A stretch of DNA of 64,000 bases from Allomyces arbusculus. Lineage: Eukaryota > Blastocladiomycota > Blastocladiomycetes > Blastocladiales > Blastocladiaceae. The DNA is taken from assembly GCA_027604705.1 (NCBI GenBank), contig JADHYV010000016.1, positions 1-64,000 of the forward strand. The letters run 5' to 3'. Below are positions 1 through 64,000 of this stretch, piece after piece. Each line of letters begins with the position of its first letter. The stretch's first letter is position 1. The translations under genes and the position numbers were made by a program. The notes beneath the pieces are model-generated. The model was not told where the DNA came from, ran no database searches, and saw nothing but the letters and a program-made list of their open reading frames with translations.

Positions 1-91
1 GCGACGCGTGCGTGAACGTGGCCCCGACCAGGAGCGTGGTCGCGGCAGCAGCAAGAAGTATCGTGGCAGCAGCGCCAGCGTGGCCGCGCAT
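1..91 (-). CDS. 5' end of a secreted-protein gene, cut by the window edge
   Basis: On the minus strand an ATG in a strong context (CCACCATG) at 91 opens 30 codons that run off the left edge. The peptide begins MRGHAGAAATILLAAAATTL and continues hydrophobic up to an A-x-A-like site, which is a good secretory signal peptide. A TATAAA lies 147 bp upstream on the same strand, at 238-243. No family can be named because only the signal peptide is inside the window. The main doubt is that 30 codons is little evidence; the start context and the TATA box are what raise it above chance. Confidence 0.5.
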   Translation of the reverse strand, partial: MRGHAGAAATILLAAAATTLLVGATFTHAS

Positions 92-237
92 GGTGGAGAA
101 TCAAGAGAGAGAGGGATAGGGCGCGAGCGTGACCGGGTACGAGAGCAAGAAAGTCGAGCGCGGGTGCTGCAGAGTGGAGGGGAGGGCAAGTCGAGCCGAG
201 CGCCGTCGTCCATGGGCGGAGTCGGGCGAGTGCGGCA

Positions 238-243
238 TTTATA
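238..243 (-). promoter_or_regulatory. TATA box of the left-edge gene
   Basis: TATAAA in the context GGGTATAAATG on the minus strand, 147 bp upstream of the ATG at 91. Its position suits a polymerase II core promoter with a leader of roughly 115 nt. Assigned by sequence only. Confidence 0.4.
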
Positions 244-1179
244 CCCGCGGCGCTGGCCGAGCTTCGCAGCCGACAATAAGGGGGAAAAGACGCGCAGTGG
301 GGCGGGCGGGCGGCGGCGGCGGCGCCGCGGCACCGGTCGTCGCCTGGCGGCGACAGGATCCATGGTCGACCGACCGGAAGCCGGTGCACACATCCGCCAA
401 TGGATCCCGCTTGGCACCGGAAATCGCGCACCGATGACCGGACCGACAAGGACAAAACAATGATGCAGTTGTTCATTTTCTCGTCGGCACCCCGCGAGCG
501 TGCGCGTTAGTTCCCTCGTGCTGCGCGCGTGTAGATGGTGTTGTTGTTGTTGGCCGGCGTGGATTAGCGGAGCCAACGCGTCCCGGCATTGTTGCCAGGC
601 ATTGTCATGTTAAATTGGCGGTGCGGGCACTGTCAGTTGGGTGGAGCGCCGCGGCATCTTGCGCAATTGTTCGCGTCGCGCTCGGTCGTTATGAATTCAA
701 ATGGTGGCGCCGGGGAGGCGGACGCGCTCGCTGTTCAGCTTGGCCGTTGTTGCTGGCGCGGTCAATATACGATTGTGCCGCCGAGATAATTGCACTTTTT
801 CAGCAAGTTGTGCTCCCTTCACGCGCAAGTCGGGTCGTCTGCATTCGAGCGTGCCGCCGCCGCACGGTTTCCGCGCCAAAGTGAGCGGCGGCGCGGGATG
901 GCGTGGCAGTCCACGGCGATCAGGGCAGCAAAGCCTGCAGCAGAGAGGCGCTAAAATCGGGAGCAGTCTGGTATGTCGTGGGCATCCGCGCCGTCGATCA
1001 TGGCAAAACTGTCTCTGTGGCGTCGCACCAGGCGTCTGATGCTTCCTGTGAAGCGCGCTTCCCTGGCTTCACAGCAGCGGCTTGACGGCATCGACGCCGG
1101 CGCGACTTGATCAGCAACAACAGGGGAATCAATTTACCGGTCCTACTTGGTGCAATATCTCTCGGACCCTGCGCGCAAG
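244..1179. other. Intergenic region, no gene seen
   Basis: GC-rich DNA between the left-edge gene (-) and the sensor gene (+), so it should carry both promoters. Open frames here are short, arginine- and glycine-rich, without motifs, and look like chance frames in high-GC DNA. Confidence 0.5.
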
Positions 1180-3475
1180 ATGCCCGCTGCAAGTACGGCT
1201 CCGCTGGCACCCTCGGCGCCTGCGCAAGCGGCCTTCTCGCCCAGCACCTCGCCGTCCACGACCAACGAGGCCTGCAACCCGCTTCTCGCCGCACGCGTCC
1301 CCCCTTCAGCGCGCACTTCGGCCACGTCTCTTGCTGATGGTTCTGTCGTCACAGCGCCGGGGAGCCCGCCCTCCGAGCCGGCCGCGTCGTCGGGATCCCG
1401 CCATGGTCTTCCGACGTGCGCTTCCGCCAGGCGATCACGAGCGACCACCGGGAACGCACGATCGACCCCAAGCATTTTTTTCGCCGACGAAGTGGTGGAC
1501 ACGGTCGGTGGCGACCCGGGACGACTGGCTCTGGCGGGAGACGTCTTGCCGGCACTAGCCGAGCGCGTCGCATCGACTGCCGAATCCAACCCGGACGAGC
1601 CCACCGTCCCGGGCGCGACCCTGGTCCGCCGCGCGTCGCTTCTCGCGCAGAACCCGCGCACTGCCGCTGCACTCGCGCTGCACCGGCTGAACCTCGGTGG
1701 TGCGGCAGGGGCCGTGCCAGTCGTTCGTGAAGCCGGGAGTACCAGCGCGTCGCATGTCGACTTGAAGGCCGGAAACGGTCCGTACCAGTGAATTGTCATT
1801 TTCCGTTTTCCTTGTTGCACACAACCCGTACTGCTGACGCGCTGTCTCCACCCATGCAGCTGGCACCGAGTGGGTCGGCCTCCCGCGCTCCGGCCATGTT
1901 GGCATCCGGTGCGCGACCTTCTCTGCCGTCCTGGTTGTCGTCGCCATCATGGCTGTGCTCGTCGGCACCGCATCCATCTGGCCGGCTGCGCAGGACCTCG
2001 ACGCGCGCACGCACGACCGTGCCGCCTTCACGCTGCTCGCCGCGCAACGCGCCATGCAGCGCACGCTCCTCGACGTGCGCGGCCCTGTACTTGCTCAGAT
2101 CGCTTACTGGCTGCAGCATCCGACTTTGACCTCGACCGTCGCGCGACGCAACCTCCTCCAAGCACTCCAGGAAACGACGCGGTCCGTCGTTTCGGCGTCC
2201 GTGACGATCGCCGACACTGGCGGCAGCGGCGGGACCGAATTCGCCGACTTCTACACGTTCGTGCGCAACGGCGCACGCGTTCCCGTCGCGCTCACCGTCG
2301 ACGCGTCCGGCACGCGCACCGAGACGCAGGTCGACGCCGACGGGCGGCAAGTGCTTGTCTATTCGCAGACGACCAACTACGCACTCGCGAACCAAACCTG
2401 GTGGCAGGCCATGGACGCGGCACTCATGGGCGGGACCGCCGTGCAAACCGCTTCCGCCACCGGTGCGGCACCGAACGTGACCGCAATCTGGACCAACCTG
2501 CCGCTCAGTAACGCCGACGCGTGGGTCGCGCTCCTCGCGCGCGCTCGCGTCAGCGCACAGCGGACCGTGACTGTGACCGCGGCTGCGAGCCTGACCACGC
2601 TCTCGTTGGTTCTGAGCGCAGCGCCCGTGACGGCAGCAGAGACGGCGGGGAATTCCGGGTCGGCGATCGCGCCAAGTCCGCCAGCGACCGTTTACCTCGT
2701 CGACCCAGTCTCACAGACGCTGATTGCCGCGTCGACGGGATTAAAAGTCACGGAAATGCCCGGATCGCGCACGCCGTTACAGGGCCAGATGCCGCTGACT
2801 GCCGTGGCGATGCAGTCGACGGACGTCTGGGCCGCGAGCGTGGCCGCGCACGTCGGGGAGAATCCCGCGATGTACGCGGTGCCCGCGGCGGGGATCGTGG
2901 TTCCAAGCACCAAGACCGCGCCGGCGCTGCGCGTGTGGTCGGCGCCACTGTTCCCCTCGACGGGCGCGATCAGCGGTCTCTCCACACCGCTCGCTGCCGC
3001 ATGGTCCGCGGCCACCGCATCGACCACCTCGACCGTGCACGCTCTCCTGACCGCCGGCGCCGCTGCACACGCGGGCCGCACGTTCCCCGCGACCTGGACG
3101 CTTCTGTACGTCGAACCGCAAACCACGTCGGCCGCGCCGACGACTGCCATGATCAACTCGCTGCTCCTGATTGTCGCGATCCTCGTCGCCGTACTCGCGG
3201 CGGCGACTCTGGTCGTGAGTTTCCCGCTCGCGCACCGGCTGAACCGCGCGACGCTGGTGTTGCGTGCGCTCGCGCACGGGATTCATCCGGAGCTGAGGTT
3301 GCTGGCGGCACCAGATCCGCCAATGCGGCCGAGGGAGATTGTCATGGTGTATGGCGCGATCGCGGCGCTCGCGAGGGCGCCGGAGTTTGTGGGGATGATG
3401 GCGTGGGTCGGCGCGAGGAGAAGCAAGGGGGTTGGAGCTGCGGCAGGGCCACATCGCGCGGGCGGGGCCGGGTAA
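1180..3475 (+). CDS. Membrane sensor: Cache-like extracellular domain between two membrane spans, ending in a HAMP-like stretch
   Basis: Probable exons 1180-1738 and 1860-3475 give 724 residues. The donor at 1739 (GTACCA) is chosen because it restores the frame; GTGAAG at 1727 also would, and GTGAAT at 1788 would not. Residues 1-200 are Ser/Ala/Pro-rich and cytosolic. A first membrane span follows directly (about 205-227, CATFSAVLVVVAIMAV). A region of about 390 residues, probably extracellular, resembles a double Cache sensor fold. A second span lies at about 617-639, then PLAHRLNRATLVLRALAHG, which looks like the start of a HAMP linker. In known sensors of this plan a cyclase, kinase or phosphatase follows HAMP; here the frame ends about 60 residues later. 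The ligand cannot be told. Exon 2 is firm as coding; exon 1 is less sure. Confidence 0.6.
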
Positions 3476-3691
3476 CTGGGTGGACTTGGCTTGGGGTAGT
3501 GACTATTAAATCAAGTGATCTCGTTTGTTGTGCCTGCGTGCGGGAAAAAAGAATCCATCATCAAAGACGCGCTTGGTGCAGAGTCTGGCGCTCGGGGCAT
3601 GAACTACTGCGGGAAGTTGAGACATGGCAAATCATACAAACTGCAAAGAAGAACAAGGGTCCACCACATGGTGTGCGGAAGATTATCGGAC

Positions 3692-3696
3692 AAAAA
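3692..3696 (-). terminator. Pol III terminator of the first tRNA-Ser
   Basis: A TTTTT run on the minus strand begins six bases past the discriminator base of the tRNA. The second tRNA copy has the same run five bases past its end. Confidence 0.6.
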
Positions 3697-3701
3697 TTTA
3701 T

Positions 3702-3783
3702 CGACAACAGCAGGGTTCGAACCTGCGCACCACTAGGGTAATCGATTAGTAGTCGATCGCCTTAACCACTCGGCCATGTTGTC
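3702..3783 (-). tRNA. tRNA-Ser, anticodon ACT
   Basis: A complete 82-nt class II tRNA. The acceptor stem pairs GACAACA with TGTTGTC, with discriminator G as in serine tRNAs. The D arm carries GCCGAGTGGTTAAGGC (box A) and the T arm GGTTCGAACCC (box B). The long variable arm contains an ACC/GGT stem. The anticodon stem ATCGA/TCGAT encloses the loop CTACTAA, so the anticodon is ACT. It would read serine AGU, and AGC only if A34 is changed to inosine. Eukaryotes normally use GCT here. No intron and no encoded CCA are seen. It lies between the sensor gene and LSM1. Confidence 0.93.
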
Positions 3784-3820
3784 TTGTCACTTTTGACTTG
3801 ACTTCGAGAGCCCACAAAAG

Positions 3821-3828
3821 TATATATA
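3821..3828. promoter_or_regulatory. Palindromic TATATATA between tRNA-Ser and LSM1
   Basis: TATATATA begins 38 bp upstream of the tRNA 5' end. The second tRNA-Ser copy has a TATAT at almost the same distance, which suggests an upstream Pol III TATA element as known in fission yeast and plants. Being palindromic, it could also serve LSM1, whose ATG lies about 275 bp to the right. Function is inferred from position. Confidence 0.45.
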
Positions 3829-4103
3829 GCGCTGGACGTTTATGGCCTGATCTGCTGTTGACTCTCGCTCGCAGCTCCAGGGCCATTTCAAACCCTGTTT
3901 TTGGCTGCGCCGCCCCCATCTCTAGGCCACTCGTTCCCCATTCAACAACCACGACCAGATAGCACACCCCATTCGTCGATCCCGCACGCTGCCGCCAATC
4001 CACGCCGCGCACCTCGTCCACCACTTGGCGCACACGATTGTCCACGACGCGCCCTCTGGCACGGGTCCATGCTGCAACCCCGTTCCCGCGTCCTCGACCA
4101 GCC

Positions 4104-5060
4104 ATGACCTCGCCGCACTTCCCGCCGCCGCCGCCGCCGCAGCAGCACCACGGGCCAGCACCCCTCGTACCACCGCCCGGAATGCCCATGATGGGCATGC
4201 CGCCACCGTCGCCGTCGCATCTCGTCGCGTCGCGCGGTATGACCCCGCCGAGTCCGCGCCCACGGACGGCCACCCCACCCGCGGGCATGCGCCCGGCCAC
4301 GCCGACTGGTCCCTCTGCTGCTGCTCAGGCGCACTACGGGTCCCCGCGCGCGCCCGGGTCGGCCGTGTCAGAGATGGTGTTGCCGGGGTCGGCGTCGCTG
4401 TTGGATTGTATCGACAGTATGTACTTGCGCGAAAGGGAGTGGCCACGCCCGGTCGTGACATTGGGCGTCACGATAATTCGGCCGTGATTGCGCTGGTTGT
4501 CGGCGAGAGCGTGAACAGCGTCATCGCGCGCGAGCAACCCACGACGTCCTGCTGCTGGTCTCCATCGCCAATACATTCTGACCGGGTTCGCGCCCGCTCG
4601 CTACGTTCGCTCGTTTGACCGACTAGAACGGCTTCTCGTGATCCTGCGCGACGGACGCAACCTGACGGGCATTCTGCGATCCTACGACCAATTCGGTACG
4701 CCTTGCGCGCACCTTCTGGCACCCCCCTCTCCCCACCTCCCTCCTGACCCGTTCGTCGCGTCGCGTCGCGTCGCAGCCAACCTCGTCTTCCAGGACACGA
4801 TCGAGCGCATCTACGCGGGCGACTGCTACGGTGACATCCCACGCGGTGTGTTCCTGGTCCGCGGCGAGAACGTGGTCTTGCTTGGCGAGATTGACGGCGA
4901 CCGCGAGGACGCGATGCCGATACGCGAGGCGCCGATCGAGGACGTGCTGAGCATGCAGCGCGCAGCACTCGACGCGCGGCAGGCTACGCTCGCGATCGAG
5001 GCCAAGGCACTGCATGCCAAGGGGTTCTGTACGGATCACGACAAGAACGACATGTATTGA
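4104..5060 (+). CDS. LSM1: LSM1, Sm-like protein of the cytoplasmic mRNA decay ring
   Basis: Exons 4104-4416, 4627-4695 and 4777-5060 give 221 residues; both joins restore the frame inside the Sm fold (SLLDCIDK + [16 protein letters not shown] + ANLVFQD). Lsm1 is the specific subunit of the Lsm1-7 ring, which binds the 3' end of deadenylated mRNA with Pat1 and promotes decapping in P-bodies. Sm1 is marked by LRDGRNLTG and DQFANLV, Sm2 by [17 protein letters not shown], and GDIPRG is typical of Lsm1. A 90-residue N-terminal extension rich in Pro, Met and Gly precedes the domain; it is longer than in yeast or human and probably disordered. The C-terminal tail is helical and charged, as in the family. 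The ATG at 4104 is the first in frame. Confidence 0.93.
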
Positions 5061-5441
5061 TGCGTGGATACATTTGGCCATGGGCCTTTTTTTTTTGGTT
5101 TGAATCTTGAGAGAGGGGGGAGGTGTCGAGCAGGCCACTCACTCAGCGTCTGTAGCCGGCGGTGGATCGCAATCACGCTTAGTCGCAAATCGCGTGCTTA
5201 TTGTCTCACGAAGGCAGCATGATTGAGAAAGAAAGCACGGCCGATTTCGTTCATTTCGAACTGTGGGATCTGCTGCTTCACCACATGAAGTCCGACCGCG
5301 ACCGAGCATCAACGAGCACGGAGAACGAACATCAGACAGACTGCAACATCTCTTGTATTGATCTGCGCAAAAACAGCACGCGAGACAACATCAAAACCGC
5401 ACATTTACAGCAAAACAACACATCACTCCGCTCTTAGTCGT
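5061..5441. other. Spacer between convergent genes
   Basis: LSM1 (+) and the subtilisin gene (-) end towards this spacer. It holds a T10 run near 5087-5096, probably in the LSM1 3' region. No coding frame with family features was seen. Confidence 0.5.
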
Positions 5442-8400
5442 CTACGCCATCGTGTAATGCACCTTCTTGGTCTTGGTCGTGATGGGCTTGGGGTGGCACT
5501 TGCGGTGGCACTTCTTGGGCTTGTCGGCCGCCGGCTCCTCGGGCACTTCCAGCTGGCCATACGAATCGCTCGCCGGCTGCGTCGCGACCGGCGCAGGCGT
5601 CGTTTCCGCGGGCGACGACGGAACATCGACCGTCGTCGTGGCCACGGGCACGGGCGCGACGGGCGTCGTCTTGGCGGGCGTCGACGGCACGTCAATCGGA
5701 GTGGTCTGAGCGGGAATGGACGGCACGTCCGTCGTCTTGACGGGCGTGTTGACCACCGTCGTCGCGATCGGCACCGTGGGCTGCGCGGGCGGCGGGACGA
5801 CAATCACCGTCTTGACGCCGCCGTTGCACTCATTGCACGGGACGACGGTGTGCGTTGGGGTCACGGTCGCTGGCGCCGTCTGCGTGCCTGTCGGCGGGAC
5901 AATGATGATGGTCTTGACTCCGCCGGGGCACTTGCCGCAGGGCTCGGTCGTGACGGTCGGCGCCGGGCTGGCAGTCGTCGGGCTGGCGGGGATCGTGGGC
6001 TGCACGACCACCTGTGTCGTCGAGCCGTTCGGGCACGTGTTGGTATCCTTGCACGGCACAACCGTGTGCGTCGGTTCGATCGTGCACACGTCCGTCTGCG
6101 TACCGACGGGCGGGATGATGATCACCGTCTTGATCCCGCCGGGGCACTGGCCGCACGGCACCGTCGTCATGGTCGGCTGCGGCGTGACCGTCTGCGTCAC
6201 GGTTTGGGTCGGCGGGACGATGATGATCGTCTTGGTCCCGCCGGGGCACTAATAATTGCAGGGAGAAAGCGATTTAGGTCAGTTTCCTTGGTCATATTTC
6301 GCGCGATACGAATCGAGAAGGTAAAAAATATATAAAATACGTACCACCGGGCAGGGAGCAACCGTCGTCGTGACCGTAGCAGTCGGCTGGATGATGATCA
6401 CGGTCTTGGTGCCGCCGGGGCACGGCGGGCACGGGATCACGGTCGTCCCAGGTTGCTGCGTTGTGGTCGCGGTAGCGGTACCCGTCGCCAATGTAGTAGT
6501 CGCGCCAGCTGTGCCCGTGATCGTCGCTGAACCCGACACGGTGCCCGTCGCGGTCGCCGAACCAGAGCCCGAGGTCGCGATGGCGGTGGCAGTGGCCGAG
6601 CCGGAACCCGTCGTCGCGGTCTGCGAGCCAGTGGCGGTCTGCGAAGCGGCGCCCGTCTGCGAGCCCGTGGCGGGCTGCAAAGCGGTACCCGTCTGCGAAG
6701 CGGTACCCGTCTGCGAAGCGGCAGCCGTGGACGAAGCCGAACCGGTGGCGGTTTGCGTGGCCGAGGCCGAACTGATCGCCGTCGAGGAAGCCGAACCAGT
6801 TGCGGTCACTGAACCGCTCCCGGTGGAGGAAACGGTACCAGCGGCCGTGGGCAACACAAAGTCAGAGGCCATCGACGAAGCGGAGCCATTCGTCTGGTTG
6901 GGAGCCGTCACAGTGCCCGATGCGGTGGTCGTGCCAGCCGAAGTAGCCGGGCTCGTCGATACGGCCGTGCTGGTCGCAGCAACCGAGGTGGATTGCGACG
7001 CTGAAGTGGCGCTGCCCGTGGCCGAAGAGGCTGCGGCGCTGAAAGTCGCCGTGCTAGCGCCCGTGGTTGCCGTGGTCGAGCCGGTGGTGGCCGTGCTCGT
7101 ACCAGCCGTCGCCGTGGTCGACAACGACGACGTGGTGCTGGTCGTGGCCTCACCGCGCTTGATCACAATCTTGGGCGACTTCCAGACGGGCCGCAGCACC
7201 TTTTCAAAGTCTTTCGTGATGTGCTGGACCGACGGCGGAGTGAGCTCGAGCTGCCAAATGTACTCGCCGTCCGGGATCTGGTAGGCCTTGCCGGCAATCG
7301 ACGACGCCGCCTCGACCGTCTTGTAATACTCGCCGTTCCACCCGTAGACGGGCTTGCCCGTCTCCGGATCCGTCTGGTTCGTGTAGGGCCAGAACATCGA
7401 GCCCAACGCCGCCTGCTCAATCGCGTTCAGGTACCCAATCTTGGCGCCCGTCTTGGCGTCGAGGACGGCACACGCGGCCAGACGCGTCACGAGTGTGACC
7501 TGATAGAGCATCACGGGCATGTCGAGCCCCTTGAGCGTGAACGCAGGCGTCATCTCCTCGGGCTTGGTCCAAACCGGCAAGCCAGGTTGATCAGTCTGCA
7601 AGTCCCAGAACCCGAGCGGCGCCGTCGAGAGCCACGGGAGGCCGTAAGCCGGCATGGACAGTTGCGGGTACGTCGAGTAGTCGCCGTGCATCATCGAGTA
7701 AGGCACGCTCAGAGCCGCGGGTGCGCTCGGGTTCTTTTGGCGGCGGGCCATCAGCGACTCTTCGTCCTCGGCGGCCTCGTCAACGTGCGGCGTCTTGCCG
7801 TCAGCGACGGGCTTGAACGACAGATACCCGCTCAGAAGCCAGTGGCCAGGGGAAGGCATTCCCTGCGGTGTGGCCGTGACGGTGATCATGACTTGCGAGT
7901 TGACATCGACGGTCACCTGCGCCGGCTCGATCGTGACGCGCGCGCCAACCGACGAAAAGGTGATTTCTGACTGTGGCGCACCGTATTCGCCGAGCACCGA
8001 CCGCGCCTGGCGGTGCGTGATCGTGTAGGTGACGGGCGCGTTGCCGTTGTTGCGCAGCGTGATGCGCGCTGTCTTGCGCGTGCCCTTGGGGTTGTCGCCA
8101 AACTCGATGTGCGACGGCGTGGCCGCGACCGTATTGGTCAAGAGCGCGTAGGCATCGACCAAGCCTGCACCCTGCTTGGCGACGGGCCACATGGTCGAAT
8201 CGTCGCCGTACTTGGCCGGGTGCGCCGTGTTCTGAGCACCGAGCAAGATCTTATCAAACAGCGTCGGCGACCGACGCGCCTTGGTCTTTTCGAGGTAGAG
8301 CGCGACGACACCGGCTTGGAAGGGCGTCGCCATCGAGGTCCCACTGATCGTATTCCACAACTTGCCGCGGCGGCTCGTCCACGCCGAGTAAATCGCACCG

Positions 8401-10162
8401 CCCGGTGCGCCAATGTCGGGCTTCTGCTCCAAATTGGCGCCAAGACCCCACGACGAGAAATCCGACGGCATGCCCGACGTCGGGTTCACGACCGACTGGT
8501 AGTTGCCGTTGAACGCAAACGTGACGGCGGCGCCGCCGTTGGCCGCGTTCCACATGGCCGCACCGGCATCGGCGTTGATGAACCCAATGTTGAGCGGGAA
8601 CTTGGGCTGCGCAAGCGAGACACCCTCGATCTCGCCGGGACGGTCGTTGTAGACCAGGACCGCCGTCGCGCCGGCCTTGAACGCGTTGTTGGCCTTATCG
8701 GCAAAGTTGCAGGCTCCGCGACGAATCAGCGCGGCCTTGCCTGCGAAATACCCGGCAGGGAACGGCTCGCAGCCATCGTTGACCGAGGTCGGCGCGTTGG
8801 GCGAGACCTTGACCGTGAACGTCTGGCCCTTGGGCCACTCGTTCTCGAGCTCCGTATCCATGTTGACGCCGACCTTGTCGAGCCCAGGCACGCCCGCGAC
8901 GGTCGCGAGGTTGATCGTGAGCATGGCGTAATCGAACGACGCGACGCCAAAACCCTTGGACGCAATGCCCGGGGACGACGCCTGGAAGAGCCCCTTGTCC
9001 CCATCATTCCCGAGAGCCGAAACAACGACAATCCCAAGCTTAGAAAGCTTGTCTACGGCCCTGGCATCGGGCGCATCCGAAAAGGCAGCACTCCCCCCAA
9101 GTGAAAGATTGAGAATGTCCAAATTGTCACGGTGCGCGGCCTCCAGAGCCGCCAAAATGATTTCGTTGGACGTGGTGCCCTCGCAACCGAAGACGCGGTA
9201 CGGGTAGAGCTGCGCGTCGGGCGCGACGCCCGAAAACTCGTTCGCGACGAACCCGGCGGCAATACCGGCAACGTGCGTGCCATGCCCTGCGCAATCCATG
9301 GGCGAATCGCCCGGCTTCGGCACGTCCTGGCCCTTCTTGCGCGAATCGAACGCGTCGCCGACCATGTCCTTGCCGCCGACGGCGCGGCAGCCCGGGCCGA
9401 GCCACTTGTCGCACTTCTTGCCAGGTACAGCGAACGCCGGGTGCTATTTAACGCGAAATATCGTGGGTCAGTATCATTGCCACGCGAGGAAACTTCTCCA
9501 CCCGACAAGGCTACGAAAGAAACGACGCGTACCGTCCAATCAAGGCCCGTATCTATGATCCCAATTTTGATCCCCTTGCCCGTGACCCCCAAATTCTGAC
9601 GCGCCATGACGACGCCCGTCATGTTCTGCGCGTACCGCATCATCGGCTGCGCCATCTTGGCCTGCGCGGCACTCACTTCAATCGGGGCCTGACGGTAATG
9701 CACGACCGGGTAGACGGCCTTGACCATGGGCGCCGCCGTCAACTTCTCGACATCGGCCGCCGACGACACCGTGACCGCGGCGCCGTTGAAGAGCGTCGCA
9801 AAGGTGCGGTCGACCGACACGTCGAGCGTCGACTGCGCGAGAAAACCCTTGAATTCTTGGTGCTGCGCAACGGCCTCGTCCTCGGATCCGACCTCGGCCG
9901 CGGCTGCATCGACCGAGGCGCCACTGCGCTCCATGGCGGCGAACCCGGACACGGCGGGCGCCGTACAGACGGCGGGCGGTGCATCGAATTCGACGAGGAA
10001 CCGGCGCTCCGAGACGCCCGAGACGTGCAGGGGCAGTTTACGCGGCGCGCGACGGATCAAGTGCGGGCGCGGCGTGAGGTTGGCGGCCTCGACGGCCTGC
10101 ACGGCCACGAGCGCCGCGAGCAGCAGGAAGGCATAGGAAATCGCGCGGCGCGTCGACTTCAT
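5442..10162 (-). CDS. Secreted subtilisin-like serine protease with PA domain and C-terminal cysteine repeats
   Basis: Exons 10162-9533, 9443-6345 and 6248-5442 give 1511 residues. The start is the ATG at 10162, followed by a signal peptide (MKSTRRAISYAFLLLAALVA). An inhibitor-like propeptide precedes the S8 domain. The catalytic residues are visible: Asp204 (IIDTGLDW), His264 (GHGTHVAG), oxyanion Asn356 (ALGND) and Ser580 (GTSMATP). A protease-associated insert lies at about 396-520, and an Fn3-like region follows the catalytic domain, as in minor-extracellular and C5a-type subtilisins. Beyond about residue 980 comes a long Ser/Thr/Ala stalk. Six repeats of the type PCxxCPGGxKTVIIxPP follow, then a Thr/Pro stalk and a short Lys/His/Cys tail. 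Intron 2 falls inside the second repeat. No GPI signal is seen, so it is likely secreted or wall-bound. Confidence 0.92.
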
Positions 10163-11967
10163 CCTTGGCGTGCGCGTGGGGAGGCCCACGTGAGGGCGCG
10201 AGAGTTGGGCGAGAAGAACGAGTGCGAAAGACAGGGCCGATACGGCGTGAGCGCGTGTCTATCAAGTGGAGTGCAGCGTCGGCGGGATGCGTGCGGGGCC
10301 CTGGCTCGCGCGCGCGTCTATGGAGGGTGGTGGACAAGGCAGACTTGCCAGATCGCAAGGGAGAGCGCGCGTCAGGAGCGTGGTCCAGACGGATTTATAC
10401 CAGCGCGCCGCCGGCGACCACTATTCGAATTCGCGAAAGGTCGGCCCAACGTTACCAACGACCGCGTGTGCCGCGCGCGCGTCAAGGTGGAAGTCACCAT
10501 TGTACCCGACGTTGTGACCTCCAACTGTTGCTGCGGCTGGGCGTGAAGAAAAACAAACGTTTGCCGGGTGGCGAAAGACGAGGCGTTGCCTATGCGGCGC
10601 GTGCATAGGCCCTGACATTCGCCACCGCACCCCTGCTTGACCCAACAAAAACTCGAATTTCGAGTTCGAATTTTCACTCCTCGTCGTTGCATGCATAGTT
10701 CGCGCATCCTCGTGTTCATATTGCGGTAGCGAGGGGAATTTTTCGCGCTTTTGCCGAGCGAGAATTGTTCATTACGGGCTCTAGGCAAACGGGCAGCGAG
10801 AATACGTTGGCCGCTGAGCTGGTCAGCTATGGTTGCGTCGTGTTCCCTCCATCGTGGTCGCTTTGCACGAAGTCCCTCACAGCTGGACAGACTGGTCGGT
10901 TTGGGTTGGAGGTTGTTTGAAGTTGTGCAAAGTTCTAGCGGCCTGGCGAAACGTTCGAGAACAGGCAGGTGTGTTTCAGGATTTGGCGCACCCAGCCCCA
11001 GGTGACACACTCCATGCGCCAGGGACGCCACCGGAACGCGGCCAATCGGCGGACCTCTGACTCATTCATCACCCGGCCATTGTTCGGTCGCCTCTCGACT
11101 TGATCTGGAATACCCATGGCCAACTCTTCAAATCTCTGTGGCGAGGACGGACGGACGAGCGTGGACGGGTGCAGCAGTGGGATTTGCACAAGAAGGCAAG
11201 CTATTGTCCTTCATCGATCGTCCCCATTCCTGACAGCCACTGCCTGCACCCAGCAGTGGCTATGAGGCGGGCCATTTGCAAAAGCGAAAAAGGTGATTTC
11301 AATAAGAAGCACAAGAGTGAATGAATGTTGCGAGAGAATTGGGTTGAGAAGCGAGATTGCGCGCGGCTCGACCAGAGCTGCAAGAGGCAGCTAGCAGGCA
11401 ATTATGGATGATGGATGTCAGGACTCGCCTTTGGCGAGACGCAATGCCTTGTGACTGGAGCCCGGGTATATAGAAACCACACACCGGCCAAGCTGCCCGC
11501 TCGCCGTCGTCGTGTGGCGACGATGAGCAGGGCTAGGGCTTGGTAAATGCAGCGTCAGATTTAGTGTGGTGCCAGGTTTAGCAGAGCCAAGGTCTCTGCC
11601 AGAGTCTGACCTCTCACCGGGGCATTTGGCTTTCCGTGGGCGGCGTTTACCGCATCTTTGGGTTGCTCCCGGCCCAATTGTGTGCCTTGCTAGAAGTGAT
11701 GTGAGCGCGGTCAAGTCACGGGCAGTCGGGGCGAGACACGTGCGGGACGTGTCCTAGCATGGTTGTGCCCCACGCCGACCAGTCGCGCCCAGACCCGCTT
11801 TGGGGCATCTGAGCCCATCAGGACCTGGTGCCAGAGCACGAACCATGGCCGAACTGGCACCGGACACCAGAACCGACACCCAATAACATCTATTTCTGAT
11901 ACAAACGGAGCAAAGCGCGCTCGTTTCGATCCTCCACCAGTCACTCCAAAGTCAAAGTCGCCGACGC
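10163..11967. other. Intergenic region upstream of the subtilisin gene
   Basis: It holds the subtilisin promoter on its left, with a minus-strand TATAAA at 10394-10399, and the 3' side of the rhomboid gene on its right. A plus-strand TATATAG near 11467 has no convincing gene behind it. Frames up to 219 codons occur but carry no recognisable motif. Confidence 0.4.
10394..10399 (-). promoter_or_regulatory. TATA box of the subtilisin gene
   Basis: TATAAA on the minus strand (context GGTATAAATCC), 232 bp upstream of the ATG at 10162. It closely resembles the box before the left-edge secreted-protein gene (GGGTATAAATG). Confidence 0.4.
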
Positions 11968-13371
11968 CTATGGACACGACTGCAAGACGGGCAGGCACGT
12001 CAAGTACTTGCACAATGGACACATCTCGCGCCCCGTCCCCTCGATCGCCGTCACGACCGCAAGCCAGGCGAGCGTCACCGCGATACCCAACGCCGCGACC
12101 CGCGCCACCCACCCCGCAACCGGCAGCTCGCGCATGGGCCGCGTCTCGACCATATACGTTGCCGACCTCGCCACGACCTTACCCACCCACTCCCCAACCT
12201 CCTCCTCGTCGCCAACCGCCGCGTCATGCAAAACCCGCACCACCGTATTCGGCATCACCCCCACCCCCACCAATCCACCCACCACAAACCCGCCCGCATG
12301 CGCGACCTGATCAATTGCCGCAAACACCGCAATCGTCGCGGACACCAGCATCACGCCCACCATCTTCGCCGCCTGCCTTTTTGGACGATCCACGACCTCC
12401 CAATTCTGGACCAAGCTCACAAACATGACCGCTATGATCCCATACAGCGCGCCGGACGCGCCGACCGACGTGTACATCGTGTCCGTCACCGCCGCGCTCG
12501 CAGCAAACCCGAACGTGCCGGCCGCCACGTATACGACCAACGTCCGCAAAACGCCCCACTCGCGCTCCATGAAGGCGATCGCAGGGTGCTGGAACGCCAG
12601 GTTCGTAATGAGGTGCACAAGACCCGAGTGCAGCGACATCGCTGTGAGAATGCGGATCCATTGCGTGGGGGTGCCACCGAACAGGCCGCACAGGTCGCTC
12701 CAGGTGCATTGGTAGTAGCCCGGCGCTTGGGGTAGCGGGCGCGATGTGGGGAGCGTGCATGGGATCGAGGTGGTGGTGGTGGGCGCGAGGAGGGTCGGGA
12801 TGGACCGCATACATGGCGTGAATCGCGCGCCGAGGAGAATGAGTGTTTCAGGCGACGGGCCGAGCAGGTAGTTCATGACGGGCGAGATGGCGAGTGGCGG
12901 CCCGCCGGTACGGACGGCTTGCGTGATCAGGGACGCGACGAAGGCGAGGACGTGGAGAGTGGTGAGGGTGCGCGCGAGGTAAGGTGGCGGTAGGGGAGGG
13001 TCGAGTTGCGCGGGCATGGAGTCGGTCACCGAGTCCTTGGCACTACTGTCGATGCCGGCCGAAGGGTCCGTCGCGACCGACTCCGGGTCCGGAGCGAGCA
13101 CCCACGTGGAGCCACTGGACGAATCGCGGTCCTTGGCGCCCTGTTGGCAGAATGGCGCGCGCGAGCGGATCGTGCTCGACGTGGGCGAGTCCGATTTGGT
13201 GGACTTGGTCGGACTGGCATTTGCTGAGCTCGGCCAGGCACCCAGCGACGGGCTAGACTTGTAGTCGCTGGGCGATCCCGCACCCGCGGACGTTGAAAGA
13301 GACGTCGCCGTTGCCGACGTGGTCAGCGGGTTCGGTGCCACCGCGTCGGGAGCGGCAGTCGACAGAACCAT
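11968..13371 (-). CDS. Rhomboid-family intramembrane serine protease
   Basis: A single frame of 467 residues from an ATG in perfect Kozak context (ACCATGG) at 13371; the frame stays open for 23 further codons upstream. Rhomboids cut transmembrane substrates inside the bilayer. The catalytic Ser lies at about 306 in SVGASGALYG and the His at about 368 in DQVAHAGG. The L1/TM2 signature HSGLVHLITN, whose His and Asn stabilise the oxyanion, is at about 248-257. The N-terminal 130 residues are Ser/Thr/Pro-rich and cytosolic. The first membrane span is at about 135-153, and a Cys-bearing loop follows. At least seven hydrophobic spans are visible. It looks catalytically intact, unlike iRhoms. The order of elements suits a RHBDL/secretory-pathway enzyme rather than a mitochondrial PARL type. 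Substrate unknown. Confidence 0.88.
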   Translation of the reverse strand: MVLSTAAPDAVAPNPLTTSATATSLSTSAGAGSPSDYKSSPSLGAWPSSANASPTKSTKSDSPTSSTIRSRAPFCQQGAKDRDSSSGSTWVLAPDPESVATDPSAGIDSSAKDSVTDSMPAQLDPPLPPPYLARTLTTLHVLAFVASLITQAVRTGGPPLAISPVMNYLLGPSPETLILLGARFTPCMRSIPTLLAPTTTTSIPCTLPTSRPLPQAPGYYQCTWSDLCGLFGGTPTQWIRILTAMSLHSGLVHLITNLAFQHPAIAFMEREWGVLRTLVVYVAAGTFGFAASAAVTDTMYTSVGASGALYGIIAVMFVSLVQNWEVVDRPKRQAAKMVGVMLVSATIAVFAAIDQVAHAGGFVVGGLVGVGVMPNTVVRVLHDAAVGDEEEVGEWVGKVVARSATYMVETRPMRELPVAGWVARVAALGIAVTLAWLAVVTAIEGTGREMCPLCKYLTCLPVLQSCP

Positions 13372-14196
13372 GGTGCCGGTGAAGACAATCAGCGTCGCAA
13401 AGTACTGATGGCCGGCTTCGGTTGAGCAAAGATGATGCAAGAGCTGGAGAGTTTAGACCGGTCGACGAGCGCAAGTCGGGCCGTCGCCGCCGATCACGAC
13501 GGTGGGAAGGACGCTGGCATGCGGGCGAGGGAGTGGTGGGGAGTGGTAGGCAACCCCTGGTGATCGCTTCGTGCTTGATCGTGGGTCCGTCAGTGGGGCC
13601 GGAGCAAAGTCGACGGGGTCGAGTGCCCCGTTGGAGCATGACAGAAAGACAGGGCGCCATGCTGCCAAAATGCGGCAAGTATTGTGGATGCAAGTGGTTG
13701 AAGGCAGCATGATTATGTCGTTCGTGAACGCTGGGCGCGCTCGACGACGGTTGGGCACCGAACGGCGTCGCCGGCGAGGCAAACAACAAGATTTGTTTAG
13801 CTAAATCATGGTGCGAGACGTGGAGCGGGTCTCGCTGTCAGAGCTTTCCCGAGTAATTTCGGGCAAACCCGGGTGCGAGGTTTCGGCAGGGACCGGATTC
13901 GTCGAAAAGCACTGACCACGTGGAGCTTGGGTCAGCCGCTGATGGGTGTGGCAGCATCTGCGAACACGAGCGAAAAAGGGAGCCATCGGTCTTCTGTTTG
14001 GCGATCACGCGTTTGCACGTTGGCCGCGATCAGCACCGTTCAAACCGGCCCCACCGCAGAAATTTATATTTGCGGCCCATCCCCCGCGACCCTGCTCCCG
14101 CTCGTTTGCCGACCCGATCTTGGACCCGTTGCTGCTGCAAGTGCTGCTGCCGCCCTCGCGCTCTCTGCTCTCGACGACCAATCCAACGACAACACC
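13372..14196. other. Divergent promoter region, rhomboid (-) and HSP60 (+)
   Basis: A head-to-head spacer of 825 bp. TTTATATT at 14063-14070 lies 127 bp before the HSP60 ATG and may be its TATA element. I looked for a canonical heat-shock element (nGAAnnTTCn arrays) and found only imperfect single units, such as ttcgtcgaa near 13894. No gene seen. Confidence 0.4.
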
Positions 14197-16054
14197 ATGC
14201 AGCGTATCCCGCACGCCGCCCGCCTTGCGCGCGCCGCAGCGCAGCGCCGCGCCTTCTCGACGCACAAGGAGATCATGTTCGCTGCCGAGGGCCGCGCCAA
14301 GCTCGCCAAGGGTGTGGACACGCTCGCGCGCGCCGTTGCCGTCACGCTCGGCCCCAAGGGCCGCAACGTGCTCATTGAGCAGTCCTACGGGTCGCCCAAG
14401 ATCACGAAGGACGGTGTGACCGTTGCCAAGTCGATCACGCTCGAGGACAAGTTTGAGAACCTCGGTGCTCGGTACGTGCTCCATTTCGAATTCTCTGCGA
14501 TGTTGGAGCGATTGAGCAATTTCCGCGACGGCCCGATCGTGGCGACTGACGCTGACCGCGCTCAATTTCGATTCGATCGGCAATTCATCTAGCCTCGTCC
14601 AGGACGTGGCCAACAAGACCAACGAGACGGCCGGTGACGGCACGACGACCGCGACCGTCCTGACGCGCGCCATCTTCAACGAGGGCCTCAAGAATGTTGC
14701 TGCGGGCTGCAACCCGACCGACCTGCGTCGTGGTGTGCAGATCGCCGTCGACGCCGTCGTCAAGTTCCTCAAGGAGAACTCGCGCATGATTACATCGTCC
14801 GAGGAGGTCGCACAGGTGGCCACGATCTCGGCCAACGGCGACCGCCACGTAGGCAATCTGATTGCGCAGGCCATGGAGAAGGTCGGCAAGGAGGGCGTCA
14901 TCACCGTCGCCGAGGGCAAGACGCTCGAGGACGAGCTCGAGATCACCGAGGGCATGCGTTTTGACCGCGGGTTCATCTCGCCCTACTTCATCACCGACGT
15001 CAAGGCCCAGAAGGTCGAGTTTGAGAAGCCGCTGATCCTGCTTTCGGAGAAGAAGATCTCGCTGATCCAAGACGTTCTGCCAGCACTCGAAATGGCCGCG
15101 CAGACGCGCCGCCCGCTGCTGATTGTCGCCGAGGACGTCGACGGCGAGGCGCTCGCCGCCTGCATTCTCAACAAGCTGCGCGGTCAAGTGCAGGTCGCTG
15201 CCGTCAAGGCTCCGGGCTTTGGTGATAACCGCAAGGCCATTCTCCAGGATATGGCGATCCTTACGGGCGCGCAGGTCTTCTCGGACGAGGTCTCGGTCAA
15301 GCTTGAAAAGGCCACGCTCGAGCAGCTCGGCGAGGCCGGGTCGGTCACGGTCACCAAGGAGGACACGATTTTCCTGAACGGCGCTGGCGACAAGACCTTG
15401 CTCGCCGACCGCTGCGAGACGATCCGTGGCGCGATTGCCGAGACGGCGTCCGAGTACGAGAAGGAGAAGCTGCAGGAGCGCTTGGCCAAGCTGTCGTCGG
15501 GTGTTGCCGTGATCAAGGTCGGCGGCGCGTCCGAGGTCGAGGTCGGCGAGAAGAAGGACCGGTTCGTTGATGCGCTTAACGCGACGCGCGCGGCCGTCGA
15601 GGAGGGCATCCTGCCCGGCGGCGGCACGGCGCTGCTCAAGTCGACGACGATTCTTGAGGACTTGAAGAACAACAAGGCCGTGATTGTCAACTTTGACCAG
15701 CAGCTCGGCGTGAACCTGATCAAGAACGCCCTGCAGGCACCGACGCGCACGATTGTCGACAACACGGGCGACTCGGGCGCGTTTGTCGTTGGCAAGCTCC
15801 TTGATGCGCACGCCGATGCGTCCCAGTTTGTCATGGGCTACGATGCCGCCACGGGCACCTACACCGACATGATCAAGGCCGGTATCATTGACCCGCTCAA
15901 GGTCGTGCGCACGGCGCTTGTCGACGCGGCCGGTGTTGCCTCGCTCCTGACCACCTCCGAGTGCATGATCGTCGATGCCCCGAAGAAGGACGCCCCGGCG
16001 GCGCCCGCGGGCGGCATGGGCGGCATGGGTGGTATGGGCGGCATGGGCTTCTAA
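14197..16054 (+). CDS. HSP60: Mitochondrial chaperonin HSP60
   Basis: Exons 14197-14471 and 14593-16054 give 578 residues, normal for the family; the join restores ENLGAR + [11 protein letters not shown]. It folds imported matrix proteins as a GroEL-type double ring with HSP10 and ATP. The first 20 residues are Arg/Ala-rich without acids and end in a RRAFST site, a typical matrix targeting signal. Visible signatures are [12 protein letters not shown], the ATP-site motif [22 protein letters not shown] and the C-terminal GGM repeat ending in GF. All key residues appear intact. An antisense frame of 553 codons across this gene is a shadow. Confidence 0.98.
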
Positions 16055-16557
16055 GTTTAGAGAGAGAGATGAAGCGGACGTGTACAGCTCGTAGGCAGTT
16101 GTCGGTTTTGGGTGCATTTCCTTAGTTTCACTGTTCTTGTTGATTGATGGTTTTCGTTTTTGGTGTTTTTGGTGGAAGAAAATCGTCCAGATTTTCTGGG
16201 GTCTCTCTTGCTCTGCACCTTGCGATCGTGTGTTTTTCAAATGCATGGTAACGCATCACGCCCTGTCAGCTGACTGGGATGCAACTTGGCCGGTGCAGAG
16301 CAGTGCGGCAAGCCTCATCGTGGGCCCGCTGTAGTGAACAGCCCATTGCAGACCGAAGTTGACGTTCTCTGGCCACGAACTCCGCGATCACGACAGGAGA
16401 TCGACCCAGAGCAGGGCGACTCGACCCATTTCCACCCGCGTCCACCCATCTTCAACCGCCGACCCGTCCCCCAGCCTCGTCGTCACCCAGCGCCACTCCC
16501 AACCAGCGCCGAATCCGCCCATTGCCCATTGAACCCGATTTCCAAGAAGCACCACCA
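16055..16557. other. HSP60-importin intergenic region
   Basis: Contains the HSP60 3' region (T-rich from about 16120) and the importin promoter and leader, which turns CA/CC-rich just before the ATG at 16558. No gene seen. Confidence 0.4.
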
Positions 16558-19500
16558 ATGGCCGATATTCAAGTGTACCACGCGGCGCTGCGCGGCACGC
16601 TGTCGCCCGACCAGGCCGTGCGCATGAAGTCAGAGCTCGACGTCAAGGCCGTGCAAAAGCTGCCGGGCTTTTTACCCATGGCGCTGCAAGTCGCCGTGCA
16701 GGAGCAGGACTCGGCGATTCGCATGGCCTCGGCCATCACGTTCAAGAACTTTGTGCGCAGCCACTGGGCCGGGTCGTCAGTCGTGGTGCCCGACGCCGAT
16801 CGCGACCAGTGCAAGCAGATGATGGTCGCGAGTATCGTTGCCGTGCCGCAGAACCTGCGGTGCGTTTTTCTTTTTCCTGATGGTGATGATTGGGTGGGTA
16901 CAGGCAGCGCAAACTGATCGACGGCGGGCGATTTATGTAGACCGCAGCTGTGCCTCGCCCTGCACTTCATGCTCGTGCACGATTTCCCAGAGCAGTGGCC
17001 CAACTTCATTGAGCAGGTCGGCCATTTCGTGCAGCAGACGCACAACACGAGTGCCGTCTACGGTGGGCTGCTCGCGCTGCAGGAGGTCATCAAGGCGTTT
17101 GCGTACGCATCATTTCCTTTCCGGGCGCGCATGAACGACGATGCCGTTGCACCAAGCCGGACTGACCCTGGCCCGACCTCCCCGCTCCTAGATGGAAGAC
17201 CGGCAAGGACCGCAACCCGCTCGTCAAGATCGTCAAGACCGTGTTCCCGTACCTGCTACAGATCGCGACCGACCTGGTCCAGCACGACTCGGAGGAGGCC
17301 GCGTCGATGCTCAAGGTGATTTGCAAGTCGTATTTCGGGTCGATGCAGTCGCAGCTGTCCAAGTCGCACATGGACCCGAACAATCTGGCGGGTTGGTGCC
17401 AGCTGTTTGTCGCCGTGATTTCCAAGCCGATCCCGGACGCGGTTTTCGGGCCGCACGCCGACGCGAGCGACAAGGCGCAGCACCCGTGGTGGAAGGCCAA
17501 AAAATGGGCGTTCCACGTGCTCAACAAGTACTTTACGCGGTACGGCAATGCCAAGCTCGAAACGTTCAGCACTGACAAGAAGTACAAGGCGTTTGCCCCC
17601 ATGTTCATGACGCAATACGCGCCGACGATTCTCAACACCTACCTGAACATCACGCAGCAGGCGATCCAGCACGGCACTTTCGTCTCGCCGCGCGTCGTCT
17701 ACTTGATGACCTCGTTCTACGCGGCCGCCATTAAGCACAAGGACACGTGGGCTATCTTGAAGCCACACGTGCCCATGCTCATCCAGCACGTCGTGCACCC
17801 GTACCTGTGCATTTCTGCCGACGACCTCGCGCTCTGGACCGACGACCCGGTCGAGTACGTGCACGCGCACAAGGACCCGCTCGAGGACTTCCGGTCGCCG
17901 ACGGCCGGGTGCCAGCAGCTGCTGCTCGAGCTCGCCGTGGGCCGCCGCGCCGCGACGTTTGACCAGATCATGGCGTTCATTCACCAGGTGGTCGTGGCGC
18001 ACGCGCAGCAGCCAACGCCGCAGACGGCCAACCAAAAGGACGGCGCGCTGCACATGCTCCTGATGCTCGCCGACGTGGCGCTCTCGCCCAAGTCGTCGGT
18101 CCGCAACGACATGGAAGCGTTCCTCGTCAACTACGTGTTCCCTGAATTCGCGTCCCCGGCAAAGTACCTGCGCGCGCGCGCGCTCCAGACGGTCGCCGCG
18201 TTTTCTGAACTTGAGTACGCCAACTCGCAGCACGCATTGCGCGCGCTCGAGGCCGCGCTGGCCGCGATTCAGGATACGGATTTGCCGCTGCGCATCGAGG
18301 CCGGGTTGGCGCTCAAGCCCATGATTGCAAACGATGTCGCGCGCGAGGCCATGGCGCCTCATATTCCGGCGATCATGCAGGCGCTGCTCGACTTGCAGAA
18401 CCAGATTGACATGGACATGTTGGCGACGGTCATGGAGGAGATGGTGGAGGTGTTTTCCGAACAGGTGGCGCCGTTTGCCGTGCAGCTCGCGCAGCAGCTC
18501 GCGGCGACGTTTGTGCGCATCATGGACGACGCGCAGGCCGGGATCGATGCGTTTGAACCGACGAACGACGATGACTTTGATTTCGATGCGGCGACCGACA
18601 AGACGATGGCGGCCATGGGTGTGCTCAAGACGATGCAGACGCTCGTGCTCTCGGTCGACGGGTCCAAGGATATCATGCTGCAGCTCGAGACGACGATTGC
18701 TCCGGTCCTGTGCTACGTGCTCGACCACCAGATCATTGATCTCTATGGCGACGTGTTCGAGCTGATCGACTCGTGCACGTACTCGCTCAAGGAAGTGTCG
18801 CCGTGCATGTGGTCCATGTTCGACAAGATCTACCGCGTCTCCAAGACGGACGCGTCGGATTTCGTCTGCGAAATGGTGCCGTGCCTCGACAATTACATTT
18901 CGTACGGCACGCGCGAGTTTGCGACCAACGCGAGGCTGCAGCAGGCCATGGTCGACCTGATCAACATTTGCATGACGACTGCCGACTTGGGCGAGGCCGA
19001 CCGCGTCTGCGGGTGCCAGCTCATGGAATCGATGATGCTGCACCTGCGCGGGCACATTGACGCCTTCCTGCCACATTTCATCTCGCTGGCCGTTGCGCAG
19101 CTCGCGCAAAAGATCAAGACCAACCACCTGCGCGTGTCGACGCTCGAAGTCGTCATCAACGCCATCTACTACAACCCGCCGCTCGCACTGCACATTCTCG
19201 AAGAGAACCACTGGACGACGGCGGTCTTTGACCAGTGGGCGCGGTCGGTCGCCGCCTTCTCGCGCGTGCACGACAAGAAGCTCTGCATTGCCGGGATTTG
19301 CGCACTCCTCGCGGTCCCGCACGCCCAGTTGCCGGCCGTCGTCCAGCAAGGTCTCCCGCAGATCATGGCCATGGCCGCCTCCGTCTTCCAGTCGCTGCCC
19401 AAGGCCCTCGAGAACCGGTCTGAGCAGGAACGCTTCTTCTCAGGCATCGACGAGGCGTCGGACGTCGACGCGTTCGACGTGCCCGACGAGATCGTCGACG

Positions 19501-19901
19501 ACGACGGCGCCGACGGGTTCGAGGATATCGTCGACGACGACGACGATGCGGGCTTTGTCGACGAGGACGACGAGGAACTGATGCACTTGGCTGCCGCCGC
19601 ACGGCGCGCGAACGGCGATGATTCGGACGCCGAGTCGGACGACGATGACGACGACGAGATCCCGGAGGAAATGTACTTTGACTCGCCGCTCGATGCGTTT
19701 GAGCCTTACGGCGCGTTCACGGCCACGTTCCAGGCACTCGAGGCACAGAACCCGACGACGTATGCAGGTTTGACGGCGGGGATCTCCGCTGAGACGCACC
19801 AGGTGGTGGTTGCGGTCATGCAGAAGGCCGTCGAGATTCAGCAGCAGGAGGCGGCGAATGCCGCGGCGGCGGCGGCGGCCGCGGGCGGCGTGCAGGCGTA
19901 A
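16558..19901 (+). CDS. Importin-7/8-type karyopherin (Sxm1/Nmd5 family)
   Basis: Exons 16558-16859, 16941-17102 and 17192-19901 give 1057 residues, the usual size for this importin-beta family. It carries cargo such as ribosomal and histone proteins, TFIIS or kinases into the nucleus with Ran-GTP. The N-terminal importin-beta domain is marked by ASAITFKNFVRSHW and LVHDFPEQWP, and HEAT-type helical pairs run through the length. A strongly acidic Asp/Glu tract at about residues 900-985 is the known hallmark of importin 7/8 that contacts basic cargo. The start ATG has a good context (ACCAATGG). The protein ends in a poly-Ala stretch. Which of the yeast paralogues it matches best cannot be told by eye. 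Confidence 0.93.
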
Positions 19902-20580
19902 GAATGAGGGTCGTTGCTATTGGTGTTGTTGAGGGGGAGGGTCGTTGGTGGTGTGTTTCCGGCGTGGCCAGATCTGTGGCGGCCTGGAGTGTCGTTTGCT
20001 TTGCGTTTATCTCGGTTTGTGGTTCGTGATTTGTGGTTCCTGCTTTGTGATTGATGGTTCATCTGTTGGGCGGATTGGGTCGTTTGGTGTTGTCTTTTGA
20101 GTACCTCTTGCTGTGACATATAGTTCGTCTGTAGGCCCGTTCCTCTCATCTTCAGCCGGTTGATCCGTCTTCGCTGACGTGGAAATATTCCCTACACGAC
20201 CCCAGTGTAAGGAGCGTTGCAGTGGATCGTTGTCCTCGTCGACGGCGTTGTTTAGCAAATGAGTGGAAAGCAATCACTTGTCTCGCCTGCGATTTGAACA
20301 CCTGCCAACAAAAAATGGGCCTCCAATCCGGAGCCCCTGCGTGCACTTCGACCCGCTGCGACCAGTCGCACAGTGTTCTCGCACCTGCACCAAGCTCGAC
20401 GGCGAGAAGCTCGCGCTCTCGTCGTTTCGCGCCGCGGTCAGAGGCCACGCACGCGTCGCCTCGCACTCGCTGTTGCAACCCCAACAGCGATGCCCCAGCC
20501 CACGCCGACCCTCCGACAGCGCACTTGAGCCCATCTTCAGAATGCGACCAAGCAATGATATCCCTTTCTCTGCCCGTGCG
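19902..20580. other. Importin-GPCR intergenic region
   Basis: T/G-rich 3' sequence after the importin stop, then the presumed GPCR promoter and leader. An in-frame upstream ATG at 20542 is a possible alternative GPCR start. No separate gene seen. Confidence 0.4.
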
Positions 20581-23500
20581 ATGTGGCAGGGAGACTTGAT
20601 CCAGGAACCCGCGTCGTTACAGCACGGATCAGGGCGGGCGCGGTCACTACCAAGAGCAAGCCGAAGAGCATGGACCCGAAGACAACTCGTGCGAATACTC
20701 GTTTGCGTGCTCCTTGTCGTTATTTTGGCCGGCAAGAATGGTGTGCGCGGGACGGTGTCGACGACGACGTTCAATATTGGCGTGATTTTGCCTTTTACCG
20801 ACCCCAGTGCGTGCCACATCTGCCCGTGCACGACGGCCCCCCGCGCGTCGCTGACACGGTGCTCGCTGCCGGTGCATTGCTAGACGGCACGCCGTACGAG
20901 TCGGTTACGACGCTCTACGACCTGCTCGCGACAGCGTTACCCGTCATGAACAGCCTGAACGCGTCCTTCCGGTTCAATTTGGTTCCTGGCAACTCCAAGA
21001 ACACGCGGTCGGGCGCCGTCGCCGCCATGTTTGATCTCTACGACCGCAACCAGACGGTGGCCTTCATCGGCGAGTCTGGGTCGGGCAACACGGGTCCGAT
21101 GGTCTATGCGGAGAGCCGATTCGGGTCGTGGCATTGTTCGGGCACGGCGTCGAGCACGGCGTTTAGCGAACCCGGCGAGTTTGCGCGGTTTTTCCGCACG
21201 ATTCCGGTTTGCAGTTGCCGCGATCCTGGTGTCTTTCGATTGTTGCAATTATGCTGACGGTGTGTAACGTGGACAGGACGACTCGCAGCAGGGTGTCGCA
21301 ATTGCCCGGTTCGTGAGATCAATGGGGTGGACCAAGGTGAACTTGCTTGTGTCGACCGACTCGTACGGCGGATCCAGTACGTCTGCTGCCGCTGTGGTTG
21401 CGCGAGCAAACCCACTTATTTGTTGCTCTGTCCAGTCGCCACCAGTTTTTCCGACGCGGCCAGAGCGCTCGGCGTGAAACTCTCCCTGAGTGACGTCTAC
21501 TCGCCGGGCGACCAGGACCTGAGCTCACAAGTCGCCAAAATTGCCAATAGCGAGTCGAACATTGTCATTTTCGCCGTGTCGTCGTCGGACGACGCGGTCG
21601 TGCTGTTGCGCGAGGCACGCAGGCAAGGCCTGTTGGGACCGGATCGCGTGTGGGTACGGTCCTTTATTTTTCCTTTTCCTCGGCTCGCTGTTGCGAGCGA
21701 CACTGACGACGCTCCCCTACAGATTGGCACCGATGCGCTCGGCGAGTACTTCACCTCGTCCGTGTTCCCGTCGTCGCCAACGCACGCGAGCGACACGGCC
21801 AACGTGCAGGGCGCCATGTATTTCATGCCGCTCGTCGCAACGGACAGTGCAGCGTACCAGACCATGGCGAATGCGTGGGCCGCGCTTGGGAAAACGACCT
21901 CGGCCGACTCGGTCCCGTACGGCGGGCTTAACTACGACTGCCTGCTCGTATTGGCCAGGGGATTGATTCAGTTGGCGACCAAGGTCGGCGCGGGGAACGT
22001 GAATGCCCCGGGCCTCTTGCTCGTCGGCGATTTTCTGCCGCCGCCGTTTGATGGCGCCACGGGGTCGCTCGCGTTTACGAGTACTGGCGATCGGCTCGGG
22101 TGCGCTTTGAAAATGCGGATCATTCGTTGGCGCGCGCGATATACTGACAACAATCTGGCCGACAGCGACTTTTCCGTGTTGAACATCTACAACGGCGACA
22201 AGCGCGTTGCCTTCAACGTCTACTCGAACGGCACCGTCTCCACCGTCCACCCGCCGCAATTCTACTCGGGTTCTAGCACCCCGCCCGTCGACGTGCCGCC
22301 GAAATCCGTGCAGTACCCGACTTGGGGCGACTCGTTTGTTGTGACCACGTCGGTGGTTCGCGCGCTGCTCATGCTGGCACTCGTGGGCGGGACGGTCGTT
22401 CTGACCGTGAACCGGCACAAGTCGACGGTCAAACACCTGAGTTTCCCGTTCTTGGTCCTTATCACGGTTGGGTGTGAGCTGGTCCTGGCGAGCGGGTTTT
22501 TTGAGATTGGCGAGCCGTCAAGGACAGCGTGTATTGCGCCCGTGTGGACGTTGACGGTCGGCGCGCAGCTGGTGCTGGCGAGTGCGGGGGTCAAGACTTA
22601 TCGGGTGCGTACGTCGGGTGTGGTGTGGTTGTTGGTTTGCGAGATGGCTGACTGACTTCGTGCGCTGGGCATTCGTTATGCAGCTCTGGAAAATATTTGA
22701 CAGTGCGTTTTCGTTGGCCATCTCCCGCAATCTTCGCCAATTCTCTTGTAGGCTAACACCGCTGTTCATCTCTCGTTAGATTCGTCCCTTCGGAAACGGC
22801 TCAAGGCTATTGACAACCACTACCTCGTGCGGTTTGTCGGGCTCCTGATCGCCGTCCAGTCTACCATCTATGCGATTTGGCTCGGCGCGTTCCCGAGTGA
22901 GCCCGTCGCGATGTCGAGCAGGCTTTTCCTATGCTATTCGTGCCAGTCGCCGAACTTGGCCGGGATCAGAGCTGTGACGGTCGTTTCGGTCGCCATTAAT
23001 GTCGTGTTGCTCCTCGCGGTCATGTTCTTGGCGTACAAGGTGCGCCCACGCCCAGGGGAAGGATGGAGGAGGTGGGCGTTGCGCTGATGTTTGTTGTTTC
23101 TCCACTTTAGACTCGCAACGTCGTATCGGCATTTCGCGAGACGACATGGATCATGTACTCGGTTCAGGCATGTCCATCCTCTTTCCAGCCGAATTCGACC
23201 CCTCTCTTTGTCTGACGCCGTGGCATGCTCTCCAGAACATTGGGATTGTCGGCTCGATCATCCTCACCTTTGCCCTCGTCACGTTCCGCGACTTTTCCCT
23301 CGGCGCGTACTACCTGCGCAGCATCCTACTCCTTTACGTCGTCACGTTCACGTACGTCGCGCTTGTCGGCCGCGTCGTGGTCTCGCTCCTGCGCGGCCAA
23401 GGCTCGCACGACACGGCCACCGTGCGGCGCGCGCTCAAGAGCCACATCCATGGACGCACCAGCAGTGTCGGAAACGGGACGGGTGCCGGCGGCGGTGTGA

Positions 23501-23976
23501 CCACGGCGCGCGGCACCCCCGCGGCCCCGACCAAGCATGGCGGGCCTCACGCGGCCGCGGTAGGCAAGCTCTCGGGCCGGTTCCCTGTCAAGTCGACGAC
23601 GACGTGGTTTGCGACGTGGACCATGCACGCGGTTACGCTGAACCCGGGCGACGGATACCTCGTCCTCCAGCCCGACCCCGACGACCAGTCCGACGCGGGC
23701 GAGCTTGGTACGGCGCTCCGGCTCACGGCTGCCGGTGCCGTCCAGTTTGACGCCGACCCGCGACAGCATCCGCTGTGCTTGCACTTGTTTGCGCGAGGGA
23801 ACGCGTGGCTCGTGCAATTCGAGTCAGACGCCGACCGCGACGCGTGGGTGCGTGCCCTGGCCGGGATTCGGACGGTGCGGATGTTGTCCAGGACGCGCAG
23901 CGGGACCCAGTTGAGTCGGGATCCGGGGGGACGGCCCGCGGGTGTGACGGCGTCGGGCGACGGGACGAATTTGTAG
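20581..23976 (+). CDS. Class C G-protein-coupled receptor (GABA-B-like) with PH-like C-terminal domain
   Basis: Nine exons: 20581-20806, 20884-21206, 21277-21376, 21436-21653, 21723-22604, 22684-22702, 22780-23039, 23111-23161 and 23236-23976, giving 939 residues; all joins keep frame. A signal anchor or signal peptide (LVRILVCVLLVVILAG) is followed by a periplasmic-binding-like ligand domain (FNIGVILPFTDP, AFIGESGS, MGWTKVNLLVSTDSYGGS). Seven membrane spans start near SFVVTTSVVRALLMLALVGG. The TRNV motif between spans 6 and 7, typical of class C receptors, is present and is preserved by the exon join at 23039/23111. The C-tail ends in a PH-like module (FATWTMHAVTLNPGDGYLVL, DRDAWVRALAGI). 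No cysteine-rich domain is seen, which favours the GABA-B type. Exon 6 is only 19 nt. Ligand unknown. The start codon is the least certain point. Confidence 0.85.
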
Positions 23977-24633
23977 CTGGTCACGGCGACAGGGAGTCCG
24001 GCGTCCGCGCCGCCGGGTGGGCCGGTTTCGGTGAGCTTGCATGGCGCTACGGTCGCGAGGACGGGGGCGTTGCCGGAGTCGGGAGACTAGACATGACTTG
24101 ATGGCGGGTGGGCTCCTTAGGAGCAGTAGTTGGCAATGAGAAAGAAATAATGGGTAGGCTCGCCATGCTGTTTTCATGCGCGATTGGAGGATGCACTTCA
24201 GCTGCTACATAACTCGTCAAAGAGGGCGTGTTCTCCACCCAATTGTTCCCAATGAGGCCACGTTGTGCTGCCCAACATCCTTCACGACGCTGTTTGCAGG
24301 ACGTAGAGCAGAGCCATCTGGAAACGCGGTCACGTTTCTGATTGTGCCAAGATCACGACCAACATTGTTCGCGACAGGTAATTACCGGCAAGTCGGCCGC
24401 GCGCGCAAGGAATATGTAACGAAACCCGCACTGCCTGCAAAAAGTTGGCTTTGACACGACGCAAATCTTGTGCATCTACCACGACGACGGTCGACCGCAT
24501 TGACCACGACAAACCCGTGCTCTACCCTCCGCCGGTGGGAAGCGCACTAGGTTGAGCCCTGACACCGCGCTCGTCTTGCAACTGTGCCGCCAACTGGCAA
24601 CTACCGCCACCAGTACCATCATTGCCAAGGCAA
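23977..24633. other. GPCR-channel intergenic region
   Basis: A 657-bp spacer between two same-strand genes. Nothing coding was recognised. It should contain the channel promoter. Confidence 0.4.
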
Positions 24634-26853
24634 ATGACGTCGGCGCGCTACCTTGTCGTCGACGCGCGCGACCTGACGCCGTGGCAACGCGCCACGCGCT
24701 GGGTCGTACTCCCGACCTCGCCATGGTATCGCGCCTGGCAGCTCTTCACGCTGATCTGCGTCTACTTGACGGCGTTGCTCGAGCCATTTGTCATGGCGTT
24801 TGCGCGGCAGTCGGCGCCCCTGATTGCCATTTGCTACACGCTCGACGCGCTCTTCATTGTCGACATGTTCTTGCGATTCCACGTGCCTTTTGTCGAGGAT
24901 CGCACGCTGGTCATGGACGTGGTCAGGATATCGCGACGCATGCTCGCTGGCGATTTTTGGATTGATGTAGCGTCGCTGATCCCGCTCGAGGTGATTGCGC
25001 CCGCCGTGCGAATGCCTGGCGCGATGCCGACGCTCGCACAGGCCGTGCTGCGCATGAACCGGTTGGTAGGTTCTGGGATCCGGACCACGGTCTTGCCTGC
25101 AAGCTCTGAGACGACACGGAATGACTGACCGGCTGCGCCGCTGTTTGTGGTCCAGATTCGAGTGACCCGTGTGCTCGCCTACTTTGAGCAGACGCAAAAC
25201 GACCTCTACAAGTCTATGTGGGGCTTTTGCATCAAGTTTGCGTTTCTGATCTCGACCGTTTGCCACTGGTTTGCCTGCGTCATCTACGTCTCCGGGTACG
25301 TGCAGCGCGTGCCCATTCGCGCCATTTCCCGAACCCTCCACCAATTTTACGGATTCCGGATCGTAACCTCTGCGAGTAGCTGCTACGACGACTGCACGGC
25401 AACTGCCTCGCTCACCGACCGGTGGCCCGCGCTGATGCTCCCGCGCGAAGACATTCGCACGATGCCACTCATTTCGCGGTACCTGACGTCGCTCTACTTC
25501 AGTGTTTTCACCATCACGACAACGGGTTACGGCCACCCGGCAGCGACAAACTCCGAGGAGCGCATTGTCGCAGTAGTCGGGTCGGCGCTGTGCAACTTTG
25601 TGTTTGGGTACTGCACGGGCACAGTTACGTCGCTCCTGACCAACTCGCGCGGTCTGCAGGTCCAGTTTCAGCAAAAGATCGAGGCCGTGAAAGAACACAT
25701 GCAGCAGCGCGCGTTCCCGGAAGACTTGCAGTCGCGCGTGCTCGATTACTACAGTTTCCACCATTTGCAGACGGGCGGGTTCAATGCGGCCGACCTGCTG
25801 TTGCGATTGCCGCCGGCGTTTTATGCGGACGTGGCGATGAAGATGAACGAGCAGCTGTTGCGCAAAGTACATTCTTTGATCCCTCGAGGTGGTTGATGAG
25901 TTGTCGAGACTGACTGAGCGGAATTGATTCGATCCAGGTCCCGTTCCTCAGCGAAGCGTCGGTGCCCGTGATCAAGGCCCTCTCGCGGTCGCTGCGCCCG
26001 GAACTCTTCCTCCCGGGCGACCTGATGGTCACCAAAGGCGACGCGGGAAAGGACATGGTGCGGAACCCCGCGCCTCCCCACCTCTCTCCACCCTGACACT
26101 CACACCAGCCCCGCTATCCTCTAGTTCTTCATCCGCCGCGGCAAAGCCGAAGTCGTTTCCGAGGACCTCTCCGAAGTCTACGACGCCATGGGCGAAGGCA
26201 CCTACTTTGGCGAGCTCGCTTTGCTCACGACCGACGCGAAACGCACCGCCAACATCCGCGCCGCCACGCACTGCGACATCCGCGTCCTCGACAAGCAATC
26301 GCTCGACCACGTCCTCGCCCACTTCCCCGACTTGCGGCGCAAAATCGAAGCGCACGCGCAGCACCGACTCGACAGCGTCGAGTCGCGCCGGCGGTCGGAC
26401 GAGGCCGCGTTTGGGCTCGACCCCGCGGCGGCCGCCGCCGCGGCAACGACACCTGCAACAGCAGCGAGCGCTGTACGTAACGCGCAGCTCGGCACACGTC
26501 GGTCGATAGCGAGTGTGGGCTGGGAAGGGGTGGCGCCCGGCTCGCCGCCGCGGTCGCCGAGGCCTTCGCGCGCGGCCGCGACACCGCCGCCGTTGCTCGT
26601 GCGCGCGTCGCAGTCGCAGGGGTCCGGGGCGGCGAATGTGGCGGCCGCGGCGGCGGCGTTTACGAGGCCGTTGCCGCTCGCGCATCGCGCGTCGTTGCCG
26701 GCCACGTCTTTGGTTGCGAGGCCAGTGGGTGCGGCCGGGCACCATCGGCGATCGATGGATCGTGCAGCCGAGGATGCGGCGGGTGTGCGCGATGGCGCGC
26801 AGCTCGGTGGAGGTGGCGCGGGTGGGGCCGGCGGAGGGCCTGTGGGCGAGTAG
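24634..26853 (+). CDS. Cyclic-nucleotide-gated potassium channel
   Basis: Exons 24634-25065, 25156-25866, 25938-26057 and 26125-26853 give 663 residues. Six membrane spans: S1 near WQLFTLICVYLTALLEPFV, S4 with spaced Arg (LRMNRL + IRVTRVLAYF). The pore carries TITTTGYGH at about 263-271, the GYG potassium filter. A C-linker follows (QQKIEAVKEHMQQRAFP). The cyclic-nucleotide-binding domain contains FGELALL and KRTANIRA, with the Arg at about 461 that binds the cyclic phosphate. This matches the KCNH/HCN/CNG superfamily. A K+-selective cGMP-gated channel (BeCNG1) works downstream of the rhodopsin-guanylyl cyclase in Blastocladiella zoospores, and this may be its counterpart or paralogue. The C-tail beyond about 540 is Ala/Gly/Pro-rich and disordered. 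The cAMP versus cGMP preference is not readable. Confidence 0.92.
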
Positions 26854-28300
26854 CACAGAGCGGAGGAGTAGCGACGGGGAAGGGAATGTAGACTTGGATA
26901 CGAGAGTACGATTATTTATGTGGGCGCTTTCTCGGCGGTGACAAAAGTGACATTTCTCTCTCTCGACAGCACTAGTCTCATCCATGTCCTTGGCCGCAAC
27001 GTGGTCGTGATAACCAAGCTTTCGTCACAGACGCTTTCCGCGATTGCATTCGACTCCCATTCCTGCTCAAATTCACCACCGAACGCGACTTACCGCTTTG
27101 TAAAGCGACTGCACCACCTTTGTTATTGTGTTAAAGGCGGCAACGAACAGGCTCTGCTTTTTGGGTTGAGGTCTCGCCCTTGCTGATACAAATTTCCTTC
27201 TCTTCGAAACTCACACAATGCTTTTCGACCTTTTCTTTTGCAAACAGCTTCGCACAAGTTACCCAAACTCCACCGTCGCCCTCTCCCCCTCCTAGGCAGA
27301 CTTGCTCTCCTCCACGCCCCGCAATCTGACGTGTCGAATTTCGGCCATTCGTGCGTTGATGCAAAACTCGGAGGGGCCAGACGCTCGAATCCATCAACTT
27401 CACTTTTTTCGACGCTGCAGCAACCGCACTGCTATGGTGGATGCCATGCCGCTTCTCGATTGTGGCCACTTCCCTCATCCTTCCTGTTCAACAATCACGC
27501 TCTTTCACCCCCCCCCCCCCCCCCCTCCCGCATTGAGAGTAAACGGATGGCATATATTTTGATGCAAATTGCCAGGCAAGGCCATCACGAAAACGCACCT
27601 ATGCCGCCCAGGTCGTCCCTGCCGCGAAGAAATGTAGAATCGATGCGTCCCAAAGAGAGATTTTGATCGCACTTTGTTTGAGGGGAATCGGAGGTGAATC
27701 GAGTGAGGAGAGAAATCTGGCAATTGCATTCGATCTACATGGCAGTGGTTTCGTCGCGGCTGGCAGGTCGATGAAGTGCCGTGCAATTTTCACAGAGGCG
27801 CAGTCGGGATCAAATGAGAGATGCCAACGACAACTCTGGCGTTGCTCCTGCAAGGCGAGGCGCAGTGACATGTGCGTCCCTTTATACTACCTAGTGTGGC
27901 CTCATCGCGCACTGAGAGCTGCTCGGTATCATTTTTTCCATCAGGCATCCAGGCTGACAGGCTAATGGAAGCATACTCCACCATTTCTGCTCGTGCATTT
28001 TATCACTCTGTGATGAATGTTCGCTGTGCGCCCCCCCCCCCCCCCCTTGATGGTCCCAAAACGGCCCTTGTCGCCGCCTATTGCTAAAATGCACTGCGCG
28101 AGAACGCCGTGTGGTTTGACCCCAGTCGCTTCCATTCTTCTACATTTTGTTACGAGAGGACAAAGCCGGTCACTGCGAAATCGATACGGGAGATGCTTTG
28201 AGGGCTCATGTCAAACAACAGACAGCGTGACTTGCCCCGTCCCCCCACACGAGACAGTCACGAGTCTTCTATCGATGCCGCGGCTGGCAGACAGGGTCAG
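26854..28300. other. Gene-poor region with C runs and unplaced relics
   Basis: No intact gene. Two uninterrupted C runs, 27508-27525 and 28031-28046, are embedded in less GC-rich sequence of the kind that holds the Helitron end to the right. Fragments of frames up to 140 codons show no clear family match. Confidence 0.4.
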
Positions 28301-28961
28301 TCAATCGAGGGCTACAACATGCATCAGGGAGCGGACCTGCAGTGCTTTTGGTCACATTTATGATGCGCAGGACCATGGAACATTGGCTGGTACTTCCACG
28401 CTTCGACGGCCGCAAAAAAGATTTGGCGCCGCCTGGCCCTAGAGGTGTCCGTCGCCCTGCTCTCCTGGTGGGCGACTTTGTCTATCCAAGCAATGAACAA
28501 ATTCAAAAGGATGCGCACTCAGCAGGCCGATGCTTTCTGTCGCCTTGCATCCATGATGTCGCTGAAATGAACAACCAGTTGGTGCAGACGGGTCACAGCG
28601 AAATGCCTGAGTACTTTTCCGCAGACACGCTGGAAGGGGAGGGGGGGGGGGGGGGGTCGCGTCATTGTCGCTGCGTCAGAATGATGAGGTTGCTCTTCCC
28701 CGCCTCGACTTGGTGACAGGAGATGCAGATGATAAGCCGTTCCAGATGCCGTCTCAAATTCCAGTCGCTCTCGCGTTTGCAATGGCCATCAACAATGCCC
28801 AAGGGCAGACGCTGAGTCGTGTTGGGGTGAGTCTGCCACGCCCAGGTTTCACTCATGGTGGTTCTATGTGGCTCTCTCACGATTGCTGGGATTCGTATGC
28901 TTGCTGGCGTTGCAGGAAATGAGACCAATGATATTGTGTATCGCGAGATTCTTCTTTAGAA
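28300..28961 (+). mobile_element. Degenerate Helitron: C-terminal part of the Pif1-type helicase
   Basis: Three blocks in the right order match the C-terminal third of Helitron Rep/helicase proteins. They are an LSPCIHDVAEMNN ... YFSADT block (about 28530-28630), the helicase block VALAFAMAINNAQGQTLSRV (about 28760-28830), and the terminal LAGVAGNETNDIVYREILL ending at a stop near 28961. The blocks lie in different frames and a G16 run (28631-28646) interrupts the sequence, so the element is broken, with at least three frame breaks. The N-terminal replication-initiator domain was not recognised. Element ends (5' TC, 3' CTRR hairpin) were not located. The sequence is clearly less GC-rich than the host genes. 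Confidence 0.65.
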
Positions 28962-29501
28962 ATGCAATTTGCTGTTCTTTTTCTCAAACACCTGAAGGTC
29001 TGCAAAGCAGGGGAGCTAATCAATGCAAAGCAAGGCCTGGCTGAAAAGAAACTTCATTGCTTGTTGGCAGGGAACAATACCGCCAGCTGGGCAGGCCACC
29101 GGGTGCGCTAGTCAATCGGCAACGGCGATCAGACTATCCTCGTTTGGCAAGTGGACTCGCTCATTTCTGCTGCTTCATGTTGTAAGCAGCCCGGTTTCAG
29201 GACGACGGGGGGACACCACTTTGCTGATCGTGAGTGGACCTCGAAGCGAGCATGAAGAGAGATAATGCCAACAGGTTGCACGAACGTCTAAGAATGCATT
29301 CTGGGGCCGCGCCGTATTCATTCACGTCAGTTCAGCTCTGCCGTGACGCTCATTCCACAATTCGAACCAGACCATCACATCACATCAAGCAACGAGCGAC
29401 TATCCCCATCCCCCCGGAACGGTTTATTATCACGCAAATGCAAGCCGTGTGCAATAATTGGAGTCCCCCTCCCCCCCCCCCCCCTCATCACCCCCGCTGC
29501 A
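28962..29501. other. Region between Helitron relic and the TTC39 gene
   Basis: Moderate-GC sequence with no recognised gene. A C14 run lies at 29471-29484, just past the 3' end of the TTC39-like gene. Confidence 0.35.
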
Positions 29502-32034
29502 TCACAAATCGGCCGGCACCATCCCCGTGACATCCTGCTTCGTCAACTCCCTGCGCAAATCCAACGCGTCCCCCAACGCGGCCCACTCGTCGAGCTGTAG
29601 CGTCGCCAAGTGAATTCGGAGCGCCAACCTAGACCCCCCACCACCCGACGTCAGTCCAAATCTCCAATCACGACTCCAGTCGAACCTGCGAGAGCGTACC
29701 GAAACTCGAAATTAAACTCGGTCGCCTTGCCCGCCTTCCCCAACCACTTCCTCCCCCTGGCCAACACCTCCGCCGTGGGTTCGCCCCGCTCGGCGCCCAA
29801 CGCGACCTCGAGCACCGCGCGATGGTACGCCGCGAACGGCGGGACCCAGGTCTCCGAGATCACAGTCAAATCCTCGAGAACGTACTCGAGCGACCGCGTG
29901 GCGGCCTCCGTATCCCCGAGCGCCTTCTCGATCGCAGCGAGGATCAAGTGCTGGACTGCGAGCGCGTCGTGGTCGGCGTCCCCATGCGCCGCGAGTTGGT
30001 CGAGTGTCGCGAGCACCGTCGACCGGCAGGCGGTCAGGTCCGGGCGGGACATCATCGGGTAGGCGTTCCAGATGAGCAGCAGTTCTACGAAAATGGTTCG
30101 GAAACGTGAGTCGGAACGAACGGCGGCGGCCGGCGGGTGAATCAGGAGCGAGAGAGAGAGAGAGAGAGAGGGAGAGAGAGGAACCTACCGAGTCCCGGGT
30201 GATACATTTCAAACCCGTCCCGCCCGGCATACAACTCGACTTTCCGCAAGATATACTGCTCGACGGAAATCACCCTTCCGCCATACTTCCTGACCACCTT
30301 CGCCGGCGCGCGGCCCATACACCCCCGCGCGCCCGTTGTATCCCCGGCCATCGCGCGGCACGCGCCCTCGGCAAACACGAAGAACGCCGGCGACCAGTAG
30401 GCGCGCCGCCCCAAATCCGCGAATACCGTGGCGGCGCGGTCCCACTGGAGCCGCATCATCGCGTTAATCCCCTGTTCGTAGGCGCACAGGAGCGCGAGCT
30501 CCGGCCAAGTGGATTGCGCGTCGTGCGCGCGCGCGAGGTACGTGTCGGCGTCGACAAGGAGGCCGGCGGTGCGCAGGGCGCGCGCGAGCATGAGTAGGTG
30601 GAACGGGGAGGACGGGAATTTGCGGACCCAGGGTACGAGTTCGCGCAAGGCGATGGGGACCATGGAGGGGCCGAGGAGTTCCGGGGCGAACGACGAGAGG
30701 ATCGCGTTGTACCCGGACATGAACAGGGACGCGACGACGGCGCGTGCGCCGTTGGTCGCGCTGGCTTCGCGGAGCAGGTCGAATCCGAGCTGTTTGTTGC
30801 CCTTGACACCCTGTGATACGGTGGAGAAGGATGGCGCCGGCATAAGTGTCGGACCCGTGCAACCCCGGACACGGGCACGGAACGAAGAGGCATGAGCACG
30901 CGTACCAGGATCGCAATCACTTTGAGCACCTTGGCCGGCAAGATCGAGAGCCCCATGTTGATCCCGCCGATCCTACACGCACGCGTCGCCACCACTACAT
31001 TCGTCAGTGTCGTGTCCCCCCCTCCCCCCCCCCCCACCCCCTCCACTCGCACCTCCACCGCAACGACGCACCCAAACAGCACGCCCGACCGCGTGTGCAA
31101 ATCCATCCGCTTCTCCACCTCGCCCTCTTTCACGGCTTTGTTGTACTGCGTCCACGCCTGCGAGTAGCTCTTTTGCGCCTTCCGCAAACACAGGCCCGAC
31201 CGAACCATGCCCAAGATGGATTCCTGGAACAGGTGCAGCGTCGACGACAGGAGCGCCGCCTCGGCGCGAATCACGGTTGACCGCATTTGGCCTGGCGCGA
31301 GCGGGGCCGAGTCCGACAGGCCCGTGGAATGCGCGAGGAACGAGGCGCTGCCGCGAATCCATTGCCCTAGTTTCGACCCGGTAGGCTTGGGGGTCGCGAG
31401 CTTGTATTGCGTGGAGGCGAGCGCTTCGGCGCGATGTAGGGTCGAGAGGGCGGCTTGGATTGCGTCGGGGTCGAAGGTGGTCAGGGCTGGTGAGAGGGAG
31501 GGAGGGGTGAGGGGCGCGGATCGTGGCCAGATGCGCAAGTTGGAGAGCAGTACCCTTGAGAATGGCAAACAGGCCGTCGGCCAGGGCAAACAGCGCGTCC
31601 TCGGCGGACTTCTTGCGCATGATGGCGTGCGCCGCGTCAAACTGGTTTTGGAAGAAGAGGTCGATCTGGAGGCCGCATCGCGATGGATCCACGTCGTTTC
31701 GCGTCGTCAGCAAATCCTTGCCAGCACAAGCGCGGTGCATTCCCCAAAGGCAGTAAGCACGCACCCCAACCAGCACCTCGGCATCGTGCTGCTCGAGCTG
31801 TTGGACCGAGAGCACGCCAATATCTTCGACGCGCGCCTCCTCGTCGCGCGTGAGCTGCACACTGCCGACACCCGAGGCCGCATCGTCGTCCTCGTCGGTG
31901 ATCGGGAAAGTCGCGGCGAGCTCGTCGCCGCCGCCGCTGCCATTGGCTTGGCCGATGCGGTGGGCGAGCTGCTCGTCGAGCGGCAGGTCGCATGCGGGCG
32001 CCGGTGTTGGGCGGCTCCTGGGGTGCGGGGGCAA
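29502..32034 (-). CDS. IML2/TTC39-family outer-membrane tetratricopeptide protein
   Basis: Exons, minus strand, 3' to 5': 29502-29628, 29700-30084, 30189-30810, 30906-30972, 31072-31486, 31554-31665, and 31765 to about 32034. The joins keep the family pattern: IDLFFQNQFDAAHAIM, FAILK + ALTTFDPDAIQAAL, SGVLFG + IGGINMGLSILPAKVLKV, GVKGNKQLGFDLL, and FNFEF + RLALRIHLA. Iml2 in yeast clears protein inclusions with lipid droplets; animal TTC39 proteins share the fold and have roles in lipid metabolism. TPR-like helices run throughout. The intron at 30085-30188 holds a (GA)n tract and that at 30973-31071 a broken C/G homopolymer. The frame has no ATG at its 5' end, so a start exon further right (up to about 32106) is missing from this model. 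Confidence 0.82.
30149..30180. repeat. (GA)n microsatellite in a TTC39 intron
   Basis: A nearly pure GA/GAGG tract within the intron 30085-30188. It has no evident role and is likely length-variable. Confidence 0.8.
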
Positions 32035-32657
32035 GGGGCGGGGGCCGGGTCAGCGACGGTGCGCCGCGCAGCAGCATCCGCGGGCGAGCAGCATTGTGGT
32101 GTACATGGTGGTGTCGGGGTCGGTTGGCTGGGGATGGCGTCGTGCAAAGGGGGAAGCGGGCCGCGCCGACTCGCCAACGCGTCGGATCGGTCGGGGAGGT
32201 CGCAGCGATGCGTGTGCGGGCAAGTGCGCCAAGTCGCGGCGCTGTCGGCGTGCTGTCAGTCGCCGGGCGCCTGCGTCTCGGCCCGCGGGCGTGCCGGCGC
32301 GCGGCGGCGCAGCGCGGCGTGTCTCGCCCCGTCTCGCACGCGACGCAGGCGGCGCGGCGTGGCTGCCACGTGCCGCGGCCGTCGTCCGCCTGGTGTCCTG
32401 GAGCTGACGCTGCGCGTCGGGGTCGACGCACTCACTGCCTGCCTGCGACGGGCAGCCCGCCCCGCCGTCGCCGCGCCGCCGTCCCGCTCGCCCGACCGCG
32501 CCGCCGCTCCCTGCAAGCTCTCCGACGCGCGCGCGCGATCACCGGACCGCGCGCTCCGCTCCGGCACCGGCACCGCTCCGGCGCCGACACGCGACCAGCG
32601 CCCCGCGCCGACCCTGCCTGCGTGGCCCCGCCTGCTCGCCCGCCCAGCGCGGCACGC
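32035..32657. other. Divergent promoter region, TTC39 (-) and the 841-residue protein (+)
   Basis: Extremely GC-rich head-to-head spacer. It probably contains the unplaced first exon of the TTC39-like gene; an ATG in good context on the minus strand at 32106 is a candidate, but no join to the 31765-32034 exon keeps frame. Confidence 0.4.
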
Positions 32658-32786
32658 ATGGCCCGCCACGCCAGCAGCGACGCTGTTTCCGCGGCGCGTG
32701 CCGACTCGCCGCCAACGAGCCGCGACCCCGCTGTGACCGCGAACGACGGCCATCGCGCCGCTGTGCCCGACCACCAAGCCGGGGCC

Positions 32787-32830
<44 letters not shown>

Positions 32831-35541
32831 AATGACGACACGCTCGCACAACGGCGGTCGCGGCTCGTTGGCGGCGAGCCGGCACGGCCGCGGAAACAGC
32901 GTCGCTGCTGCCGCTGCTGCCGGGCTGCCGGCGCAGCATGATGACGACCCGAGTAATGGGTTGAACGTGCTAGCGAGCGCCGCTGACAGTACGCGATCAC
33001 GATCACGATTCGTTGGTGTCGCACGATGACGGTGATGATGGCCGTGACTGACGCGCGGGGGGGGGGGGGGNNNNNNNNNNTGCAATTACGCGATCACGAT
33101 CACTTTTCGTTTGTTTGGCACCTTTACGGTGTTGTTGGCCGTGACTGTCGCGCGTCCCCCCCCCCCCCCCCCCCCCCAACGTAGCCCTCGAACCCGAACG
33201 CCCGCCAACCGCCCCGGCAACCGCAACCACGCCAGCTGCCGCCGCGACCACGACCACCACCGCATCGACGGCCCCGGGCCCTCCCTCGCGGCCCGTCCCG
33301 CCGCCGCTGACACTCCCGCCGCCCTCGTCCTTCTCCAGCACGCTTGGGGCGCTCGCAGCCAATCTCGAAGCCGCCCACGGCGCGCCGGGCGCGCTCCTTC
33401 CCGCGACCATGGCGCCCGCCGCCGCGGCGCCACCGCGCGCGCCCTCCTTCTCCAGCAGGATCGGGCCGCTTGCAGCCCAGCTCGAAGCTGCATACGGCAC
33501 GCCGCACGCGCTCCTTCCCGCGACCACAACGCCCGCCACCGCCGCTGCTCCCGCGGCGCGCGCACCCACCTCCTCCTCGCTCTCGAGCACGCTCGCGCCG
33601 CTCGCGGCGCACCTCGAAGCCGTGCGCGGTCCGCCGGGCGCGTTACTCCCGCCGCCGACCGGCGCCGCCTATGGCGCATCCCCCGTGCTCCCACCGCCGA
33701 CGGCCGCCGGGTACGCATCCTACCCCGGCAGCGCGCCGACGACCGCGTGGGCGGCGACTGCACCGGCGTACCCCGCGGGTTGGTCGGCGACGGCCCCACT
33801 GCCGCCGCCGCCACCGGCGCCAGCGCGACTCGCCGTGACGCACGCGGCGCTGGTCCAGGACCTGACGTCCCGCGCGAACCCGTGCATCGCCACGTCCTCG
33901 ACCGACCACGTCTGGACGGTTTCGCTCACGGACGAGTCGGCGGCGTCGGGCAAGCGCGCGAAACCGGGCGTCGCTTCCAATGGGGCGGGCGCGGCGGGGG
34001 AAGCGCACAGCGGCACGTGTGATCTGAGACTGTGGCTGTTGCTCGATGCGCCCGCGCAGGAGGCGGCGTTCGTCGAGTTTGATGTGGCCGCAACGTTGAC
34101 GAACGTGATGGATGTGAATCGCGTGCCGCTGGTCGACCGCGGGTACGTCTTGTGTCGCGCGACGCATCTGGTGTCTGTGCATTTGCGGTTTAAAGTCGCG
34201 CTGCGGCGGCTGGATACGTACCGGCTGGACGTGACGCTGAACGTCAAGGGGAACGGCGGGGAGGCGCGTCCGGTGGTCGTTCGTGGCCGTACGTTCTCTC
34301 TCATTCTGCTCGCTCAGTTTTCAGCGCGCGGATCGGACAGCTCACTGCCTCACCGACCTTCTCCACTGCGTAGTACCGTCGCAAATCACCCTCGTCTCGC
34401 GACGCACCGCCGACCGCCGCAAGGCCTCGTTCCAGACGCCCGACCACGCCGCCGCCACGTCCTCCACCGATCCACCGGCCACGTGCACGCCGCCGCCGCC
34501 GCCGCCGCCGCCACCTGCGGCCAAGCGCGCGCGGTTCGCCGTCGCGCCCGATGCGACCCCGCCGCTCCAACCCACCACTTCGGACTCCGTTCCGCCGCCG
34601 GTGATGACCCTCGATACCGGGTCGGCGTCGCTCGCGCGCGCGCTTGTGCTGATGTCCCAGCCGAACTCACCGACGGCCGAGGAGGTCGCGCGGGTGGTGG
34701 GCGCGGTGGGGTCCGCGAACCGCGTGGCGCGGATGGCGGTGCTGGAGCGGTGGATCACGCGGCAGGTGCAGGAGTACTCGGATGGACAGCGGGGCGGGTG
34801 GAGCGAGCCGGCGATGCGCGCGGTGGTGGCTGCGGTTGGGTCCGACGTCTGGGATCCCGGTACGCAAATGGATTCGTTGAAATCTCCAGTTTTCCCATGG
34901 TCGGCAACGGACTGACCTCGACGTCGCGTCGCGCAGAACTCTGGCTCTCGCGGCCGCTCGCGCTCCACGGCACGCAGTTCCCGCTGCATGCGGTCGTCTC
35001 GCCAGCACGCCTGCTTCCCCTGGCGCGGACCTCGTCGTCGTCGTCGTCGTCGCCGCGGCCGCGGCCGCTGCCGGCTCCGATCGACGCAAAACCGCTCTTT
35101 GCCACAATCCTCGCCGCGATCGACGTCGACACGCTCTGTGCCGCGCTCGCCGCGCGCAACGCCTCCGGATCCACGCCCGCCGTCCTCGCCGCGCGCCACG
35201 CGAACCCCGCCGTCCCGGCCGCCTTCTTCTCCGTCCTCGCGACGCACGTGGCCATCGGGCCCGTCCTGTCGTCGAAAGACGCGACCGGCGAGTGCGCCGC
35301 GTCCGTCCTCGCACGGCGTGGCGCCGACGGCGTGCATGTCGTCCACGCGGTGGTCGAGGCCGTGCGCGGGGTGCGCGGTGGCGTCAAGGCCGTGTTGCAC
35401 GGGATGCGGGAGTACGTCGAAGGGCGCGCGGAGGTGTGGGGCGAGGTCTGTGTTCGCATGATGGATGCGGTGGCGCGCGAGGAAGGGGGAGCGATGGAGA
35501 TGGAGATGGAGATGAGAGACGAGATCGTGACGAGCGTGTAA
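32658..35541 (+). CDS. Unknown 841-residue protein with three internal repeats and a poly-Thr tract
   Basis: Exons 32658-32988, 33185-34288, 34374-34859 and 34937-35541 sum to a whole frame (842 codons). Intron 1 contains the first N gap; its donor GTACGC and its acceptor AACGTAG have matching phase. Exon 1 encodes a Thr14 tract from a (GAC)n run. Exon 2 begins with three repeats of about 42 residues, each with SFSS-LxxLAAxLEAAxGxPxALLP. A domain of about 130 residues with beta-like alternation follows (DLRLWLLLDAPAQEAAFVEF, NRVPLVDRGYVLCRATHLVS). After a poly-Pro tract with a basic KRAR patch come two largely helical regions. No family was recognised, and no signal peptide or membrane span is seen. 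Nuclear or scaffold roles would be guesses. Confidence 0.6.
32788..32830 (+). repeat. (GAC)n trinucleotide tract encoding poly-Thr
   Basis: About 14 perfect units, in frame in exon 1 of the unknown 841-residue protein (ACG codons). It is a likely site of length variation. Confidence 0.85.
32989..33184. repeat. Same intron represented twice around the first N gap
   Basis: Left of the ten Ns (33071-33080) and right of it stand two similar stretches. Both hold CGCGATCACGATCAC, then a divergent middle, then GGCCGTGACTG-CGCGCG, then a homopolymer (G on the left, C22 at 33156-33177 on the right). Donor and acceptor of one intron lie at the outer ends. This suggests one intron of about 100 nt assembled twice where reads failed at the homopolymer. 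Confidence 0.7.
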
Positions 35542-36223
35542 TTGTACGTCCATATTTCTTGCGTGACAAACGATTCCTGGGGGGAGGGAGGGGGGGGGGG
35601 GTGCATTTCGGCTGCCATTGGATCGTACACGCCACCGCGGCCCCGGATCCCAGTTTGACCTGCCTGCCGACCGCAGGACAGACACTTTGCGTCACGGAGA
35701 ATGCTCTCCACCGATTAGCGTGCCATGGTGTCGGCGCAATTCACGAATCAGGACCAGTTGGGGGGTCGCGACGGCAAATATGAGTGAGACGTGAGATGGC
35801 AAGTGTAAAGCACCGTTATCATATTCACGACCGTAACCAAAGGCAGGAAACCAAGCAGCAAACATGACCGCCATCCGAGGGATGCGCGACGGGAGAGCGA
35901 GAGCGAACCACCAAGGACGACGGACAATGGGAATGAAAAAGCCGGCACGCAGCACAGAGCCGACCGACCACCAAACGACCACAACCGACAGCATCGAGAG
36001 CAAGAGCAACCAAAAAACACGACCCAAGCAAGAGGCAAGTTGGAACAGGAAACCGACGAAACAACAATCCCTAACGACGACAGCGAGCACGGACATGACA
36101 CGACGCGCGACGACGACGACGAGAACGGCTTGCCTGCAGCTCGACAACCCCGCGCGCGTGCGCACCACGTGAAGAGCGAGCAGCAACCCGGCCACGACAA
36201 ACGACAGCAACACCAACGACACC
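35542..36223. other. Spacer between convergent genes
   Basis: Between the 841-residue protein (+) and RNR2 (-). It holds a G12 run at 35590-35601 and purine-rich, A-rich sequence on the plus strand. No gene seen. Confidence 0.4.
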
Positions 36224-36272
36224 CGACTTAGAAGTTCTCGTCGAGCGACACCGACGACACTCGACTTAGAAG
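36224..36272. repeat. 38-bp tandem repeat duplicating the R2 C-terminal end
   Basis: CGACTTAGAAG followed by TCTCGTCGAGCGA at 36224 recurs at 36262 as CGACTTAGAAG followed by TCTTCGTCGAGCGA, a period of 38 bp. The inner copy is the end of RNR2 (SLDEDF and stop). The outer copy, in the 3' region, reads VSLDENF and stop on the same strand. Confidence 0.7.
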
Positions 36273-37762
36273 TCTTCGTCGAGCGAAAACTGGTGCGCGG
36301 CGGGACCGTTCATGACATTGGCCTTCTGGTACTCGCCGACCTTCTTCTCAAAGAAATTGGTCTTGCCTTGCAACGAGATCATTTCCATGAAATCAAACGG
36401 GTTCTCGGCGTGGTAGACCTTGGGGCACCCGAGCGCGACTAACAACCGGTCGGCGACAAACTCGATGTACTTGGCCATGAGCAAGTTGTTCATGCCAATC
36501 AGCGCGACCGGCAGCGCCTCGGTCAAGAAGGCCTGCTCGATGGACACGGCCTCCTTAATAATCGTCGTCACGGTCGAGACGGCGGGCTTGTTCTGCAAGT
36601 GCGAAAACAGCAAGCACGCGAAATCGCAGTGGAGCCCTTCGTCGCGCGAAATCAACTCGTTCGAGAACGTCAGACCGGGCATGAGCCCGCGCTTCTTGAG
36701 CCAGAAGATCGCGGCAAATGCGCCCGAGAAAAAGATGCCTTCGACGGCGGCAAACGCGACCAGCCGTTCGGCAAACGAGGTACTGCGGTCCTCGATCCAG
36801 CGGCACGCCCAGTCGGCCTTCTTTTGGATACACGGAATCGTCTCGAGCGCGTTGAACAGGTAACTGCGGCGCTGCGGGTCGCGAATATACGTGTCGATCA
36901 AGAGCGAGTACATTTCCGAGTGAATGTTTTCGATCATGATCTGGAACCCGTAGAAGCACCGCGCCTCGGGCACTTGCACTTCCTGCGAGAACCGCTCGAC
37001 GAGGTTTTCGTTGACGATACCGTCCGAGGCCGCAAAGAAGGCGAGCACGTGCGAGATGAAGTGCCGCTCGTCGTCGGTCAGTTTCGTGTCCCAATCGTTC
37101 TGGTCCTTGCCGAGATCCACTTCCTCGGCGGTCCAGAAACTGGCCTCGGCCTTTTTGTACATTTGCCAAATGTCGGTGTACTGGATCGGGAAGAGTACAA
37201 AGCGCGACTTGTTTTCCTTGAGCAGCGGCTCGGTCAGTTCTTGCGGGGAGAGGAACGTGCGGACGGGGCGCGACGTCGGCAGGTCGGCGGGTGCCGAGTG
37301 CGTGCTTGCGGATGCAGTGGTCGAGGCAGCGGCAGGCGAGGCGAGCGGCATCTCCGTGTCCGTGGAGGACTTCTTGGCCGAGTCGACGCCGAGCGCGGCC
37401 ATGTCCTTGGCAATCGCCGCTGACCGCGGCGTCGGGTTCTGGTCGTGCGTCGGTGCCGGTGCAAGCTGGTCGGTGGGCGTCGACGACGGCAGAGCCACGG
37501 GCATCGGTGGAGCCAGACTCGGTGCCGGTGCGCGAGCAGCCGCCGCCGAGCGCGGCGTGGCCGAGACGGACGGCGACGAGGAGGAAGAGACAGCGGCGGG
37601 GGCAGGAGCAGCAGTGGAGCGAGCGGGCGTCGGCGGGACGGCGCCGTTGCGTGTCGAATTGGCCGTCGTGCGGACGGGCGACGTCGCCGCGGCAGCACTG
37701 GGCGTCGTGCCGTTGGCGGTGGCGGCAGCGGCGGCGCGCGTGCGGCGGGCAGGCGTGGTCAT
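36266..37762 (-). CDS. RNR2: Ribonucleotide reductase small subunit (R2)
   Basis: A single frame of 498 residues from the ATG at 37762. R2 houses the diiron-tyrosyl radical needed to reduce ribonucleotides to deoxyribonucleotides with the large subunit. Iron ligands and the radical site are visible: [35 protein letters not shown] with the radical Tyr at about 271, and [11 protein letters not shown]. The C-terminal FSLDEDF is the peptide that docks on the large subunit. The N-terminal 170 residues are Ala/Thr/Pro/Ser low-complexity, far longer than the roughly 60-residue tails of yeast or mammals. The enzyme core looks intact. The gene is divergent from a Maf-type nucleotide pyrophosphatase, another nucleotide-pool enzyme. 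Confidence 0.97.
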
Positions 37763-38341
37763 GGCGAGATGAGCTAGTGGAGACGGGTGCGACCGGTGCA
37801 GCAGCGTGCGGGAGCGAGTACGGCCGTGGGCAGCACGACGACGACGACGGCGGCGGCGAGGAGCACGGAAGAGGAGAGGACGACAGCACAGTGGGACTCC
37901 CAGCTCCCAACACTGACACCGCGTCTTCTCTCTTCGCTCGTGTCGATGCCTCACTTTTCGCGTGATTAGCAAATGCCGTCGAAAACGATGCCTTGTCGCC
38001 CACATCGCCTGCCACCCCGCCCGGAAACCCGCAGCGGCACCCGCTCAGAAAGCGCCATCTGCGACAGCTGCTTCCAGCCGTGGATTCCAGCATGCTCCCC
38101 GCGCGCTCTCCACCGCAAGACGCGAGCACGTGTTGCCTCGTGCGCGAGAGAGACGGTGTCCCCCGCGCCTCGCTCTCTCACGCGCTGCCGACCACGGACC
38201 CGCCGTCAACGCCGTCGTGCTCGGATCGCCGCCACCGCTCATCGCGACCCAACTGGCAGCAGCAGAGGCTCCGCACCCTTGCGCACACGCTCCACCCGAT
38301 CCCCGGCCCGCGCACCGGCACCTTCAAGCCCTGCGGCCACC
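37763..38341. other. Divergent promoter region, RNR2 (-) and Maf (+)
   Basis: A 579-bp spacer between two nucleotide-metabolism genes, so shared cell-cycle control is possible. An MCB-like ACGCG sequence occurs (for example in CACGCGCTG near 38178), but such sequences are common in GC-rich DNA and were not counted as sites. Confidence 0.35.
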
Positions 38342-39155
38342 ATGACCTCGACTGCCGCACCTGCTCCGACAAGCACACCAGCCGCGGCACCGACTACCCC
38401 CCAGCTCGACCCAGCCCTCGTCGCGTCCGCGCTCCCGCTGACGCTCGTGCTCGGGTCCACCAGCCGCGCGCGCCGCGCCCTGCTCGCCTCGCTCATCCCG
38501 CCGACACACGAGGACCGCATCAAAATCAAATTCACGGCGCCACCCGACTCGCTCGATGAGCGCGCCGTTGCGGCCGACCACCGCGCCGCGCACCGCGCGC
38601 ACGATCTGACGCTCGCCGTTGCGCACGCCAAGGCCGATGCATTGCTGAATGACCCGTCGCCCGCCATGAAAGTGGAGACCGGCGCCGCGATTCTACTGAC
38701 GGCCGACCAAGTCACCGTCTGTGATGGTAAAGTGCGCGAAAAGCCTGAAGACGAGCAGGAAGCGCGCGGGTACCTGGCTGCCTACTCGGCGGGCGAGCCG
38801 GCCACGACGGTGACGGCCGTGGTCGCGACCAACTTGCACACGAGGAAGCGCGTCGCCGGGATCGATGTGGCCACACAGCACTGGCGCGGCCCGTTTCTGG
38901 TAAGCGTCGTCGACGCGGTTATTGCCAAGGGGGACGTGATGCACTGCTGCGGCGGGTTCATGATTGACGAACGTACGTCGGCTGTTGCAATATCGTGCTG
39001 ACTCAAGCATGTGTGGTCATTAATTGACGTTTCCATGTCGTGTAGCCCTTCTTGTGCCGTACCTCGGCCAGCGCGACGGCGACGGCGACTCGATCATGGG
39101 CATGCCGCTTGCGCTCACCAAGGCGCTTATTGAGCAGCTCGTTTCTGAGCGTTAA
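38342..39155 (+). CDS. Maf/ASMTL-type nucleoside triphosphate pyrophosphatase
   Basis: Exons 38342-38972 and 39046-39155 give 246 residues; the join yields GGFMIDE + PLLVPYL. Maf proteins hydrolyse non-canonical or surplus NTPs to NMP and pyrophosphate. Visible motifs are LGSTSRARRALL (phosphate-binding loop), TADQVTVCDGKVREKP (metal-binding Asp, substrate Lys) and the C-terminal MGMPLALTKALIEQL, which matches the usual G-L-P end. The N-terminal 25 residues are Ala/Pro/Thr-rich. Length is normal. A stretch near DDSLDERAV is more divergent than in bacterial Maf. Confidence 0.88.
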
Positions 39156-40840
39156 TTTGTGTTGAATCTCGTCATGTTTTGTTTGACAAACCACGCTGTT
39201 GCAGACTTGTGCTCATGTTGATCCCGCTGCTTGACCCTCGACTTGACATTACAATGCGCTAATGGAACATACCTTCAAACACTTCCCAACATTATAACAC
39301 CCACGCTGATACTCGAAGGAATAAGGAACCTTCGCATCGTACACAGCTCAAGGACGACATCATTGACAGCAGAGTCAGTGATGGGTTTGGGACAACGCGA
39401 AGGACCAGAGCTTGTGCCATTCTGTGTTCACACGAGGTTGGTGGGGCTTGGCCATCCTTGCCCAGGTTGCCATTGGCAAAGGCAGCAGAGAATGCCCATG
39501 CTGTTGTCGGTTGAGACTTCTGCCACAATCCCTCCTCCTAGTCCAGCGCGTCCTGCTGCTTCAATGGAATAGCTGTCGTTATCGCTGAGTAAGCACGCTG
39601 CACTGCAAAAAAAAGATCGAGGTGGATGGATATTTACGTGTTGTTGTTTTGCTTCACGATTTCTGTTCTTTTTTCTGCTCCTGGTTACACGTGCAGGCCC
39701 ATGCTTGATATTCAATATTCTTTGCTTGTTCGACATAATTCCTCTCATCACCCGAGACAATAAGTTACTCGGGAATGCAAGTATCCGCGAGTCGTGCTTC
39801 CAGTCTTCAGATGAAACTTTGAGAACAGCGCGTCGAATGACATAAGGACGATAGGGAACGACCTGCGGGTCGTGGAGTACTTTTGGAGTGAAGCGTTTTG
39901 CCGTTCATGGACCAATTTGTCCATGCTGTTAGGCATGTTGAGATGGTACCTCGGCCACATACTTCACCCCGTCACCGCGTGCAATGACCACGGATAAAAC
40001 TGGATGTGTGGCGTCTCCACTTTGAGGAAGCCATAACATGGCATCTCAAGTCAAAAATGGCGCAAATCTCACTCTTCATGTCATGAAGAACATCAATGCA
40101 TGACTGAATTGTTCACACCACGCGAGTCAGGTCCGCCAATTTCTATTCAAGAGAATGAAAAACGACCAGTCAATGCGACAAACGCGCAATCGTGGTGCTC
40201 CCCAACAAAAAGATGCGCTATCATTGCGAATGGGACCACTTGCTGCCAGTCGTGGAAGAAAGCATCTAGCGCGACATGACGGTAATATCATGAGACCATA
40301 CGATCAGCGGACAGAATAGCCATGGCACCCAATCCCGGAAGCGTGACTTGGAGCTCTCTTGAGCCACCCATTCGTCAACATACCAGCGTGGGTTGTAGGC
40401 GGGCTGGGATCTTGCATCAGCGGACGCTTCAATTGCCAACAGAATGACTGGTTTCCATATATTTGGCTGCGCCCATCAGCATCAAATCAAGCACCCATCC
40501 AGTGGTCATCACATCTCCAAAGATTATCAGCCGACTGCACCCTCCAAGATACCAGCACAAACGTGCATTCTTGACATGACCACAAATGGCGGCCTGGTGC
40601 CATCACAAACCAGTAGCAGTAGCGCAGCTCCCACGCTCAGGACGTCATTTAACGTTGATTTTTTTGTGCATCAGCCCGACAGGAATACCAGCCGTATCTA
40701 TTTCTGCTGCTGCCTTTTCCTGTGCCTCAATTTGGGCACTGACAACGGCCAAACAAAGATTCCACGACAGACCCGCTGTCAGCCCTTGCCGATTCCAAAT
40801 CGTTCCACATCAGCATCGGCCTCACCAATTCTTAATATGT

Positions 40841-40925
40841 TTACGGTAACAGGATTCGAACCTGCAAGCCGGGGTGATGTCTAATGGACTGTGACTATCC
40901 ACCAATTAAGCACCATTGACTACAA
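40841..40925 (-). pseudogene. tRNA-like relic
   Basis: The minus strand carries a good box B (GGTTCGAATCC) within GCAGGTTCGAATCCTGTTACC and, 50 nt upstream, a box-A-like TGCTTAATTGG. The acceptor and anticodon stems do not pair, so it is not a working tRNA. It could be a decayed tRNA or the head of a SINE. Confidence 0.4.
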
Positions 40926-41255
40926 GCAGTTGCTTCTGGATTAATTCTATTCTTCCATAAAATTAATCCAGGCGATGCACAAAGCAGAATACCAGCTATT
41001 GACTGGAAACTGGCCAAGGCACGCTTTGGCAAGATATTCCCACCTCTTTTCAGATCACCTTCAGGCTGATTTATGGAAAAACGATGGTATTGGGGCTGCA
41101 GCAGCTGAGTGTGCAGCATGAGCAGTTGCACATGCGTTCCAGAATTAATCAATTCAAATTCAGTTTGGAACCACAGGCATCTTCAAAAGGAAAAAGATTC
41201 AATCGTGGTGGCCAATCTACTTGCAAATCGCAAACATCAGAGCAGGCCCATTTTT

Positions 41256-41330
41256 GACAGGACAACAGGGATCGAACCTGCGTGTCGTGAAGAAGAGAAT
41301 TTGGTTGCCCAGTTTCACATCATAGTCTCA
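41256..41330 (-). pseudogene. tRNA-like relic similar to the tRNA-Ser 3' half
   Basis: ACGCAGGTTCGATCCCTGTTGTC on the minus strand closely follows the 3' half of the two tRNA-Ser genes (GCGCAGGTTCGAACCCTGCTGTTGTC). The 5' half does not fold as a tRNA. Likely a partial or decayed copy. Confidence 0.4.
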
Positions 41331-41738
41331 CTGACCTGAGGGCACACAGCAAGGCCATGCATGGTCTGAGTCGTGAAATGGCAGACAGATGAATGGCGTT
41401 CGGCCTTTCCAGATCGCCTGAGACAAGGCATGCACAAGCAGTGGAACCTGTCTAACAGACTTGAAAACGTGTGAGCACAAGTTTGAAAAGATTATCGCGC
41501 GGCTGCGATCGAAGGGTTCGTTGACGGTGACGGTTGAGCAACGTGATTCCCAGCACCAGGAATCGAAACATGCGTGCTGTGAGAGGCAGACTTGCGCTGC
41601 CTACGGCTGAATGGTACCTCGACAACCCACCGTGACAATGGAACTGGGCAAATTTATATAACCAGCTCACGCATCCGCAAGCCATCACTGCATTCCACCC
41701 CATGTCCGCGACCTCCGCGAAGACAAACACCGGGTCGC

Positions 41739-44700
41739 TCAGCTCGACTCGGGGCCTTCACTCCCACACTTTCCGCGCGCGGCGACCGCGTCCCACCCGC
41801 CAAGCCCCTCGATCGTCGCGCGCGCCTGCCGCTGCATATCCTCCAAGTAGGCCACAAGTGGCGCCGCCATCTCGACCGGCTCGCGCAACACCGTCCCGAG
41901 CCGGCGCGCCACTTCGTGCACAGCGCGTGTCGCCTCCTCCTTTTCACCACCCCCTTCCTCCTCGTCCTCCTTGGTGCTCTTGAGCCACGTCGCAATCGCA
42001 TCAGCTTTTTGCAAGAGCGATGGCGGGAACGGTAGGGTGGCCGCGAGCCGGAGCCCGTAATCGCGGTCGGCGCTGGCGCCGTCGTGCACTTTGTATAGGT
42101 ACCGCACGCGGTTGCCGCCGACGACGTGCATGTCGAGGTGCAGGCTGGCGACGTTCGGGTAGTGTCGCAGGTGCCGCGCGAGCGCGTGGAAGTGGGTCGC
42201 GAAGAGAACGTACGCCTGGTGGAAACGAGGACGATCCGTCAGTTGCAGGTGACCGAAAAGCGCATTACATAGAACAGCGAGTGAACGTGCGTTCGAGTGC
42301 GCGAGCGCCTCGACGACCGCATACGTGATCCCAAGCGCGTCCGACGGACTCGTGCCACGCCCGAGTTCGTCAATCAGCACCAGCGCCTGCCCTCGCGCAC
42401 CCGACCGACCGAGCACCGTCGGGTGTGCCCTCTCCGCCAGCTCTTCCTCTTCATCCTCATCATCAATCCCCAAACACCGCAACAAGTACGCGACCTCCGT
42501 CATCTCCACCATAAACGAGCTCGTTCCGGCCGTCAAACAGTCCCCCAGCGCCATGCGGGACAAGATCTGGTCGACGACGGCCACGTGCGCGACGTCCGCG
42601 GGCACGTACGACCCGAGATGCGCCATGACGACGAGCGTGGCCACTTGTTTCAGGTAGGTCGTCTTGCCCGCCATGTTCGCGCCCATGACCAGCTGCACGT
42701 TGCACCCGCCGTCGAGGTACGTGTCGTTGGGCACGTACGGCGTCGACGGGGTCACGGTGGACGCCGAGTCGGCGGGAGCGCTGCGCGCGGAGGTGGAGGG
42801 GTGCGGTCTGCCCGGGTCCATGCCGCGCGACAGGAGGTCCTTGACGGGGTGCCGCCCGTTCTGGATCGCGATCGCGTCCAGAAATTGCGGGCGGACTGGA
42901 GCGCGGAAATGGTCAAATGTCGTGCTGTGGCCGGTGCGGATGGGGAAAGGGCGAAGCGTACCGTAGTTGAACATGCGCGCGCACGCCGCAAACGCCGCGA
43001 GCATATCGACGAGCGCGACCGACTCGGACAGCCGGTAGAGGACGCCGACGTGTTGCCGCAGCGTGTCGGTCAGATCCTGCACGATCCTACCACCCACCCG
43101 CACGCATCAGTTCCCAGTCGACGCGCTTCGGATCAACGCGCGCGCGCGCGCGTACTGGTCGGAAATCAAGAAAATCTCGTCCATCGACTCGCGAATGCGG
43201 TCATTCAGTTTCATGATATCGAGCGTCGTGAGCCGCACGCCGTGTCGCTTCTTGACGACATTCACAAACACGGGCGGAAGCGGTGCATTGTCGTGGCCGC
43301 GCAACTCCATGTCAAATCCCGCCGATGGCGAGTACATGATCTTGAGCGGGAGCTGATACTGGCCTACGCATCCCCATCCGCGATCAGTCTCGCCTCGCCG
43401 CTGCAGCATTGCTCTCTAAACCGCGACCAACGTACTCGCGTAATCATTTACCAACTGATAAATATCCCTTGTCGTCTCGCGGTACGTCTGCCGCGCGACA
43501 TCCAGCAACCCGTGCATCCCCGTCCGGACCGCAAACGCGCGCTGGTTGCGGATCCCGATCGGCGTCGTCTGCACGGCCAAGTCCGGTTCGAGTACTTGCG
43601 CCATGGCCGTGTCCATGGTCTCGAAGACGGCGTCAGACGCGACGCGGTGCGCCTCGACGAGAAGAACGTTGCGCGCCGGCGCGAGCGCGGTGCGGAGCGG
43701 CTGCAGCGCGGCGATCAGTTGCCGCAGGTGGACGAGGTGCACGAGGTTAAGTTCGGCGGATTTGACGGTGCGCGTCTTCTCGACGTAGATGAACTGGATC
43801 GGGGTGGGGTGGGTGGAGTGAGTGCGAAAGAAGGGACTATGGGTGGGGGCGGTGGGGGTGGAGTGGGAGAACTTACACCGGAAATAAGCTTGTCGACGTT
43901 GGGCAGGTCCTTGAGCGCGCGCACGAGCGAGGCGGCGAGCCCGTCGGTCTCGATGATTTCTAGTGGTGGAGAGTGTGGTGGAAAGTGAGCCCGACGCACA
44001 CGTCCCGGTCACTTGGAGGTCTTGCGCACCTTGCACCGCGTCCAAACGCGTCTCAATCGCCAGCTGGTCGACCGACGGCTGCAATACCGTGCACCGCAAC
44101 AGCTGCGCGCCCATAGTCTACACAAACCAAGCGTCAGCCAAAACCAAGCCATCAAGCCCACCCAACCAAACAGCGCGCACCGTCTTGGTCTGATTCAACA
44201 CGCCAAACAAAGTATGACTCGCGTGCCCCGACTGATTCACGACCAGCTCAAGGCTCGCAGCCGTGAGCGCATCAATCATCATGGTCCCTTGAATCGGCGT
44301 ATACACAAACCGAATCGAATTGTGCGCCAGGGCCATGGCGTGCGTCACGTCGAGGAATGTGAACGCGGCCGAGATTGCCGCGAGCGCAGCCCCCTGCGCG
44401 GCGAGCGTGAGTTCGAGCGCCTGCACGTCGTCGGCGAGCCCCATATGCCGCAACGTCACTTGCCCTTTGGTCGCAGAAAAATGCTGCTTGTCGATGGGCA
44501 CGATTTCGACGTCTGGGTCGATGCTCTCTTCGAGAAGGAGTGCGAACTCGGATTTGGTCGGGGTGTAGAGCGACGACGGGACGATGAGCTGGGCAGTGTA
44601 GGGGGTCGAGCTTAGCGTGTGAGACACGATCGAATCAACACACAGAGCGCGACAGAAACGCACCTGTGCGGGCGGAAACACCGTCAACCGGTGCAACGTC

Positions 44701-45491
44701 CTCGGCAGCGCGCGCGTATCGGCAAAGTGCGTGACCATGCACCGGCCCGACGCCAAATCGACCGCACACAGGCCCATTTCATGCCCGCCTCCACCACCCT
44801 TACCCCCATCCCGCCCCTTCCCGTCCCCCGCCGTGCGGTGCGGCGACAACGCGACCACGTACCGCGGCGCGCCCGGACCAAGCGCGGTCCCCGACGTCGC
44901 TGGGCGCGTAGCGCCCGAATTGGTGCCTGATTGCGTCGTCGATCCTGGCACGGTGCGCGCCGTGGATCGCCCGTTGGCGCGCGTCGTTGGGCGCGGCGGG
45001 GCCATGGTCCCGACCGACGTTGCGGGCCGCCGCGGGTCCGCGTATGGCGAGGCCGCGCGAAGCAGGGCGGCGCGCATGGTCGCGGAGACGGCGGTGCGCG
45101 GGCGCGTCGCGGACCCATTGCGCGAACGGGACGCGGCCGGGGCCGAAGTTGAGGATGATGCGGCCGAGCGCGTTGGGGCGAGCGGGGACGGCGCCGACGG
45201 GCGGCGCCACGCGTCGAGCGTCGTCTGGACGCCGCTGCCGCGCGATGACGGCGGCGGTGGGCTCGGCGTGAAGGGCGCAGTCACGACGGACGGCGGGATC
45301 GGCGACGGCGCCCAGGGGGACGGCGTGCGCGGTGGCGCGCGCGGATCCATCCTGGCGTGTTGCTGCTGTTGCTGTTCGCGGCCGCCGTGGTCGTGCACGA
45401 AGCCGCGAGGGGTGCGCGCGCGCGAGGGAGAGGGGTCGCGCAGGCCGTCGAGGCCCTTGGCGCCGTGTCTTGGCGGCATTGCGTGGTCCAT
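41739..45491 (-). CDS. MSH4: MSH4, meiotic MutS homologue
   Basis: Nine exons, minus strand: 45491-44664, 44588-44181, 44117-44030, 43959-43877, 43793-43436, 43363-43156, 43086-42962, 42895-42291 and 42215-41739, giving 1059 residues. With Msh5 it forms a clamp on Holliday-type intermediates and promotes crossovers. The lever region (TMMIDALTAASLELVVNQSG, HTLFGVLNQTKT) and clamp domains are followed by the ATPase: Walker A GANMAGKTTYLKQ, VALVDML, Walker B LIDELGRGTS and LFATHFHAL. The mismatch-reading N-terminal domain is absent, as expected for MSH4. Instead there are about 200 disordered Pro/Ser/Ala/Arg residues. The intron between exons 8 and 9 fits best as a GC-AG intron (42216-42290); a GT donor at 42275 is the alternative. 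The Walker A has Ala-Gly-Lys-Thr where Ser-Gly-Lys-Ser is usual. Confidence 0.93.
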
Positions 45492-45754
45492 CACGTCGCA
45501 ATCAGTGCCGGCGTGCGTTGCGCGCGGGCCGCATCGCCGCGGCTGACGTGGACGCGCCTGTGTCTCGCGTCACCCGACTTTCACGCCGCGTCACACCGCG
45601 AAACCCGCATGTCTCGCGCCTCCACGCTTTGCTGATCTCCCCTGGCCGCTCGAGTCGGCCGCCCATCGCACGCACAGCGTGCACCCGCCAATCCCGCCGC
45701 CGTCCACGCCGACCACCGCGCTGCGACTTGCCGCACCGCCCTCTGCGCCCGACC

Positions 45755-46285
45755 ATGCCACACCTCGCCAAGAACGCGCTCACGCGCGCCGCCAACCTCT
45801 CGGCGCGCCGTCTCCTCCCGTCGAGCCCGCTCCCCCCCACCCCCATCAAGCTCAAGCCCAAGTCGATGCCCAAGCTCAAGCCCGCCATCGCCACCTTGCC
45901 CGACGGCACTACCGTGCACCTCAACTCGGCGGCCTTTGCGCCTGTGTTTGACCGCGCGACGCTCCCGCCGCCGTCGCACACGTGGGCGCCCACCTCGCTC
46001 GCCAGCGACCGCGCCGACCCGATCGAGCCGCGGACTGCGCCCCGGTTGACGGAGGAACAGATTACGGAGATGCGCGCTTTGCGGACGCAGGACCCGGAGG
46101 CCTGGACGGTGCGCAAGTTGGCGGCCAAGTACAACGTTGCGGGTGTGTTTGTGAGCATGGCCGTGCGGTGCCCCACGGAGCGCGTGCAGCAGTTGGCCGA
46201 GCGCGAGGCGTACCGCGTGAGCCGGTTGCCGGCGACGACGCTGCAGCATATTCGTGACCGGCAGCGGCGTCGTGCGCTGTGGTAA
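45755..46285 (+). CDS. MRPL20: Mitochondrial large ribosomal subunit protein mL58 (MRPL20 family)
   Basis: A single frame of 176 residues from the ATG at 45755, 263 bp from the divergent MSH4 start. The N-terminus (MPHLAKNALTRAANLSARRL) is basic and amphipathic, a mitochondrial presequence. The core LTEEQITEMRALRTQDPEAW with RKLAAKYNVAGVFVSM matches the fungal mL58/MRPL20 helix-turn motif, and the C-terminus is Arg-rich (RDRQRRRALW). It is a structural protein of the mitoribosome found mainly in fungi. Confidence 0.85.
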   Translation: MPHLAKNALTRAANLSARRLLPSSPLPPTPIKLKPKSMPKLKPAIATLPDGTTVHLNSAAFAPVFDRATLPPPSHTWAPTSLASDRADPIEPRTAPRLTEEQITEMRALRTQDPEAWTVRKLAAKYNVAGVFVSMAVRCPTERVQQLAEREAYRVSRLPATTLQHIRDRQRRRALW

Positions 46286-46300
46286 GGACGGGGCCGCTGG

Positions 46301-46616
46301 CGTGTTTTTGGTTGTGCTTTGTCTTATACGTATAGCTCGGTAATTTTCGTTCTGGTTCCCGCCGCCGGCTTGGGTCGTGTCTGTTGGACAGAAGTAGAGA
46401 GGTTGAACGCCCGGCCCCCCCCCCGCCCGGGGGCCGCCGGGCCGCAGGGGCCGGCCCCCGGCGCCGAGGCGCACGCCACAANNNNNNNNNNGGGTGTTTT
46501 TGGTTGTGTTTTTTCTTATACGTTTCGCTGGGTAATTTTCGTTGTGGGTCCCGCCGCCGGCTTGGGTGGTGTCTTTTGGACATAATTAGTGTGGTTGCCC
46601 CCCCCCCCCCCCCCCC
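46301..46616. repeat. Duplicated stretch around the second N gap
   Basis: Left (from about 46301) and right (from about 46493) of the ten Ns (46482-46491) stand two near-identical stretches of about 110 nt. Both run from GTGTTTTTGGTTGTG through CTTATACGT and GGTAATTTTCGTT to CCCGCCGCCGGCTTGGGT and end in a C run (left broken, right C19 at 46598-46616). The pattern equals that of the first gap and suggests one locus assembled twice. Confidence 0.7.
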
Positions 46617-47204
46617 GACGTCAAGGACCACGCCGCCGGTCGTCACCACCCTTCATCAACGGTACTCCGCCGGCCCCCGCTGCCGCGCGCAGGGCCGTGT
46701 CGACGCCGAGTCAGAATCAGATCAAGATGCGGTGTGCTCAGCGCACCCACCACGCTGCGCCGGTACGCACAGGCACAGGTCAGCCTTTTTCCTCATGCAG
46801 CCGCGGTCCAACAACACCGCCAGTCGGCCCTGGCGCCGCCGCGGCGCCGGTGCCGGCGGCCGCCCACTTGCGGAGCACCAACTCTGCGCATCATATCGGC
46901 ACAAGCGCCGCTGCTGCGAACAAGAGATCATTGTGGTGTGGCGGCGGCGCCATGGGTCCGTTTGCGACCGCCGTGGAGTGAGGACGAACCCAGTCCCTGC
47001 CACATCGAGCCAACAAAAGCCTTTCCCGTCCCGCCCCCGCTTGCGTCGGTGCGTCGGCCGTCGGCTTCAAATCGACCATCAACAGCATCAACAACCATCA
47101 CCAACGCTCGCGGCGCTCACGCTCCAGCAACTGCATCATCATCAGCAGCAGCACAACGATACGGGCCGCAGTGACTGCTATCCACGCCGAAATCGGCCAC
47201 CACC
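46617..47204. other. Intergenic region upstream of the 345-residue protein
   Basis: No gene recognised. Several long open frames exist on both strands but are low-complexity (Pro, Arg, Ala). The sequence just before the ATG at 47205 is CAG/CAT-rich, as is usual for leaders in this window. Confidence 0.35.
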
Positions 47205-48348
47205 ATGGCCGGCCCCACCTCCGCCAGCTCGGCCGTGATCGCCAAGCGCATCCCGTTTAAGCAGGCGTTTGCGAAATGGGCCGTGGTCGCAACCGTCGCC
47301 AATGCCGCGGTCGACGTGACAGCGGCAGACCTGTCGTCGCTCCGGTCACTCGTCATGGTAAGAATGCTGTGCGTGCGGCCAAGCACTTGCCCTGTTTCCA
47401 CCTTCGGCATGAACAGCCACCGATTGACATTAGGGGCCACCTGGAATGAACTTGAATGTATAGCTGGTCGTGCGCGTCGTGCTCATGGCTGCGCTCGGCA
47501 CCGTTTTGGGTGACCGTCGCGAGCAGACCTTGTCGCTGTCACGCAGCACCGCAACCGCCAAGTCTGCGTCCAGCTCGACCCCGCCGGTTGCGCCGGCTCG
47601 CGTCGAGCCCACGTCCTCCTGTGTCGATTCTGCGCGTGTCTCCCCACATCCGGCCCCGTCGAACCCCTCCCCGACCGCGCCGCCCGCCGCGCCGTCAAGC
47701 GGCCACGCGCGCACCGACTCGGGCATCGACATGTCGGAGCCCGACACAGCGGTCGCGACCGACGTGCCCCCACGTGCATCCGCGCCCGCACGCACCACGC
47801 CTGCGGCCTCGCTCCCGCGCACCACCTCGCGACCGCGCGCACACCGCACCAGCTGGCCCCGCCCCACCCCCGCGCGGCCCACCTCGACCGCGTCCGCGCT
47901 GATCGCGCCCGTTTCGCCATGCCCGTCACTGCACCCGAGCATGGCTGTCGAGGTGGTCGTCACCCCACCGGCGGTACCGGCCGTGACGGTCCGGTGGCGC
48001 GGATCGACGCGGAATTGGGCCACGCTCCTGCGACCGCAAGTGGTGGAAAAGGCGAATGCGCCGGTCCCGGCGTGGCGGCAGTGGGTTGCGCGGTGGCGCG
48101 GGAAAGTGGGGAGGGTCTTGCAGCGTCGTCCCAGCGGGGTCGGGGTGGGGATCAAGCGCAAGAGGGCGGGGAGTCGGGTCGGTGGGATGCAGTCGAGGAG
48201 GTGTGGGATCAAAGGGAAGGCTGGGATGAAGGGGTTGGGGAGTGCGGCGCGCCGTTCGTGGATGCCGGCGTCGATGGCGGCGGGGAAGAGTGGGCCGGTG
48301 GGGCGGCGCGGGTTGGTGTCGCGGATGAGGAGAGGGCGGAATACATGA
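47205..48348 (+). CDS. Unknown 345-residue protein with an N-terminal hydrophobic region
   Basis: Exons 47205-47357 and 47464-48348 (donor GTAAGA, acceptor TGTATAG) sum to 346 codons. The ATG has a perfect context (ACCATGG). Residues 20-75 contain two moderately hydrophobic stretches (WAVVATVANAAVDV; LVMLVVRVVLMAALGTVLG) that could form a membrane hairpin. Residues 85-220 are Ser/Thr/Pro/Ala-rich. The last 100 residues are strongly basic, with many Arg, Gly and Lys. No family was recognised. The clean start and intron favour a real gene; the low complexity leaves doubt. Confidence 0.5.
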
Positions 48349-48610
48349 CCAAATGGTTGAGCCATCCCAGTATGGTAAATGAAAGACAAATCTGGGGACA
48401 GATGAGGACTGTCAAGCCAGGGATGGATTTGGTTGAGGTATAAAAAGCCGGTCCCGCAGTCATCGCTATGGCCAAGAAGGACAACAAACCACGTCTGCCC
48501 ACTCCCAATCGATGTTCGACACCGACGAAAATGAAGCGGAGGAAAAAAGGGACAACAAGCACAAGAAAAACGTGTACGAAAGGAAAGGTGTCTAAGACTT
48601 CAAAAATTTT
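48349..48610. other. Spacer with an isolated TATA box
   Basis: A clear TATAAAAA lies at about 48439-48446 on the plus strand, 25-30 bp before an ATG at 48468 that opens a short Lys/Arg/Thr-rich frame running into the tRNA. I do not call this frame a gene. Confidence 0.3.
48602..48606 (-). terminator. Pol III terminator of the second tRNA-Ser
   Basis: TTTTT on the minus strand starting five bases beyond the discriminator base. Confidence 0.6.
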
Positions 48611-48692
48611 CGACAACAGCAGGGTTCGAACCTGCGCACCACAAGGGTATCTGATTAGTAGTCAGACGCCTTAACCACTCGGCCATGTTGTC
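48611..48692 (-). tRNA. tRNA-Ser, anticodon ACT (second copy)
   Basis: 82 nt, same fold as the copy at 3702-3783: identical acceptor, D and T arms and discriminator G. It differs in the anticodon stem (TCTGA/TCAGA instead of ATCGA/TCGAT) and in the variable arm. The stem changes are compensated on both sides, so the structure is kept by selection. The loop CTACTAA again gives the anticodon ACT. Confidence 0.93.
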
Positions 48693-48730
48693 CAGTCATT
48701 TTTGACTCGTGTTAAGGTCAGCAAACATGG

Positions 48731-48735
48731 TATAT
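48731..48735 (-). promoter_or_regulatory. TATA-like element upstream of the second tRNA-Ser
   Basis: TATAT (minus-strand context ACATATACC) starts 39 bp from the tRNA 5' end, almost exactly the spacing of the TATATATA before the first copy. Confidence 0.35.
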
Positions 48736-49200
48736 GTACCTTTGTTGCACACTTCAGCTTCAAGGGCTTTGACCCTTACCACTCAACTCAGCCAGCTAAT
48801 TTGACATGGCGTCGCCACTGAGGCGTGTCCAACTGGGTCTGAAATGACTTTCCCAGCCGCGGCTCTGCCGGACCGACCAGTCAAACGACCTTGACAACGG
48901 CTCGATTTCCGCTGGTCTTCGCCACCTTCATTTCCTCTCGCGACTGGACACAACACCATCGCCACTCTGCCCGCGCTGACGACGACCCCAGCAGCACAGC
49001 TGCAGCGACAGCCCCGGACAGAACGATAGCTCGCTGCAAGCACGCGCACTTGGCTCGGCAGACCTCCGACTCGACCGCGCTCTGCCGGCCGTTGCAAGCG
49101 CCACGACTGTTGACGAGGCCAAAGTCATCGGACCGCCGCAGATTGCAATTCGACCCTTGAAGACCAACACCTGGCCGCCGTGCCCACACTGTGCTGCAAG
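48736..49200. other. Intergenic region, tRNA-Ser (-) and scaffold gene (+)
   Basis: Presumed promoter and leader of the SH3-SAM-PH gene. No gene seen. Confidence 0.35.
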
Positions 49201-51758
49201 ATGCCCGCGGCGCCCGGCCAGTACCAGGTCGTCTATGCCGTGCACGACTTCAAGGTAAACAAGTGCCTCGACCGGCCGTTCATCTACGTTTGGAGCTCGC
49301 AATGCCGTCGTGCTCACGCACCTGCCTCCCTCCCTCTTGTTTTCCAGGCCGAGGATGAGGACGAAGTGAGCTTCAAGACGGGCGAAGAAATCGTCGTGCT
49401 CGAGCGCGACGACGAGTTTGGCGACGGGTGGTGGATGGTGCGTTATTCTCTTCCGTCCGAACTGCTGCGCACATCGCCACCGTGAACCAACCACACAGCT
49501 TGCAGGGCCGCACGCAAGACGGCCAGATTGGCCTGTTCCCGGCCAACTTCACGTCACCGACCCCTCCTTCGCCGACCACGTCCGAGTCAACCGCGTCGGC
49601 CCCGCGCGGCGAGACCCAAAATGACGGCGGCGATGCCGACGCCCGTGCGGCTCCCGCACCCGCGCCCGCGACCGCCCCACCCGCGCCCATGCCCGAGCCG
49701 CCGACGCCGACCAAGCACCCTGCGCACCGCGAATCCGTCATGGGCCCGCCGCCGCCTTCCGCCATGTCGGCGGACCTTGACAGCGCTGACGACGACCCGT
49801 ACGAGGCGCTCATGCAGGACCTGCGTAAATCGATCGACATGTCGACGTCGAAACTCGAGGAACTGCGTCGCGCAAGCGACCAGCACGACGCTCCGCCGCT
49901 CCCGGATATTCCGGCGCATTTACAGGCTATGGCGACCTCGTACACGTCGCGCCCGCCACTGACCTGGACCGTTGCTGAAGTCGCCGCCTGGGTCGCGGAT
50001 GCGGGTTTTGCCCCGCTCGCGCCCAATTTCGCGCGCAACGAAATCAACGGCGAGGCGATGCTGTCGCTGACGTTGCCGACGCTCAAGGAATTGCAGATCC
50101 CGGCACTCGGTAAGCGCATCCAGATCATGAACGCGATTGTCGCGCTCAAGGAGGAGTGGGGGCTCGCAGACGAGAACGCGCCGGGTTCAACCTTGGGTCG
50201 TGGCCGGCGACCGAGTGCGTCCCCTGCGGCGACGCCGCCGCCCGGATTGCCGCCGTCGTCGTCGTCGGTGGTCGGGCCGCCGCCGACACACCTGAGCCTG
50301 TCCCCCGTGCGCCGGCCCTCGGCCTCTGCCGCGTCGTCACTGAACCGGACCCGGTCACCGAGCTTGGGCCGCGGGTCCGCCTCGCAGCGCTCCTCTGGGT
50401 CCACTGCGTCGGGCCCGACGCCGCTGCACCTGGTCCCGCCCGTCCCGCCCGTCCCCGCGGCGGCGGAACCCGTTGTGATTCGCGCGACCACGCCTACGCC
50501 GGCGCCCGCCATGTCGCGACAAAACATGTGGTTGCCGAACACGGATTTACCGGCGATTGCGCTCAAGGACCCGGACATGGCCGGGGTCCTGAAAACGCTC
50601 GAGAACACGACGGGCTACGGCGGCGCCGAAGGCGAGTGGAAGCGGCGGTGGATGGTGTTGCACGACGGTGTGCTCTACTGGTACAAGGACAAGGCCGCGG
50701 CTCACGCATTGCATGCGATCGCGATCCATTCCGGGTTCAAGATCATGCCGGACGCGACGATCAAGCCCGGGCGGTACGGGATCCGAGTAACCGAAATGAA
50801 CCCGGACGCTGGGCCGCGGAAAGTCTACCTGTTTTATACGGATGACGGCAGTGCCGCGCGCAACTGGCAGCGCGCGTTGACAAAAACGACGATTTTCCAT
50901 TCGCAGCACGAGGCGGCCAAGCACGGGCACGACGGCGTCGAGATTATTGGCGACCCGCGCGATGTGATTCGTGCGATCCGCATCAATGACGACGATATGA
51001 ATCGGTCGGAACTCGGCATGATTAACCAGGAGTGGATGGGGCGCGACCCGTACGCGCACACTCCGCAGCCCGCACACCCACTGGGCACGCGGTCCCTGCC
51101 GCGGTCCGCGTCGGGCACGTCGATTCGCGACCCGAATGCGGGACCGCCGCCGAATACGGGCCGCCGGCCGTCACTCCCGCATAATGCGTTCTCGACACGG
51201 TCGGCGCCGTCGGCCGCGCCGAGTACCGCGCCGTCGACTCTGCCGCTGGTTCCGCCACCGCCCCCCGAAAAGGATTTCCCGGCATCGCACCCGGTGTTTG
51301 CGCCGCGGTCCTACTCGATGGACCGCCGCCCGTCCGGCGGGATGCCCGCACACGTGCGCCGCCCCTCGGGCGGAATGCCCGCCAATCTCCGACAACCGGG
51401 CCCGCCCGTCGGCCCGTCGCCGGACCGCGTGCACGCGGCGCTCACGTTTGTGAACGCGCACTTGCCGCCGTCCGAGCAGTGCACGGCGTTCCGGGACTTG
51501 GTCTCGGGCGTGAGTTTCCTGCACATGTTAGCAAATTGGAGTGCGACGGCGTTGCCGCCGCACTATGCGCGCGCGGTGCGGGATCCGGCGCGGTACCGCA
51601 TCGATTGGCTGGATAATTGGGATGTCGCGCTCGGGTGGGCGTCGGAGTTGGGCGTCGTCGTGCCGGTGAGCGTCGTGCCGGAGAAGCTGGCGTCCGGGCG
51701 CGAGGAGGTGTTTGTGGAGCTGGTGAATGCGGTGCAACGCACGCCGGGGTACGAGTAG
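49201..51758 (+). CDS. SH3-SAM-PH scaffold (Boi-like) with a C-terminal CH-like domain
   Basis: Exons 49201-49254, 49348-49437 and 49506-51758 give 798 residues. Domains in order: SH3 at about 8-65 (YAVHDFKAEDEDEVSF, GDGWW, GQIGLFPANF), split by both introns; SAM at about 190-260 (WTVAEVAAWVADAGFAP, LKELQIPALGKRIQI); PH at about 390-500 (GEWKRRWMVLHDGVLYWYKD, KVYLFYTDD, NWQRALTKT); and a C-terminal CH-like domain at about 690-790 (ALTFVNAHLP, FRDLVSGVSFLHML, WLDNWDVALGW). The first three match yeast Boi1/Boi2, which link Cdc42 and exocyst to polar growth through PH binding of phosphoinositides. The CH-like end, which would suggest actin or Rho-GEF contacts, is not part of yeast Boi proteins. 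Linkers are Pro/Ser-rich, with a duplicated RRPSGGMPA motif. Confidence 0.9.
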
Positions 51759-52194
51759 TCGCGTCCAGAGCTTTTTTCTTGTTTTGGTTGCGCAGGGCAG
51801 GTGGAGAGTGTATGTAGACGGTATCGGGTACAAATGGCACTCGGCAATTTTGGTCCCATGGCGGTGTCGTTTTGCTGGCCCGCGTGTGTCGTTGACGAGT
51901 CAGCGTGTCGATGGTGGAGGGGTTGCTTCTGCTGTTGTCGAAGCATCCGACGCGTCGCAAAGCTCGTCACGCCGAGAACACAACCACCTGGCTTTTTGTT
52001 CCTCCTCCACCCCGGCGCGGCTCCAACGTCAACGAGCGACATCGTCGTCTCCGCCGGCCCGACTCGCTCCACGACCCCTCCGCGCCCGCACTTCACGCAC
52101 GACTTGGCGCATTCCGCGCGCTGCCGCGACTCGACCGCGATCGACGACCCAAACCGCACCCTTTGCCTCCCTTTCAACCCATCAAACACCCACC
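51759..52194. other. Spacer before VTI1
   Basis: 3' region of the scaffold gene and the VTI1 promoter and leader, which is C-rich and A-rich close to the ATG. No gene seen. Confidence 0.4.
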
Positions 52195-53228
52195 ATGGAC
52201 GGCGTCTCCGAGCTCTACTCCGACTACGAGCACGACTTTACGGCCCTGACTGTCGCGCTGCAGGCCAAGCTGCGCGACCTGTCGTCGGGCACCGTTGTGG
52301 GCGGTAAGCACGCCTTTGCGGCGCCGTCTCACGGCCACGGAAGCTGATGCCTTGCGCTCGCGACAGATCAATGGAAGACGGTCCTGCGCGCGGCCGAGCG
52401 CGAGCTCGACGAGGCCGACGAGCTGGTACGCGCCGTTTGTGCGCGCACACATTCGAACACGGCCCCGCAAATGGGAACTGACCAGAGACGGTGGATGGTT
52501 AGCTTGCGTCCATGGACAACGAGCTGCACGCACTAGCCCCACCGACACGCGCCAAGCTGCAGCCCGAGTTCCGCAAGTACAAGGCCGAGCTTGACCGGCT
52601 GCACAAGGAGTTTGTACGTCTACGCCATCCTCCCACCCGGCCATTGCGCGCTCGCCGCTCATCTCTGGGCGTGAGTAGAAAAAACTGAGCAGCTCGCCAT
52701 CGGCGCGCGAAGCCCTGCTGGGCCCGGCGGGCGCGCCGGCCAAGTTTGATAACGCGACGGCGGCCATGGACCAGCGCGCGCGGCTGTTGCAGGGGACCGA
52801 CCGGTTACAACAGACGGGCGATCGGTTGACGTCGGCGCACCGGATTGCGTTGGAGACGGGTACGTGTCGCTACGCACCCACGAGCGGCCCACGAGGGGGG
52901 CGGATAACTAACGGCGTGGCACTTTGACGTGCAGAGCAAACGGGCATCGAGACGCTGCAGGAACTGCGCCGGCAGCGCGAGCAGTTGGAGCGGGCACGGA
53001 ATACGGTACTCGCGCGCGTCACCTTCGTCGTCTTGACCACCCGTACGATCCGCTCACTCCCCTGACTCGACTCTTTAGCTGCGCAACGTCGACAGCAACG
53101 TCGACCGTGCCGGCCGCACGCTGCGCACCATGGCGCGGCGGCTCGCGACCAACAAGCTCATCACCGCGGCAATTGTCTTGATGCTCGTGTTCCTCATCAT
53201 CATGGTGCTCGTGCTCAAGTTCCGGTGA
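52195..53228 (+). CDS. VTI1: VTI1, Qb-SNARE of Golgi, endosome and vacuole fusion
   Basis: Six exons: 52195-52303, 52367-52425, 52503-52613, 52679-52859, 52935-53005 and 53079-53228, giving 226 residues (yeast 217). Vti1 pairs with several syntaxins in Golgi-endosome-vacuole traffic. The N-terminal Habc-like helices are marked by YSDYEHDFTALTVALQAKL and VLRAAERELDEADELLASM. The Qb SNARE helix runs from IALETEQTGIETLQELR, with the zero-layer Gln in RRQREQLERARNTL, to the single C-terminal membrane anchor (LITAAIVLMLVFLIIMVLVL). The C-terminus is luminal and only three residues long. Confidence 0.95.
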
Positions 53229-53316
53229 ACCAATGGGGAATACAAATGGAATTGGGGTTGCTATTCCACGCTCCCGAGCAAGCAAATTGAGACCCTTTCA
53301 TTTCGATTCCACCCGA

Positions 53317-55440
53317 TTACAACCGCCACGCGCGCAACACGCGATCCACCATCCGCTGCCCGACCTCGTTCGCGACCAACCGTAGCGACCCACCCCCACC
53401 CTTGACCTCCACCTCATCCAAACCCACTTCGCCACGTCCGTCCCCCGCGACTGGCGCACCCGCGTCGGCCACCAACCACCCGTCCAACCCGCGCGCGACA
53501 TTACGCGCCAAAAACAGGTCCACTGCGCTCGTCCGCGCCACCGCACGCGGCAGTTGCAGCTGTGGGGATCCCGGCTGCACCTCCATCCCAGCGAGTGTGC
53601 CCGCGAGCCGATCGGTCTGCGCGATCGTCAGGGACGTGTTCTTGACGACCACGACACGGACCGTCGGAAACTGCGTGCCCAGTAGGTCGGCCACCGTGGT
53701 CGCGCAGTGGTAGTGTGCGGCGTTGTCGATCACAAGACATTGTAATCGCGGGCAGGCCGGGAGACGCAGAGGTTCGTCGGTGCGGAGGGCGAGGAGCGAG
53801 GGGAGGATGGGGGTCGACAGCTGCGATGGACCGGACGAGTCGGTTGAGTCGGTCGAACGCGGGAGGAAGGAGGGGACGACGTGGAAGGAGGACCGTGAGG
53901 AGGTGGTGGAGGTAGGGGGGAGAGAGACGAGCGTGATGCCGGAGAGGGACAGGACGGTGATTCGCGCGGCAGTGGTCGGATCGATGCTGAACACGGGTCG
54001 CAGAAGGCTCGATTGCATCGACTGGTACCGCTGGTCGAGTTTGATGCGCGACACGGCCGGTGCGACCACACTCGGCGCTTCATTGCCGTCGGGCTTTGGA
54101 ACCGCATTCGTAGCGGTAGCCACAGCGCGTGCCGAGAACCCGAGCACCGCCACGTCGCGCACTGTCCCGCGATCCACGAGATTTCCGAGCGCAGGCAGGA
54201 GCGCCGCATACGAAGCATCAACTTTGGTCAACGTGAGCGTCCGCAGGTGCGGCAGGTGTGTGCCGAGCGCCTCCATCAACGGCGTGACAGTAGTATCCGA
54301 GACACCCTCGCACCCGCCGAGGGAGAGCAAACGAAGGTTCCGCCACGCGCTGATCGTCGGGATAAACGTGCGAATCCAGGCCTCGGTCATGCCGGCAGTC
54401 GTAGCGACGATGAATCGACGCGCCCACGCCGCCCACGCTGGTGCTGGGACCAGCGGCAGATCGAACGTGATCACGCCGAGGTCCACGGTGGGCCACGAGT
54501 ACTGGACCGCCGCATCCGTCTCGGAAGCTTTGACACGCGCGTCTGTTCCATTTACAAGCGTGCCGTTCCTCGACATGATTTCGGCCTTGCCCACCGTCCA
54601 GTGCGCACAGACGGCGCGCCATGCATCGGGGAACCGCGGCGCGGAATGAGGGGTATAACGCAGGATTCCGTCAATGCGCCCCGAGGCAAAGTCGATCGAG
54701 CTGAGGACAAATGTCCCGGTCGTGCCCGCACCGGGCCCGTCGCTGAACGCAACGGATGTCCACGGGTGAAGGTCGATGGTCGGTGCTGAGAAATGGCCAC
54801 GCCGTGACACGAGCAACGAGACAATGTTGGAAAACACGGCGCGCACGTGGTTGGTCAATTCTTCGTCGCTGTCCCCCCAAAGTTCGCTGTCGGCAGAACA
54901 GTCGACTGTGGCGAGGCGTGGGCACGCGCGAACAATGCACAAGAGCGTGTCGAGTATGTCGGTCGTGAGCCTGGCGCACAGTGCACGTTGCGAGATCACG
55001 ATGGCCTTGAGCTGAGCACGCGGGTGGAGAGTGCCGCTTGCCTGGTGGGTAAGCTCGTCGGCATCACGCGCCTGTTCCGCGTGGTTGAAGCCATGATCGC
55101 TTGGAATGTCTCTGTCGCCCTTGCTACACTCGACAACGCGTGCGAGAGAAGCGAGGGAGCGGCGCGACGTGATCACGACACGCGCGTAGGCGACGGGCAG
55201 AATAGCGGCTTGCGTTGCATGGTTTGCAGCCGCGAAATGGAGCGCGTCGAGCGACTCGAGGTACGTTGCGGCGATGTGTTGGACCAGCTCGGTTGGGAGC
55301 GCAAGAATTGTCGATGGTGTGTTCGTGTTGGCCTTGTTGCTTGAGCTCGGGTCGTCCATCTGGTCGGCGCCGTCATTGTCAAGCGCGGCGCCGCTTGATT
55401 GCGGCGACTTGGGTCGCGGTGGTCTGCTGTCGAAGTTCAT
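53317..55440 (-). CDS. F-box/LRR-like protein, tandem copy A
   Basis: An intronless frame of 707 residues; the start at 55440 (MNFDSRPPRPKSPQSS) is chosen because it aligns with the start of copy B. After a 45-residue acidic, Ser-rich leader comes an F-box-like motif (ILALPTELVQHIAATYLESL, DALHFAAANHA). LRR-like units follow (NLRLLSLGGCEGVSDTTVTP, LPHLRTLTLTKV, ALGNLVDRGTVRDVAVLG). F-box proteins bring substrates to SCF ubiquitin ligases through Skp1. Substrate unknown. It lies 88 bp from the convergent VTI1. Confidence 0.75.
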   Translation of the reverse strand: MNFDSRPPRPKSPQSSGAALDNDGADQMDDPSSSNKANTNTPSTILALPTELVQHIAATYLESLDALHFAAANHATQAAILPVAYARVVITSRRSLASLARVVECSKGDRDIPSDHGFNHAEQARDADELTHQASGTLHPRAQLKAIVISQRALCARLTTDILDTLLCIVRACPRLATVDCSADSELWGDSDEELTNHVRAVFSNIVSLLVSRRGHFSAPTIDLHPWTSVAFSDGPGAGTTGTFVLSSIDFASGRIDGILRYTPHSAPRFPDAWRAVCAHWTVGKAEIMSRNGTLVNGTDARVKASETDAAVQYSWPTVDLGVITFDLPLVPAPAWAAWARRFIVATTAGMTEAWIRTFIPTISAWRNLRLLSLGGCEGVSDTTVTPLMEALGTHLPHLRTLTLTKVDASYAALLPALGNLVDRGTVRDVAVLGFSARAVATATNAVPKPDGNEAPSVVAPAVSRIKLDQRYQSMQSSLLRPVFSIDPTTAARITVLSLSGITLVSLPPTSTTSSRSSFHVVPSFLPRSTDSTDSSGPSQLSTPILPSLLALRTDEPLRLPACPRLQCLVIDNAAHYHCATTVADLLGTQFPTVRVVVVKNTSLTIAQTDRLAGTLAGMEVQPGSPQLQLPRAVARTSAVDLFLARNVARGLDGWLVADAGAPVAGDGRGEVGLDEVEVKGGGGSLRLVANEVGQRMVDRVLRAWRL

Positions 55441-56010
55441 CGTGAAGATGCCGCGTGCAGCTGGCAGCAGTGCACTCTTTCTCGTGTTTCGCCAGGACTG
55501 CACGGCGTTCCACTCAATCATCTGCAAAGGGCTGTCGCGTAACTAATCACTCATACGTTCCTCGCCCGATTCTTCACCGACGGGTCGCGACGCAAGTATT
55601 GAGCCAGAAGGCGGCAGCATTCATGATTGGAGGCAGAAATGTTGGAAACAGAGCCTCAGGCCAGTACAACTCCCATCTCTGAATTCAAAGGGCTTCGTGT
55701 CGACATGCATCTGGCCAATCGTGTGTGATCTGGCGAGGCAACCGCATCATCAGCAGAACTGGAAGATGACTGCCTCATTTTTGCAAAAGCGGCGCTTTGG
55801 TTGCACATTTCGTCGACAAGTCCGGCAATATGGCTTCACGCAGACCTGGTAAGTGTTGCATCGCACTAAAATCCTTTTGCAATCACACTTGACGGTCGTC
55901 GCGCATTCGGTCTCGACGCATGTAACTGACAAGCTCTGGGACAAGGGAGTCAGTAAAAGCCTGATGGATTTCTTGCGGTCAAATGCATCTCCATGATTTC
56001 TATGGACACG
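55441..56010. other. Spacer between the F-box paralogues
   Basis: Holds the promoter of copy A and the 3' side of copy B. Part of it (55750-55944, minus strand) is an open frame rich in cysteine, noted as a finding. No intact gene is called. Confidence 0.4.
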
Positions 56011-58188
56011 CTACAACTGCCACGCGCGCAACACGCGATCCACCATCTTCTGGCCGACCTCATTTGCGACCAACCGCAGCGCGCCGCCCTCGACCCCGAG
56101 CGCATCCAAATCCACTTCACCGTGCCCATGCATGTCCGATACCGGCGCGCTCGCGCCGGCCACCAACCACCCGTCCAACCCGCGCGCAACGTTGCGCGCC
56201 AAAAACAAGTCGACCGGCCTTGTCCGCACAACTCCGGATTTCGTCCTCGGGCCAGCCCGCGGCAGTGGGCGCCGCGGGGATCCCGGCCGCCCCCCGACTC
56301 CGCCCATCCCAGCGAGTGTCCCAGCGAGCCGATCGGTCTGCGCAATCGTCAGGAACGTGTTCATGACGACCGCTGTCCGGACGGTTGGGAACTGCGTGCC
56401 GAGCAGATCGGCGATGACACTCGCGCGGTGGTAGTGGGCGGCGTTCTCGATCACCAGACATTGCAGTCGCGGGCAGGCGGGCAGGCGCAGCGGTTCGTCG
56501 GTGCGCAAAGCGAGTAGTGATGGGAGGATGGGGGTCGACAGTTGTGTGGGCCCGGCCGGATCGGTCGGGCGCGGGAGGAAGAAGGGGACCACGTGGAGTG
56601 AGGTGCGCGGGGAGGTGGTCGTGGGTGGAAGGGAGGCGAGGGTGATGCCCGAAAGGGACAGAACGGTGAGCCGCGCGGCGGCGGCGGGGTCGATGCTGAA
56701 GACAGGTCGGAGAAGACTCGATTGCATTGACCGGTACCGCTGGTCGAGCTTGATGCGCGTGATGGTGGGGGCGAACACGGTGTCGGTGGCCTCTGCGGCG
56801 TCAGGTTGTGGAGCTGCAGTCGCGGCAGCGCGCGCCGAGAATCCGAGCACGTTCACGTCACGCAAGGTCCCGAGGTCGGCGAGCGCAGCGAGCGCCGGCA
56901 AGAGCGCCGCATACGATGCCTCCACCTGCATCAAGGTGAGTGTGTGCAAGTGTGGCAGGTGCGCCCCGAGCGCCTCGAGGAGCGGCGCGACAGTCGCATC
57001 CGAGACCCCCTGGCACGCGCCGAGAGAGAGCGAACGAAGGTTCTGCCAGACGTCGACCGTCGGGAGAAAATCGGTGACCCACGTCTCGGGCATCGAGACA
57101 ACCCGGCTCGTGAGCTGCCGCGTCCATGGGGCCCAGACTGGCGCCGGGTCGGTCGGCAGGCTCAGCATGGTAACGGCCACATCTGCAGCGCGCCATGAAA
57201 ATGGGACAGCTGTCGCCACCGGATCATCATCGACAATGGGTGACGGGGAGGTAAAAATCGAGTCGGGATCGTCCAAGTGCACTTTCGCAACGGACCATTG
57301 TGCACTCGCGGAGCGCCACTCGTCTGGGAATGGCGACGTCGAGACGTGATTCCGGACCCGCTTGAGCAGGATCCCTCCCACGTGGCCCAGCGCAAAGTCA
57401 ATCGATTCGACCACAAGAGTCGCAACGGTGCCAGCGCTGGGTCCATCGCTGACCACAACGGGGATCCACGGGAGCTGGCCGTGCCTCGGCGCAGAGAACC
57501 GGCCGCGCCGTGGTGCGAGCGCCGAGACGATCTCGTGAATAACAGAGCGCATCTGGTCGGCCCAGGCGGCTCTCAGTTCCTGCTCGTCGCCTCCCAGGGA
57601 ACAGTTGGCGGTGTCGAGGTTTGGGCACGTGTGCACGATCCGGGCAAGCGTGCGAATCATGTCGGCCGTGACGTTGGCGCTGATCACGCGCGGTGCGACC
57701 GAGATCGCCTTGAGCAAGGTGCGCGGGTGCAAAGTCGACAAACTGGACGCGTGGTCCGTGATGTCGTCGGCAGGCTGGACAGGTTTCGCGTCGTTCTCCT
57801 CGCTGCCAGTGCCGTCTGCATCTACGCCAACGTTACCATTGATAATACCGCCATCGACGCGGCTACACTCAACGGTTCGAGCGAGAGCAGCCAGTGCGCA
57901 ACGTGACGTGATCACAACGCGTGCGTAAACGGCGGGCAGCACAACGGCACGCGTCGCATGGCTCGTAGCCGCCAAATGGAGCGCGTCGAGGGGCGTGAGG
58001 TACTTTGCAGCAATGAGCTGTAGCAGTTCTGTCGGGAGTGCGAGAATCGCCGGTGGCAGGCTCGTCGCGTTCGTATCGACCATCTTACTTGGGCTCGGAT
58101 CGGCCATCTGGTCAGCACCGTCATTGGCACGCGCAGCGTCGCTTGGTTGCGGTGACTTGGGTTGCGGCAGTCCGGTGTCGAAGGTCAT
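56011..58188 (-). CDS. F-box/LRR-like protein, tandem copy B
   Basis: An intronless frame of 725 residues from the ATG at 58188 (MTFDTGLPQPKSPQPSD). It is paralogous to copy A along the whole length: the same F-box (LPTELLQLIAAKYLTPLDAL), the same LRR block (NLRSLSLGACQGVSDATVAP) and the same ends (NEVGQKMVDRVLRAWQL). A spacer of about 40 residues between F-box and repeats differs most. The same orientation and 2.7-kb period show tandem duplication. Both copies are open, so both may work. Confidence 0.75.
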   Translation of the reverse strand: MTFDTGLPQPKSPQPSDAARANDGADQMADPSPSKMVDTNATSLPPAILALPTELLQLIAAKYLTPLDALHLAATSHATRAVVLPAVYARVVITSRCALAALARTVECSRVDGGIINGNVGVDADGTGSEENDAKPVQPADDITDHASSLSTLHPRTLLKAISVAPRVISANVTADMIRTLARIVHTCPNLDTANCSLGGDEQELRAAWADQMRSVIHEIVSALAPRRGRFSAPRHGQLPWIPVVVSDGPSAGTVATLVVESIDFALGHVGGILLKRVRNHVSTSPFPDEWRSASAQWSVAKVHLDDPDSIFTSPSPIVDDDPVATAVPFSWRAADVAVTMLSLPTDPAPVWAPWTRQLTSRVVSMPETWVTDFLPTVDVWQNLRSLSLGACQGVSDATVAPLLEALGAHLPHLHTLTLMQVEASYAALLPALAALADLGTLRDVNVLGFSARAAATAAPQPDAAEATDTVFAPTITRIKLDQRYRSMQSSLLRPVFSIDPAAAARLTVLSLSGITLASLPPTTTSPRTSLHVVPFFLPRPTDPAGPTQLSTPILPSLLALRTDEPLRLPACPRLQCLVIENAAHYHRASVIADLLGTQFPTVRTAVVMNTFLTIAQTDRLAGTLAGMGGVGGRPGSPRRPLPRAGPRTKSGVVRTRPVDLFLARNVARGLDGWLVAGASAPVSDMHGHGEVDLDALGVEGGALRLVANEVGQKMVDRVLRAWQL

Positions 58189-58475
58189 GGCAATGATGCG
58201 GCTGGCTGTGAGGTCGAACAAAATGGTGATCGTGCCTCGTGTTGCTTTCGTCTTGCACGCGCCCAAGCCCTCTAATCTGAACCAAAGCCAACCCAAGCAC
58301 CATCCAGCCGCAGTTAGCGGCCGGGGATTGTTTATGGACTCTTCCTACGTTGGTGCAACGGACAAAAAACATGTTGGTTTGCTCCAAAACTGTGACTGCG
58401 TGGGCTCATTTGTTTTGCGTCTTCGTTTTCGTCCCGCTTCACTGCAACAACCACTTTTGGCAACCCTCGAAACAG

Positions 58476-59980
58476 TCATGAATGATCAGAAACATGCATC
58501 ATGCTTTCAACCAATCCGTGAATCATCACGTTATCAGCAGACGTTTTGGTTTGGTGATAGGCACTCATTGTTGCAATGCCCGTTCTTCTCTTCGCACAAA
58601 TTCGTTCTGTCTTGCTTTCCAAGAGCACATGACCTTGAACACTTTGCTGCCCGCTGAAGTGGGACACAAAACGCTCTACTGTCAGGATTGCGCGTCCAGC
58701 GCTGTAGTCGATATTTTTCCGTGTTGGCGGCATGCTTGAATCAGGTTTGCTGGAGACGAGTAAGCCACGGTGAAGGCGGGAGGAGTCGCTGGCCTTAGCG
58801 ACGAATGAGGCGTGATTGTTGTGCGGTGCAAGGCTGCCAACGTGCGCCGTCTCAGTCACTCGGTTTTTGGCAGCATCCGTACACTGCAAACAGGGCTGGT
58901 AGTAGTCCTCGCCGTAATCCTGCATCCAGTGCTGAACGGTCTCTTTGAAACCGTCAGCAATCGCTGCCTCCGACTCGGTATCGTCGGAATCGTCGTGGTA
59001 CATGATGTATCCCGTGACGCGAGCGTGTGCTTGCCATACACGAGCGGCGCAGCTGGTGCGTGTGCCGCGACAAATCAATTGGCGACGTCGGAACGATTGA
59101 CGTGCCTGGGTGCGCAATGGTCATTGCCAGGAACTTGGGGTACTGCTCGAGCGCCTCGGTGTGGAAGCGATACGCGGACTCCACGCACGATCGCACAAGA
59201 TCGGCAATCTTGCTCGAGAATCAGCGCTGGCGGCGCACAGCACGGATCATGTCCATGGACCACGGTCCGGCCATGACATCCTTGTGCGCATGAATGACTG
59301 CACCAAAGCGGATTCGGGAGGGCCGCCCCTCCCACAGCTTCGGCGAAGCTCCTGGCCCTTTGATTGTGCTGAGGATCCGCTCTTCGCCGATGCTGTCCCT
59401 GGCTTTGCCATTGAACCGCAAGACACACGAAAGCAGCGGCAGGGATGAGCGACGATGCAGTAAAGGGTCCGACGTGGGCAGTGACACCGCGGAAGGCCTG
59501 ACATTTCCGATCCTGGCTCGAGACCAGCAGCAGTGTCCTGCTGCGACCAATGCACCCCCAAACCTGCTGCATTTTTCGTGGTCAAATTGACCACGGGCTC
59601 ATAGTGAGGTACAACGGCAACGCGCTCAAGCACAGAAACGAAATGCATGTGCTGCACATCGAACTCAACATCAGCCGCCGGTTTTCCGGCCGCACTCTCA
59701 GCCTGCTGGAACCAGTTCGAGCATGTGCGGCGCATGGATGGCGCGAGACGCCCACTTCATATCGACCTTGTAATGCTGATAGGTGTCGTAGAGGAAGCTG
59801 GGCATGCGTTGCGTGCTCGACGGATTAGGTTTTACTTTTTGTGGTCTTGGGCGAATACAATCTGGGTCATCGATTGCTGTCATTATGCTCGCAGTTGCAT
59901 GGTGGTGAGCGCAGTTGATTCTGGATTGATTTTCGGGACGACTTGTTGGCAATGTTTCTCCAGGCATTGTTTGGTGCATG
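58476..59980 (-). pseudogene. Broken DUF1399 (glycine-rich-domain protein) gene
   Basis: Blocks in several minus-strand frames line up with the fungal DUF1399/GRDP family. They are FLYDTYQHYKVDMKWA (about 59790), KPAADVEFDVQHMHFVSVLE (about 59640), HKDVMAGPWSMDMIRAVRRQ (about 59260), TSIVPTSPIDLSRHTHQL (about 59090) and YHDDSDDTESEAAIADGFK with CLQC at about 58860-59000. The hallmark IVPTxxIDLxxHTHQL is intact except for Arg instead of Trp before His. Frame changes near 59735, 59250 and 59090 cannot be explained by introns of the usual type, so the gene seems dead. Moderate GC agrees with relaxed constraint. Confidence 0.65.
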
Positions 59981-60575
59981 GATGGCCTTATCGCTGTTTC
60001 ATTCTTCCACTAGAGTGAGAAAACGCTTTGAGCGCTGATCTGATTGTTTTCGAGCTCATTACTCGCCTTGGTTGATCAGGAATTCTGCCCTTTACAGTAC
60101 GCTTTGCTGCAAAGATTTGTGTCGGTGCGCCGTTCCACACTTTTGTGCGCGCTTGCGCAACTTTCGCGTCGCTTGTGACGCAATTGCTGGGCGGAGATGC
60201 TGAGCGGTGGGGGAACAGTGGGATGCGGTGCCATAACAATGATGGTCAAATCACGCTCGATTAAACAGCTCAAAATTGACAAGTTCGGGCAACACACACG
60301 GCAGAACGCCTTTCCCGAGGACATTAGAATACAAAATATCACGCCTTTACATTGGATCAAACGCTCGGCCAAGACGCCCAAGAGGAGCGGCGGCCAAGTT
60401 TGTGCGCGCAGCAATGTCTGCGCTAACAAATCAGACCGACATAATGATCACGCCCATAAGGAAACACGAATCGCAAAGCACCGGCGTCCGCGAGCACGAC
60501 AATAACCTGCAACATGCGGCGGCCCGCTCATGAATCGTGCCGGCGCAGCATCACGACGGTGACACTGCGACTCGC
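59981..60575. other. Intergenic region, no gene seen
   Basis: Moderate-GC sequence between the broken DUF1399 gene and the small secreted protein gene. Nothing recognised. Confidence 0.4.
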
Positions 60576-61076
60576 CTACACACCGGCCACGACACTGCCA
60601 GCCTTAATGATACCAGCCTTGATGCGGCCGGCCAAATCATTCCCGTCGTCGCTACCGGCCTTGATGTGGCCCAAGCGCGCCTTGCTGTCGTCCTTGGTGA
60701 AAGCCTCCTTGGCATGAAACTCGTCGCCGCCACCAGCAGCGGCAAGACGGACGCTGTCCACGCGTGGCTCGTTGCCAGTCTTGATGTCGTCCCGGCTGCC
60801 GCTCTTGCCGCTCTTGCCCTTGAGCGCGTCGCTGTCGTCCTTGGCGATACTGGCATAAATCTTGCTGCCGCCAACGGCACGACGGGCACGGTCCACGTGC
60901 ATGAAGCCGTCGTCCTTGGCGTAGTACAAATTGCCGCCGCCACTGCCAGTCTTGGCAAGCGCGACAGTGTCGGCGCCGGGCACCACAATCGCAGCCCCGG
61001 ACACGGCAGGGGTCATCGCGACGAGCCCGAGCAGCGCGCCGACGAGCGCGTAGTGCAGGATCAGGAATCGCGTCAT
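60576..61076 (-). CDS. Small secreted protein, 166 residues
   Basis: The ATG at 61076 has a strong context (CCACCATG). A clear signal peptide (MTRFLILHYALVGALLGLVA, cleavage near VSGA) is followed by a hydrophilic chain rich in Gly, Ala, Lys and Asp, with short KDD and KAG motifs (AKDDGF, AKDDSDAL, TKDDSKA; RIKAGIIKAG). No cysteines are seen, so it is not a typical disulfide-rich effector. No family recognised. A CATAAAG lies about 180 bp upstream. Confidence 0.6.
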   Translation of the reverse strand: MTRFLILHYALVGALLGLVAMTPAVSGAAIVVPGADTVALAKTGSGGGNLYYAKDDGFMHVDRARRAVGGSKIYASIAKDDSDALKGKSGKSGSRDDIKTGNEPRVDSVRLAAAGGGDEFHAKEAFTKDDSKARLGHIKAGSDDGNDLAGRIKAGIIKAGSVVAGV

Positions 61077-61800
61077 GGTGGGGAAAGGGGGAACAGGGTC
61101 GTCGACGTTGGCGCGAGGTGCGAGCGGGCGTGCGGGCGAGAGGGGAGGGGGGAGAGGGCTGGGTGGAGAGCATGCGCGTGCGTAGTGACGTGCGGCTCGA
61201 CGGCAGTTGGTGTAGCACCAGAGAGACGGGGTTGCGCCGGTCGTCGCGGCGCGCGCGCTTTATGCGCTCGCCATGCGTGAGCGTGCTGCCTGCCGGTCAT
61301 GGACGCCGAGGACGCGCGCGTCTCGTCGCGTCGCATCACTCTAGTCTGGTTGGTGCAGCGCGGCACTCGACGATTGTGGCCGTGGATTGCAATGGCGGCA
61401 GCTGTGTCGGATCGGGGGCGAGCACGCCATCGACGGGACATGGCCACGAGGGACGAGCACGTAAACGACACGACGCGCGCGCGTCGGAATGGAGCTGTCG
61501 CGCGTGCCGCGTCGAATCATACTGAAACATGGGCAGCACACGCCCCTTGTGCTCGTTTGCGGCGATGCAGGTCCGGCCGCCGATCTTGATGCGCGAGGGC
61601 GCGACGTGGCCCTGAAATAGTGAGCACGAGGGCCGCACACGTGGTCGCCATTGCAGCCGTGGTCGTGATTGCGAGTGCTGGGTACATCAACGATCGGTCG
61701 GAATTATTCAAGTGTATCTTGTCGGGTTTGGAGTCGAGCCCCTCGTGCGTGCTTTGGCTTGGCCTGTCAACCTGCCAGTCGATTTCATCGCGATAGGCCT
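61077..61800. other. Intergenic region with a doubtful signal-peptide frame
   Basis: A minus-strand ATG at 61687 begins MYPALAITTTAAMATTCAAL, which looks like a signal peptide, but the frame soon turns into low-complexity basic sequence. Without evidence of a splice it is not called as a gene. Confidence 0.3.
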
Positions 61801-62050
61801 CGACAAACCCAGGTCTCGACCGGGTCTCACATCGGTCCAGGTCAGGCCTGTTGACCCAGACCTGACCCACCTCCTGTTTCAACCAGGTCGGGTCCAGGTC
61901 AAGCCAGCGCAGCCCGGGTCCAGGTCGGGGTCTGGGTCGGGGTCTGGGTCGGGTCTGGGGCGGGTCCAGGCGGGTCCGGGTCGGGTCCTGGGTCCCAAAG
62001 GCGACCCAGACCTGACCCAGGCGAACCCCGAACGGGCGGAGACCTGACCC
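61800..62050. repeat. GGGTC/GACCC-rich minisatellite
   Basis: Degenerate short units (GGGTCT, GGGTCC, GGGTCG) fill about 61870-62000. The 17-mer GACCCAGACCTGACCCA stands on both flanks (about 61852 and 62008), so the block looks like an array bounded by direct repeats. Not coding in any convincing frame. Confidence 0.6.
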
Positions 62051-63265
62051 AGGCTTGTCTAGCCCCACATCGCGATGTCGACTCGTTGTGGATTGTTGGC
62101 GAACTCGACTTGTCGAGCGTCGCGCGAACAACACACCACTTCTGCAGCCTGCACCGACTGCCCCTGCGACTGCCCAACCGCTGCGCAAGACTTGCTGCAA
62201 AATATTGTCTCATGCCGCTGCACCAATCTGGCGGCCGGAACTTGCACCATTATTGAACCCATCCACTTCGCCCGACTGGTACTGCTCGAGGGACTGGCCT
62301 TCACGAGCGCCAGCACCCTCCAGGCAAAACGGCCTCCTTTCTTCACCCGCTTTTGACCAGGAACACGATTCATTAGCCTGTTCCTCGAGCATCCAGCAGC
62401 CTAATTAACGACTTAACCTGCAACGACCTGTTCTTCCATTTTATCTCTCGGTCGACTCGGAGCGTGGCGCTCGGGCACGATCAGGTCGATAACTCCTTCG
62501 AGAGCATTTGACACTAAGCGCACGCTGCAGTGTTGTTCTGACTATTCGCGTCGTCGAAGCGAAGTGGGTCAGGATGCCATGGAGAATACAGCCCATTGCT
62601 CCATACCCACTCTTTTTCGCTCGTGCACGGCCGTCTTCCTCGCAGCGACCCGACGTAACCCGGTCTCTCGACGATTCCAATCACTTCGACCAAGGACAGC
62701 TCAGAAAAGGGCATAAGCAAGGAGCAACCGCGGCGATGTCGCCTTGCTGTGGCATCTCATGCCAAGTCAAATCAAATTGCAGCGTCTGGGATTGCGGTCG
62801 TGCGTTGTCCAGGTTCATGGTTGTAAGTCTTGAGGAAATGTGCATGCATAAGCTGGCTGGCATTTTGCAGGAATGAGATTGATATTACATTCGTCGGTGA
62901 GTCAGAGGCCGCGGCTTTTCCATTAATGTGACCCGGCCGGAACATTCTGCCTTGGCATGAGCCATACTTTTCTGTCAATGTCCACCACATCAACCTGCTC
63001 TCCATTCACGCATTCTCCACCCACGCCCGCATTAAAGCAAATATTCACAACCGCGCTGTCATGTCATCAGAGCGTCTTGCAATTCCCCAGGAATCCGGTT
63101 CCCACGCGCAAAGACCATCATTTTCGCAAACCCGCCACGGTTCGCGCGCCCACGCGCCGCCGCATTTCCAACAGGCGCAAGCCCGCGTCCTCGTCATGGT
63201 CACAGCCATCGACACAAATCCGACGCAATGTTGATGGCAGCGCATCGATTCAGCGCGTCGCATCA
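62051..63265. other. Intergenic region, no intact gene
   Basis: Lower-GC sequence. A stretch at about 62745-62920 weakly recalls the Helitron helicase end at 28.7-28.96 kb, but it is too diverged to call. No other feature recognised. Confidence 0.35.
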
Positions 63266-63890
63266 CTGAGCTGATTGTTGTACGAGAGTGAGAGCACGCG
63301 CAGTTCCATGGGGAACGACGGCGGGAGCGCCTCGATCTGGCTGAAGTCGAGTCCCAACGTATGCAAACACTCGGGCAGCAACCGCCAAATGGCCGCCAAG
63401 TCACTCGACTCGCGTGAGGTCAAGCGTGCGGAGTGAAGGAAGGAGCGCCCATGTGGGTTTGACCGTGGCGAACGGCAGACTTAGAGTTGCAGCAAGCAAC
63501 GTGAGGGCCGAAAATAGCACGTTCAAGCAGCCAAGTGACGAGAGGCGGAACAGCCACTCGAGAGGCCAGTCTTCAAACTCGGTGCCATCAAAAAAGTATG
63601 GGTCACGCATGTACATGCGTCAGTGGACGGGAAGGTCGTCAGGAGAACAGCGTCATGACATAAGTATGTGTTCTTGAGTTTGTAGTCCTTGCAGCGTTGC
63701 TCTGACAAACAAGAGCGCTCCAAAAGACGGTTTCCTGAGCATTCCCAAGATTGGGCCGGCATGCAATTTTTCTGATCTTCAAACGGTTTTAAAGTCGTGT
63801 CCTTGGCAAGCAGAGACCAGATCAACCTTGCCGCTTCAAGTGGGCCAAGTTTGCCGTGCACTTTGCGGTGCAGTTGAATCTCGCCAGTTC
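63266..63890 (-). pseudogene. Broken leucine-rich-repeat gene, partial
   Basis: Minus-strand frames carry LGPLEAARLIWSLLAKDTT, then FRLSSLGCLNVLFSALTLLA, PSLRTLDLTRVE, and in another frame SDLAAIWRLLPECLHTLGLD, LPPSFPMELRVLSLSYNNQL and a stop near 63267. The LRR pattern is clear at the end. Two frame changes (near 63620 and 63405) without good splice signals suggest a broken gene. The 5' end may lie beyond 63890. Confidence 0.5.
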
Positions 63891-64000
63891 ATGAACTGTC
63901 AACTTTCAGCACCCACACAAAAATTAATTGAACGCTGTTGTGGATGGGGCACTTTGGAATGGGCCTCACGATGAGAGGTACCAACGGGTACCAGTCCACA

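What the first reader, a model, noticed from the sequence alone, without database searches (positions are those of the whole stretch)
3702..3783. Two serine tRNAs with anticodon ACT and covarying anticodon stems
Seen: both tRNA-Ser genes (here and at 48611-48692) have loop CTACTAA, hence A34-C35-U36, while their anticodon stems differ by compensated changes (ATCGA/TCGAT against TCTGA/TCAGA). Known: eukaryotes read AGU/AGC with anticodon GCU; an A34 that becomes inosine could also read AGA, an arginine codon. Inference: this lineage may have replaced G34 by A34 in the split Ser/Arg box, and must then either leave A34 unmodified, add a safeguard, or also keep a GCT tRNA for AGC.
Basis: partly seen in the sequence, partly recalled or inferred. 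Interest (0 to 1): 0.78.

Follow-up and report, generated by a model that had tools for sequence, protein, structure and literature searches.

The report
Serine tRNAs with a "missing" anticodon
A GC-rich, probably fungal genome carries two intact serine tRNA genes whose anticodon (ACU) is normally avoided because it could misread an arginine codon, and that arginine codon is almost unused in the same stretch of DNA.

Summary
ARAGORN and Rfam find two tRNA genes in the window, both minus-strand tRNA-Ser with loop CUACUAA and anticodon ACU. All 23 arm pairs form in both. They differ at 7 of 82 bases: three fully compensated anticodon-stem pairs and one variable-loop base. Flanks have diverged to background except a 17-base leader, with a TATA-like element near -45 and T5 terminators kept. 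Error or pseudogene is therefore unlikely. A review calls A34 in the Ser/Arg box universally missing (PMC8007984, passages), but exceptions are in print, and I found Ser(ACT) in viral contigs and Polynucleobacter. New here: AGA, the codon inosine-34 could misread, is 1 of 2,452 codons in strictly Pfam-supported stretches and 1 of 3,725 in a looser set. GC bias alone explains that, but it removes most of the cost. Best reading: A34 becomes inosine, reads AGU and AGC, and is tolerated because AGA is nearly empty. Whether Ser-GCT has been replaced cannot be tested: no genome of this organism is held. Unmodified A34 beside a GCU tRNA elsewhere is a serious rival.

The parts
3702..3783 (-). tRNA-Ser gene, copy A, 82 nt, G73, 3-bp variable stem, no encoded CCA
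3748..3750 (-). anticodon ACT of copy A (A34 C35 T36)
3784..3800 (-). 17-base 5' leader conserved with copy B (76% identical against 31% shuffled)
3820..3828 (-). TATA-like TATATATAC near -45
   Evidence: role in Pol III initiation inferred
3692..3696 (-). T5 run just 3' of copy A, Pol III terminator type
48611..48692 (-). tRNA-Ser gene, copy B, 82 nt
48657..48659 (-). anticodon ACT of copy B
48693..48709 (-). conserved 5' leader of copy B
48730..48738 (-). TATA-like TACATATAC near -46
48602..48606 (-). T5 run just 3' of copy B

Best explanation
Shown: two intact, separately drifting nuclear-type tRNA-Ser genes with anticodon ACU, each with A box, B box, conserved leader and T5 run. Inferred: they are transcribed by Pol III and charged with serine, since the long variable arm and G73 are what SerRS reads and it ignores the anticodon (recalled). 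Inferred: the ADAT2/3 deaminase turns A34 into inosine, so one tRNA reads AGU and AGC. Inferred: the usual penalty, serine at AGA arginine codons, is negligible because GC pressure has nearly emptied the AGA codon and the cognate tRNA-Arg(UCU) competes. Near-extinction of a codon would then be what let a forbidden wobble base become fixed.
For: Structure, compensation and divergence of the flanks. AGA 1 of 2,452 strict and 1 of 3,725 looser codons. AGC is used as often as AGT in the strict set (14 and 14), 20 to 15 in the looser set and 99 to 40 in whole ORFs, so a decoder of AGC is needed, which I34 would supply. ADAT2/3 is described as choosing substrates by geometry, needing a 7-base loop and A34 (PMC9643335, passages); the loop here has 7 bases. 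A34-C35 is also found in the accepted substrate tRNA-Arg(ACG). PMC5372738 states that genomes with an A34 isoacceptor do not also hold the G34 one, with exceptions in large tRNA sets.
Against: No RNA data. PMC5372738 also says yeast ADAT favours a purine at 35, with Arg(ACG) as an exception, so C35 is unfavoured. AGA is not rarer than GC bias predicts (Fisher p 0.67 looser set, 0.69 whole ORFs), so there is no sign of selection against AGA itself. The whole-ORF set holds 12 AGA codons. No genome-wide tRNA census was possible.
Confidence: 0.5

Rival explanations
1. A34 stays unmodified because ADAT rejects C35 in a Ser body. The tRNA then reads mainly AGU, and a tRNA-Ser(GCU) elsewhere in the genome reads AGC.
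For: Unmodified A34 reads mostly U-ending codons, and in a Ser tRNA background read U strongly with minor C and no apparent A or G (PMC11066159, passages). C35 is ADAT-unfavoured (PMC5372738). In the looser codon set AGY has a higher T share (15 of 35) than six other split boxes pooled (186 of 755), p 0.027; in the strict set it is 14 of 28 (other boxes not counted there).
Against: That T excess vanishes in whole ORFs (40 of 139 against 393 of 1,452, p 0.69), and Phe and Ile show a like T share in the looser set (0.42 and 0.44). No GCT tRNA was found in the window. G34/A34 coexistence is described as unusual outside large tRNA sets (PMC5372738).
Confidence: 0.33
2. The genes are tRNA-derived pseudogenes or non-decoding RNAs, as considered for A34 predictions in large animal tRNA sets.
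For: PMC5372738 raises this for the cow and other large sets. Two lone T-arm-like stretches lie at 40849 and 41265.
Against: 23 of 23 pairs in both copies, three compensated pairs, intact A and B boxes, T5 runs. The repeat family has only two copies in 64 kb (D6).
Confidence: 0.07
3. Sequencing or assembly error at position 34.
For: None found.
Against: The same A34 stands in two copies with different stems and unrelated flanks.
Confidence: 0.02
4. AGA is being captured by serine, so that it is ambiguous or reassigned.
For: AGA is nearly empty, the usual first step of codon capture (recalled). Of five AGA codons in the paralogous ORFs at 53-58 kb, three align between them and face I, G and G, neither R nor S.
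Against: No AGA codon was shown at a conserved Ser site. Too few AGA codons to test either way.
Confidence: 0.04

Closest known systems
Eukaryotic tRNA-Ser(GCU)
   Same: Long variable arm, G73, loop CUNCUAA with C32 and A37, split Ser/Arg box (family features recalled)
   Different: A34 in place of G34
Eukaryotic I34 tRNAs of the TAPSLIVR set, above all tRNA-Ser(AGA) and tRNA-Arg(ACG)
   Same: Encoded A34, 7-base loop; A34-C35 as in Arg(ACG)
   Different: Those lie in three-, four- or six-codon boxes where I34 causes no missense; this lies in a split box
Reported tRNA-Ser(ACT/ACU): Schmidtea (PMC2770079), chlorella virus ATCV-1 (PMC4810235), human tRNA-Ser-ACT-1-1 (PMC6779403)
   Same: Same anticodon and amino acid
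   Different: Predictions or table entries in the passages I saw; no paired copies, covariation or codon argument there
tRNA-Ser(ACT) of viral contigs and Polynucleobacter found here
   Same: Same anticodon loop CTACTAA
   Different: Bacterial-type bodies of about 90 nt, many of the 12 commonest forms printed with an encoded CCA; a Ser-GCT match is present in 6 of 6 bacterial genomes searched; eukaryotic ADAT2/3 absent (recalled)

Membership tests
Cytosolic tRNA-Ser (eukaryotic) | tRNA fold above Rfam gathering score | tested here: met
   61.6 and 63.5 bits against 29
Cytosolic tRNA-Ser (eukaryotic) | Long variable arm and G73 | tested here: met
   14-nt variable region with ACC/GGU stem in both copies, last base G
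Cytosolic tRNA-Ser (eukaryotic) | Internal A and B boxes and T-run terminator | tested here: met
   A box at 8, B box at 62 in both; T5 within 10 nt of the 3' end in both
Cytosolic tRNA-Ser (eukaryotic) | Charged with serine | not testable with these tools
   No biochemical data
tRNA-Ser(GCU) | G34 | tested here: not met
   A34 in both copies
I34 (ADAT2/3 substrate) tRNAs | Encoded A34 in a 7-base loop on a full tRNA body | tested here: met
   CUACUAA loop, 23 of 23 pairs
I34 (ADAT2/3 substrate) tRNAs | Purine at 35, or the Arg(ACG) exception | tested here: not met
   C35 in a Ser body; criterion from PMC5372738, while PMC9643335 reports sequence-independent selection, so the criterion itself is disputed
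I34 (ADAT2/3 substrate) tRNAs | Inosine at 34 in the mature tRNA | not testable with these tools
   No RNA reads

The most novel reading that the evidence does not exclude
This lineage has wholly replaced tRNA-Ser(GCU) by an inosine-34 tRNA-Ser(ICU) in the Ser/Arg split box. GC pressure nearly emptied AGA first, so AGA now stands as a codon readable by both a serine and an arginine tRNA, one step from codon capture.
Probability: 0.35. Interest if true: 0.8.

Novelty: new variant of a known kind. Interest (0 to 1): 0.52.

Why it matters
Eukaryotes avoid A34 in split codon boxes, and a review treats the Ser/Arg case as universally missing. A natural, duplicated, apparently functional exception in a genome where the endangered codon is nearly empty would let one ask directly whether the rule is held by miscoding cost or by deaminase specificity, and whether near-extinction of a codon precedes changes of decoding.

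Tried and rejected
Codon signs of decoding mode. AGC versus AGT gave p 0.027 toward AGT in the looser codon set and p 0.69 in whole ORFs; I treat it as no result. AGA avoidance beyond GC bias: none (p 0.67 and 0.69). AGA at conserved sites: the codon sets hold one AGA, and its ORF had no PDB match at E up to 0.01, so no test was possible.

Hidden Ser-GCT in the window. T-arm matches at 40849 and 41265 looked as if they might belong to an intron-containing tRNA. Rfam gives the first at best 22.2 bits to tRNA-Sec against a cut-off of 47, and gives the second no tRNA match at E up to 5. ARAGORN with its threshold lowered to 60% calls several mutually inconsistent candidates there. One is a Ser(gct) on the plus strand at about 40870-40973, which contains neither T-arm match. 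Whole-window runs with a lowered threshold or in mitochondrial mode gave many calls that I take as spurious (of the -ps80 run I saw only the first 13), and a run with unlimited introns added one Glu spanning the window ends. I reject these.

Relatives. Viral-contig scans for the window's own tRNA shape gave 0 for three patterns. Plasmids gave no match to copy A. A viral Ser(ACT) gene as query matched 2 of 50,697 phage records at about 75% identity, both annotated tRNA-Ser; I did not look at their anticodons. Those aimed at Ser-ACT or at this group listed no report of Ser-ACT in a fungus, but several lists were cut (30 of 44; 15 of 2,971, 20 of 29,478 and 15 of 349), and the library is open-access PMC only. 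PMC9858662 held nothing on A34 in the passages searched.

Full report
Check of the observation. Two tRNA genes are found in the window by ARAGORN and Rfam at gathering score. No other tRNA row appears with Rfam at E up to 1 or with ARAGORN with introns of 0-300 nt (option -io). Both are tRNA-Ser with anticodon ACT on the minus strand, at the coordinates given. The DNA read directly agrees.

Are they real genes? Each of 23 arm pairs (7 acceptor, 3 D, 5 anticodon, 3 variable, 5 T) is a standard pair in both copies. The copies differ at 7 of 82 positions. Six of these make three compensated pairs in the anticodon stem and the seventh is the middle of the variable loop. Random placement of seven substitutions reached three compensated pairs in 5 of 2,000,000 trials. 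Outside the genes, ungapped identity is at shuffled level from -18 outwards (0.28, 0.32 and 0.28 for three bins against 0.25-0.29) and from +16 onwards (0.28 and 0.26 against 0.30 and 0.25). The 17 bases just upstream stay 76% identical against 31% shuffled; the first 15 downstream bases are 47% against 32%, not significant. A TATA-like element sits near -45 in both, and a T5 run follows within 10 nt. A and B boxes are intact. By its flanks the duplication is old, and both copies have been held by selection on the RNA fold while A34 was kept. Folding energy alone is unremarkable (z -1.93 and -1.84).

What the anticodon means. A34 in the Ser/Arg box is called universally missing in a review based on more than 60 eukaryote species (PMC8007984, passages). 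The stated reason for such avoidance is that inosine at 34 would read the purine-ending codon of the other amino acid, together with a deaminase preference for a purine at 35 (PMC5372738, passages and its sections 8 and 10). A structural study says ADAT2/3 recognises geometry rather than sequence (PMC9643335, passages). Unmodified A34 reads mostly U-ending codons (PMC11066159, passages). The sources pull in different directions on whether this tRNA, with C35, would be deaminated.

Codon use. I counted three sets. (a) Strict: 14 best Pfam stretches of proteins scoring at or above the curated cut-off, 2,452 codons: AGA 1 of 121 Arg codons; AGC 14 and AGT 14 of 146 Ser codons. (b) Looser: 15 stretches, 3,725 codons, GC3 0.83: AGA 1, AGG 11, CGN 161; AGC 20, AGT 15, UCN 176. 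This set uses the importin-like ORF whole (886 codons) although its Pfam hit of 25.3 bits is below the cut-off of 27 and spans residues 655-738, includes an ion-channel stretch at 24.8 against 25, and runs beyond single Pfam segments in the MutS, receptor and subtilase ORFs. (c) 17 whole ORFs, 8,813 codons of less certain frame: AGA 12 of 535 Arg codons, AGC 99 and AGT 40 of 675 Ser codons. I chose the ORFs by hand from 142 mechanical ones with Pfam results. In (b) and (c) AGA is as rare as the shares of AGG, CGA and CGG predict (p 0.67 and 0.69), so GC pressure suffices. What matters for the tRNA is that the codon it could misread is almost absent.

Mechanism. AGC is used at least as often as AGU in all three sets, so if these genes are the main decoders of that half box they must read C; inosine would do it. 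If A34 is unmodified, a GCU tRNA must exist elsewhere. Two of two tRNAs being ACT argues weakly for ACT as the main form, but they may be a local pair. The T share of AGY codons leans to the unmodified reading in (b) (p 0.027) and is neutral in (c) (p 0.69).

Organism. The GC-rich DNA holds an Hsp60 whose best PDB matches are 'glomalin' (740.6 bits) and a mitochondrial Hsp60-like protein (712.2), well ahead of entry 6ht7, mitochondrial 60 kDa heat shock protein (537.2; human, recalled). This fits a fungus (source species of the two best entries recalled as fungal). The Blastocladiomycota placement was not tested.

Elsewhere. A pattern for Ser(ACT) hit 8 records of genome contigs (6 titled Polynucleobacter, 2 beta-proteobacterial MAGs) and 52 viral contigs, which I take mostly for phages from their bacterial-type tRNAs. 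ARAGORN calls Ser(act) in 60 of 60 of these loci, as the pattern would favour, with 32 distinct sequences. Six genomes searched (from 6 of the 8 bacterial loci; the other two lie in the same assembly as L005 by record name) all also have a Ser-GCT pattern match. So the anticodon is tolerated as an accessory in viruses and bacteria, and 'universally missing' is too strong. The case in this window differs because no G34 partner is seen nearby and eukaryotic ADAT2/3 would be expected.

Verdict. A correct and well-made observation of a rare anticodon in a sound pair of genes. Isolated exceptions already in print keep it from being categorically new, and the decisive census and RNA data lie outside these tools.

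Noticed in passing
window 40849-40865 and 41265-41281, minus strand: Two lone T-arm/B-box-like sequences, 2 mismatches each from the tRNA-Ser T arm (4 matches in all including the two genes, 0.37 expected). The second is part of a 33-nt stretch 85% identical to the 3' end of copy B. Decayed tRNA pieces or stand-alone B boxes.
   Followed up: partly
L001, L010-L060: tRNA-Ser(ACT) in 52 viral contigs, often among other tRNA genes. The 60 loci together (8 bacterial included) hold 309 tRNAs, among them Leu(AAG) 6, Phe(AAA) 2 and Asn(ATT) 2, so other split-box A34 tRNAs occur there too.
   Followed up: partly
L002 3195-3284; L005, L006, L007, L009: Polynucleobacter Ser(ACT) lies just before an integrase-like ORF in L002 (assignment by eye). 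Three contigs of one assembly carry Ser(ACT) with Gly(CCC), two of them also with Thr(CGT), as does L009 of another genome, suggesting a repeated mobile element.
   Followed up: partly
window 53317-55527 and 56011-58296: Neighbouring paralogous ORFs, 439 of 721 aligned residues identical, with no Pfam match at E up to 0.001.
   Followed up: no
window 21327-22652 and 24622-26850: A class C receptor-like ORF (ANF_receptor plus 7tm_3) near three ORFs with ion-channel and cNMP-binding matches that may be exons of one cyclic-nucleotide-gated channel (exon joining inferred, the first ion-channel match just below its cut-off).
   Followed up: no
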